Shown here: positions 1 through 64,000 of the stretch, one piece after another | Layout: the number at the start of each line of letters is the position of its first letter | How positions within the stretch are numbered: the stretch's first letter is position 1 | Assembly: GCF_025698545.1 (NCBI RefSeq) | Contig: NC_068567.1 | Location: forward strand, 61,249,205-61,313,204 | Origin: Gossypium raimondii | Taxonomy: Eukaryota; Streptophyta; Magnoliopsida; Malvales; Malvaceae | Length of the DNA stretch: 64,000 nt | Direction of reading: 5' to 3' | Made by a program: the position numbers and the translations under genes | Notes under the pieces: model-generated | The model's database searches: none | The model's input: the letters and a program-made list of their open reading frames with translations, nothing else | Told to the model about the DNA's origin: nothing

Positions 1-1717
1 GACACGTTTTTCATGCATTTCAGCAAAAACTGATCTTGCTTCATCAAGGCGCCCAGCTTTGGAAAGACCATCCATCAATAAACAGTAAGGCATCTGCATA
101 AGTGTGTGCATATTACGAGCACTTAGTTACAAAACTAAGCAAGGTTTTCAATCACAAAAGCAGCCAATGAAGCTTAATCATATAAATAAATGCATAACTT
201 TTATCATTTTTCACATCTCATATTTGGCCAGGCACAAAATGAGAGGAAATTATCGAAGTACCTCATCTTCAGCATAACCTAAAGCTTCCAATTCAGATAA
301 TAATTTTCTTGATTTTTCAAACAAGCCTCCTCGAACATACACCTTTAACAAAGTAGTCAGTATAACCCTGAAGATTTCAATTCCTCCATCAACTCATCGG
401 ACTTACGATAATTCCCATCATAAGAGTAAGCTTTAAGTAAAGAGCTGTAATGATATAAATTAGGTGAAAGGCCTTCATCCCTCATCTGGTTGAAGTGGTT
501 TTGAGCTTCTTCGCTAAGCCCACTCGAAGCACAAACGGCCAAAAGTGTTCCATACATCACATTATCCATTTCCAAACCATTATATTTCAACTCCTTCATC
601 AACTCTAATGCCTTATAATGCCCATTTTTTATTCTTATGCAACCTGCCAGCAACTAAGTATTGACAAAAACAAAAACAACAATTAAAGTTTCACATTCGA
701 AAACAACCATTATCTTCTCGGTAAAAGCAGTACTAAAAGTTAGATTGCATTTTACCTCTTCTATTCAAAAAATGGACAAATTAGTCTCTATATGTTAGAT
801 CAAAGAGTAAATTGGTCTTTTATTAAAAATTTCATTCATTTCTACTGCTAAAAATTGGTCCATGTATATCAGAATGAGGTAAATGTGAAATTTTAACAAA
901 AAAGAGTTGTTTGCTCTTTGATCTAACATACTAGGACTAAATTGCCCATTTTTTAATGGAGGGGACAAAATGCAATCTGATTCTTAGTGCAGTGACCTTC
1001 ATGGTACTTTTACCTTAAATTCTAAGTTGCATTAAGAAACATACCGTGTTATACGTAACCAAATCTGGGGTTAGACCCTCCTGCTTTATCTTATCAAACA
1101 ATTTGATGCCACTATCGAATTTCCCATTCCTAACCAAACAGCTAAGAAGAGAGTTCCATATAAACACATTAACTTTGGTTGGTTTATCAGGAATACCATT
1201 GTAAATCGCCAAAGCTTTAACAGGGCTGAGTTTTTTCCCCATAACTTTCATATAAGTGGTATAAGATGAACCATTGGTCTTCCCACGCTGTTGACAGCTG
1301 CAAAAAAATTATCCAAAACAACAAAGAATCAAAGTACATCCAAACAAAATATCTACTTTGACATTAATGATACATAGCAATAGTATACAAACAGGGGTGA
1401 AACCAAGGGACAGGAAGGCCTTCGGTAAATGGAAAATTTGCATTTTAGGCCCTCCCAAGAATTAAAATTTCAATTTAAGACCCTTTTAACAGAAACAACA
1501 AAGAATCAAAGTTCATCCAAACAAAATATCTACTTTGACATTAAGGATACGTAGCAATAGCATACAAACAGGGGTGAAACCAAGGGACAGGCAGGCCTTT
1601 GGTAAATGGAAATTTTGCATTTTGGCCCTCCCAAGAATTAAAATTTCAATTTAAGACTTTTAACGCAAAATTCATGTCTTCCCACTGCATAAAAAAATCT
1701 GGGTACCAGAGAAAGAT
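1..1717 (-). pseudogene. Broken partial duplicate of the PPR gene
   Basis: Nearly identical to 11810-13713, which spans exons 5 to 2 and the last bases of exon 1 of the intact PPR gene. Exon equivalents are about 1-93, 262-366, 368-653 and 1045-1293. Two lesions disable it. A 136-bp deletion joins exon 4 to the middle of exon 3 at 362-370, with 'taacc' present at both original ends, and removes the intron and its splice sites. An 11-bp deletion at about 1293 shifts the frame near the start of exon 2. Similarity stops at 1717, inside exon 1, so the start codon and transit peptide are missing. The copy continues off the left edge, so its 3' extent is unknown. Introns and the MITE are retained, so it arose by DNA duplication, not retroposition. 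Confidence 0.9.
719..1014. mobile_element. Palindromic MITE, family A (copy in PPR pseudogene)
   Basis: Foldback element starting CGGTAAAAG and ending CTTTTACC. Both arms carry the family signature (two stretches like 'gggcaaattagtc' and 'gatcaaagagcaaatt' inverted towards the centre). It lies at the same place as the copy at 12664-12974, so it was inserted before the PPR duplication. It has lost about 18 bp near its left end relative to that copy. Confidence 0.8.
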
Positions 1718-2850
1718 AATTAAATTTTTCATAGAAAATTACAAACAAGTGAGCTCTAATAAAAATTAATAATATAATTTTTTTTAAAATTTAGTAATAT
1801 TAAGATGAAAAAATATTCACATAATATTTAACATGGAAAATATTGAATTTAACGATTTAATTAAAAGCATGATCACTTGAATCATGGTAATTTAAAAACT
1901 CAAACGGTTGCATTTAACTAATAAATAATATATGAAATCGAATTATATTAAATGCAATCGTTTGAGTTTTTAACTACGATATATTCAATAACGTGCCATA
2001 TTATATCACGACATATTTTAAATTAATGTAACATCATTTAATTAAAACTATCCTATAAAATAAACAATTTTAAGTTGTTATAAAAATATCATTTTGTTTT
2101 TTCTTCTTTAATATAAAAAGTCTTTTATTTTAAAAATATAAAAATAAAAAGATAGAAAAACATTTAGTCTTTAAACTTTTTGATTCACATTTAGTCGGTT
2201 AAAGTGTGACAACATGGCACTTCAAGATTGTGCCACATCATTACCTTAAATTTTTTTTTGTATTTTAAAATTTATATGAAAATTTTAAATTTTCTTGTGA
2301 TGAAGAGTACCATGTCATCTTACCTTAATAGAATACAAAATTGAGGACCAAATTGAAAAAAATTGCCAAGTTAAAAAATATTTAAGGACCGAATTAAGAA
2401 AACTTGCCAAGTTTAGATCTCAAATAAAAATACAATCCAAGTTTTACCACAGGGGCGAAGCCAGAAATTTCTTTTACGGGGCCGAAATTAAATTATAATT
2501 TTTACAATAGTAAAAATACAATTTCACCATTTTAAATAGCATATATCTTTATAATTTTTAAAGGATTAAATTAAATTTTTATCATTTCTAAAGGAGTCAT
2601 TAATTTAAAATTTTTATAATTACCATATAAAATTCATATAGTCTTAATACACAGCTATTTTTTGGATTATATGATACAGCATGCCAATGAGATTGCAACA
2701 TTGTTAACAGGCGATTATAACTAAAAACTACAATCTAGTCCGAGTCGCCATTAATGGATATTTAGTGACCATCTTTACCCCAATGTCCAGCTGAAGAGCA
2801 TTTCATTAATTACTTTCAGATTGACAATCACGAAGCTAACAACAACAAAG
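1718..2850. other. Intergenic, AT-rich, no gene seen
   Basis: Between the PPR pseudogene and the pseudokinase gene. Around 2160-2420 there is a foldback-like stretch with 'acatttagtc' and 'ggaccaaattg' phrases in opposite orientation, resembling 44300-44650. From about 2452 to 2640 there is a degraded repeat beginning 'aggggcgaagcc', similar in wording to 3443-3700 and loosely to 58317-58550. No coding exon was recognised. Confidence 0.6.
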
Positions 2851-5800
2851 ATGGTGTCTGAAGCGGAATCGATGGCAAGAGAGAGTGTGATCGTGGTGAT
2901 AGATGGTAAGAGAAGCAAAGGAATGGTGGAGCCACTTGACTGGGCTCTTAAACACGTCGTTCGCCGGAAAAACATCGTGATCGTCGTCGCAATTTTGGGT
3001 GATATGGGGAAGAAGAACGCTACTCAATGCTTTCCTTTGAACATGAGATTTAACTTCTCTGGAATATGTGAGCTATTTTATTTATTTGTTTATTTAGTAC
3101 TCTGTGTTTGATAAAAAGAGCTTGGCATCTCTCATATCTAGTATAGGCTGGCAGGTCGAATTTGGGGTTCGAAAATATGGAGAAAAAAATGGTATGAAAT
3201 AAGGATATTATCTTTTTCTAATAGTTTTATATTACAGTAATTTCATCTTGAATTTTAAGATTTTTTTTTTGAATTTGATTTTTTTAGGATGAAAATACTG
3301 AATTTCAAGATGAAAATACTAATGTAACATACAACTACGGAAAAAGGGATACAAATGACGTGACGTTACTGTTTCATACAATCTTTTCCGAAAATACTTG
3401 TGAGGTAAATGTAAAGTTTGGGGGTTGATAAAAGGTACGTAGGCAAGGGGTGAAGTGAGAAATTCTTTTAAGGGTCAAATTTAAATTATAAATTTGTGAA
3501 AGTTAAAATACAATAATAAAAGTTTATAACTTTTTGAGGGATTAATTATAATCATTTTAAAGGAATAGAAATGAATTTTAAATTTTAAGAGGCCAACATG
3601 TAAATTTATCATTAGATTAACCTAAAATTTTATAATTTTTAAAAGGAATAAAAAGAAAAAAATTTAATTTAGGAGCGAAGGCTCGTGTCTACCCCTAGCT
3701 GGAGTTGTCCATAAGTCTAAATTTTTGCCCAAACCTGGTCTGAATAAAAATACTAAAATTTGGGCCCAGTTCGGTTGTATTAAAAATATTTTATTTTATT
3801 TTTATATAAAAAAATTAAAAAAATATAATACATCAAATAGACTAAAAACATTAAAATAAATGTTTCCCAACAAATTAAAAATAAATTTAAAAATATCTTT
3901 ATACTTAAATAACATTAAGATATGCATAACTTAACAAGCAAATGGCTCTAAAATAGTAGCAAATTTAACAATAAAACATTAGTTATATAATATCCAGACA
4001 ATAACAACAAAATAATAACAATATAACAATGAAATGGTAGCAAAACAGTGCGAAAACAACAACAAAACATTAGAATTTTTTTTATAAATTCGGATAAGCC
4101 GGGCCAAAAAACCTTATCTGAGACCCAATTCCTTATTTTTTTGCCCAAAATCTCACGCTTTTCGATCGGGACCCTACTCATAGACAACCCTAGCTTAGCT
4201 TCTATGTATAGGTGAGGATGGAACATCATTGGAGCCGGAGTAGGAGACCTTAGCCTCAAAATTTTGAAAATTTTTTATTATATCATTCAAAATTTTTGAA
4301 AATTTTAATTAGATTCTTTAACGCTTTTAGAAAATTTAATTAAGTCTTCAAAAGTTTAAAAAAATTTAATTAGACCTCTAATTTTTTTTATAAATTTTCA
4401 TTAATCTTTTTAATCAAAATTTTAAAAAATTTTAATTAAACCCCAATTAGAGCTCCCAAAATTTATTTTCATGTTTTTCCACAAAGTGTAAGCGTTGAGG
4501 ATGAGTTTCATACTTGGAATTTATACATAACACTCGAGCTACCTAAAGGGCTACACAATGCATGTTCAGTGACTATCTGTCTAATCATATTAGTGCACTG
4601 GCCTACGTGATCTGTTTAGTGATCAGTTTGTTTGTCCTGTAATATTGGTTGCTTAGAGTCTTTGATAAGGTTATTGGGCATTAACAAGCACTTGTTATGT
4701 CAGGTGGCTTGTTTTCTTGACTACAACCAGACAAGCTATGTTGGGTTATGGCCAAAGAAATTTTCTTTTTCCTTGTGAGAAGTATTTATACATTTGGCAC
4801 ATATGAATTCTTGAATTGTTTGTTCTTTTTACTTGACAGTGAAAAGCTTAAATTCCTTGTTAAGCACTCAGCTTGTTATCAAGGTCAAGACATAAGAGAT
4901 TAGGGATATTAGATTAATGGACTTACATTTGATAATCAAAGCTCTAGATTTTTCAGGCTGAGAAATAATTTCTGAAAATTGGGTCCAAACTGCTTTGGCA
5001 TCTCATTTTAGATATGTTATGGAGCTCATGGATTTTTCACATGGTGCAGGCTGCATAATATTATGGATTTCATGAGTTAAATTGTTCATCTAATGTTTTT
5101 GTAGTGGAAAAGTTGGAGTTTTCAATTTCATCAGGACATGCAGAAGTGAAACCCAGAGATCTTGGTGAAGAAATTGAGAGAAAAAGGGAACAGTTCCAAG
5201 CTATCCTTCAACCTTTCTCTAAACAATGTAAAAGAAACGAGGTAAGTGAAAAATTCCTTTCGAACTAAGTTATCTTCTATGCCCGTTTTACGGAATATAC
5301 GGATTAAATCTTTTCGGGATTTTTGTTGCCTCTAACAATATGATCTCTAGAATTGAACTTGCGTAGGGGTGTAGTCGAGCTGAATTGAGCCCAAATAGTG
5401 GTAAGCTCAAGCTTAACTAGAAATTTGAGGCTTGATACCCGACTCAAGCTTGACTTGGGCATCAATTTCTATGCTTGAGCTTGGCTTGAGATATAATTAA
5501 ACATGTTTATCAATTTTCGTACTCAAAACTTGATTATGTTTGTTTCTATATTATAAGGATAAAAATTTTAAATTTCATGATATAAAAATATATTAAAATA
5601 AAAAGCTCAATTAGGCTAGTGAGACGTTCGAATCAAGATAGTGCTTGATTTTGGTTCGGTTGAAAGTTTGAGTTGCTCAAGATCGAGATGATTGGCTTGA
5701 TAATTACCGAATTAAATTAAAGTTTTTTTCAAGTCGAACTCAAATAGTTTGCTAGCATTATTATCTCATTTACAATCCTAAACTTGAGTTTTTTCCCTAA

Positions 5801-8588
5801 AGAGTGTATTGTATATTATGATTGCACTCGAGACTTGACGGTAAATAGGGTTTTACTGGCATATTATCTGAAACTTTGTACTGATTAGGTTAAGTTGGAG
5901 GTCAAACTTGCTGCTGGAATATGTCCTGAAGAAATAACACTCAAAGAAGCAGAAAATGCTAACACAAGATGGATTGTTCTTGACAGGTATGGCCAACTAT
6001 CCTTTTCATTGCTTCTGTTTTTTGCATTCTAATGCATACAATTTCTCAAACTGGAAAAAGGGTATTAAATTTGAATATTGATTAGTGTTTTTTTTATAAT
6101 CTTGATTATTGACAGCCACTTAAAGAAGTACAAAATGTGTATATATTGGAATGTTGAATGCAATGTTGCAGTAATGAAAGGAAAAGATGTTGCTACTTTA
6201 ATGCCATCAAGGGCTCCCAAGCCTGATTGCTCTCCTGTAAGTAGTGAACAAGCCGATGCTGAAACTTGGCCCGATGGTCGATCCCTTAATGATCAAGAAA
6301 CCGGAAATCAGAACGTGATTGAGGAAGGGGAATCATCGATACAACCAGCTCCACGGGGTCCCTCTTGGGGTCCATTACAATTTAGACCTGGTTTTCCTCG
6401 AGAATTTTTGTTCAGTGAAATCGAAGAGATTACGAACGGCTTCTCTGATATCCTTTGTCAAGAGGAAAACCTTAAAGTTTACGAAGGGGTATTGAAGAAT
6501 ACACCTGTTATAGTCAAATCTATTCAAGACGATGAACAGTTTTGGTCGATGCTTACGATCCTCTCCCGTGTACGCCACCGCAATATCATGAACATCATTG
6601 GATATTGCTGTACCGCCACGAACAGATTACTCATATCCGATTATCCATGTTTGTATAGTTTTGCTATGAAGTTGCAATGTAAGATACCTTCTTCCTTTGT
6701 TCCCCCGTTTCAGTTTCCACAGCTTTAGAGCAAAACATTCTTAATATTCTGCAGGTGATGTCTCTGCTATTAACCTTTCTTGGAGAGCAAGGTGGTATAC
6801 TGCTACTGAAATAGGCGGTAGCTTGCGCTATCTCCATGAAGAATGCCCCGACGGACCGATCGTTCATCAATCTGTTTGTTCATCTAGCATTGTTTATTCT
6901 CATGGCTGCTCACCTATGGTAAGTAAATCTAAAACTATATCTTTTGCATTAGAAATTTGCATACAGATTACTGACTGATGTTTATGGATTTGTATTACCA
7001 TATTGAAGCTAAGCAATTTTATGACAGCCAAGTGGTACAAAGGTGATGTTCCTTTTAACGGGAATTCAACTGGAAAGTAAGAAAAAATTTTCTCCATAAG
7101 AGTTGAATTGTTACACGTCTTTGCCTATAACTTTTAAGGTGAGATCTTATAAGGTCTTTTTTAAATCAACGGTAATAGTTAAAAGATAAAAATAAGAGTT
7201 ATAACTGTTTGATCAAGCCATGTTAGAAACTAAGAAATTATACGGAAGACCTGAAACTTATCAAATCCGTTACCAGTATGTTGCTTTTCTCTAGAAATTA
7301 GTTTCTCTCACTCTTTAGTATTAAAACCAATTAAATTAGTTAAAATGCGAATTTTACAGGACATGATCAACAATGTATTGATGTTTCTTTTTCTTCCTTT
7401 TTATTTTAACCGTTGATTTAAAAAAATCTCACAAGATCCCACTATAATGTAATCTTTAAATAAATATCACCCATGTCAAAATATTTGTGATAATTTTGAA
7501 CCTGTTTTTGGTGGATGAAGATGCCCAAACCTAGAGGAAGACAAGCAACTTTATGTGGATATACATGACTATGGATTGTTTCTTGTGGAGCTTATTTCTG
7601 GAAAAGTTGCAGGTTGCTTTCCACATGAAAATGAGGGTCAGTCCTTGATAGACTGGGTAAGATTTTTGTTCAAATTGCTTCCTATGGTGACGATTTTCAA
7701 TTGTAATAAGGAGGTTTCAGTAAAAGTATCATGAATGCCTCTGTACTAAAAATCAGATTGTATTTTGTTCCATCTACTAAAAAATTAATAAATTAATCCT
7801 AATACGTTAAATCAAAAAACAAACTGATCCTTTTGTTAAAAATTCCATTCATTTCTATTATTAAAAATCAATCCCTATACATCAACATCAGATACACAAA
7901 ACACGTCTTGTATCATTGTTTGTTTATTCTATCAACCACACTAGTTTTTAACAATATAACTGGATGAAATTTTAATGAAAAGATCAACTTTCTCTTTAAT
8001 CTAAAATAGATAGACTAATTTGTCTATTCTTTGAGTAGAGTAGACAAAATACAATCTACCTTCCAATATAGGAGCTTCCATAAAACTTTTATAGGAGTTT
8101 CTTGATGAAAATGATTATGAATTATCACATATGTTCTAAGATATTTTTAGGCAGCTAGAAATATCGAACAAATATAAGCTATGTTACCCGGATTTAGATG
8201 AATGTTAGATACTAACATTTGTCTATCACGAGGTTATACCAACGTCTGACTATGTATTCGGATGACATTAATTCTCTTTATACTTAAATGAAGGCACTGC
8301 CGCTTCTAGAAAGCAGTTCAGTCACTCAACTGATGGATCCAAGATTGGCGGACAAAGAAGATGATTTGAAGGTGGTTCATTGTATGGCTCGGGCAGCTTT
8401 GCTTTGTCTGAAAAATGATTCCGGTCGCAGTATTTCCATAAGCGAGGTAAGGTTTTCTTTTCATGATCACATTCTTGCTTGCAATAATAATACTAGTTGG
8501 AACTCCCCAGATTTTAAGAGTTTCCTGCAAATTTTTGCAGGTCTTAGCTGTGGTTCGAGGCGATCAGCATGCAGTACTTCAGCTTTGA
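2851..8588 (+). CDS. USP-like / receptor-like cytoplasmic pseudokinase
   Basis: Nine exons: 2851-3067, 5105-5241, 5889-5986, 6116-6678, 6755-6918, 7009-7076, 7521-7656, 8294-8446, 8541-8588, giving 527 codons plus stop with matching phases. Residues about 10-55 (VIVVIDGKRSKG, LDWALKHVV) look like the start of a universal stress protein domain. A kinase-like domain begins near residue 255 (FLFSEIEEITNGFSD). It keeps a candidate VAIK lysine (VIVKSI) but has no glycine-rich loop (CQEENLKVYEG). The HRD catalytic loop reads HQS with no downstream Asn, and the DFG position reads NFM. The family (plant kinases with an N-terminal adenine-nucleotide alpha-hydrolase-like domain) normally has an active site, so phosphotransfer is unlikely; a scaffold role is inference. 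The first ATG of the open frame was chosen. Intron 1 is about 2 kb and intron 7 holds a MITE. A decayed gene is an alternative. Confidence 0.8.
7720..8092. mobile_element. Palindromic MITE, family A (pseudokinase intron 7)
   Basis: Starts GTAAAAGTATCATG and ends CATAAAACTTTTAT. The inner arms match the other family A copies in inverted orientation. Flanks resemble an imperfect target duplication (aggaggtttc on the left, aggagtttc on the right). It lies wholly within the intron between exons 7 and 8. Confidence 0.75.
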
Positions 8589-9211
8589 GTCGGTCCAAGA
8601 GCCGTATTCATGAAAAAAAAAAAAAAAAGAGAACGCTTGCTTGTAAAAGAAGAATATTGTTGAAGGAATAAAGAGAAGCACTTACATATATTATAAAGCA
8701 GCTTGTTTGCGAGTGAAAATTATGAAGGTTGCGGAGTTATTAATATCACTTTTTAAAAATGATTGCATGAACGGAAACCAACCCAAAAACTTGTCTCTCC
8801 TATCGAAAAAACTGTGTTGTTCCCATTCAAAGCTTCTACTTTACAAAGCATCGATTTCCAGGTGAAAATTTACGGAAATCAGCTGAGGGAAGTGAATCCT
8901 GTCCACCTTCACTTCACAAGGTATTATCTAATGGTTTGTTGAGTGAAGCTCAAGAAAAGAGGTTGAAACATGCTTTTTACATGGACGAAAGGTCTTCCCT
9001 ACAAACACAAACAGATCCTAAAAGCATTGATATTTTGATATGAAATGTCTTTGGAAAAACGAAAAACTTGGAACACAAGAAAGAAGAAACGTTAACACAA
9101 AGGAATTGGATTTCGGAAAATCAGAATTATCATTACCTGCAACCAGATTATTTGATTGGAATTCTTCTATTCAATGTAAACTGCTCCATTGAATGCTGAC
9201 CCATCCGTGAT
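8589..9211. other. Intergenic between two converging genes
   Basis: Carries the 3' UTR of the pseudokinase gene (+) and of the PPR gene (-). A 16-base A run lies at about 8613-8628, just after the stop codon. No separate gene was recognised. Confidence 0.6.
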
Positions 9212-12200
9212 CTAACGTTTAGGCTGTGACCCTTTCGACATTATATGTTGCTTGGATAATATCTCTGCAGTGAGTTGGCGTCCAAGTAACTCAGAGTTCT
9301 TAAGAATCAGGTTTCTTGTCGTTGAATCAACAGCATATCCTTGTCCTGGCATCCACTGCAGCAACTGCAGGAGCAATTCCTTTTTTTCGGGCTGAGCAAT
9401 ATAACGGGATACAGCAGTCTGAAACAGTCCCTGTGTAAAACCGAATAAATTGAATGATTTGATCATATTATGAATTATAACACACAGCCAAACCTGTATC
9501 AAAATCAAGAGATATTGCTCCAATTCCATGGAAGTAGAACTGGGTCTAATTGTGTTCAAAAACCTATGTTGCTCGGACTCTTCATTATTCATGAAGTACC
9601 CATGTTCAACACTGGTGTTTGACACACCGATACAAGGATATGACCTCCAAAAATCCTTCAAATACATGAAAAAACTTAGAAAAACCATCCATACCTGTAT
9701 ACAACACACACCCGAGTCCGAGTAACATAATCAGAAACTATTACCTATTTTTTAACTTGACCATCTTTTCTATGGCAATAAAAACTAAAAATAATGCCAC
9801 TACAGTACCGATGTATCCATGCTAAGGATCTCCAGGGTATAGCTTTCACGGACTGGAGATATTTAATCCAGCAGATGGATTATAACATTAATATGATCTG
9901 TTCAGCTCTAAGTATACCTACATACACCAAGCTCATGATAATCAAACGCAGATGCAGTCCATGCATCAGAATACAGAACAGCAGAGACATGGCAAGTTCA
10001 TAGAAAAGTAATTTCAATTCGTGAATCAAATTAATTAAAGTCCATAAATACCTACCTGATAAATCTTGCACCCAGAACCATGAATAACCTTCAGGACATC
10101 ATTTATCAAGTTGATATTACCAAACTTCATGAATGCACTTGCGAACTTCTTTATAGCAGGCTGAGAGATGTGTTCTGCATTATCCTGATAAGAGAAATAA
10201 TTTGAGAGAAAAAAATTGATAGTAAAGAAGGGGCTGATAGTTCTATCACATACCTTGACAACTACATATGCATCTTTGAACAGTTTTCCAGCTATAAGAA
10301 TATGTAGAATTTTCTCATGAAGGGCTTTACACATTGTTCTTTTGCTATATCTCAACATATTGTAAACCGAAAATGCTTCAGAATGAGCCTTCATTTTACC
10401 AAGTTGAAATATTAAGGAGCAGCAAAGTTCCTGCAAATAGAATAGAATTGTATGGTTATAATGATTTAACTTATTTCCATAAAAGATGCTGCCTACACGC
10501 CAAGCGTAGAATTCCCATTAAAGTAAAACCAATAACTTAGGTATGTTTTCCGGAGAGCTTTTAATGCGACCCTTGTTATTAAGTAACATGTCCACTGCCA
10601 AAGCAGCAACTCGAATAAACTTAAGCAAACAACGTTCACATAACGACAAGAAACCGCCTTCAGGCATATTTGCAGGAAAAAAAAGAGAGTATAGTTGGAG
10701 ATAACAATTGTATAGACAAAAAGACTTGTTCCAGTAATTTGTATTATGACAGGCAACCAAGTATGGAGTCCCGTAACTGGAAGTACAAAACATTGCTATG
10801 GAAGAATGGACCAAGTCCTAAGAGTGTTTCATACGATGCGCAAAGTGAAGAAAAACTCATGGGATTACGTTAGTTATGCTGAACCGATGCTGGACTATGA
10901 TAACAACTCAGGAACCCACGCCACCATTCATAATAACATCTAAAAATTTGAAAGTCCTGTACCTCCTCCGGATGATATCCTTTACCGTGCATGTCCTGCA
11001 TGATCTTATAAGCAAGAAGATATAGTTTCTCCTTACAGAAATACTTTATTAGGATATGAAAAGTGCTATAATCCGGACTGATTGCAAGTTCATCCATTTT
11101 CTTCATTGTTTGCATTACACTCTCCATATCGCCTGCTCTACAGTAAGCACAAAGCATCGTATTTAACATAACCAGGTCATACTTGTTATACTTGGTCTCG
11201 AAATCTTGAGCCAACTTCTTTGCCTCTTCAAAAAGCTCGCTTCGACACATAGCTGAGATCATGATGCTATGCGAGTATCCATCTGAAGGAGACAAATAAG
11301 TTTCATATACTTGGAATTGGAACCAAACCAGGGTAAAAGTACCATAGAAAATCCCATACTAAGAGTTAAATTGCATTTTGCTCCCTATACTCAAAAAATG
11401 AGCAAATTAGTCCCTGTGCGTTAGATCGAAGAGCAAATTGGTTCTTTCTATTAAAAATTTCATCCATTTTTACTATTAAAAACTGGCATAACTGACAGAA
11501 TAACTAGACAATGACACATGATATGCCACATGTACCTAATGTTAACATACATGGACCAATTTTTAACAATAGAAATGGATGAAATTTTTAATAGAATGAC
11601 CAATTTGCTATTTGGTCTAACATATAGCAGTTAATTTGCCTATTTTTTGAGTAAAGAGGGCAAAATGCAATCCGAATCCTAGTACAAGGTCCTCCATGGT
11701 ACTTTTACTAAACAAGGGGAGATGAAACTTCAATATAACAAGGTAAGCGTGCCTTAAATCATTTGCCAGTGTTCCTTGAACACTCAGTACTTGTAAACTT
11801 ACCGGATTTGACACGTTTTTCATGCATTTCAGCAAAAACTGATCTTGCTTCATCAAGGCGCCCAGCTTTCGAAAGACCATCCATCAATAAACAGTAAGGC
11901 ATCTGCATAAGTGTGTGCATATTACGAGCACTTAGTTACAAAACTAAGCAAGGTTTTCAATCACAAAAGCAGCCAATGAAGCTTAATCATATAAATAAAT
12001 GCATAACTTTTATCATTTTTCACATCTCATATTTGACCAGGCACAAAATGAGAGGAAATTATCGAAGTACCTCATCTTCAGCATAACCTAAAGCTTCCAA
12101 TTCAGATAATAATTTTCTCGATTTTTCAAACAAGCCTCCTCGAACATACACCTTTAACAAAGTAGTCAGTATAACCTGCAAGAATTACAAAACAAAATAA

Positions 12201-14049
12201 ACGAAACATCAATTTACACGCAAGTAACCCTAGCTAATTCCTTAATGCAATTTTGAAATCTAACCAAATAAAAAAAAAGAAAAAAAAAAGCAAACCTTAT
12301 TTGGTGCTAACCCTGAAGATTTCAATTCCTCCATCAACTCATCGGACTTACGATAATTCCCATCATAAGAGTAAGCATTAAGTAAAGAACTGTAATGATA
12401 TAAATTAGGTGAAAGGCCTTCATCCCTCATCTGGTTGAAGTAGTTTTGAGCTTCTTCGCTAAGCCCACTCGAAGCACAAACGGCCAAAAGTGTTCCATAC
12501 ATCACATTATCCATTTCCAAACCATTATATTTCAACTCCTTCATCAACTCTAATGCCTTATAATGCCCATTTTTTATTCTTATGCAACCTGCCAGCAACT
12601 AAGTATTGACAAAAACAAAAACAACAATTAAAGTTTCACATTCGAAAACAACCATTATATTCTCGGTAAAAGCACCGTGGATGCCTTTATACTAGAAGTT
12701 GGATTGCATTTTACCTCTTCTATTCAAAAAATGGGCAAATTAGTCTCTATATGTTAGATCAAAGAGCAAATTGGTCTTTTTATTAAAAATTTCATTCATT
12801 TCTACTGCTAAAAATTGGTCCTTGTATATCAAAATAAGGTAAATGTGAAATTTTAACAAAAAGGAGTTGTTTGCTCTTTGATCTAACGTACAAGGACTAA
12901 ATTGCCCTTTTTTTAGTGAAGGGGACAAAATGCAATCTAATTCCTAGTGCAGTGGCCTTCATGGTACTTTTACCTTATATTCTGAGTTGCATTAAGAAAC
13001 ATACCGTGTTATACGTAACCAAATCTGGGGTTAGACCCTCCTGCTTCATCTTATCAAACAATTTGATACCACTATCGAATTTCCCATTCCTAACCAAACA
13101 ACTAAGAAGAGAATTACATATAAACACATTAACTTTGGTTGGTTTATCAGGAATACCATTGTAAATCGCCAAAGCTTTAACAGGGCTGAGTTTTTTCCCC
13201 ATAACTTTCATATAAGTGGTATAAGATGAACCATTGGTCTTCCCATGCTGTTGCATCCAATCAAACAGCTGGAAAAAAATTATCCAAAACAACAAAGAAT
13301 CGAAGTCCATTCAAACAAAATATCTACTTTGACATTAAGGATACATAGCAATAGCATACAAACAAGGGTGAAACCAAGGGACAGGAAGGCCTTCGGTAAA
13401 TGGAAAATTTGCATTTTAGGCCCTCCCAAGAGTTAAAATTTCAATTTAAGACCCTTTTAACAGCAGCAAAAAATTTATTCGAAAAAACAAAGAATCAAAG
13501 TTCATCCAAACAAAATATCTACTTTGACATTAAGGATACGTAGCAATAGCATACAAACAGGGGTGAAACCAAGGGACAGGCAGGCCTTTGGTAAATGGAA
13601 AATTTGCATTTTGGTCCTCCCAATAATTAAAATTTCAATTTAAGACTTTTAACGCAAAATTCATGTCTTCCCACTGCATACAAAAATCCGGGTACCTGAG
13701 AAAGATGATGCCATTTGCCCAAGTTCCCGAAATGTCGTAAAACTACATTCAAATCTTGCGGCTTTAAAATCCCACCGAGTTCTTGAAGTGAAGAGCTCAA
13801 ATTAGAAGATTGTTGGAGCTGAAGAAGAGCAGATTGTCTTTTTAAGTAAGACTTGGAGTGAGGACGAGTGGGGTTGGGTTCTTTAAAGGGAGTTGCTGGT
13901 GGTGGTGCAGAGGTGAGATTAGTGAAGCTGGCTCTTGGGGTGGGATAGGATATTGAAGGAATTGTGGGAAAAGAAGAGGGTAATGGATGGATGATAAAAT
14001 GGTGATGAAAATGAAACCTGTTTGTACTAAGAATCGACGATATCTCCAT
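9212..14049 (-). CDS. Chloroplast-type pentatricopeptide repeat protein
   Basis: Nine exons in reading order: 14049-13696, 13268-13005, 12598-12296, 12175-12071, 11902-11803, 11282-10963, 10430-10254, 10184-10056, 9430-9212. They sum to 1971 bp, 656 residues plus stop, close to the roughly 660 residues I recall for Arabidopsis At1g10910, which it resembles (family placement by memory). P-class PPR repeats run from about residue 130 (FICNSLLSCLVRNGKFDSG, TPDLVTYNTLLAGC, LYHYSSLLNAYSYDGNYRKS, FHILIKYFCKEKLYLLAYK). The first 118 residues are Ser/Pro-rich and poor in acidic residues, as expected for a plastid transit peptide. PPR proteins bind organelle RNA; the target is unknown. The start is the ATG of MEISSILST; an in-frame upstream extension to 14142 looks like leader. 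Being this intron-rich is unusual for the family. Introns 1, 2 and 5 contain repeats or MITEs. Confidence 0.92.
11334..11709. mobile_element. Palindromic MITE, family A (PPR intron 5)
   Basis: Starts TAAAAGTACCAT and ends ATGGTACTTTTACT. The arms pair over most of their length. The flanks give an imperfect 9-bp duplication, aaaccaggg (11325-11333) against aaacaaggg (11710-11718). It lies between PPR exons 6 and 5. Confidence 0.85.
12664..12974. mobile_element. Palindromic MITE, family A (PPR intron 2)
   Basis: About 311 bp, starting CGGTAAAAG and ending CTTTTACC. It is flanked by an exact 9-bp direct repeat ttatattct (12655-12663 and 12975-12983). A 9-bp target duplication is the usual mark of Mutator-like transposition. 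No transposase frame is present, so it is non-autonomous. Confidence 0.9.
13290..13655. repeat. Two-unit tandem repeat in PPR intron 1
   Basis: Unit 1 (about 13290-13460) and unit 2 (about 13484-13655) share the run from 'caaagaatc' through 'ggtgaaaccaagggacagg' to 'aatttcaatttaagac'. The period is about 195 bp with a few substitutions. The PPR pseudogene at the left edge has the same duplication (about 1315-1660), so it predates the gene duplication. Confidence 0.85.
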
Positions 14050-14246
14050 TATAGAGAGTTTTGTTCTTCTTAATTTTATTTTATCAGTGTTGCTTCGGTT
14101 TTCAACGTTTTTAAAAGATAGTTGACGTCCGGTATAGTTCATGGGCCGGCCGGGTCAGGTCAAGACCCGATTCAAAAAAATCTTTAGGCCCGAACTCAAG
14201 CTCAGTCCTCTCGAGTCCACTTAAATGATCCATTCTACTGAAGAAA

Positions 14247-14783
14247 GGGTAAATTTCATCCAAGGTCACCAAACTATTAGTAAGTTTACGTTTTGGTCAC
14301 TCGACTTCAAAAAGTTACAAAATGGTCATTGAACTTTTTGAAAGTTTTCATTTAAGTCACTAGGCTGTTAAACTTGATGTTTTATGGCCTTCTTCATTCA
14401 CAACACTTGCGCCAATCGAAAACTCTTCTTCTCTTTCTCTTCTAAAGTTAAGTTTTTTTCTCATGAAATAATTTTAAACGTCACGAATTTCTAAATCAAA
14501 ATCCAAATAACTTTCTTTTCTTATCTCCAACACTTACGGTCAAATGGACTTCGATGTAAGATATGTTTCTTCAAATCGTATCGATCATCAAGCCGTCACT
14601 TTTAAGCCTACTAACCAAACTTAAAAAAAAAAAAAAAACTTATCATCCTAGTAACTTAAATAAAAACTTTTGAATAGTTCGGTAACTTAAATAGAAACTT
14701 TCAAATAGTTCATTTTGTAACTTTTGAAGTTGAGTGGCTTAAACATATTACTAATAATTTAGTGACCTGGAGGTAGTTTACCC
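14247..14783. mobile_element. Foldback MITE-like element, family B
   Basis: Begins GGGTAAATTTCATCC and ends GGTAGTTTACCC. The arms mirror each other: 'ggtcaccaaactattagtaa' on the left, and on the right the reverse complement of 'ggtcactaaattattagtaa'. The signature is about 'taagtcac' and 'acaaaatg' phrases and differs from family A. An A run at about 14623 lies in the right half. I see no clear target duplication. Confidence 0.7.
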
Positions 14784-15679
14784 TACAAAATAATAAAAAA
14801 TATTTTTATTTGAATTTAATTTAAAATATATAAATATTAATAAAAATATTTTATATTTTTATTATTTTTAAATAATAAGTAGTTGAACTGGGTTGAAGTT
14901 AAAAACTATAAGCTTAATCTTAACTCAAAATTGGATCGATCGAATAAGATACTTAAACTCGACTCGACTTGTTCAACCCATGAACACATCTATCAAAAAC
15001 TAACTATGATCGAATATAACCGGTTGGCTCGATAACCCTTTTTTATTTTATATTGATAGTTTATGTTGGTCTATAAAATTATTCACTTTACTTGTTCAAG
15101 CTTCAAAAATTTGAAGAATTTGAATAAAAATATTATGTTTGAAAAATTAATTTTGAAGAAGAAAAATTTACCCACCGCGTAATAGTTGGATGCACTTATT
15201 TTGAATTTAGTGGAAGATCAATATAATTAAACAATAAAAAAATAAAAAGGGTTAAATTATGTAAACGTTATGGATTTAGTCCATGTACTTTAATATGGTC
15301 ATTTTAGTCTTTGTAAACATATCATCACATGTGTAATATCATGTTAGCTTGTTATTTCCCATATTACTCACTAAAAATCCGGATAATGAATGAGTATCAT
15401 TTGCGTCAATATTAAAATTTTAAAAATTAAAAGTATAGGGACTTAGTATGATCCAACTGGAGAATATGAATTAAATTTACAACTATATGCGTAGTACATG
15501 ATTAGTAATTAAATTTAACCAGATAATTTTAACTGCTACTGTTTGAGTCAGAACTTTCAAAATTAGAAAAGTATGGAGACTAAAATTGATCAAATTAAAG
15601 CATAAGGGTTAAATCCGCAATTTTCATGAAGTACATAGACTAATAGCTGAATTTAACTTTGAGGGAGGGTGGAATCAAA

Positions 15680-16170
15680 TGCGTTATTCAAGTCGTTTTA
15701 ATATATTCCGCTTAAAACGAAAAAAGTTCATAATTTCAACATCTTCAATTAGGTCCGAACTACTATTAACTGACCCTTTTAAACCCTTAATCGTTAATCG
15801 AACTAAATTTTTTTCAAAAAAAAAATCCGACCAAACTTTTTTGGTTAATTCGGTGGTTAATCGAAATTTATATGTTTTTTTTTTGTTAAAACAAGTATAA
15901 AACATATAAAAAATTAATTGAATTAAACGACCAATTAATTTATACTTCCAAAGAATTAACCGAACCGACCGAATAGTTATATATTATAATATTATTTATT
16001 AAGTTCGGTTAATTTAGTTAACTGACCAGTTTTGAATCGAATTAACTATTAACCGAATTTCTAAAAAATTATTAACTGACTCCGATCAAATCAATTCGAT
16101 TAACAGACCAATTAACTAAATTTAATCGGTTAATTAAATTAATTCAATTTTAACCGAAATTCGAACACTC
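15680..16170. repeat. Degenerate 'GGTTAATTCGGTTAA' repeat block
   Basis: The sense and antisense forms of a short phrase (ggttaattcgg, ccgaattaacc and variants) recur many times here, giving internal inverted symmetry. Similar phrases reappear at about 48415-48760 in the glucanase gene. Probably the remains of a foldback transposon. Open frames across it on both strands are by-products of the repeat. Confidence 0.5.
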
Positions 16171-16411
16171 TTATCATCTAACAATTCAAGGCAGACGAAT
16201 CATTCAACGGCATCGATTACAAGTTTAGTTAGCGATCTTATGGCTAGTGCTGAACCGCTACTACACCAGATAATTATCTGTTGTTAGTCGTGGAAGAAGC
16301 AATTACCTTAAACTGGCAATAGCAAAATCACAGCAACAAATTTCACACTGAACCGACTCAAAGTCCATTTTTTTTTTGCCTTCTAGAAAACTAATCTCCT
16401 GACCCGTGGTG

Positions 16412-19400
16412 ATGGAGGAGAAACGCCGGGACGCGGGGAACTCACCGGCTGGACCGAGCTCAGCCGAGCTGGAGCCGGCAACAACTCGCCGTCGAGCTGG
16501 AGCACAAAAGAGGAAAGCTAATTCTCTTTCCGGGTCCAGCTCATCATCGACGCCGTCGAAACGGGCTACACGGGAGAAGTCATCTAACTTGATCTCCCAC
16601 TCTTCGATCAACCATAACGGTCCTTTAACTAGGGCTCGCCAAGGAGCGCCTAGTGGAAACCTAGCCTTGGGTTTGGGCTCCGGATTCGGTGGCGCGAAGC
16701 TTGAGGAGAGGATTTTGGTTAAAGAGAGTGTGAAGGCTGAAGATTTGGAGGAATTGAATAAGGCAAGTGAAGAGTTGGAGGCTTTGGAAGCTAAGATTGA
16801 AGCTGAGTTTGAAGCTGTTAGGTCTCGTGACAGTAATGCGCACGTGGTTCCTAATCATTGCGGTGAATTTTCTTTTTCTTTGTTTGTTTGCTGGGAAAAA
16901 ATGGGTACGAAACGGGAGGGAAATCGAAGATTTACTTTTAGAACTCAAGTGAGCTGAATTTCTTCTTTGGGGAGCTAGTGAATTGGTGAAATTAGATTGA
17001 ACTTTTTTCCTGTTGATTTAGAAGTTAAATTCAGTTTGACTTGAATCTTAATTAAATGGAAACAGGGAAAAAAATAGTGAGTTCTTAAGTTTTATTGAGT
17101 GCTTAAATAGAGAGTTTTCTTTCTTTATTTGTTTGGACTTATATGATATTATGAATGCTGCGATAATGTCCTTATATAATAAGGATTTTATTATGTTTAT
17201 TTGCTTGAGAGTGCTTTCATTCAACTGTAGTCTTAAATGTCAATGCGGTTTGAATGGTTGCTATTCATACATTTGATCGGTAAACAGAAAGATTTGAAAT
17301 GGATGAAATGTGAAAATGTTAATTCTTTTTTAAATTCTTTAATATTATGGTTTTCTCACAAGGAAATGATAATAAGTATTCGGGACAGTTTCTTGTGCTC
17401 ACATTTTTCATTAACAGAGTGCAGACCAGGGCTCTGAATAAATTGGCTTTCATGGAAGCCTCTTAATTTGATGTTGTAAATATTGAAGAAAATGAAATAT
17501 TAGACTCTTTGGTGTTTGATATTGTTGTCAATTTTGGTCTTCATCCTTTTTTGTACTCACAGGATGGTTTTCATGGAAAAAAGCTCACCATGTGGAGGAA
17601 TGTATATTACCTTCATTCTTTAATGGGAAATCCCCAGTGCGTACCCCTGATGTGTACTTGGAGATACGTAATAGCATTATGAAGAAATTTCATGCAAATC
17701 CGAGTGTACAAATTGAGTCTAAAGATCTGCCAGATATTGAAGTTGGCGACTTGGATGCAAGGCAGGAAGTACTGGAGTTCTTGGACTACTGGGGTTTGAT
17801 TAACTTTCATCCATTCCCTCCAGGTGATTCTGCCGTGGTCAGTGCTGATGGTGATTGTGACGGGATAGCGAAAAAGGATTCTTTGCTTGAAAATTTGTTT
17901 CATTTTGAGGTGATTGAATCGCGCCCATCAGTTGTTCCCAAAGCTAACCTTTCAACTCCATCTATGCCATCTGGGTTTCTTCCAGAGTCTGCAGTTCTTG
18001 ATGATTTGTTGAGACTTGAGGGACCATCTGTTGATTACCATTGCAACTCTTGTTCAGCTGATTGCTCTCGGAAGCGCTACCATTGCCAGAAGCAGGTTCG
18101 TGAATAGTGACTTGACTAATAAGTCTTATCCTTAAAATATTTAGTGCACTATGCAAGAGAATAACTGCACCAATTATGTCTGTTCAGGTTCTCCCTATAT
18201 TGTTATTAAATCATGCCTGGGTGGAATTGATATATGTATTTTGTATCTACATATGCATGTTATATTCAGTTTTATGTTCCTAAGAGAGCAAGAGGGAATT
18301 CTACCAATTTATGCATCTTCTGTTTAGGCCAAACGGTAACGAAAAATCCACAAGCCTTTCCGCTTCTCATCCGACTGTTGTAGAAATAGGTTTTCAGCAT
18401 GTAAGAAATCAACTTGAATCTTTTGCACCATCTGTACAATTTGTTCTATGTTTGATGCTCTACTTGCAACAATAATGTAATGAGCTTTGAAGCTTTGTAT
18501 GAATTGGATGATCACAATGGCAAACGTAACTAATTTAGTAAATTGGTTTATGTTTATTTATTGACTTATTCTTACATTTCTTTATGATGCTAACTATGTT
18601 TGTATTTGACAGGCAGATTTTGACTTATGTACTGATTGCTTTAACAACCGGAAGTTTGGCTCTGGCATGTCTTCTTCTGATTTTATTCTCATGGAGCCTG
18701 GTGAGGCCTCTGGCCTTAGCGGCGGGAAGTGGACAGATCAGGAAACTCTCCTTCTTCTCGAGGCACTAGAACTTTATAAAGAAAACTGGAATGAGATTGC
18801 AGAGCATGTTGCGACAAAAACCAAAGCTCAATGCATACTGCACTTTCTTCAAATGCCAATTGAGGATGTATTCTTTAATTCTGATGATAATATAGACACT
18901 AATTCCAAAGAAACATCTGCACCTGCTGTAGTGACTGATGAAACATCTGTCCCTAAAGATGTCTCTGAAGCAACAGAGACTAAGACTACTTCTCAGGAAG
19001 ATCAGGTTCCTCAAGAGGACCAGACCCAGACTACACCCGTGGATGCTTCAAAACCTGAAGATGAGAAAGAAAAGAGAGAGAGTGAGGAAATGTCAAAACC
19101 TGAAACAGGAACCGACATAAAATGTGCTCCAGAAACATCAAAGCCAGAAGAAATGGATGAAGCAAAAGATGGACAAGACACCAAAGAAAATTGTGCAATT
19201 ATGGCTCTAAGGGAGGCATTCGAAGCTGTTGGTTATAATTTAACATCTGAGAGTACACTCTCATTTGCTGATGTGGGAAACCCCATCATGGCATTGGTGA
19301 GTTGCATATCAGGGAATCATGTATTTGTGTTTGAATAATTTTTAATGGCTTTATCAAGTTTGATTCAAATCAGAAGGCATGTACATGGCTTTATTTCAAT

Positions 19401-21770
19401 GTGCTAAATAAGCTGATTGGAAAAGATTGAGGACGTGACTTGATGTGGTCCTACTTAAACACTTTGACCTGATTTCTTAACCCCCAAAGATGTTAGTCTT
19501 TTGATTCTATTTATGTGTCTGTTTATATATATATTTTAATGAAATTGGTGCCAAGCGTCCTTGGATTTACATTCATATTTTCCATGCTTGGTCATAAATG
19601 AAGGACAGAACCACAAAATGCTGCATTTTGCTTTTTCTGCTCCATTGCAGTAGCTTTTTCAAGGTCTTTTTCTGAATCCACTTCTTTGTGAATGATTGTT
19701 ATGCCATACAAAGTCCTTTATCTTATGCACATGCTATACTTAATGATGAACAATCTTCATTGCTTCAGTCTAGATGTTTTGCTTCAAGTAGACTTTGCAG
19801 CTTTTCTCTTGACATATTCCACTTTTCATTATTTTCATCTATCGATTTGGTTTGATATGTTACAACTAATTTTACTTCCTCTGCAGGCAGGATTCTTTGC
19901 ACGCCTTGCTGGGCCCAAAATTGGTGCTGCTTCAGCACAGGCTTCACTGAAAGCATTATCTGGTAGTTCTCCCAACATTCAACTGGCTGCAAGGAACTGC
20001 TTTCTTTTGGAAGATCCACCAGATGACAAGAAGGAACAAACTGGTTCTGAGAGGTATGTAAACCTTTTCTCAAGCTTATATTTCCTTGCCACTTTGTGGC
20101 TCTTATATCTGATGTGAGTTAGAGTTTGGCAGTGTTGTCAATGATGTCGGTAATCAGGATGCTCAGAATGTCGAAAATTCAGAAAACAAAAGCCTCAAGG
20201 AGGACAAGTCCACCCCAGTTTTGGATCAGAAAAGTTCATCGAGCAACCATGCAGACCAAAATGCTGAAACTTCTCTTCCTGAAGAAAAGGTGACATCAGC
20301 TTCACCTAATTGCCTATCCACTGATAAGAAAGAGCCAGGTACTTCTGCAACCAGTAAGGAAGCTAAAAAGGCTAATCAATCAAAAGATCATGAACCAGGT
20401 GTAATGAGGGGATCAGATAACTTGGCATCCCAGGTTCCACCAAGTTCTGCGGAGGAGACTGGTGGGAAGGAAACCTCAGCACAAGAGTCTTCTCAACGAA
20501 CAGAGGTTGTGAAGGAAGTAGAAATGTCCGAGTCTGTTCCATTAGAAAAGAATGAGCCTTCTGATGCAGCTGCATCAGAGCCAGTGGCAGAGCTATCTGA
20601 ACCAACAGAGGCATTGAAAAATGTAGAGACGGTTTCTGGCTCTCCATCTGGAGCAAAGAATGAGCAACAACCAGTTAAATCAAGTTCTGGTGGAGAGATT
20701 TCTCAGCCTACAAAGGCATCAAATGATATAGAAATGGTGTCTGATTCACAGCCATCAGAAAGGAGTGAACCTCAGCAACCAGTCACATCTAATTCAGTAA
20801 ATGAAAATGGAACAATCACAGGTTTCTCTCCTTTTTCCCTTGAACTTTTTGTTCAGAAGCTGATTGTACTGAAATTTTAAGTAATATTTTGTGGGAATAC
20901 ATATAAATATTTCGCAAGTCAGATTGAAAATATACATGGAGGGCTAGATGCAATAATTGGTCCTATAACGTTAAGCATAGCAGCTTGGAAATTTGAATTT
21001 TGATACAGAGCAATGTCTTTATGGTGTCTACTAAAACATAAAAAGTTTATTATAAAAACTGCATTTTGGAAAAACGGGTACTTTTTATCTTCTCATTATT
21101 CTTATTATTCTTGGCAGATGTGATTAAAGAAGGTAAAAGTGAGAGCCATACCTCTACAGAAACAAAAGATGATAGTAGCATTGACAAAGTAAAGCGTGCT
21201 GCCGTAACAGCACTCTCAGCAGCTGCAGTGAAGGCCAAACTTCTTGCAGACCAGGAAGAGGATCAAATCCGGAAACTTACGACATCATTAATAGAAAAGC
21301 AGGTAATTTAGTTGCAAAAGCAAATGCAGACTCCTTTTAAGATTTACACAGCTGGAGCAAAAATTTGAGTTCTTTGAGGCTTTAATTCAATGCAGTTTTC
21401 TAAGATGGAAGCCAAATTAGGTTTCTTCAATGAAATGGAGGGTCTCATGATGAGGGTAAAAGAGCAATTAGACAGATCAAGGCAAAAGCTTTACCATGAA
21501 CGAACTCAAATTATTGCAGCTCGACTGGGCCTACCAGCTTCCTCCTCTAGAGCAATGCCACCAGCAAATACCGCAAATAGAATTGCAACCAACTATGCAA
21601 ATTCAGTCGCAAGGCCTCCGATGAGAACAACTGCCGCAAGACCACCAATGTCAAGACCTATGGGGCCTATGGCTCCTACCTCATCCAACCCATTTGTATC
21701 TACAACAGTTGCAGGAAGTTCAATCCGGCGTGCTAGCCAAGACAACCTTTCTTCAGTCAGAACAAAGTAG
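16412..21770 (+). CDS. SWI3D: SWI/SNF complex subunit SWI3D
   Basis: Seven exons: 16412-16862, 17563-18095, 18613-19296, 19887-20053, 20133-20821, 21118-21302, 21396-21770, giving 3084 bp and 1027 residues. Domain order is that of SWI3D: a basic Ser-rich N-terminus; SWIRM at about 143-240 (HVVPNHCGWFSWKKAHHVEE to LEFLDYWGLINFHPF); a ZZ zinc finger at about 310-345 (CNSCSADCS, YHC, DLCTDCF); SANT at about 366-415 (GKWTDQETLLLLEALELY). A long acidic Glu/Ser/Thr-rich linker follows, then an Ala/Lys-rich coiled coil and dimerisation region (from about 845) and a Pro/Arg/Met tail. The ZZ finger separates SWI3D from SWI3A-C. It acts in the nucleus as a core subunit of BRM/SYD-type remodelling complexes. 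The ATG was chosen over an in-frame GTG two codons upstream. Pieces of exons 2, 4, 5 and 6 are copied at 25774-26310. Confidence 0.96.
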
Positions 21771-24136
21771 TCTCTTTTACTTGTGAATAGAATTTGTCAT
21801 CCATTCTTATACGACGGTCACCAATCATGAGGTTTTGCCAGGTGAGTACCTCTTTCGCTTAAGCGTTGCCATTCGTTTCAGGAACTTTTAAGAACTTAAG
21901 ATGTTTCCCTGTGATAGTTACAGCGCCAGCATCAAGAGCGTTGACTATCTCCAACCGACCGAATGGAGCTGGAATCTCATTGTCTTGGGAGGAAGGAGCA
22001 GATGGTTATTGTTCTCCCTTCGTCCCTACTCGAGTTAAAAACGTTTAAGTCATCTAACCTGCAATTTTTTTTACTGTGTCTGGAATTTTGTAAGGATAAT
22101 AGGTAGTTTGGGTACTCTTGCTGAATTTAGTGCAAAAATTAAACATTCATATAACCTTGGTTACAGAACTCTTTGGTTGTCTTAAGGTGCAAGTGTGGCT
22201 GATGTAACCCATGTAATCTATTTATTTATGATATTTTAATGTTATGATATTTTAATGTTATAAATGATTGTAAATCTTTGGATTGGACCTCCTTTCATCT
22301 CTGCTGTTCTCTAGAAACTTTTAAAAAGCTCCCTGTTTTCATGAACTTGATCTTTTAGGTGAAATGCTTGGCTCTAGGGGCAGAGTGTTTGATCTTAATT
22401 GAGTTGAAGAGATTAAATCGAGTTGAATAACTTTTTTCGAGTTTAACATAAATTTGGAATTATATATTTATGAACTCTTTCAAAGTAAAATAAGATAACT
22501 TAGTATAATAAATTTGATTTGGTAATTTTGTGTATTTAAGGCTTCAAATTTATTATTTATCATTTTTATTTTTAAAAATTAAATATCTTTTATAAATTTT
22601 TGAGACTTCTATAAATATTTTGAAATTTTGAAGGTAGTTTTGAAATTTTGTAGATTTTATAAAGGATCAATTTGCCAATTTCAAAAATTGCGAAGGATCT
22701 AATGAGTTTTACATCAAAAATCAAACTTGAAAAATTGAATAATCCAAATAATTAGATTTAACTAATTTAAAATTAAAAGAAAAATAAATTGTTTTTAAAG
22801 TTAAATAGTGTTCCTCATTCATATATTTAGATTTTCTTTATTTCTTAATAAAAATTTACATTTAATGCAAAGATCGTATATATAAATTTATACGTCAGTA
22901 AATAAATCACAAGAAGTCACTTATTAAAAAATATAATAAGAATCATTTATCTTTAATGTGTTTGAAATTTATGTATTAATTTTTCTATAAAACTATTTAT
23001 TAATTTATTGATTATGCATTTTATTATGACAATCTGATAATGATATTGTAATTATCAAGAAGATAAAATGAAATATTCATTATAATAAGAGTAAGATAAA
23101 TTATAGAAGTAGTATACTAGGAGGGCTCAACAGGTATGTTATTTAGTAGATAAATATCTTTATTATATGCAGTTTTAATTGGATTTTTATTAAATTTAAA
23201 ATGGTTTTTATATAATAATAATAATAATAATAATTCTCTTACGAAATATATCAATATAATCCCTAGGATTCGCGTGGGGATTTTTAATAAAAATAATTTT
23301 AAAATGAAACCATAATAATACTAAGAAAACGAATAATATTAAAATGAAACTAAAACAATTACTAAATTTATAATTTTTTAAAAAATAGAAATATATTTCC
23401 AAATTTTATTAAATTAAATTATTATTTTCAACTATTACCATTTTAATAATAAATTAATTTGTTTTAACTATTAAAAAGGGTAAACTATAAAATTGATCAC
23501 TTATGTTTATGTAAATTTACATTTTGGTCACTGAACTTTATTAAATTATTTGACTACTAAAACTATTTTTAAAAAAGAGAGAGAAGAAATTCATGTTTGA
23601 CTAACTATTTTACTTCAGGGACTAGATAAGTAATTTACCTCAAAGTGAAAGAAGTGAAATCTTAACGTGACCCTTTCTTTTTCTTTTCTTTTATTATTAT
23701 TTATTTCCTTTTTATTTTATTTTATTTTATTATTACTATTTATTTTTAATATAAATAAAATAGAAGCTTAAATTTATATATTACAAAGTCTTCCGATTTA
23801 CTTGGGACACTTTTTTTATATATATATTACATAAAATAAAATATTATATTAATAAATTAATTTATCACCAACGTAAGAAAATATAAAACCATTAATGAAA
23901 ACTTATCTACTAAAATAAATAGACAGATTATAATATGACTCCTCAAGCAACCTATTTCTTGTTGTACAAGTAATCGTGGGCTTATATATCATCTTACGTG
24001 TGCTTCCATGTTGAACTAACAAGATTAGAAAGCAGTTCTTAAAAGTCGGCACTCTACCGACAAAACAGAGACAGAGATTACGATATTGAGCAGACACAAA
24101 ACAGAGTGAGATTACGGCAACAAAAACAAAGCAACG
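21771..24136. other. Intergenic, very AT-rich
   Basis: The SWI3D 3' UTR occupies the first few hundred bases. The rest is mostly A/T with an (ata)n run near 23213-23233 and pyrimidine-rich runs at 23670-23760. At 23480-23650 there is a short degraded relative of the family B foldback ('gggtaaactataaaattg', 'ttttggtcactgaac'). The promoter of the CAF1 gene must lie at the right end, but I could not place a convincing TATA box. Confidence 0.55.
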
Positions 24137-24988
24137 ATGTCGATTTCTAGCAATAAGTCAATCGTTGTGAGACGAGTGTTTGCTGAAGATTTAGACAATG
24201 AACTCTGGTTAATTAGGGCAGCAATTTTGAGGTATCCTTTTGTATTTATGGATACTGAATTTCCGGGGACGATTTTTAAACCAAGTAAGCAAGTGGTTTT
24301 TGAAGACAATCCCGTTATTAATTATCATTATATGAAGTCGAATGTTGATGCGCTTCAAATTATTCAGCTCGGCTTGAGTCTTTCGGATGCTCAAGGTAAT
24401 TTGCCGGATTTTGATTCTCCCTTTCGTTATGTTTGGGAATTTAATTTTAAAGATTTCAATATCAATCGAGACCACTATGCTAGCACTTCGATCGAGCTGC
24501 TCAAACGTCAAGGAATAGATTTTGAGAAGAATAAAGAGAAGGGGATTGATTCTAGAGATTTTGCAAAGAAGCTTTGGGATTACGGTTTGGTTTTCAATTG
24601 TTATGGTCTGAATGGTATTACTTGGATTACTTTTCACGGTGCTTATGACTTTGGATTCATGCTAAAGATGCTTACTCAAAGTCCATTGCCTTTGGATCTT
24701 CACTCATTCGTGCATCAATTGGCTTATTTCTTTGGCTACAATGTTTTCGACCTCAAACACACATTCAAACTATTAGGGTTGCTGGGTGGTTTAGAGAAAA
24801 TAGCTCAAACTTTAAAAGTAACTCGTATTGTCGGATCAAGTCATCAAGCCGGGTCGGACAGTCTACTCATGCTTCAATGTTTTATGAAGCTCAAGAGTAA
24901 GAAAATTTTTGAATCTGAATGGAATGAGGCGAATCAAATACTACTGAGTCCTCTAGCATTATACGGGCTAGTTCAAATCATAGGATGA
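24137..24988 (+). CDS. CCR4-associated factor 1 (CAF1) deadenylase, intronless
   Basis: Single-exon frame of 283 residues. The RNase D-like fold of CAF1/POP2 is clear: Asp39 and Glu41 in FMDTEFPG, Asp171 in FHGAYDFGFML, and His236 and Asp241 in GSSHQAGSDSLL complete the DEDDh metal-binding and catalytic set, so the enzyme should be active. CAF1 removes poly(A) tails as part of the CCR4-NOT complex, in cytoplasm and P-bodies. Length is close to the plant norm (about 270-285). Lack of introns is common for plant CAF1 paralogues, which are often stress-induced. The start is supported by the usual short N-terminus (IVVRRVFAEDLDNEL). It resembles the CAF1-9/-11 type, but I cannot fix the paralogue number. 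Confidence 0.93.
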   Translation: MSISSNKSIVVRRVFAEDLDNELWLIRAAILRYPFVFMDTEFPGTIFKPSKQVVFEDNPVINYHYMKSNVDALQIIQLGLSLSDAQGNLPDFDSPFRYVWEFNFKDFNINRDHYASTSIELLKRQGIDFEKNKEKGIDSRDFAKKLWDYGLVFNCYGLNGITWITFHGAYDFGFMLKMLTQSPLPLDLHSFVHQLAYFFGYNVFDLKHTFKLLGLLGGLEKIAQTLKVTRIVGSSHQAGSDSLLMLQCFMKLKSKKIFESEWNEANQILLSPLALYGLVQIIG

Positions 24989-25555
24989 AATATTATACTC
25001 TCTTTTATGTCTCTTTTGATTAGTGACATAAAAGCAATGTTATTGAAGATATTACATTAATATGTTTCCAAAACTATAATCTCCTACTGATTGATGATTT
25101 TTTTTAGCTGTGTTCAGTTTTCTCCTTTATGACTTGTGTGGAACTTGAAGCTTCATTATGATGGGTTTTATGTATTTGCTTGGATATTCAAAACATGAAA
25201 AAGATGCATTACATACGTAATCATAAATTGGCAGAGTCACATATCAGTAATGTTTAGGTGCTTTCCATGGTGCTGGTGTTTTAGCTGTATATTATTATGG
25301 GATATTATATTTAGGAATATATTATATATTTTTCCATATATTTAGGTATATATCTCTTTTCTATGCCTAAGTAACTACTGTTATAATGTCTATCAAGAAA
25401 AGAATCCCTATTCTGGTCAGTCCTCCATATTTGATTTACATTCAATAACAAGCCTTCCAAGGCTTCCAATTTGAGTAATAAGATAGTGATGAAACTTTTA
25501 AAAGCAGCTGAAAGGTGCAGAGGAAACAGGGGATAATCTTTGTTTGGAACAGCTG
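24989..25555. other. Intergenic with possible copia-type LTR remnant
   Basis: CAF1 3' flank, then at about 25285-25480 an AT-rich stretch ('tattatgggatattatatttagg' style, followed by 'ccatatatttaggtatatatctc') that resembles short plant Ty1/copia LTRs. No primer-binding site, polyprotein or partner LTR was seen, so this is tentative. Confidence 0.4.
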
Positions 25556-25690
25556 AAAGGTTTCCAATTCGAAAGTGCTGAATGTTATGTTTGCAGAACT
25601 ACTTTATGGTTTTTAACTTACATATGTTCCTCTTCCCCACTCTTTAGAGCATCCTTTGCTATGCATTGGAAAGCTTCTTCCACGTTAACA
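25556..25690 (-). pseudogene. Copied 3' piece of the RABG3 gene
   Basis: Matches 28389-28520, which is the 3' end of coding exon 6 plus adjoining intron 6 of the RAB GTPase gene. Shared landmarks are 'ttcgaaagtgctgaatg', 'gaactactttatgg' and 'gcattggaaagcttcttcc'. The copy lacks about 6 bp near 25595 and has scattered substitutions. It includes intron sequence, so it was copied from DNA. It encodes only a fragment. Confidence 0.88.
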
Positions 25691-25773
25691 CTCGGATTTG
25701 TACACTATGGAAAACGTACATATATCTTTGTATGCATAAATTGAGCATCCTTCGCTATGAAAAACGTAATAGG

Positions 25774-26310
25774 ATTATGAAGAAATTTCATGCAAATCCG
25801 AGTGTACAAATTGAGTGCCAGATATTGAAGTTGGCGACTTGGATGCAAGGCAGGAAGTATTGGAGTTCTTGGACTACTGGGGTTTTATTAACTTTCACTG
25901 AAAGCATTATCCGGAAGTATTGAACCACTTTGTGGCTCTTATATCTGATGTGAGTTAGAGTTTGGCAGTGTTGTCAATGATGCCGGTAATCAGGATGCTC
26001 AGAATGTTGAAAATTCAGAAAACAGAAGCCTCAAGGAGGACAAGTCCACCCCAGTTTGGGATCAGAAAACTTCATCCAGCAACCATGCTGACCAAAATGC
26101 TGAAACTTCTCTTCCTCAAGAAAAGATGACATCAGCTTCACCCAATTGCCTATCCACTGATAAACAGCACTCTCAGCAGCAGCAGTGAAGGCAAAACTTC
26201 TTGCAGACCAGGAAGAGGATCAAATCCGGCAACTTACGACATCATTAATAGAAAAGCAGGTAATTTATTTGCAAAAGCAAATGCAGACTCTTTTACTTGT
26301 GAATAGAAAT
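25774..26310 (+). pseudogene. Internally deleted copy of SWI3D segments
   Basis: Built from non-adjacent SWI3D pieces in order: exon 2 (from 17673, ending at 'attaactttca'); exon 4 ('ctgaaagcattatc'); the end of intron 4 ('actttgtggctc'); the 5' third of exon 5; exon 6 from 'acagcactctcagc'; intron 6 ('gcagactc'); and 3' UTR ('ttttacttgtgaatag'). Retained intron and UTR sequence rules out simple retroposition. Junctions show a few bases of microhomology ('ttca' at the first). The frame is broken throughout, so no SWI3D protein is possible. Confidence 0.92.
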
Positions 26311-28022
26311 TGTCATCCTGAATCCATAAAATTTAATCAATTTTACTTTTTTACTTTTCCAATTCTAAAATTCCAACCATTATCCAAAGATAACAATTGA
26401 ATCCATTTGGTTAAATTCCGGCATTAGTCTTGTATTAAGCATAATCGGGTCAATCTTATTCCCTATCATTTTCGAATTTGAAAATTTCAATTTTGATGCT
26501 AACGACAATCGTTAAATTCATTATCTAACTTTTTTTTTTTTAGTATGTAGAAATAGAAACTAACATGGTTTCACATATGTGATAATATCTGTCAAATCAG
26601 ATTTTGGATATAACATAACAAATTTAAAGGCTACCATTTGGAAGATTGAAGTTTAAAACTCGAAAACTATAAGACTTAAAATTGGTTGAATTAAAGCACA
26701 AGAAATAAATCCACAACTTAATAATAAAATTTAACTAAATTCAAAAGTACTAAATATATATATGTTTGCGATAGTAAAACTAATTATGATTTTTTTAACT
26801 TCATTATGCATTGAAGGATCTTAATTAGAAGTGTTCGTGGGCTATGCCAAAGTTCGATATCAAAAAAATTTCTAAGTCAGAGCCTAGCTTAACCCAACTT
26901 GTCCAAAAAGCATACACTTCTTCTAAAACTAATAAAATAACAAAAGAATATCTTTTATATTAATATTTATATATTTTAATAATTAAATTTTCGTTAAAAT
27001 ATTTTTAAAAATCATTTAATTTAAACTTGAGTTAATCCAGCTAGACCCGAAGACAAAAATTCATTGTTTAAGCTCAACCCAAATCAATTGAATCAAATAA
27101 AATACCCAACTCATGAATAGGTCTAATCTTAAGCTCCCAAAAAGTTAGGAGGTTAAAATATTATAATGATAAGTTAAATTGGAAGAAATTTAAAAAAAGA
27201 GCAAGACAATTTTAAAATGTTTTATACTAGAAAGGTTTGAGACGGTATATTATTTAGCCGATAAAATACTCCAAAACAATAACGTTAACGTGTTGAATTT
27301 GTAATTAAGTTATAATTGCGGAATGTCTAGAGTAGATGTCTTTGATGAGACAATGATATCTATTATGGGACATATCTTATCATTCATTCTGATACAAGGT
27401 ACAGAGCCGTTGAAAGAAAAACCCTGACCCCTAAGCTGTCAACTTACCCTTGACACGTAACATTCAAACTCTCTCCACGTCTACCCTTTATAATTTCCGA
27501 CTCTTCACAACACTTCAACCTGATTGATACCACCACATCTTCCTCAGTACTCTTTCCTTATTATATCATTGCATCAACGCCCAAGTAAATGGATAAATCA
27601 TGGAAAAAATGGACCAAATTTTAGTAGCCGATTGGATTGATTTCACAAATATTCGATGATTTTAGAATAGTTTTCACAAGCTGCTAAGCTGAGATTGGGT
27701 TTTCTTTTATAAATAATGTTCATTTTACGGACAATGAAAATTAATTCTTCCACAAGATAATCTTAGTTTGAAATTATGAAATATACCATAAAATGTACTT
27801 TAAAAACAATGCGTAGGCAGTGCAGAACAAAAAACAATGTTTACAAATGAGAACATTACAGAACTAAATCCAGCCAAACCAAAAGCATTAACAGACCTTT
27901 TTTTTTTCTCACACCAACACCATAAATCCCATAAAATGGTTGGGAAACACCAAATCATTCTAAACATTTTAACCGTACTTATTGGCGGAACAGGAAAAAA
28001 TAATGAACATGCATGGTATCTT
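26311..28022. other. Intergenic, AT-rich, with a promoter-like patch
   Basis: Mostly unremarkable AT-rich DNA. From about 27430 to 27600 the base composition changes: it holds 'tgacacgtaac' and 'tccacgtc' (ACGT cores), a TATA-like 'tttataattt' at about 27488, and a pyrimidine/ACC-rich leader-like run. This is followed by an ATG at 27591 whose frame closes after 11 codons. No gene follows in that orientation. Confidence 0.5.
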
Positions 28023-30070
28023 TCAACATTCGCATCCGCCTGACCTTGGTTGGCTGCTGCTGCTCCCAACATCTATGGTGTCGGGCAAGTATCTTCATGA
28101 ACGAAAACAAAAACATGAAAAAATAAGAAAGTATTAACATGACTGAAAATGTTCAAAAATTAATTAATGCAAGTTTAAGAGCTAAAAAAACAAAAAATTA
28201 AACGGAGAGCCAAATAAGTCATTATGCTAAAAATAAATTCACAAACTAAACAGTCTGCAACTATGTGTCCTCAATATTAAATATTGCCATGCAAATATTG
28301 CTACTTCCCGGTTTGAGAATGTACAAGCTAAACCATTGTATTGCATATCTATGTGTAGCAATTGATTGGTGTTACCGAGGGCTTTTTTTTCATAATTCGA
28401 AAGTGCTGAATGTTATGTTTGCAGGAGTAGAACTACTTTATGGTTTTTAACTTACATGTCTTCCTCTTCCCCACTCTTTAGAGCATCCCTTGCTATGCAT
28501 TGGAAAGCTTCTTCCACGTTAACTCCTTCCTTGGCAGATGTCTCAAAATAGGGGATATTTCCTTTCGAGGCACACCATGCTCGGGCCTTTTTCAAAGACA
28601 CCTAGAGAGTCAAAACAATGTGGATAATTGTATCTTTTAGGAAGAAAGAGAATATCAAGTGACACTGTAAAGGAAGAATTGAAAAATACATACCACTCTA
28701 CTGTTTCCACCATCAACATCGATTTTGTTCCCCAAAACAACAAACGGGAAATTCTCAGGATCCGAAGGGCTTGCCTGCAAGGTTTCTCAAATTGTCATTT
28801 CTCTACCGAATAAATCCCAGAGAGTTGATAGATGGTTTTCATCTGTATTCAGAAGTTCAGAATATATACCTGAATAAGGAATTCTTCTCTCCAGTTGTTA
28901 AGGTTGTCAAACGATTTCATTGAGTTGACATCATATACAAGAACACAACAATCAGCACCGCGATAGAAAGCAACACCTAGGCTCTGGAATCTTTCCTGGC
29001 CAGCTGTGTCCCAGATCTGAGGGGGAAAATTGATGAATTTTGAGCTAAGTGGTCACTCAAATAACACAAAAAGGCTAAAAGAAAAGTTAGATAATTTTAG
29101 AATGCAATGCTACAATCTGCTAGAAAATACTCAATAGTGATCCATGAGGTTGTCTAATGCTAAATCACAGAAGTCTAGTCAACAAGTGGAGCAACATAAT
29201 TCCCTAGTCAATAACCACAAATCCGCTCCTCGTCAATTGATCAATGATATAACTAAAGAAAAAAGCAGCCATGGAGTTTTTCAATGAATAAAAAGAAAAA
29301 AGTTAGCATTGGCAGTTATGAGTTAAATATCATAGAGAAAAGATGCATTTGTCACAGATCTTGGATGCAAAGCTAGAACTTGGTTCAAGAACAAAGGAGT
29401 AGGTATAAAAAACCAAGCACTAGTCAATAGCACACCATAGTCGTTCATTGTAGATTAAGATCTCAAAAAAATAAACAAATACAGCAACTAAAACAATCTC
29501 ATCGAGATGTTAAAAAGTAGAGATCAGTGTGAAATCTAACCTGTAAGGTAAAAAGCCTATCCTCAAACTGCACTTCCTTTGTCAAAAAATCAGCTCCAAT
29601 CGTCGCCTTATACTGATTGCTAAATTTCTTATTTACATATCTAAAAGTAAAATGTAAAGGCAAACAAAACCATAACTAATAGTAAAAAACAAAACCATAT
29701 CTAAAAGTAAAAAGTAAATTTCTTATTTACATATAAAAAAAAACACTTCATTTCTCTGCTTTTCTCAATAATTAGTAAAAAACGACTGCTGCAGGATACT
29801 GATTCATCAAAGACGTCTTCCCTACCCTGCAAATTAAAGATCACAAATCACAATCAAATCATAATCATTCGACAACAAACGAGAGCAGTAATTCGAATAG
29901 AAAGATCCGTACGGAAAACCTAGAAACGAATTCTTTCAAAATACATGCGAATATATACGCATAAAATTGAACGGACAGGCTTATAATAATAGCAACAAGA
30001 AAAAAGAAAACACTAACCCGCTGTCGCCGAGGATGATGACCTTCAAGAGGGTTCTACGGCGAGAAGGCAT
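28023..30070 (-). CDS. RABG3: Rab7-type small GTPase, RABG3 subfamily
   Basis: Seven exons in reading order: 30070-30018, 29826-29800 (27-bp microexon), 29640-29541, 29016-28870, 28774-28694, 28601-28456, 28092-28023. Total 624 bp, 207 residues. All G motifs are intact: GDSGVGKTS (P-loop, split across exons 1 and 2), the switch I Thr in [22 protein letters not shown] and ETSAKEG. The tail ends GGCEC, a double-cysteine signal for geranylgeranylation. RABG3/Rab7 proteins act on late endosomes and the tonoplast in membrane fusion with the vacuole. The last exon is needed: without it the frame stops at EEEDM and lacks the prenylation cysteines. The exon 6/intron 6 region has a copy at 25556-25690. 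The paralogue letter cannot be assigned. Confidence 0.95.
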
Positions 30071-31529
30071 CGTAAAGAACACTAAGGAATCGGCGGATGT
30101 ACAGATCGATAGAAAAAGGAGAAAAAAATTTCTATATTGAAACCTAGTGAGAGGACTGGTGGACTTGTTTGTCTGGCAGGAAAATTGGCTGAAACTTTCT
30201 AGCGTGTTTTTCAAAGTATTTTCTAGCTTTTTTTTTCTCTCTCTCTCTCTTATGCAAAAGCTGGAATGACCTGTAATTTGTGAAGGAATTGAGGGAAAGT
30301 TTGGGTGACAGCTTTGTTTGATTGTTTGTTTCGTTCAACATGAGTGAACCTATGAGTAACTGATTTGGTGGTAGCTTGTTGATTGGTCTGTTATTTATGG
30401 AAAAAGATTTAAAGGTAACGTTATCTTCCCTTGTTGCTCCTGTTAGACCAAATTTACAATAGAGCTGGGCGGACCAGGGTGGGGCTGGGTTTTTCTAACC
30501 GACCCGATTGAAAATTTATGTTGATCCGATCCGATTTCTACATTGTATGACTTGCGGGGAAGATTATTAGGTTTTCTCGGTCGAATTTTTTTGATGAAAC
30601 TAATTTAACTGATTATAACCTACAAAAATTTCATCAGCGAAACTAAGTAAAAGGTGGTCACCACAATAATTTCATCAGTACAAAAAATAAACATATATAT
30701 GTAAAACGGATATATTGAATATTCTTGAAAAAAGTTTTAGATTCATAACATTTATGGATTTATTCATCTGTGATGTTTATAGTGTGACATACATTAATCC
30801 TGAGTAGAAGATGGACTAAATACGCATGACTCATATACTTTAATGTAAATAAAAAATTGAGTTCAAATAGATAAGAAACTGAAAACTAGTGTGTTGGGTA
30901 TACGACTTCTGTAGTATGTAGCATCATTTACAAAAGTGAAATTCATAACCTAACTAATGGGTAAATGATATTTTCTCGTCGACATTACATGATAGATAAA
31001 AAGTAAATGTGGTCATGGGTCGTTTGTCTTTGTGACAAATGACTTTATTACTATCTAATAGTAATTGACTTTTCATTAAGGAAGATATAATTGTTGCTAT
31101 AAGATAAAATAAGATTATATTGGGGGAATAGATTTATTCCAAAGAGATTAATAATATCTTATGAGGGTAATACACTTATGACAAAGTCATTGGATGAGCA
31201 TTGATTAGGTAGCTTTCATAATGATATATAATTAGAGAGAGTTCAGTTATGATACTATAGTGAAATGACTTCGTGACTAAATATGTTTTTAATTAATAGG
31301 CAAAAAGTTGAAACTTAATTATAAATTATTTGAACCCTAATTAAATATATTCAATCGGTCCCTCCGCTAGTTTATTGAAACCATAGACGAATTGCACATA
31401 AAACCAAATAAACAAAAATGAATGAAAATGACAAAGATAAAGAAATGAATCACATTAACAATTGAATGCGTTTTCACCATATTTGAATTACTATTTTTAT
31501 TAATTATAATAAAATAATTGAAGTTTAAA

Positions 31530-32455
31530 TATTAAAAGTGTGAAGGTTGGGTGCTATCCAAAGGTGTTTCAAGGCAAAGTCCAATCAAGCACCGAAGGAG
31601 AATGTGAAACCAAGTGAGAAAAAGTTCAACCCCTCTCATTTGAGAGTGCAACGAAAAGAGTGGTGATAACACCGACAATGTGGAAGTAAAGGAACCTAGA
31701 ACGATGGTTCCAAGAGTAGCGATGCTCAAGCAAAGCCGAGGGTAGAAGACTTGACGCAAAGGCTCCAAAGGAGTCACTCACGAAGAAGGCAACGACCAAA
31801 GAATCAAGAGCAATGCTCCCTTAGCAACAAGGGCATTGTTGGATTGAGTGAGGATGAATGTCATGCCTCATAAGTGAGCAAAAACTCATCAAGCCCGAAA
31901 TCGAGCAAACACGAGAGTATCTAGCCACAAATTTCTCAAAGTGTCCCGGAAAACTCTAGGACCAAACCCGTGTAGAATGTTCTAAAAATTTTAGAATGCT
32001 TCAATATTGAGTTAGATGGGAAAGTTCTAGAATTAGATATTAATTGTCCATTGAGATTAACTGTAACCATTAGATTGAATAGGGCTTGCCTATAAAATGG
32101 GAGGCTCCCTCCTTCATTTGTATCCAAGCTAGCTTTGAGTAATAGAAACACTTCCATAGTCTCTCATTATCTCTCTTTCTCTGTGTTTTAAGTGTTCTTT
32201 TCCTTATTTACTTGCTTAGGCTAAGTGTGCCAAGCCTCTCTCAAGCGAGGATTGAAGATTAACTAGACTTGTGGGCAAGAAATCCAAGTCCAAGGTCGCA
32301 TGTGACCAAAGCTAAAGTCCCGACAAGTGACACAAGAACTAACATATATTACCTTATTTACTTGAAGAAGGAAGAGAGATTAGGTGGAAGCTTATATCCA
32401 GCTATCCCTCCACGACCTTCTCAAAATAATAAACAAGGTTTTAATGGACCCTAAT
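31530..32455 (+). mobile_element. Possible LTR-retrotransposon remnant
   Basis: This segment is less AT-rich than its surroundings. It has a TATA-like 'gcctataaaatggg' at about 32088-32101, followed about 50-100 bp later by a pyrimidine-rich leader ('tctctcattatctctctttctct'). That arrangement is typical of a plant retrotransposon LTR (U3-R). I see no second LTR, primer-binding site or pol frame, so it would be a solo or truncated LTR. A decayed promoter of a host gene is an alternative. Confidence 0.4.
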
Positions 32456-33066
32456 CATTAGATAACTAATTTCTTTTACCCATTATGAATTAGCTGTTGA
32501 AAATTTCAAATCGTGGATGCGTTATACTATTTGTTGGTATAGTAATTTTTTGTTCACCCACCCATTTGAAGGCTAAAGTTGATAATGAAATAGCAGTTAA
32601 TAATTTTTCTTTTTCACCTATTTGAATGCTAGAGTTAATTATGAATTGGCTGTATGAAAATTTCCTTACAATATTGTGGCCATAGATTCTTTTGAAATAA
32701 AGTGATTGTTTTGCTGTCAAAATTTTCTTGGTTGAGGATGTAAAGAATACATATATTTTAATAAAAATAGGTCCATTTTCTTATTTTCTTTTTTTTTTAT
32801 GGTGTTGTATGAGAGGGACTGAAGAGGGATGATATGAATTTTGAATTATCTGATTGTATAATTTTTTACATTAATTTATTTGTATTTTGCATTATTTTCT
32901 CTTTTTATGTTGTTGTGTGAGGAGGAATGGTATGGATTTTGAATTATCTTATGAATAAAATAGAGGGACCAAATTATATGAATTAAAATATAAAAAGTTA
33001 AATCTAAAATTTAAGTATGTTAGATGGATCGAAATGAAATTCAACCTTTTTGTTATTTATACCCCC

Positions 33067-33108
33067 GCGAGCGAGAAAGAGAGAAAAGCGAGCGAGAAAG
33101 AGAGAAAA
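33067..33108 (+). repeat. Perfect 21-bp tandem duplication in COPG leader
   Basis: Two exact copies of a purine-rich 21-mer (gcgagcgagaaagagagaaaa) end about 95 bp before the COPG start codon. The position suggests the 5' UTR or core promoter. Purine (GA)-rich runs are common in plant leaders. Confidence 0.85.
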
Positions 33109-33203
33109 ATAAAGAGGGGAAAAATTGACTCGCCTGTAAATATAAAATAAGGATATTCATATAACTATTATTAGATCTCGAATATTCAAATTCTTAATTA
33201 GCG

Positions 33204-36200
33204 ATGGCACAGCCTTTGGTGAAGAAAGACGATGATCGTGACGATGAAGGTAAGTTCAATTCTCATTTTCCTTCGATTCATCTTCACTCCACTCTTTTTC
33301 ACCCTTTTTTATGTATCTTTTTTTTCTTATTCGGAATCGTTTAATTTTTAATTGTAAATCTTATTATGTTCGCGAGTTGTTAGATAAGCCGTTAGCTTCT
33401 AGATCTGCGCGGTTTTGATTCATTTCGATTGATTTAGAGATGCACTGCGTAATTTATAGATCTTATTTTGAGGATTACGGTTTGGTTTTAGTGAAATATT
33501 GTTTTGTTCTAGTTGATCTTATCCAAATTATTGCTCTACTATATTTTTCTGTTTCTGAAGGAGCAATGTAGCTTGTTTGGTTCGATGGATGCCTGTGATT
33601 TTAGTTGATTTTGATGTGGATCTCGAGGCTTTATGTATCTGTTTTGTTCGAGTTCTATTTATAGTGTTGTTGAGTTCTTCTAGCTTTTCAGGTGTTCAGT
33701 GAAGGTCTTTTTTAATTGTTTATTTTGCAATTTTGTTGTTAAACAGTGGATTACTCTCCCTTTTTGGGGATTGAGAAGGGTGCCGTTCTTCAAGAAGCGA
33801 GGGTCTTTAATGACCCTCAGCTTGATCCACGAAGATGCTCTCAGGTTTCTTCTTTTAGGCTATCTTGATTCTCTATTTTCTGTGTTTGCTATTTCAATTT
33901 GTAGAGGAATGTTTGTTTATAAATTTTTTTAATGCAGGTTATAACAAAGCTTCTTTATCTATTGAACCAAGGAGAAACGTTCACTAAGGTCGGTCTTTCT
34001 TTCTAATTGTACAGGAAAGGACTAAATCCATTTTTCTTCTGTGCTGAATTACAATTGACCAATAATGTTTAGATTTCTACTTTAGTTAAGCATGTATAAT
34101 GAAGGAAGTGTGCTCTATTCTGATGAAAATTGACCTTGTTGAATGATGATTTTCTCGTGTTATATGTATAGGTTGAAGCCACAGAAGTTTTCTTCGCTGT
34201 GACGAAGCTCTTCCAATCAAGGGATATGGGTTTGAGGAGAATGGTCTATGTGATAATAAAGGAACTATCTCCATCAGCAGATGAGGTTATATGTTTTGAA
34301 TTTTCCATGCTTGTTGAATAACCTTTCACGTGTGTGTATGCATGTCTTCATATTTATATACTAATTAATACTTACTCTTGTTGGTAATAGGTTATTATTG
34401 TTACAAGCTCTCTCATGAAGGACATGACTAGCAAGACTGATATGTATCGAGCAAATGCTATTCGTGTACTTTGCCGGATAACAGATGGAACTCTTCTTAC
34501 CCAGATTGAGAGATACTTGAAACAAGCAATTGTTGACAAAAATCCAGTTGTTGCAAGTGCAGCCCTAGTCAGTGGTATTCACTTGCTGCAGGTAACAGTT
34601 TTGTCTCAAGGTTTCTTTTTTTATATATAAATTTTAAATTAATTATCAAAATTCTGATGATTTATTAACTTGTCATAAATATTTGGGCAGACAAACCCTG
34701 AGATTGTTAAAAGATGGAGTAATGAGGTCCAAGAAGCTGTTCAATCAAGAGCAGCCCTTGTGCAGTTTCATGCCCTAGCATTGCTCCACCAGGTATTTAC
34801 ATTCCTTGTTTGGAAAGTTTTGGGGTTTTATCTGGTAATTGAAGACAAGTTTTTTCTTAAGATAGGTTGTGTCATATAGCTTCTCAAAGATTTTTTGTTT
34901 CTTTAGATTAATTTTAGCATCTTATCAATTTCTGGTTACTGGATTTTAACACACAGCATGCTCATCATCCTAGTTAGAAAAGTTCTGCAACAAGTTGAAA
35001 CTACAATGCATGTAACAAAGGAAAGTATAGTGACTTCACGCAGTATAAATCCATGGTATTTTTGCATGGTTGGGTTTGGGGCAATGTTTGTTATGATTCA
35101 CATTATTGATGGATGTATGTGATTTCATACTTGCAGATACGGCAAAATGATCGACTAGCTGTTAATAAGCTGGTCAGTAGTTTGACAAGGGGAAGTGTCC
35201 GTTCACCTTTAGCCCAATGCCTGTTGATACGCTATACTAGTCAGGTACTTCATCTCCAAAATATCTTCTTACTTCTGCCAACCTTTTTTGTTCATAAACA
35301 TTAAGTAATTGTTGAGTCTGCAGGTCATTCGGGAGTCAACCAATGACACTCAAACAGGGGATCGCCCTTTTTATGATTTTCTTGAGGGCTGCCTGCGCCA
35401 CAAGGCTGAGATGGTGATTTTTGAGGCTGCTAGAGCAATCACAGAGCTCAATGGTGTGACAAGCCGAGAATTGACACCGGCAATCACTGTTCTTCAGCTT
35501 TTCTTAAGCTCTTCTAAGCCAGTGCTGAGGTTTGCTGCAGTTCGTACGCTGAACAAGGTTGATTTATTTTCCTTTGCTAATTAATATTTCATGCTATTAT
35601 TAGATCTATTACTGGCTCAGAAAAATGATAGCCATGCACTTTAGTGGGAAGGGCTAGAGTAGTTTCTTCTGCAAATTGCAGAAGTTAAAACATGCTTATG
35701 GGGTGTGTTGAAAGGTCTGTTACTATATTGTTTAGGGAAAACATTTAATTAATGATAAGTGATTGTTGTTTCTTTATGATTCAGACATTCAGTTTTTTGT
35801 GTATCCTGACTTTTTGACTGTGTGACATAATTTCTCTTTAGGTTGCAATGTCTCATCCAACAGCTGTTACGAACTGCAATATTGACATGGAGAGTTTAAT
35901 TTCTGACCAAAATAGAAGCATTGCCACACTTGCAATCACTACCCTTCTCAAGACTGGAAATGAGTCAAGTGTGGATCGCCTGATGAAGCAGATAACTAAT
36001 TTTATGTCTGATATTGCTGATGAATTTAAAATTGTTGTGGTGGACGCCATAAGATCACTATGCTTAAAGTTTCCATTGAAGCACAGATCTTTGTAAGGGA
36101 TACTTTGCTTTGTATTATTGGTCAGTAGGCTATGGTAAATGCTTCCCTTAAAGTGTTTTTTATCCATTGTTATCTTCAGGATGAATTTCTTAAGCAATAT

Positions 36201-38621
36201 TTTAAGGGAGGAAGGTGGATTTGAGTACAAAAAGGCCATTGTAGATTCAATTGTGATTCTAATCAGAGATATCCCTGAAGCAAAGGAGAGTGGATTGCTT
36301 CATTTGTGTGAGTTCATTGAAGATTGTGAATTCACATATCTTTCCACACAGGTAGCATTTTCATTTGTTATCTTGCATCAACTCTGTCATGTTATTTATT
36401 TATTTTCCATTTTTCTCCCATCTTTGAGTACAGTTAAATTTATCTGAACATTGTATTATAGATACTCCATTTCTTGGGGATTGAAGGCCCAAAAACATCT
36501 GATCCAAGCAAATATATACGCTACATTTACAACCGTGTGCATCTTGAGAATGCCACTGTCCGGGCTGGTGCAGTGAGCACCCTAGCAAAATTTGGCGCTA
36601 TGGTTGATGGATTGAAGGTATGAAATGTTAATGATTCTCTTTCGTTTTTCTGAAGTAACCAAAACTTTCAACTCATTGCTCACCTACTTAAGCTTGAAAA
36701 TTTTGCACTCTTTTGCAGCCCCGCATATTTGTTCTCTTAAGGCGCTGTCTTTTTGACAATGATGATGAGGTCAGTTTATCATAAATAATGTCATTTTTGC
36801 TGGTTTGCATACTTTTCTTTTTATGTGCACAGTTGTATTACTTGCTGATGCATGCATTATTGTCCCATCATTTTGTTATTTATGTTAGTTGCATTGTTAA
36901 TCGGATTTTCTAGCAAGTCAAATGTGCTTTTCTTTTTACTCGTAAATAGGTTTTCTAAATCTGTTGCGTTGTAGGTTCGTGACAGGGCTACACTCTATCT
37001 TAATACACTTGGTGGTGATGGTGCAGTTGTTGAAACTGATGAAGGTGTAAAGGAGTTTCTCTTTGGTTCACTAGATGTCCCTCTGGTGAACTTGGAGAAC
37101 AGTTTGAAAAATTATGTAAGTTTCTAAATTTCTCTTTCAACTTTTCTGCTTTTCAGGTCACATAATCTGATGTGTTTAATTTGGGTGCAGGATCCGTCAG
37201 AGAAGGCATTTGACATTAATTCCGTGCCAAAGGATGTCAAGACTCAGCCACTTGCTGAGAAGAAAGCTACAAGTAAAAAACCAACCGGTCTTGGTGCTCC
37301 TCCCCCTGGCCCTCCATCAACTGTTGATGCTTACGAGAAGCTGCTTTCATCAATTCCCGAGTTTGCAAGCTTTGGCAAGCTCTTCAAGGTACTTCCATTG
37401 ACTTTGCCTTGCATGTCCCTTTCATATAATTGCATATAATAATTTAGACGGTATTCCAATTTTGCCTCGTGTGACTTTTCCTTGTTTTTCGATTGGCCAG
37501 TCCTCTGCACCTGTGGAGTTGACAGAAGCAGAAACGGAATATGCAGTTAATGTTGTCAAACATATTTTTGACGGTCATGTTGTGTTTCAGTACAACTGCC
37601 GTAATACCATTCCAGAGCAATTATTGGAGAACGTAATGATCAAATTACATGAAACCATCAATAAATACTTAAAAAAATCTGGTAGACTATTTTGATAACT
37701 TTATCTGCCTGTTACTAGGTCACTGTTATTGTGGATGCTTCAGAGGCTGAGGAATTTGCTGAAGTAGATTCAAAGCCTTTAAGACAACTTCCATATGATT
37801 CACCCGGACAGACCTTCGTGGCATTTGAAAAGCCAGAGGGGGTCTCAGCTGTTGGAAAGTTTTCAAATATGCTGAGGTTCATCGTAAAAGAGGTACGCTT
37901 TCTTCTCTCTTTTGCTCCAAAGAATGTGTGGTTTTTTTACATTGCTGAACTATTTGAATGATAACTTGGTTCTCGATGGTAACAAATTTTGCAAAGACCG
38001 GACATCGTGTTTAAATTGATTCTGAATGATAACATGTTTTGGCATGAACTGGAGACATTTTAGGTGTTTTTCCTATCTCATGTTTGCAATGTTTCTGCTA
38101 GGTTGATCCAAGTACTGGCGAGGCTGAGGACGATGGAGTTGAGGACGAGTACCAACTGGAGGACCTTGAACTTGTTGCAGCCGATTACATGTTGAAGGTG
38201 GGTGTCTCTAATTTCAGGAATGCATGGGAAAGCATGGGTGTGGACTTTGAACACGTAGATGAATATGGCCTTGGCCCAAGGGATAGCCTAGCCGAAGCTG
38301 TAAATGCTGTCATTAATCTTCTCGGCATGCAACCCTGCGAGGTTCGTACCTGTTTTAGTTTTTCATTTGTTTTGCTCTATACTGTTGCTATTGATATAAT
38401 ATTATTATACATGCCTTGCGATGCAGGGCACAGAGGTTATCCCTCCAAATTCAAGGTCACACACTTGCCTTCTATCTGGGGTATACATAGGCAATGTGAA
38501 AGTGCTTGTGCGGTTGCAATTCGGACTTGACGGTCCGAAGGACGTTGCCATGAAACTTGCTGTTAGATCCGAGGATGGAACTGTTAGTGACGCCATTCAT
38601 GAGATCGTAGCTAGCGGTTAG
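33204..38621 (+). CDS. COPG: Coatomer subunit gamma (gamma-COP)
   Basis: Seventeen introns. Exons: 33204-33249, 33747-33844, 33938-33988, 34172-34285, 34391-34591, 34691-34792, 35137-35244, 35324-35557, 35842-36092, 36180-36351, 36462-36617, 36719-36769, 36975-37115, 37191-37388, 37501-37632, 37719-37892, 38102-38341, 38427-38621. Total 2664 bp, 887 residues, matching plant gamma-COP. Residues 1-575 form the adaptin-like helical-repeat trunk ([45 protein letters not shown]). A Lys/Pro-rich hinge follows at about 595-615 ([15 protein letters not shown]), then the appendage domain ([32 protein letters not shown]). It is part of the COPI coat at the Golgi for retrograde transport. All phases agree. 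There is no sign of damage. Confidence 0.97.
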
Positions 38622-39909
38622 TTTTTCATTTTTTGGGGGCTCTAATCTGGCTTCTAAGCTATTTTTTGGGGGTGGTTTTGTACGAGTTCCAAAGGCAAAT
38701 AATTGTGTAGAGAGAATTGCATGCAAACTTATTCCGGGATTTTCGTTTACATTTAAATGGTCTTGTGTTAATGCTGCCAATAATACCGTGTATCAGTCAG
38801 GTCAGGCTCATAGGAATGATTTTTTTCTTTTTACATTTATTTTTATGTCGGGATTCAAGTGTAGTGGATCAAAGCTTTGCTTCATTTTTTATTTTATTAT
38901 TAATCATGAATTTTCCTGTTCCTAATAAAACGTTTGGTAATCTGGTTACCGATTATCAATCAATTTTATAAATATTAGGATCCGGGGTGTAGACATGAAG
39001 TTTTCTTTTAAAGTCTTGTAGTCTTTTTGCTTAATTGTCAGTTTGTGACAACTTGTGTGTTAAAAACAAGGAATTATTAAAATTAAGGAAGATTATTCTC
39101 CTTCCCAATGACTAAATATTCTTTTCACAATTTAAACATAAAATATTTATGTAATAGGTAGAAATTCAGTTGATGAAATGACTTGATTAAAATATTTAGA
39201 AATTACTGAACCAATTTGAAATTTAAGCGATAATTTAGACATTTGATTAAATTAATTTCATAAATTTTTATACTTTTTGTAAATTTGCTACTACAGTTAA
39301 TTAGTCATTTTCTATTGCTATCAAGTGATTGAGTGAGAATTTTTTATACCAACCAATTTAATAAATTTTAAATTGTGTTGACAATTGATTTGAGTTTTGA
39401 AATATAAAAAGAAAAGATTAAATTCTTAAAAATAAAAATACAAAGCCTAAGTTGGTTTTAACCAATTATACTTCTCAATATAATCTCAACTTGATGCTGG
39501 TCCTGCTTAAGATGGTATGATTACACAAAGCTTATTAGTTTATTAATAAGAACAATATTAGCAGATTTATAATTTAACACAAAAGTTACATTATAGGAAT
39601 GAAAACGGTCCAAAGACAATTTGGGAAAAATAAAATGAAAATTTTTTTTATCACAAATCACAATCAAGCAAAAGCTATATAAGAAAAATGCAAATGAACA
39701 TCTCTGCCTAATACAAAGTTTTTTTTCCTTAATCTTTCTTTATGCACTAATCAAATTGGGTTTTCAACATGGAAGTTTACAAGCAACAGTGCGAAGCATT
39801 AAAATACATAGGAAATCTCCCACATTGGATAATGCCATGAAAGATTGCAGTTTGAAGAAATGGGGCACCTGCCGGAGATACCGTAACTTGTTTTTCTCGG
39901 TCTGATGAA
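38622..39909. other. Intergenic between converging COPG and AGB1
   Basis: Carries the 3' UTRs of both genes and AT-rich filler. No repeat or additional gene was recognised with confidence. Confidence 0.6.
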
Positions 39910-42896
39910 TCAGATCACCTTTCTATGCCCTCCAAATGCCCAAATCTGCCATTTTCAAATATCGCTTTTGCATTTAGAAGAAATTCTGAATTTCCATTTT
40001 TCGTTTCATTACCGATTCCTAGTTGTTTCGGTATGCAGAGCCAGTTTTTCATTTCTAGTAGTAGCAAATGCAAGTATGATAAAATGAAGAATGTAGACTA
40101 ACCTTGAGGTTTGTATCCGAACTTCCTGTACATAAGGCACTACCGTCGGCTGATAAACCCAAACAGTTAATCCGTCCCTCGTGTGAGTTCTGGACAGATC
40201 CCAAGTTCAAAACGACCTAACATAAAAGACGAAGGTGATTAGAAAATCACTGCCTACTATGTGCCAAACCCGAGACAGCTATAAATAGTTTCAGCTAAAG
40301 TTTAATTACAAGTAGTTGAAACTTGAAAGAATGGGATAAAAAACGAAAAATAAAAAAGTTTAGGCTGCAAGGTTCCAAAGCTGACTACATTTGACACTTC
40401 ATATATTGCATTTGCACAAACCGTATTCAACCCGAAGAGAGGGAAAGTCGACAAAACTCGGGTTCATTGAGTCCTATGCTTTTCAGCTTAAGTATTCATT
40501 AAACATCTATGTCAACGATGTGAGCATTATGCTGGTCTAAATCATCAAAAAGTCTAATGCTAAAGAAAAGCCTGCTAATCACCGATGGTGATGAGCAGGG
40601 AAAGAATACAATGAGAACAGGTAACATTATGCCTAAACCAATACACAATCCAAAACAAAACATCACATGGGGGAAAATAGGTTTACGAATGGATTAAAAA
40701 TTCGTGTTTGGGAATCAAAGGGTTGGAAAGATGAAAGTAAGTCAAAAACGGGGGGTGGGGGATGGAGGATGGGTTATTATTACCTTTTCCAATAACGTGT
40801 CCCATACGTAGCAATCTCCATTTGAGTATCCGGCAAAGAGAAGTCTTCCAGAAATGGAGAATGCGATGGAGGTCACATGTGGAACCTCGTTATCGCCATG
40901 TTGCTGATAGTATACTTGTAATTGGTGACCAGTTCTAATGTCAAACAACCTACAAGTTCCATCATCCGATCCAGTTCCAAACCTATTGCCATCTGGAAAG
41001 AACTTCACGGTGTTTACATCGCCCTCGTGACCATGAAATGTACGAACTGCTCGACTTGCAACACGAGTATCCCACAATCGGGCAGTTGCATCACATGAAC
41101 CAGAGACAAACATTCTTGAGTTCGATCCATTAATTGAGACACTGAAAGAATGAACATAAAAGAAGACTTATTATCTTTCATCAAAAGTTTTGATAAACAC
41201 AAATATCACCGGACATAGGTTCCACCATACCAATAAAAGGAGAACAGATTGATCAGAAGCAACAGAAAGTCTGCTCAGGATTCCTCGAGCTTATTATCCA
41301 CAGTAGTTAACAGAGTATGTGCATAAAACAAACATTATACTAAGGTTAAAATATACCAGAAGTCCCTCTATTCTTTGAAAATTTGAAATTTAGCCCCTAT
41401 ACTTTTATTTCTAAAAATTTAGTCCTATTTTTCAGATTTTAAAATTCAGGTCCAACTGTTACGCTTAACACTATTAAGATTATTTTGTTAAATTTAGGTT
41501 TATTGCAGCGTATTATTTTAGTTACATTGCTATCAATTGAGTTCTTTTTTTAATTTCAAAATGTTATACCAACAAATTTAACAGTGTTAACAATTGGACT
41601 TGAATTTTAAAATCTGAAAAGTAGAGGAACTAAATTTCTGGGAAAAAAAAGTACAAGAACTAAATCCAAAATTTGTGAAGAGTACAGGGACCTATGGCAT
41701 ATTTTACCTTATACAAATCATAACTTTTCTGTATTAACTTCATACCCGAGCCACTTAAACAAAGATATCAAACACTTCATTAATGCAAATCAATGGACTT
41801 ATAAGGTAATCAAAATAGGTAAAAAAACACTAAGATACCTTAGCACATCAGCAGTATGTCCAGATTGAAATTCTCCCCCGAAAACCGATGTTCTAAGGCC
41901 AGTAGTAATATCCCATAGAACACAGGTCTGATCACCGGAACTGGTAATAATGTGAATGTCTTCATCTGGAACATACTGACAACACGAGACGTAACCCTTA
42001 TGTCCACTAAGGGTTTTTGATACAGGTAGGTTTCCATCCCTGTCAGTCGGAGAATTCAAGTTGAAAATGGAACACATACTATCGAGACCACCACAGGCAA
42101 CTGATTGACCCGTGGGAGAAAAAGCACACGTCATAACCCACGCACAAGGCAGCTTTATGGCGTGAGTTTTCTGGCTAGTTAGAGCGTTCCACACAATTAA
42201 TCGTCCATCCTGAGACGCGCTAACAATCCGGTTCCTTTCCGGAGTCCAATCCAAGGAGTAAACCTGCATATTTCCTTGGAAATTAAGTTCAAATACTCAA
42301 CTTCATCTATAGCCATCAGTATAACAAGTGATCCGCAAACAAATTATCATTAACTTGAGTTTTTCCCTATCATCATGCAGAACTCAAAAACAATCCAAAT
42401 GACTATTTGCTTCAATTTAGCAACTATTTAGCCCCATTTCAGTATATAATTCATTTGTGCAACCCAAGACTCGAAAAAACGAAAAAAGAATTGAATGAAA
42501 GCGAAATCAGCCCAAAAATATCAAATCTTAAATGAAGCATTCTAAGTCAATTTTTACCCCAAATTCGAATCTTTATCCGAGCTTCTCTTGCCATTGGAGC
42601 ATGCATCACTTAAACAAACGACAATTATTCCATCCACCCCCAGTATAGTAAAAAAACTCCACAAACGTTCTAAGATGATGCCAAGTGTCCTTAATAACAA
42701 ATAGCATCACCCTAAACCCGCTTGTGAAGTTTTTTATACTCCACTCGCGGCGGCGTATATGATAATAATCCATAAACTAAACCACCATTTTTGTCTTCCA
42801 ACAAAGCATTTCTACTTACAAAGCTATCAACATAGCAAAAAAAAAAAAAAGTCCCTTTCTCCTAGAGAAAATACACATGCAACTGAAATCTGATAC

Positions 42897-42938
<42 letters not shown>

Positions 42939-43375
42939 GTCCCAAAGCAATTCAATTTCAAACAAAGTAAGCAAATTTTCACCTTCTTTAACCTTAAAAA
43001 AAACAATAATCAATTCAAAAAATTGCAATAAAAAAGTTTTTTTTTTTTTTTTAAATTACCTTGCCAGTGTGACCTTGCAAGGTCCTGCAACAAACCAGAT
43101 CCGTAGGACCAAAAGTAACTGGACTCTTCCCTTGTGATCTTGCATATGTAGCAACTACACATGATGATTTACACACAAAAAAAAAAAAACCCAAATAGAT
43201 CTTAGAAGCTAAAAAAAATCATTTATAATTACCCAACAAAATTAAAAAACTTTGATTTTTTTTTTTTACCATCAGTGTCGAGCAACTGTTGACGTCTTTG
43301 CTTTAATCGTTCTCTTAGATTATTCACTGTCTCCGTCGCCGCCGCGTGCTTCTCTTTCAGCTCTGCAACAGACAT
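39910..43375 (-). CDS. AGB1: Heterotrimeric G-protein beta subunit
   Basis: Six exons in reading order: 43375-43270, 43154-43060, 42263-41839, 41141-40784, 40216-40103, 39945-39910. Total 1134 bp, 377 residues, exactly the usual plant G-beta length. The N-terminal helix (MSVAELKEKHAAATETV, LRERLKQRRQQ) forms the coiled coil with the gamma subunit. Seven WD40 blades follow, with repeat endings such as IVSASQDGRLIVWNA, VACGGLDSMCSIFN, SSGDQTCVLWD, VSGSCDATARLWD, GTGSDDGTCRLFD and FAGYSNGDCYVWD; the last blade ends NLKIWAFGGHRKVI. It signals at the plasma membrane together with G-alpha and G-gamma. The tiny last exon (11 residues plus stop) was located from the conserved IWAFGG. Intron 2 holds an (AT)n microsatellite; intron 3 holds a foldback element. 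Confidence 0.97.
41341..41711. mobile_element. Foldback MITE-like element in AGB1 intron 3
   Basis: Left end TAAGGTTAAAATATACC; right end, read on the other strand, TAAGGTAAAATATGCC. The arms share 'aaatttagtcc' and 'attttaaaattcaggtcca' phrases in inverted orientation, and an inner palindrome 'aacactattaa' / 'ttaacagtgtt'. It lies wholly inside the intron between exons 3 and 4. Target duplication unclear ('ttatac' occurs at both edges). Confidence 0.75.
42907..42936. repeat. (AT)n microsatellite in AGB1 intron 2
   Basis: About fourteen AT units, uninterrupted, between exons 2 and 3 of the G-beta gene. Likely polymorphic in length. Confidence 0.9.
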
Positions 43376-43850
43376 TTTTTTATACTTTTTTTGGGTCTTT
43401 TAAAATCTTTTTAACTTAAAAAGAAAAAGCATTTTTTAAAATTAAAAAAGTAAACTTCCTTGTTGCAAGATCGATCAAAGGTCAAGCCTTTTTTCTATGA
43501 TCTCTCTGCTATGGGTTCATAATTAAAAAGAAAAAAAAAACCCAAAAATTTAGAAGGAAAAAGAACCCAAAATAAAGGGAAGGGTTTTTTATGGTGAAGG
43601 TGATGATTGATGGTTTTGTAAGATTCTGAAAGAGATAAAATAAAAAGGGGGGTTTATGGCTGATCGGTAAAGGTTTTGATTGTGTTTTGACTGTCGCCGC
43701 CGGCCCCACTTACCCTTCCACGTGGATCTCCACTGCGGCATTTGTTTGGATTACTCTCATTATCAGTCCTCAAACTATGACTCAAATTCTAAATCGGTCT
43801 CAAGCTAGATGCTTTTGGAGGTTAAATGCAACTCAAATATGATGTAAAAT

Positions 43851-44178
43851 GGTAAGAGTATCATGGAGGCCTATATGCTAGAAGTTAGATTGTATTTTTT
43901 TTATTCTACTTAAAATTTACATCAAAGAGCAAATTGATCTTCCTGTTAAAAATTTTATCTATTTTTATTGTTTAAAATTGGTCCTTGTACATCATTCTGA
44001 GGTACACGTGGCATATCATGTGTTATTGTTGAATTATTTCATCAACCATGTCAATTTTTAACAAAAATGTCTAACTTGCTCTTTGATTTAACATACTAGG
44101 ACTAATTTATCCATGTTTTACTAGAATGGACAAAATGCAATCTGACTCTAATACAAAGACTTCCATGGTACTCTTAGC
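43851..44178. mobile_element. Palindromic MITE, family A, with target duplication
   Basis: About 328 bp, starting GGTAAGAGTATCATGG and ending CCATGGTACTCTTAGC. It is flanked by an exact direct repeat gatgtaaaat (43841-43850 and 44179-44188), that is 9 bp plus a possible matching end base. The inner arms contain the family A phrases. It sits about 475 bp upstream of the AGB1 start codon. Confidence 0.9.
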
Positions 44179-46423
44179 GATGTAAAATATATTTTAAATG
44201 TGTGTATTAAATTATAAACACGTATATATTTACCACACAAATACTTTAGATATGACATGTTAAAAAATATAGGTCCTAATTTTTATAGAGATGATTTTCT
44301 TTTAGAGATAAAAAAACATTTAGTCCCTGAATTTGGAAACTTTTCTCGTCTTAGCCTCTGCTTATCCACGTTTGTCTCAAAACTTGACAACTTTTCTTGA
44401 TTTTATCCTTAAACTCGGTTTCTATTAAAGTGTAATAACATGTCACTTTAAGATTAGCTACATCATCACCTAAAGATCGTGCTGGTGATAACATGACACT
44501 CTAATAATATCCCATTATCACATATTAATGAAATCCAAATTCAATAATCAGATTAAAAAATTGTTCAGATTTGAAACTAATGTGAAAAAGAAGAAGGTTC
44601 AAGAATTAAATTAAATATTTTTTATCAAGTTCAAGGACTAAATATTGTATTAACACATCTTACTCAAGATTCTTATACAATAATAGATTATTCATCTACA
44701 CTAATGTTTACAATTGATGACTAAATTCATAGAATACTGATTTTCAACTACAATTTTTAAAATTTAAGGATTAATTTAAATTTTGGGTAATAGTTTGGGG
44801 ACTTTTAGTGGAATTAACTTTTTCCCAATCTTCCTCCATTACCATGTTTTTTTTTTTTTTCTTTCTCTTATAAACACTAGCAGAAGCATAGCTGGAAGGT
44901 AATTAATCAATTTTTGGTTCTCCTTATTTCTTTTATCTTAATCAATAATCGAGGGTCTGATCCTGAATATGAAGTAATTTTAAAATTCGTGGCTAGCATC
45001 TACCCCTTAATAAACTTACAGAATACGAATGATTAATTACTAAACTCATTCCGATAAATATTTTGAAAAATATAAACCTAAAAAAGAAAAATGGCTCAAC
45101 ATTGAAGTCAACAACTAGAGGAGAATCTGTCTTCAATATAATGGAATTTACTAAAATAACAAGTAATTAATAATATTAGAAGTTGGAATGGCTGCTAATC
45201 ATATAATATAACTAAGGGAAAAGGTTGGGCAGCATAAGAATACGACAGGAGAGGAAGAGTTGACATTGTATTTGTCAATTTTTCTTTTTCTTTTTGTTAA
45301 TAAATATAATATTCTTGTAAGTAAGTTTTGAAATGGTCTAAACTAGATTTTATATAAATGAAAGGTTTTTATTTTATTTTATTTTATTTAGAATAGTTAT
45401 TTTTTAAAAATACCATTTAATTTTTTTAACAATAAAAATATCATTTTTTTTGTGGTTCTCTTCCTTCCTTGTCATAGATTAATACTCATCGTATTTATAA
45501 GAAATGATTTTTTGATGGGACGTGGTAGGGGGATAATTATGTGTCATGCATGAAGACGCGTTATTCCTTTAAGGGATTCCTCGAAGAGGCATTCTTGCGG
45601 ATGTACGAATAAAGAAATGACGAGTTGTAGCCATCTGGTGGACAAGAGGATGACGAGCTATTGGTATCAGGCAGATAAGGGGATGGCGAGCTGTGGACGC
45701 AGGAAAAGGCAAACTATTGTGGTTTCCCTAATCAAGTCGCCATGTTTGAGTTTTTCTAATCGGGTTGTCATTTGGACCAAGTCACAAGACATGTAATGGT
45801 AACATATTTAATAAATATAAAAATACTACTTCTGTATATATATTTATTATATTGATCCAAAGTCAATACTATAAAAGGAAAAAAAATGGAACCCAATAAA
45901 AAAATTATAGAATTTTATGAAATTTTTTAAATTATCCTTTTTTTGAATGAACCATATTGAGTCAATATGGTTAAAATCATGTCCATAAGTTAAAATAAGT
46001 TAAAATTTTGCACTTTAATGAAAAATATGAAATGCATTACTTTGATTTTTTATTTTTAAATTAAGGTAGTTAAAAATTAATTTTCAAAATTAAATTTATT
46101 TTAATATTAAATAAATCTCCCTACTACAAATGATTAAATTAATTTGAATTTTAAACATTAACGAGTTCATTTTAAGAATAATTTTTTTATAGTTCATAAC
46201 GACTTTGGTTTTTTTTTTTAACAATTTTATACAGACTCGAATTATATTTATCCATGCGAATTAAGCTAAAACTCAACCGGTTTTCTGTCTGGCTTCAATT
46301 TTAGATCCATTGGTATTTGTATTTTTATCTTACATTAGTTATTCCCCTTTTTCAAGTCTTTGTTTTGTAAGAAATTGAAGCCCAAACTTAATTTTTTTCA
46401 TCTGAAGAAATTAACCTCCAAAC

Positions 46424-46805
46424 GGTAAAAGTACCATGAAGCTCTTTATATTAGGAGTTTGATTGTATTGTGTTCCTTCTACAAAAAAAAAGGGCAAATT
46501 AATCTCTATATATTAGATCAAAGAGCAAACTAATCCTCCTATAAAAATTTAATTTGTTTCTACCGTTAAAAACTTATCATTGTACATTAAAAATTAGAAT
46601 GAAGTATACGTGACACACCATGCATAACAATTTAATTGTTCTGTAAGCCGCACCAATTTTTAATGATAGAAATGGATAAATTTCTTAATAGAAAGTGCTA
46701 GTTTACTCTCTAATCTAATGTACATGGACTAATTTTCTTATTTTTAAGTAAAAATAAGTAAAATACAATCCAATCCATAATACAAAAGCTAATGTTAGTT
46801 TTACC
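46424..46805. mobile_element. Palindromic MITE, family A, older copy
   Basis: Starts GGTAAAAGTACCATG and ends GTTTTACCC, with the family A inner phrases ('gatcaaagagcaaac', and an inverted counterpart near 46700). More diverged than the copies at 12664 and 43851; no target duplication can be made out. Confidence 0.75.
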
Positions 46806-47279
46806 CATTGCAAAAATGAGTTTGAGTAGTATTCAATCCTCAAACATTCATAATCATATAATAAGCATTTGAACAAGTAAAGAACCAGCAGAAACTTGGA
46901 CATGAAACCTATATTTTAGGCATAAGAACAGGCCAAAATTCATTGACTATATATAAAACAATACATTTAGAGAAGATAGGGTACATAGAACATGCAAGAA
47001 GCGAAATATGATTTTATTTTTTTAATAATTGGGAAGAAAATCTAAACTTTCATACCTTCATCATACTGATTTTGATATTATGTTCAAGAGATTATAAGCA
47101 TGACCCATTTTTTTTAACCACAAAAGTTCATCAATATTCCAACCCTAACTTTATTACATCAAATAATTTACCCAAAAAAGAACACAGACCACAGCAAATC
47201 CATATCAAAGGAGAATAACTTTACAGTCAAAGCTACTTTGTATTTCTAAAATAAGACCCACACATTTTATCTTACTTTT

Positions 47280-50200
47280 CTAAGTGCTCCCGCCAGGGTA
47301 GATGCAATTATTATAAGCTGCAATCAAAGGAAAATTTTCTTTTAGAGAAAAAAAAATGGAAATTAAGATTTTGATATAAATGTCGAGATTTTGATATAAA
47401 TGTCGAATATGGGTGTTATATATATATATATAGGGTAAACTATTGAAATAATTATTTTTGTTTATTTCAGGTTATATTTTAGTCATTTATGTCTGAAATG
47501 TTACGTTTTAGTTATTTACGTTACCATGTTATAACATTTTAGTTACTGAGCGTTAATTGTCGTTAACGGTGTAACTGTAAGCTGACGTGGCACGTTAGAT
47601 CATCATTTCAAACAAAAATTTTAAGTTAAATTATACAATTGGTCCTTATATTTTTTTTGTTTTGAGCAATTTAATTTTTTCCTTTTACGTTAAAAGAGAT
47701 GGAGAAGGGAAGAAAATAGAGAGAGAAGCAGAAGAGAATGAAAAAAAAAGAAAAAAAAGTTAAAAGTTAAATTGCTCAAAACGAAGAAATATGGAGACCG
47801 ATTGTATAATTTAACCTAAAATTTTTGTTCGAAATGATGATTTAATGTGCCACGTCAGCTTACCATTACAACATTAATGGTAATTAACGGCTCAATGACT
47901 ACAATGTTAAAACACGTTAATGTAAGTGACTAAAACGTAACATTTCAAACATAAGTAACTAAAATGTAATCTAAGAGAAATAAAAGTGACTATTTTTATA
48001 GTTCACCCATATATATATTATTAGAGAATGATATTTTCAGATTCATGTCTATGTATGCATCGAACACGTGCATCGATGCTTATTATTAAGGCTTAAATGT
48101 AAAAATTAGTCTTCAAATTATCAATTTTGTTTCATTTTATCTCAAAATATAGTTTTAATAAAAAGAATGTGACACATGATATGGTTTTATTGGATGTCAT
48201 ATATATATATATATTATAAAATGAGACCACATTAGTAACATAAATATTACTTTTAACTAAAAACTTTAAAATCATTTAGGGCCTAATTTTAAAGTTACTT
48301 AGATGTTTCAATATCACAAAGTTATTGACACTAATACCACAAAAGAGCATAATCTTTTACTAAATATCCATTTCTATGGGTCTATTACTTGGATTTGGAC
48401 TAGAAGGATTGAATATATGGTTGGTAGGTTTTGACTTTGGTTTAATCGGTTAATTCAATTGGTTATTAATTTTAGAATTTTTAAACCAATTGACCGAAAA
48501 AGCCGTTTATATTAATTTTAAATTATTTAAAAGATATTTATATTTTATTATATAATAAATATATAACTATATAACACAACCCAATAACTCAAGTTCAATT
48601 AACCGACAAAACCCATTCAAATCGACCATGTCACAATCTCGATTTGGTTAGTTTTTTCAACTAAAGTTGATCATATTAGTTTTCTCATGTTAAAGTTGAT
48701 TAAATAGATTAAAAAAAAAACCGACTGAACCGACCGATTAAACCAATTGTCCGTTATAGAACTGAGATAAAGTTTGAGTGAAGTATATTTACTAGGATTT
48801 TGGGATGTTAGTGTTGCCGTCTGCGAGAAATCACAGTTCCACGGATTCTTGGCGGAATTTTGGTAGTAAAGGTTCATGGCATAAGCAGCGTGAGATGCTA
48901 CGGTGTTCGGTTCAAAACAGGCACCTCCCGGTTGGATCGGACTGCAATCGATGCCTTGGCCACATGCATAGTCTAGACTCGATTGCAATTGAGCATCAGA
49001 AATACCGGCCTTTGGTACACACCAACCAGTTGCAGTCGGTTTTGGTTGAGGAGTCACCGGAGTTTTCGGAGTCGGTGGAGTCTAGAACATAAAAAAGGAA
49101 AAATTGATTATTATAACTTTTTCTTCGGTTCAAATGAATAAATTAATTCACTTACCTGACTACTCTTTGAAATGCCAACATCATATGTCATGGAAAGGTC
49201 CGACTTGTAAAGTCCAAATGCCCGTTCAGAACCGGGACCGGGTTTCAAGTCCTCATCATAGAGTGCAAAGAGGTAAGTATCCACAGATTTCCCGGGCATC
49301 AACGGTGTCCCGACCATCGATTTCAAATGAGCAATCAAGTTCCCATTATAGGCTTTTGCATTCTCAATGCTAGGTCCGACCTCATTACTATCGCCGCTAT
49401 ATGGCCATCCCGTTTCGGCAACCATAATCTCGACATCCTTGAACCCCATAGCACTCAAAGCAGAATGCACTGAATCAACCTGCACAACCATTAGGACCAA
49501 CTATCAACATTTAAATCTCGTAATAAAGTACTGCATTATAAACTTCTTTTTTTTACCTTGTTAAAAGTAATATGGAAACTCTTATATTAGAAACTAGATT
49601 ACGTTTTGTCCACTCTATTAATAAAAAGACAAATTAGCCCTTGTACGTTAGAACAAAAATAATTTAATCTTTTCTATTAAAATTTTTATCAATTTGTACT
49701 GTTAAAAACTAGTGTGATTAACGGAATAATCAAGTAGCGATATATGACGAGCCATGTGGCATGATATACAAAAATTAATTTGTAACGGTAGAAATAAAAT
49801 GAATTTTTAACAAAGTGACCAATTTATTTTTTGATCTAATATATAAAAGCTAATTTACCCGTATTTTAAATAAAAAGAACAAAATATAATTCAAGAAATA
49901 GGTTAGATTTACTTGAAAGCCATCTATATACTTGCAACAGTTAACAAAACAATTGAGGGGCTAATCTAGAATTATTGGAATGGCCAGCCTGTTACCAAGC
50001 ACAGTAAGTCACCCATCAACCACGCTTATTAGTGCCTCCAATTATTTCATGAAAAAAGCCAAAGATGCATTTAATGTGATTAGGATTTAGTAGGGAGACA
50101 TTAGCTCAGTTGAAAGATTTGTTTATCCAAAATTTTACTTTTTATTTAAAAATAATTAAATTTTATTATGTAAAAATAATATTTTATTTTTTATTTACTT

Positions 50201-53200
50201 GAAAAATTAATTTTAGAAATATTTATTTAAAAATTGAAACTTTATTGGATAATGTTTAAAAGTATAATATTAATTTTATTAAAATAAATCCAAAACTTCA
50301 AAATTAATATTAAAAAATAAAAATAGAACCGAGTCAACTGAGGCATAGAGTTGACTATTTCTCATACTAAAGCTATAGAATGACATGGTTTTGTGTGTAT
50401 ATGCACATTGTTTTCCTTTTCAGTTATTTTAATATCTACCATTTGAGAAATTATTTTATAAATTTTTCCTGCCTTCATTTCTAATATTTTAATAATTTGT
50501 TTTATGTCATTAACATATAATTTTAATAATTATTTATCATGAATCATGAAAACTCTAGACACAAAACGCCAAACTCAAACCTGAATCTTAAACCTAAATC
50601 TAAACCTTGAACTTTGATTTGGAGTTTAAAATTAGAGTTTAGAATTTATTATTTGGGGTTCAAAATTCTGAATTTAAGGTAGAAAAATATTAAAATTAAG
50701 AATCAATAACTAAAATATCATTAAATAATTTTAAAAATCATGAATAATATGGTAAAAAGGTAATTTATCTTTTAAAAGTGATTAATTCCATAGAATATAA
50801 TGATATACACAAGACAGATTGCAGCAAGCTAATGAATTTTAATCAAACTTTGCAACAAATCCAGTTCTTGGATAAGATTTTAAATTGAGTTCAAAAAAAC
50901 CATCAAAATCATGGAAGAAAAGACAGGATAAACAATGACAAATGTTAGTCTTAAAAAGTTCATTAATCAGCTAATTAAGGGTCAGTGTCACCAGTTATTT
51001 CTTAAATTTATATCTTAAAGATTTATGATTCAACTAGTTAAGCTTAAGAGTATAATTACGCTGAGTCTGAATATTACCAAGTTTAATCTTGACCTGAAAT
51101 TTGGAGATCGATATTCGGTTCGAGCTCGACTGAATATCTATTTTTAAGTTCAAACTCAACTCAAGATATAATTAAACTACTCGAGTTCAGACTCAATTAA
51201 GCTCATTTATCAATTTTTGTACTCGAACTTTGAGTACGACCCGAAATTCGAAGCTCGATACTCGGCTCAAGCTCGATCAAATATCTATTTTTAAGTTTGA
51301 GCTCAACTCAAAAGATAATTGAACTACACGAGTTCAAACTAAACTTTAGCTCATTTACCAATTTTTGTACTCGAACTTCGAGCTCGACTCAATAATTAAA
51401 CTTAGAGTTGATGATATAATATTAAGAGCAATAACGTAATTTAACATTATAAAAACATGAAAAACTCGATAAGACTCCCGAGCCGTTCGAATCAAGTATT
51501 ACTAAGCTTAAATTCAGCTTGATCGATAATTGTCGGCTCGATAATTACCGAATCGAGTTTAAAGTTTTTCTGAGTCGAACTCAAATAGCTCATGAACACT
51601 ATTGTCTCGATTCTCAATCCAATCGATCTGTCTAGTTCAAATTATATAATTATTAAAAAATACTAAAAAGTTATGAAATTCGGTTCAACCACCAATTTAC
51701 AAGTCAACCGACGTATTGTTGCGGTCTCATCTAATTTCAAGTAAATGTATAAAGAAACCCCTAAAGTACTAAATGCACTAAGATAACCCTAATTTCTACA
51801 TGTAACTAGATTTTCTTATATATAACACCTTGATTTAAAAAGGAAAAGAAGTTGGATTAGGCAAAGAAATAAAATATATATATATATATAAATTCTGGGC
51901 TAAGTCAAAAAAGTAAATCAAACAAATTAAAAATTAAATTAAAAATAAATAAATAAATAAAAAAGAATCCATGTGATCAAATCCCACAACACAGTCTACG
52001 TCAATGTCGTGGACTAGTGACTAATATTAACGTATGTCCTACGTTTTTATTTCCACACTGTTGTCTGTGTTGACTCAGATTCCACTTTTTAACTGGGCTC
52101 GGTCCGAACCAAACTCAGCTCAGCTCAACTCAACTCAACTCAGCCCATTACAAGAATATTTATTTTATAGTGAATAATTAGCTCACACGTGAATGAGAGC
52201 GACGAATTCCACCGACAATTAAATATTTACAGCAAAAAAATATTATTAATATAATATCTGAAACATTCCTTGAAAACGATTACTACTTCGGAATTTTTAT
52301 AATCCCGATTTTTCTAGGAAATAGAAAAAATTATATATATAATTATATTTTGATATTTTAATCATATTCTCAAATTTGAAATTTAAACGTGGTAGCAAAA
52401 GCTGGTAAAATTATGGCTCACTCCCTCTAAAAGCTATAGAGTTGTAGGTTGACACCCTGTTAACCTGCCTTTTTTTTGGATAAGGTAACATAAACCTAAC
52501 AACTTTTTTTTTAATTCGGTCCCTAACTTTTTTTATTCGTATTAGTCCCTGAACTTACAACTCTTTCAAAGATGTAAAATTTTGAGACTTTGTATGTTAT
52601 CAACTAAATTAATTTGAAAAAAAAATAGAAATTAAGTTGGGAAAATTTATCAATTTTAACAACTAAACCTTGCTTGTTGTTCGAAAAGTTGTTTTCAAGA
52701 AAAATTATGTTAATATTTTAATTGGAATAGGTTTAAATGCAAGGATTAAATCTTAAAATTAAAGATAATAAAAGCATCAAAACCAAATTTAACCAAAAGA
52801 AAAAGTTAGGGAGGGACCAAAACCTGAGCATCAAACATGTTCATGTACTTGATTCCGTTCCCCGAGTCAACTCGTCCCGCGTTGGGTTGAAACAAGCAGA
52901 AGGCAAGCGTTTCGGGTCTGGAGTCACTTTGATAAGCGAAAAACGGGTACGGATTAATGGCAAAAGGGGACCCGTTGTCCTTGTGGAACTGAAGCAAACC
53001 TTTCAATGCGGGTTGATAACTCGGGCTAAACAACCCGGAAGATGGCGGGTCGGATTGACCCAACACCGCCATTGAATGAACCGTTGAGACCTTGATCTTT
53101 CCACCCAGTGAAGCACCGTTAATGGCGTTTTGCATATTTTGCATTGCGGGTAGCAGTTGGTTTATTAAATTCGGGTCATTTGTAGTCAATACCTGGGTAA

Positions 53201-54056
53201 AATAATAATAATTTTAACATTTATGAACTAATTTGAAATTCCCTGAATTTTTTTAAAATATTTAATTAAATTCCCTGAATTTTTTTTAAATTTTTCTTTA
53301 AATCCAAAATTTTTGAAATTTTTTAACTAAACTCCCAAATTTTTTTAAAAAATTAAATTAAACTCCAAAATTTAATACCTCGTTCCCAAACCAGTAACAA
53401 TATTAACTGAATTTTTTTTTAGAAAAAGGTTTCACTTTTGCTGAAATTTAAGAATGTTTTTAGAAAGTTAAAAAAAAATTGAAAAAGGGAGTGTAAAGCG
53501 AAGAATGGGTAATTTTTTAGAAAGTGACCTCGTTGCCAACAGTGATGAGGATGATTTTGCTAGCAGGGTAAAAAGGCAACACGTTGGAGTTAATCCACTG
53601 AGCTGCTGAGTTTGGATCGGAAGCCAAAGAAGGAATATCTCCATTAGCTGCTCCGATTACGATCCCAATTTCGGTATTAGCCAAAGCTTTGATAATCGCC
53701 GGATCCGCTCCGTACAATCTAACTTTCTCAATCGACGTCGATTTTAGAAGCTTCGCGGTGGCTGATGGCGGCGGTAAGTTGTCCGCCACTTGGCCGTAGT
53801 TCACTCCAATAAACGGCTCAGCACCTATTTACAAACAAAAAAAAAACCGAAATTATTAATTGGAAATATGGAACTTGAAAGTGAAGTAACTGATAGTGAT
53901 GCAGTTTCTTTTTTTTTTTTTTTGTGTGTGTGTGTAGAGATTTCATTTTATTGAGAAAGGGAAAGGGAAAACGGTATCGTTTTGGAGAGTAAGAAACTTA
54001 CTTGAGAAGTGAAAGCAGATAAGGAAGGAGAGGAGGAAGAAGAAGAAAGTAGCCAT
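47280..54056 (-). CDS. Secreted beta-1,3-glucanase (GH17) with X8/CBM43 domain
   Basis: Six exons in reading order: 54056-54002, 53824-53529, 53192-52824, 49479-49156, 49081-48793, 47317-47280. Total 1371 bp, 456 residues. Residues 1-18 (MATFFFFLLSFLICFHFS) are a signal peptide. The GH17 barrel runs from FIGVNYGQVADNLPPP. The family's acid/base Glu is in ITVGNE and the nucleophile Glu in VAETGWPYSG. A Pro/Thr/Lys linker (TPPTPKTPVTPQPKPTATG) leads to the X8 domain (GWCVPKAG, ACGQGIDCSPIQPGGACF, NPWNCDF, NNCIYPG) with all six expected cysteines. It hydrolyses or binds callose in the cell wall or at plasmodesmata. The protein ends 5 residues after the last Cys, so there is no GPI-anchor tail. 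Introns of 3.3 and 1.5 kb carry transposon remnants. Confidence 0.94.
47433..48008. mobile_element. Large foldback element in last glucanase intron
   Basis: Left end GGGTAAACTATTGAAATAA; right end, on the other strand, GGGTGAACTATAAAAATAG. Long arms pair, including 'gttaaattatacaattggt' / 'ccgattgtataatttaacct' and 'tgacgtggcac' / 'gtgccacgtca'. The centre is a purine-rich loop (about 47695-47760, 'gagagaagcagaagag'). It is flanked on both sides by (AT)n, consistent with insertion at TA. No protein is coded. Confidence 0.85.
49561..49900. mobile_element. Palindromic MITE, family A, decayed (glucanase intron)
   Basis: Inner phrases of family A are recognisable ('gacaaattagcccttgtacgttag', then inverted 'gatctaatatataaaagctaatttaccc'), but the right terminus is eroded. 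It starts about 80 bp downstream of exon 4's acceptor side on the gene's 3.3-kb intron. Confidence 0.65.
51091..51387. repeat. Two-unit tandem repeat in the 3.3-kb glucanase intron
   Basis: Units 51091-51237 and 51238-51387 both run from 'gacc(t/c)gaaat' through 'aatatctatttttaagtt' to 'caatttttgtactcgaact'. A related single unit is inside the pseudokinase gene (about 5380-5760, 'gctcaagcttgac', 'gagatataattaaacatg'). Likely part of a dispersed repeat using 'ctcgagctcgactc' phrases. Confidence 0.8.
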
Positions 54057-55639
54057 TAAAGAGACAAAGGAAATACAGAGAGAGAATGAGAGTGTGTGTT
54101 TGCTTATTTGTTAAGCTGAGTGTCTGTTGCTTGCAAGGGATGAGTTTATATAAGAGCTCATTGTTTTAATAGCCAACGCATTAATTTTCGGTTAATAATA
54201 ATTAAATAAAAAATTTTGAACAATTATTAATTTTTTATTATAAATTTTAAATTTTTATCGATTTTGAACGAATCAAATAATAATAATTAAACATATAATT
54301 TATTGATATTTTATAAAATTATATATATCAAATATGAACTTTAAATATCAAATTAATAAATTTTATCTTGAAAAATATTTAAGACACAATAAATTAGGTT
54401 AAGAATACGTATTAATCCTAGAATAAGGTAAGTGTTGACATGCATGAGGATTTACTTACGACGTCACATCTAAGAACCATATCATATAAATAGAGAATTA
54501 ATACTCTTTAGAAATTGACACACTAAAACACTTAACAGTTATAAAGTTTCGAATAAGATTTCATTACCAATTACTATTAGGCTAAGTGCAAACAAATTTG
54601 ATGCACTTTTCGAGTTTTATCGATAGAGAAAGCAGTTTTATGATAAAATTTTCCTCATTTAGAAGTTTAATGTTATTTGATTTTAGATTTAATCGAAGTT
54701 TAATGCGATTATCGATTATTAAAAATTTCTGAATAAAAAAATATGATTCATTATTAACGTACAGATTTATACACTAATCATGGATCAAACATAACCTTTT
54801 TATCTCTGTAATGTGATAAATACTAACGAGTAGATGATTGAAGCGAAATCCACCTCGTCTCTCATAAATGAAAAGACACAAATTCATATTCTGATAAGTG
54901 TACTTATTAATTTCAATACTTTTGAAACGATATAAAATGGTCTCATATTCCATATGATAAAATCAAAGTTTTCATAAAAAAAATAGATGACCAAATCGAT
55001 CACGCCACCACTTTGACGGTCCAATTATTCTATATGATTAAATCAAATAAATCATGAAAAATTTATAAAAATATAAACAAAAACAGTTCAATCAATTTCT
55101 TAACTTGATTCATACCAATTTGCAAATAACCCGATTTGATCTCTCTCCAAACTGATAATCGAATCAATTCCGAACCCAACCGATTTAATCCGATTAAAAA
55201 CCATATGGAAGGGTCAAAGAGGGAGGATATGAGAAATTGTGAAGGAAAGTGGGATTTGGAAATAGTGTATGGTACTATCCCATATGGATGATGTAAGGGT
55301 TAAAAAGGTTGTGGAAAACTCAAAAAAGTAGTGTGAATTAATTTTTTTTAAATCTTTTTGAGTGAGAAATTTAACATTTCAACTACCTCGTGCTGGGATG
55401 TGGGACCAAATTGTTAATTTTTCATAAATTATATTATTTTCCCAAAATTTTCCACAATTAAATGATGTAGCATATTACTGTATTTCGTAGGGACCCCCTC
55501 GGGTGTTTTTTCTTTCTTTCTCTTCTCTTTTTCTACTATATTAAATTTACAATTGAGTGTAGGGGCATAAGAGGTGGACCATTTATAGTTAGGGTTAAAT
55601 TTAGTTTGGATTTTTTTCGATAGCGTCGTGGCAATTATA

Positions 55640-55999
55640 GTGAGAATTTATTAGGGGTTAGATTGTATTTTACTTTTTCAATTTAAAATTGGGCAAATTA
55701 ATCTCCATAGGTTAGATTAAAGAGAAAATTGATCATTCTGTTAATAATTTTATTCAAATTTACTGTTAAAAATTGGTCTTAGATGTTAGCATAAGGTACA
55801 TGCGGTACGCCATGTGTAACTGATTGGTTATTTCGTCAGCTGCATCAGTTTTTAACAGTAAAAATGGATGAAATTTTTAACAGAAATGACCAGTTTATTC
55901 TTTGACCTAATGTATAAGGACTAGTTTACCCATGTTTTGAGTAAAGGGGACAAAATGCAATTTGATTCTTAACACGGAAACATTTATGATACTTTTATC
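55640..55999. mobile_element. Palindromic MITE, family A, older copy
   Basis: Inner arms match family A well ('gggcaaattaatctccataggttagattaaagag' and its inverted partner near 55890-55950). The left terminus is eroded; the right ends ATGATACTTTTATCA. Confidence 0.75.
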
Positions 56000-56681
56000 A
56001 TAACAACTTTTAAAATGAAATTTATTAAAACTATAATTTTTTTAATTATTAGATCAATTTAAAATTTTCTCAATTACGAATTTCCTTTTCATTTTACCAT
56101 CAAATAAAAGGGTAATAAAATCCCCTGTATATTCTATTCCAAACCTTCCCTAATTTTAATTATTTAGCCAAACTTGCAACGACAATGTAATATCTTCTTT
56201 CATTTTCTGGTATTGTACAATAAAAGAATTAGTGCTCTCTCACACACATAGTCAGGACGTACCTACACCACTCACCCACACATTATGTCTAAAGGGAGTT
56301 GTTCAAATAAATACTTAATACTTGCTCCTCGGAATACTCAAATCCGGATGAAGTTTATAATTGAACATCTCTTAACCACTAGACCGATCGTGAAATTTCA
56401 ATATCTTCTTCCATTGATGAAATAGCAATCCCCCAACTTTTCTTTTTTCTATTAAAGGACGAAGTTGGTGTCACTTTCTGTGACCTGGCTTTTGTTTTAT
56501 TGGAACCAAACGTATGTATAAAGGCATAGAAGAAGATGGGGTAAGTTAAATCCAGTGTGCTAGATTTGAGCCACCAACCCAAGGATTGGGTTGCCATTCC
56601 AGGCACCTTAGCTCAAGCTTTAACCCCACGTTTAAAATGAAAAAAAAGTTATCTCTTCTTATTTATCTAAATTCTTAATAA

Positions 56682-56800
56682 CCTCGTGTGTTGACTTGAT
56701 GGTTAGAATGTTTATCGCTTCAAGTGAAATTTAAGTTCGAATCGCACTAATCACGTTGATGTTTGGGCTTTACCCTCCTTTATAATTCAAAAAAAAAAAC
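56682..56800 (+). mobile_element. SINE-like unit with tRNA-type promoter boxes
   Basis: Contains 'ttgatggttagaatg' (similar to a tRNA A box) and, 34 bases later, 'agttcgaatcgca' (similar to a B box), and ends in an A-rich tail near 56790-56799. The 8-mer cttaataa occurs at 56674-56681 and 56806-56813 and may be the target duplication, although six bases separate it from the tail. A similar box pair at about 57560-57605 ('taaatggttaaaac', 'gagttcaaatc') may be another decayed copy. Confidence 0.45.
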
Positions 56801-57040
56801 ATGTCCTTAATAATAACAATAAAAAGGTTAAATTGCGAAAGAAAGAGCTCTTGGTATGGCGAAACGTCAATTCCCGGCCCATTCACTTTTATTTCAAATT
56901 TCAAATAAGGTCATTGATATTGCAATAATTAACGAGACGTGGATTAGAGATATTTAATTGTGTGTGTTTTTTTTTCGATTTAAGAGTTAGAGGTAATAGG
57001 TAGAAGCAAGAATTGTATAAAAAATTCCAAATAGGGTTAC

Positions 57041-57312
57041 TATATATTTTTAGTCTTTGAACTTGGTAATTAGGTCTATTTTGATATTTATATATTTTTT
57101 ATTTTGTTTCTGTACATAAACTTGGCAATTAAGTCTAATTTGATTTTTAAACTTGATTTGATGATGTGACACCCAAAGTATCACTTAGTAACGAGGTTCA
57201 TTTTAGCCATTGAAACTTGAATTCCATCAAGATTTAATGATCTGGCACACAAAGTGTTATGTCATCAAACATTTACATTTACCGAGTTCAAGGACAAAAA
57301 ATTCGATACCCT
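57041..57312. mobile_element. Foldback element, family C copy 1
   Basis: Arms: 'tagtctttgaacttggtaattaggtc' on the left and, inverted, 'accgagttcaaggacaaaaaatt' on the right. The centre holds 'gatgatgtgacacccaaagtatcacttagtaacga'. The same centre recurs in the copy at 59361. Confidence 0.65.
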
Positions 57313-58700
57313 TTTCAAGTTTGCTGATAGAGAAAGCAACTATAGGAGAGCTTCTCCCCATTTAGAGGTCTAATACGGCTTGACTTTGGATACAGTTGAG
57401 ATCAGATTTGACTATCAAATATTGATTTTTTTTAAAACAATAAAAAAGCATATGATTCTTTATAAATACTAGACTATAGTGCACTCACAATGTGCGCGAA
57501 AAAAAATATAAATAAAATATTTATAACAATTTTATATCAAAACTAAATGAATCTTTAGTTGAATTGATATTAAGTTAAATGGTTAAAACTTGTGTGTTTC
57601 GAGTTCAAATCTCATCTTAATATTATTTTATTAAAAACATAAAAAATATTTTAGTAATTTTTCAACTAAATTGGCGCTCGATTAATGCATTACGCCAACT
57701 CAACCAAGAATTTAATATCAATCATGTATCAAATTAAACTTTTCTCTATATTTATAATGTAATAAATCGATCAACAAGTAGTCAGCTGAAATGATATCCA
57801 CTTCGCCTATAAATATAAAACACGAGTTTGAGTCAACGTATTTATTTAAAAAGAAACACTTTCTAGACAATAAACAGTAGTGTCAAAGCTAATATGATAA
57901 AATATTACAAACATTTGGAAGGTTGAAAGAGAGTGAGGATTGAATAAATGGTAGAGGAAAGTGGGTCTTGGTAAACTCATAAAAGTAGTGTGAGTTATTT
58001 TTAAACTGTTTATTTTGGTCCACATATTTTTTTATTGATATTGATATCGATCTGTTTTGATGCATTATTTCGGATTTATTGTAATTTTTAAAAATATTTT
58101 TATATATGTATATAAAAATATTTGTAAATATCAAGTCTCAAATATAAAGTAGTTTTCAGTCGGATAAAATATTCTTTAATAAAATTTACAAATACAATTC
58201 ATCGTTAAATAAACTCAAAATAAACAAGTAAAAATTTTATTTCATAAATTAAACAAGAAGATAATCCCATATTATGCAGATAATAATTTATAAATAATAA
58301 AAAATATTTTAGCAGGGCAGTGCTAGAGGGGCTAGTAGGGGCCCCAAACCCCTTAAAGTGAATAATTTTACTTTTGACCTTTTAAATTTTACAAGATTTT
58401 AATTCAATAAATGATAAAATTACGCATTGGCCTTCCAAAAATTATCAAGATATAAGTTATTAAAATTGTGAAATTTCATTTTAGCTATCATAAAAATATA
58501 AAACCTAATTTTGGTCCCCTCAAATAATTTTTTTTTTGGTTTCACCCCTATATTTTAAAATCATTTTTTATTCCAGTTGGTACACCATATTTCGGTCGAT
58601 ATGGATGAAATTAATCGGTATGCATCAACATAGTTGATATCGACCTAAATTTGCATTGGAATGAAATTTAAAATTATTATTGAAATAAATTTGACTACCG

Positions 58701-59158
58701 CATAATAAATTTTTTAGCCCTCCAACTTTATAAAAGAACTCATTTTAGCCCTTCATCTACTATTGAATTTACATTCTTTTGTCAAGTCACCTCAGAATAG
58801 GTGAAAAAGTTAACAAACGTTAATTTTGCTGATGTGGACATACACATGGACTGCCACATAAACAATTAATTGTTTTATAATATTTTTCAATTTTTTAAAA
58901 AATTATAATATATATTTTGTTTTTACAACATTTTAAATAATTTTAATAACTTTTTTTCTAAATTTTTAAAATAATTAATTGTTGATGTGATAGTTTACGT
59001 ATATGTTCATATTAACAAAGTTAATATTTTTAAATTTTCATCTATTTTGAGATATTTTAACAAAAAAACATAAATTTAAAAATTTAAAAGTATAAAAATA
59101 AAATAAATAATTAAAATAATTTTTTATTAAAATTGAAGGACTAAATAAATCATTATAC
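58701..59158. mobile_element. Foldback MITE-like element
   Basis: Left arm 'ttttttagccctccaact', with 'gttaacaaacgttaattttg' and 'gatgtggacatacac' further in; right arm the inverted equivalents ('aacaaagttaatattt', 'gatgtgatagtttacg', 'ttgaaggactaaat'). The arms are diverged and the spacer is A/T. Confidence 0.55.
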
Positions 59159-59360
59159 ATCCTCGATATTTTCCTCAATTAATTGATGTAACATCACTGC
59201 ATTTTTTAGGGACCCGCAACGTGTGTTTTTCCCTTTCTTTTTTGAGGGTGGGGGCAAAACAGGAGTACCATTAGTTTGTTTTATTGGTGGACTTTTTTGA
59301 ATTATTTTATTTTATTTTAAATTTTTTAATTTATAATTAAATACATTTTAATACTTATAG

Positions 59361-59670
59361 TCTTTTTGGTCCACATTGGTATTTAAATTTGATAATTAAA
59401 TTTATTTTAATTCTCTGATTTATATCGCGTCAAGATTTAATGATTTGGCACTCAAAGTATCACTTAGCAACGAAACCTATTTTAATAATTAAACTTGGAT
59501 TTTATTTAGATTTGATGATGTGGCATATAGAGTGTCAAGTAATCAAACATTTACATTTATTATATTCAGGAACCAAAATTGATTTAGTTATCAAATTTAA
59601 GTATTAAAGTAAACAAAAAGAAATACTAAAATTAAATTAGTTATCAAGTTCAGGGGCTAAAAATTAATTT
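59361..59670. mobile_element. Foldback element, family C copy 2
   Basis: Shares the centre 'aagatttaatgatttggcac', 'caaagtatcacttagcaacga' and 'gatgatgtggca' with 57041-57312, in the same orientation. Ends are less clear. Together they show a dispersed family rather than a single hairpin. Confidence 0.6.
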
Positions 59671-60124
59671 AACCCATTGAAATATAGAAAAACGCAGCAA
59701 ACTAGACGTCATGCTTATTTGGAGGAGCACGTGTATGGATAGGCCTACCAACCAAGTCTCCGACCAACGCCCGTTTTCCCCAAGGCAGGGGCAATGCAAA
59801 GGGTGAAAGAGGTAAAGAAATTTCGTTCAATCAAATTGTACCCTGGGCCTCTCAATTGGGCCCATTTTAGATTCGGATTTTTTGGATTAAATCATTAAAT
59901 GTTTTATTCATGATTTTAGCTTTTGTATTTTGTATTTATTTATTTTAATATTTAAATTTGATAATTAAATCTATTTTAATTAATAAATTTAGATTTCGTT
60001 AAGTTTTAGTTACATTATTAAAATTTTTAAATTAAAATAAATTTAATTGCTAAATTTAATTAATTTTTAAAAAGTAATTTACTAAATTTAGATGCTAAAA
60101 TATATATTAAATCTTATTTTTAAT

Positions 60125-60620
60125 AGTTGATTACACCGACATCCCTAAACTATGACTCTCATTTTAAGTTTGTCCTCAAACTTTAAAACATTTTAATTAC
60201 ATCCTCAAACTATCGATCTTGTATCAATAAGGTCCTTCCGTTACTAAATTAGTTAATTTAACTATTAAATGATATGTAAAATCTTATGTGACATAAGTTA
60301 AAATGAAAAGTTTAAAGAAAACTAAAATATTGTCGCATAACTTTTAAAATTAAAAATAAAGTAAAATAAAAAAAGAAGAAAGTGAATGATAGTTTCAGTA
60401 AAATTTTAAAAACCTCAAAACTAATATTTTTACAACATTCATTTTTCTTTAAAGTTTTCATTTTCAATTATGTCACTTAATAGTTAAATGAACTATTTTA
60501 GTAACAAAAGGACCTTATTAATATAAGATCAATAGCTTAAAGATGTAAATAGAATATTTTAAATTTTAAAGATCAATTTAGAATGAGTGTCATAATTTAG
60601 GATGTTTTGTAATTAACTCT
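60125..60620. mobile_element. Foldback MITE-like element
   Basis: Left arm 'agttgattacaccgacatccctaaactatgac'-like; right arm, on the other strand, 'agagttaattacaaaacatcctaaattatgac'. Inner paired phrases include 'atcaataaggtccttccgttact' and its inverse near 60500-60530. Roughly 500 bp with an A-rich centre. Confidence 0.75.
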
Positions 60621-61206
60621 TTTGTAATTCAAATAAGTTTAAATTTAGATTATTTCGAATCCGAGATCAAGTTAGATGAAACTAGATTTCAAGTCATCTT
60701 ATTAAAATTTCAAAGTTGTATCAGAATTAATAGATTTAAGGGTACCAATCTACTATTCTTCATTTCTTCTTTACATTGACTCGTTTATTGGAAAACGTTC
60801 GTTTCATGTATTTATATTTTTATCACCTGACATATTTTTCAGGACATCCAAATAAATTAATAAATTAAGCCACTTAAATCTAAGGAAAATAAATTGAAGA
60901 AATCTTTGTCAATATAAAATAAATAAACCGAATAGATCAATTTATTTAAGAACAATTGAAAAGAAAATTGAAGTTCCAATTACAACATACTATAAATAGT
61001 TGCAAAAAGCTCATTGAAAGAGAATAAAATTTGTTTTTTTAAAAAAAAAATTAAACTGAAGGAATAAAAAAAATAATGATGTGTCATAAATTGATCAAAG
61101 GGTAGAGAAAGAGATCAAAAGCACTGTCCAAAGAAAGAAAAGAATTGACGTAAAAATTAGAAGAACAAAAAGGCTAAAAATTGTGGATTTTAAATTTTAG
61201 TCTTAC

Positions 61207-63657
61207 TTATGCTCCTGAGTGAGAGACTGGACTAGTTTCAAATTGGCCATTCTTATATACATGGATATACTGTTGTGGCAATGGATGCTCCGCCTATCAC
61301 AACAAACATGGTTAAGCCATCATCCATTTCTTGGTAAAGAAATATATAAACCAACATGTCATTGAAAAGCATGCTTGACATAAATAATAATGGAAACATA
61401 AGAAGCATATAATCATGGAATAATGCAGGTCGAAATTTGTTTTTATCCCTTTACAATACTTTAATTTAATATTTAGTCCCCTACTTTAATTCAGTATAAT
61501 TTAATCTTTTTACTAACGTTATTAGTTAATTTTTTAACTATTTCGATTAAAATGCTGATATGAATTTTTATAATAAAAAATATCTTTGAACATTGGAAAA
61601 GCTTGTGTTAGTATGCTGAGTTGGAAGAGATTTTTTTAATGAGAAATTGAAATCAACATTTTAACTATTATAGTTAATAGTATTAACCATTTAAATTAAC
61701 TAATGATATTATCAATGAAAGTAATTGTCAAGTCACTCTATCATAGGACGGGATCAAATTAGTCTCTCTATTATTAAATGCTTCAATTTAATTCTTATAC
61801 TATTACAATGAAACAAATAAAGCGAACTTGTAGCATAGCTAACATTTAATGTTAAAAATTTGACATGAAAACTATTTTTTTCATTTGTAGTTTAACTCTA
61901 AACAAAAATTTTATTTGCAAAATCATAAAAAGATTTCAAAATATTAACTCTTTTATCCATAAAAGTCATTTTTAAATAATAAATGTTAACTTTATTGAAA
62001 TTTGGATTTATTTTATTTTTAATAATGCAAGAATAAATTGATCCATTTAATAATAAAGGGACTAATTTAATTCTATTCTTATAATAAAGAGACCTGGCCG
62101 GTATATTCGCTTCATGTTATCGGTCTTTCAATATATATGCAGAATAAACTTTTATTCTATAAGACATGGCAACCAAATCGATATTAACATAGTTCAAGCT
62201 CAACAATCCATAAGTAAAACAAAAGGATTCCAAACAAGAGGAAGGAGAATTAAGGTGATCAATAAAACCTTTAAAGCCAAAAGGTTCAAAAACTTGAAAA
62301 CTTACCCAGTCAGCATCAGAGGTAGCACCGGGTACTAATACATTGATGTCAATTGACTTTGCTGTCGTTATAGCTGCTTCTAAAGAATCTTTGCTCAAGT
62401 ACAACTGAGCTCCGGATGTGTTGTCCACTGAAATTGTTGGAGCCGAACCCTTGAACATCCGCAAAGTAGATAATCATAAGTATAAAAACTGTCGATCACT
62501 AATTACAGCATAGTAATTGGTAGAATTATCAATCAAAGAGCATGGGAAAAGGGCCCCTATACTAATTTATTTACCACAATAACAAGATCAGCATCAGGGA
62601 TGAAGAAGTTACCTGACATTGTGCCTCAACGCCATTGCAATTTACTATCTCAAAAGCGGCCACAACATCCTGCCAATTTAAGTCAAAAGCAGCATAATGA
62701 GTAAATATTATGCTTCTGAAGATATATATGTAAAAAGTAGGTCTTCTCCTACAAACCTTAAATAACACTCCCATCTTAGTGCATTTGTCAAGTGTTATAT
62801 TGTTAACTTTCCCTGCATAATATAACAACAGCGCTAAGTTGTTCACAGAGCCAATGCAAACAACCATACATGTAAACATTCATAGAGATAATAAATTTAC
62901 CCTGAATCTGCAAAACGGAATCCTTGCATCCAAAAACATACACAGATTGTTTGGCATCACAATCATCAATAACTAAGTTCTTGTTTCCTATGTGGTTCTC
63001 AACAGCCCACCTGCCAATATTACACGTAATAGTCAATTAACAAATCAAATACCACAACCACCAAAATAAAAGGTAATACAGAAAATATGCAAACTTACTT
63101 ACGACCCATTTGCAGCTCTAGTTTTGGTGGTGCGACTTTTTTGACAGTAGGGGTAGTAGTAGAGGGTGTAGAACTTGTTTGCTTTTCGCTGGTGCTAACA
63201 ACGCCTGTTCTATCAGTACGGTTCTTCGCCTTCATATCATCAGTAACCTTCCTCAGGCCTAGATATTAAGAGAATCAGATCATATATGCTCAATCATTGA
63301 CATAAAATTTAGACAGGAAAGCAGAAGAGAGAGAGGGGTAAGAGGTTAACTGGCAGTGACATTCCCGGAACTGAGTTCTTGAAAAACAGCTGACATCCCT
63401 TGTTTTGGTTGTGATGAAGAAGCTTTAGAAGGTTCTGAGGTGAAATGAGAAGCAGGTGGAGGACAAGGAGGTGCAGGGGCACCTGATTGTGGAGCTTTGG
63501 ATAGAGCAGCAGATACCTTTACACCAGAAGCATTCCATACTGGTCCAAGAGGATAATGACTTTTGACATAACCTCTCAGACCTGGTAAATACAGCTCCTT
63601 CAATGCTTTTGCCCACTCAACATGGTTTGGATCTTTAGTTTTGTACTCCACAAGAAC
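61207..63657 (-). CDS. CAP1: Cyclase-associated protein (CAP), C-terminal exons; 5' part off window
   Basis: Seven exons visible in reading order: 63657-63351, 63258-63099, 63010-62901, 62812-62757, 62669-62613, 62449-62306, 61293-61207, with matching phases. The N-terminal exons lie beyond position 64000. Visible parts: the end of the helical CAP domain (VLVEYKTKDPNHVEWAKALK, LYLPGLRGYVKSHYPLGP); a Pro-rich segment (APAPPCPPPAS); the WH2-like region (SLRKVTDDMKAKNR); and the beta-helix CARP domain (KNLVIDDCDAKQSVYVFGC, VNNITLDKCTKMGVLF, FEIVNCNGVEAQ, DADWAEHPLPQQY). It ends SPVSHSGA. CAP binds actin monomers and recharges them with ATP. The final 28-residue exon lies 1 kb beyond the previous one, with a foldback element between. 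Confidence 0.93.
61731..62093. mobile_element. Foldback MITE-like element in last CAP intron
   Basis: Left arm 'caaattagtctctctattattaaatg'; right arm, inverted, 'catttaataataaagggactaattt'. About 360 bp, between the last two CAP exons. Just left of it (61424-61700) is another 'tccctttacaatac' / 'tttagtccc' type stretch that may be part of a second element. Confidence 0.65.
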
Positions 63658-64000
63658 CTGATATTTACAATAAATATTTCAATACGAACCAACTAGACAT
63701 TTTGCTCAAATGTATGATCATACGGATTGAATGGACGATGTTACATGAAAAGATAATGTATCAATCACAGCTTACTACAAATTTAAACAGATAAAAGTTT
63801 CTTAGTCTGATAAATTTGTATATATATTGCATATTTTTGCAGTAAAAAGATCAATTGTATCAGAAAGGAGAGGTTTATCTGACCAACGACAACAACATAA
63901 TTGATCGAAAGAAAACTTCCAAATAAATATAAGATTTGGCACTCTTGTTATGCATCCAATGATGTTCCTTAGTTTCAAAGCAATAGATAACATGCATAGT
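63658..64000. other. CAP intron running off the right edge
   Basis: Open splice acceptor at 63658 (cag read on the minus strand) and no further exon before 64000. AT-rich, no repeat recognised. Confidence 0.7.

Follow-up and report, generated by a model that had tools for sequence, protein, structure and literature searches.

A patchwork of SWI3D and RABG3 fragments in Gossypium raimondii as the probable remainder of repeated local duplication and decay

An island of gene fragments between SWI3D and RABG3 in Gossypium raimondii is probably what decay has left of local duplications that repeatedly took in SWI3D, a CAF1-like gene and RABG3; one deletion joint in it carries templated filler. The stretch analyzed, called the window below, comprises 64,000 nucleotides; W marks positions in it, and bare numbers give its positions within the source genes. 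From left to right it contains SWI3D, the CAF1-like gene (CAF1-A), the end of a RAB copy, the joint, a SWI3D copy, an intergenic stretch and RABG3.

Self-BLAST of the window matched the pieces of the island to both neighbours at 91-96%, W25566-25689 to RABG3 and W25764-26318 to ordered, intron-retaining pieces of SWI3D. An earlier note on this DNA had reported pieces of RABG3 and ordered pieces of SWI3D, and the matches (E 7e-4 to 3e-109) confirmed them as DNA-level copies of both neighbours that keep gene order. Because the pieces include intron sequence and the start of the SWI3D 3'UTR, their source was DNA. All six lie on the same strand as their sources and are thus direct-orientation copies beside the source. 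The note had missed the CAF1-like ORF, which sits between SWI3D and the island and belongs to the duplicated material, as well as the further copies in the genome and the scrambled 74 bp that separate the RAB part from the SWI3D part. The features are listed below, with exon and intron labels read from open frames and splice sites rather than from transcripts.

17666..21802, + strand: SWI3D source of the pieces, exon 2 to the start of the 3'UTR
W24137..24988, + strand: CAF1-like ORF (CAF1-A), 283 aa, open; PF04857, E 2.8e-14; relative of CAF1-family ribonucleases
W25054..25445, no strand: flank of the CAF1-like gene, common to the window and C3:59.50 Mb, with a short dispersed repeat
W25446..25565, no strand: 120-bp segment preceding the RAB copy in the window, on C11 and at C3:59.50; stands where RAB exon 7 would be
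W25566..25689, - strand: truncated RABG3 end piece (exon 6 / intron 6) = 28394-28523; 93.1%, E 1e-51; oriented as the RABG3 gene at 28.0-30.2 kb
W25690..25763, no strand: joint with templated filler, RAB part on its left and SWI3D part on its right; simple extension of neither flank
W25764..25897, + strand: SWI3D exon 2 piece = 17666-17809; 91.0% with a 10-bp gap counted, E 7e-55
W25894..25918, + strand: start of the SWI3D exon 4 piece = 19943-19967; 92%, E 7e-4
W25894..25924, + strand: the same start of exon 4 plus a window-specific scar; about 125 bp present in C11 lost
W25925..26163, + strand: SWI3D intron 4 and exon 5 piece = 20089-20327; 95.8%, E 3e-109
W26163..26294, + strand: SWI3D exon 6 and start of intron 6 = 21206-21337; 96.2%, E 1e-57
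W26285..26318, + strand: start of the SWI3D 3'UTR = 21769-21802; 94.1%, E 9e-9; end of the block, as in C11
W26319..28009, no strand: intergenic stretch common to the window and C11 = 7894-9465 of the C11 stretch starting at 6929001; contains dispersed repeats
28394..29908, - strand: duplicated segment of RABG3; exon 1 and the last exon not included

SWIRM, Myb and SWIRM-assoc_1 domains were matched in three exons of the left-hand source gene. These matches suggest SWI3D, the subtype D coming solely from the name used in the earlier note. Among the open-licence papers searched, none paired Gossypium with SWI3D. From its reading frames alone, with the C-terminus YLPDTIDV...GGCEC, the right-hand source appears to be RABG3. 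These frames run leftwards, the last exon ending in GGCEC and the stop codon lying at 28023-28025.

We searched the window's own assembly (750.8 Mb, 281 contigs) with W25500-26400, SWI3D 17600-21850 and RABG3 28000-30250. The SWI3D query gave 21 matches and the RABG3 query 38, and all counts below are lower bounds. Besides the gene itself and two paralogs on C4, SWI3D fragments occur at at least four loci: the window, C11:6.936 Mb, C3:59.26 Mb and C3:61.33 Mb. RAB segments, besides the gene and its more distant relatives, occur at at least three loci, with 124 bp in the window and 1359 bp each on C11 and at C3:59.506 Mb; the two longer copies span gene positions 28395/28396 to 29908, i.e., 1.5 kb of the gene. 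The C3:61.33 Mb sister lies 56 kb from the window and, like C3:59.26, on the opposite chromosome strand, and the 59 Mb and C11 loci are remote. Thus, the sisters are not simple tandem neighbours. Longer versions of the window's SWI3D copy are found on C11, at C3:59.26 and at C3:61.33, and of its RAB copy on C11 and at C3:59.50. By the earlier note's own account, its reading would be overturned if the island were a decayed duplicate and another copy kept the pieces in a more continuous form; the longer sister copies largely match that description.

In the reading we favor, the DNA around SWI3D, the CAF1-like gene and RABG3 would have been duplicated locally more than once, with breakpoints inside genes, giving an array of the order SWI3D - CAF1-A - RAB copy - CAF1-B - SWI3D copy - RABG3. 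C11 and three places on C3 (59.26, 59.50 and 61.33 Mb) would also have received copies of parts of this array, by a route of movement that we infer. Redundant copies would then have decayed by deletions, most of them with a few bases of junction overlap. In the window, a deletion with a presumed size of about 3 kb, from RAB 28523 to about SWI3D 17660, would have removed the rest of the RAB copy as well as CAF1-B with its flanks. Some 70 bp of filler would have been inserted as the ends were joined, in the style of polymerase-theta-mediated joining, with short stretches on either side serving as templates for part of it.

The sister loci overlap in a way that suggests this order. Read in one common orientation, C3:59.50 holds CAF1-A, the RAB copy and CAF1-B, and C3:59.26 holds CAF1-B and the SWI3D copy. 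On C11 the order is CAF1-B, SWI3D copy, intergenic stretch, RAB copy and CAF1-B. At C3:61.33, CAF1-B and the SWI3D copy are followed by the CAF1-B upstream region again, in direct orientation, as tandem duplication predicts. The array would account for all five loci if C11 went through one more tandem step. The RAB copy - CAF1-B - SWI3D copy part is not intact at any locus, so the array is put together from overlapping loci. A single tandem duplication was considered and dropped, since the junctions of RAB 29908 with the CAF1-B upstream repeats and of the CAF1-B flank with SWI3D need at least two rounds. Several observations count against the array: in each of the three RAB copies found, the 120-bp segment W25446-25565 occupies the place of RAB exon 7; divergence among the CAF1 genes exceeds the 4-7% that separates the SWI3D and RAB copies from their sources; the divergence between the window and C11 is uneven; and sister loci are inverted or remote.

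The RAB copies on C11 and at C3:59.506 end at 29908 and pass directly into the repeats upstream of a CAF1-B gene. Lacking exon 1 and the last exon, they should not make a normal Rab protein. The RAB piece of the window starts at 28394, is preceded by the same 120 bp as the longer copies and is cut at 28523; from this alignment it is best read as the end of a longer RAB copy of the kind that spans 28395-29908 on C11 and at C3:59.50. C3:59.506 is collinear with W24185-25689 at 91.1% (ungapped). Thus, the left half of the window is the same kind of array member.

The CAF1-like gene was found at at least eight places including the window, five on C3, two on C11 and one on C10, the other seven matching the window at 83-88%. 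Its full 283-aa frame is kept in two of the eight, the window and C3:61.33 Mb (dN/dS of 0.23 between them); in the other six CAF1-A and CAF1-B copies the longest ATG-started frames are shorter, at 248, 99, 109, 47, 150 and 162 aa. Repeat units of about 42 bp lie upstream of six copies, adjoining the TATA-like GCTTATATA, as found by TRF in one of the six and by BLAST and eye in the rest. A dispersed repeat near W25289-25380, about 65-90 bp long, lies in the gene's flank in the window, and the matches listed include about 30 genomic copies of it; this is the stretch that had earlier been labelled a copia-like LTR. Relatives at 67-68% occur on C4, four of five near SWI3D paralogs, and eroded CAF1 pieces occur on C5. 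The older relatives stand near both C4 paralogs (at 2.747-2.755 and 2.480 Mb), so the SWI3D - CAF1 neighbourhood predates the present duplication. On C4 the SWI3D and CAF1 genes are convergent; in the window both point the same way.

The CAF1-like gene with its promoter repeats might itself be at the heart of a duplication unit, other than a transposon, that repeatedly picked up parts of neighbouring genes at its 3' flank and spread them by a replication or repair route, the window being its birthplace. We consider this unlikely. As a weaker extension of the same idea, leftward readthrough from RABG3 would yield RNA antisense to the SWI3D copy.

For the SWI3D block, repeated duplication followed by decay is set apart from assembly in one step by the sister copies. 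The same three SWI3D junctions, 17809|19943, 20327|21206 and 21337|21769, occur in the window and on C11, and both blocks end at 21802. About 125 bp kept in C11 are lost from the window. A 10-bp deletion in exon 2 is common to the window, C11 and C3:61.33 and absent from C3:59.26. The losses are therefore nested: the 10-bp deletion in three loci, the three junctions in just two of these (the window and C11), and the missing 125 bp or so in the window alone. The same CAF1-like flank precedes the SWI3D block at C3:59.26 and C3:61.33, which carry other parts of that block, including parts gone from the window: 18095-18378 and 21038-21178 at C3:59.26, and 18946-19018 and 20407-20446 at C3:61.33. 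The 5' junction, in which the CAF1-B 3' flank is followed by SWI3D from about 17620, is readable on C11 and at C3:59.26, with slightly different remnants of 17620-17665; at C3:61.33 it was apparently trimmed by a small deletion. Across the aligned loci, the nested pattern points to one longer SWI3D block eroded stepwise.

These junctions bear directly on the template-switching repair event proposed in the earlier note, taken here as a single event of FoSTeS/MMBIR type that copied the separate SWI3D and RABG3 pieces into the site at one stroke. The order of the pieces, the templated filler at W25690-25758 and the BLAST overlaps of 4, 1 and 10 bp at the SWI3D junctions are what such an event could leave. 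The overlaps, identical in the window and on C11, also agree with the note's claim of deletions at short overlaps; at C3:59.26 two of three junctions overlap by 3 and 4 bp and the third has no overlap and 3 extra bases, at C3:61.33 the overlaps are 3 and 3 bp, and some overlap is expected by chance. However, the SWI3D junctions are common to C11, sisters with the same 5' junction keep the parts missing from the window, and the RAB piece is best taken as one end of a longer copy, cut short. We therefore rejected template-switch assembly of the whole island on its shared junctions and the longer sister blocks, and we regard an origin at one stroke as very unlikely.

Template switching fares better at the small joint. 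With adjoining bases counted, the filler includes a 17-bp RAB piece and two pieces of inverted SWI3D sequence, 13 and 11 bp long, and an inverted-repeat search found inverted arms at the joint. Exact matches to nearby sequence cover 34 of the 69 bases of the filler core (W25690-25758) at k=9 and k=10, 33 at k=11 and 16 at k=12. None of 300 dinucleotide shuffles reached the observed coverage at any of these k values, the largest shuffled values being 29, 24, 13 and 13. The longest match in the tested core is 16 bp, compared with at most 12 bp in the 300 shuffles. The match pool, used for the shuffles as well, consisted of five nearby segments of our choosing, of which sister loci or the source supplied three. 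In this way a template was found for about half of the filler. At one site the RAB piece within the filler has a C, as do C11 and C3:59.50, whereas a T stands in the gene, on C12 and C13 and in the RAB piece of the window itself; thus either a copy with the C served as template, or that piece of the window later reverted. A second scar (about W25912-25924) holds the 10-bp string GGAAGTATTG, which is also found 60 bp upstream, an observation made without a shuffle control. Only short stretches of the island look stitched from scraps in DNA-break repair. The joint is patched in the way of polymerase-theta-type end joining, with polymerase theta as the candidate enzyme.

C11 is collinear with W25764-29908 except for a replaced stretch at 28010-28393, and the shared intergenic stretch, W26319-28009, stops 14 bp short of the RABG3 stop codon. 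The SWI3D block is followed immediately by a dispersed repeat of up to about 400 bp at W26330-26720, which has more than 30 genomic copies among the matches listed, at about 65-77%. At C5:6.308-6.313 Mb, a relic contains CAF1 pieces in eroded form alongside sequence that matches W27809-27934 at 94% and, in rearranged order, W26477-27267; the part of it examined gave no SWI3D or RAB exon matches. We had considered W27766-28009 as the 3' flank of a lost CAF1 copy and dropped this, since for the most part it fits the RABG3 3' region better, ending 14 bp from the stop codon; it is linked to CAF1 flanks only by an AT-rich match of 34-37 bp.

The fuller SWI3D block on C11 and its older junction with the CAF1-B flank would suit assembly of the SWI3D patchwork there, or at 59 Mb, followed by copying into the window between SWI3D and RABG3. 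Yet the window is the one place among the loci found where both SWI3D and RABG3 amount to more than fragments; they flank the island on either side, and the intergenic stretch there leads into RABG3. A local origin needs fewer moves, and assembly elsewhere is very improbable.

That a Helitron or Pack-MULE captured and carried both gene fragments, as the earlier note also suggested, is highly improbable: copies do lie at dispersed sites on C3 and C11, and tandem repeats do stand upstream of the CAF1-B units, but the copies lack one common pair of outer boundaries, their shared boundaries are gene-internal and differ between loci, the CAF1-B upstream repeats at C3:61.33 recur directly rather than inverted, and the five inverted pairs in W25000-26700, of only 11-17 bp, include no convincing terminal repeats framing the island. 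One pair does bracket the island (25561-25577 with 26467-26483, 17 nt, 88%), its left arm being mostly RAB sequence.

Divergence from the source is 4.2-6.8% for copies of SWI3D, measured in three stretches, and 6.9% for copies of RABG3. Between the window and C11 it ranges from 2.7-3.1% for the SWI3D pieces through 5.0% for the RAB piece to 10.6% for the adjoining intergenic part, where 113 of 162 differences are transitions; methylation-driven mutation or gene conversion could account for this unevenness. A C4 paralog agrees with the window at 10 of 23 listed sites (3 of which fall in the window's own scar) where the window and SWI3D differ, and C11 does so too at 9 of those 10. At those sites it was most likely SWI3D that changed once the copies had split off, and the copies are thus not recent. 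With a substitution rate of about 3.5e-9 per site per year, a divergence of 6-7% would place them, roughly, on the order of 10 million years ago. For CAF1, dS is 0.35 and 0.41 between the window and two CAF1-B copies and 0.18 between those two. By these values the CAF1-A/CAF1-B duplications look older than the SWI3D and RAB copies, or faster evolving.

Sister copies within one genome can separate progressive decay of a duplicate from a one-step patchwork, and nested deletions put the events in order; the joint with templated filler is among the last of them. The island is an ordinary genome scar, left by a known kind of event and with no new mechanism, and we propose no function for it. It offers a clean example for classifying such islands.

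The joint resembles polymerase theta end-joining scars in plants, and a passage on Arabidopsis in PMC10923293 describes deletions with such insertions as typical of that enzyme. Compared with the scars in that passage, the likeness lies in a deletion joint with short flank-copied pieces and in microhomology at the other junctions; the scar in the window is natural and old, its filler of about 70 bp is traced for about half, and its dependence on the enzyme is putative. The sister copies bring in two further comparisons. Gene fragments are moved by double-strand-break repair in plant genomes, and the window's sisters are likewise gene pieces at other sites with no evident transposon ends, although for the C11 and 59-Mb copies this route is only supposed. 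The other comparison is with tandem gene duplication and pseudogene decay, which likewise leaves direct-orientation copies of neighbours beside their sources and erodes the redundant ones. The island differs in that the breakpoints lie inside genes and that parts of the array spread to other places, two of them inverted.
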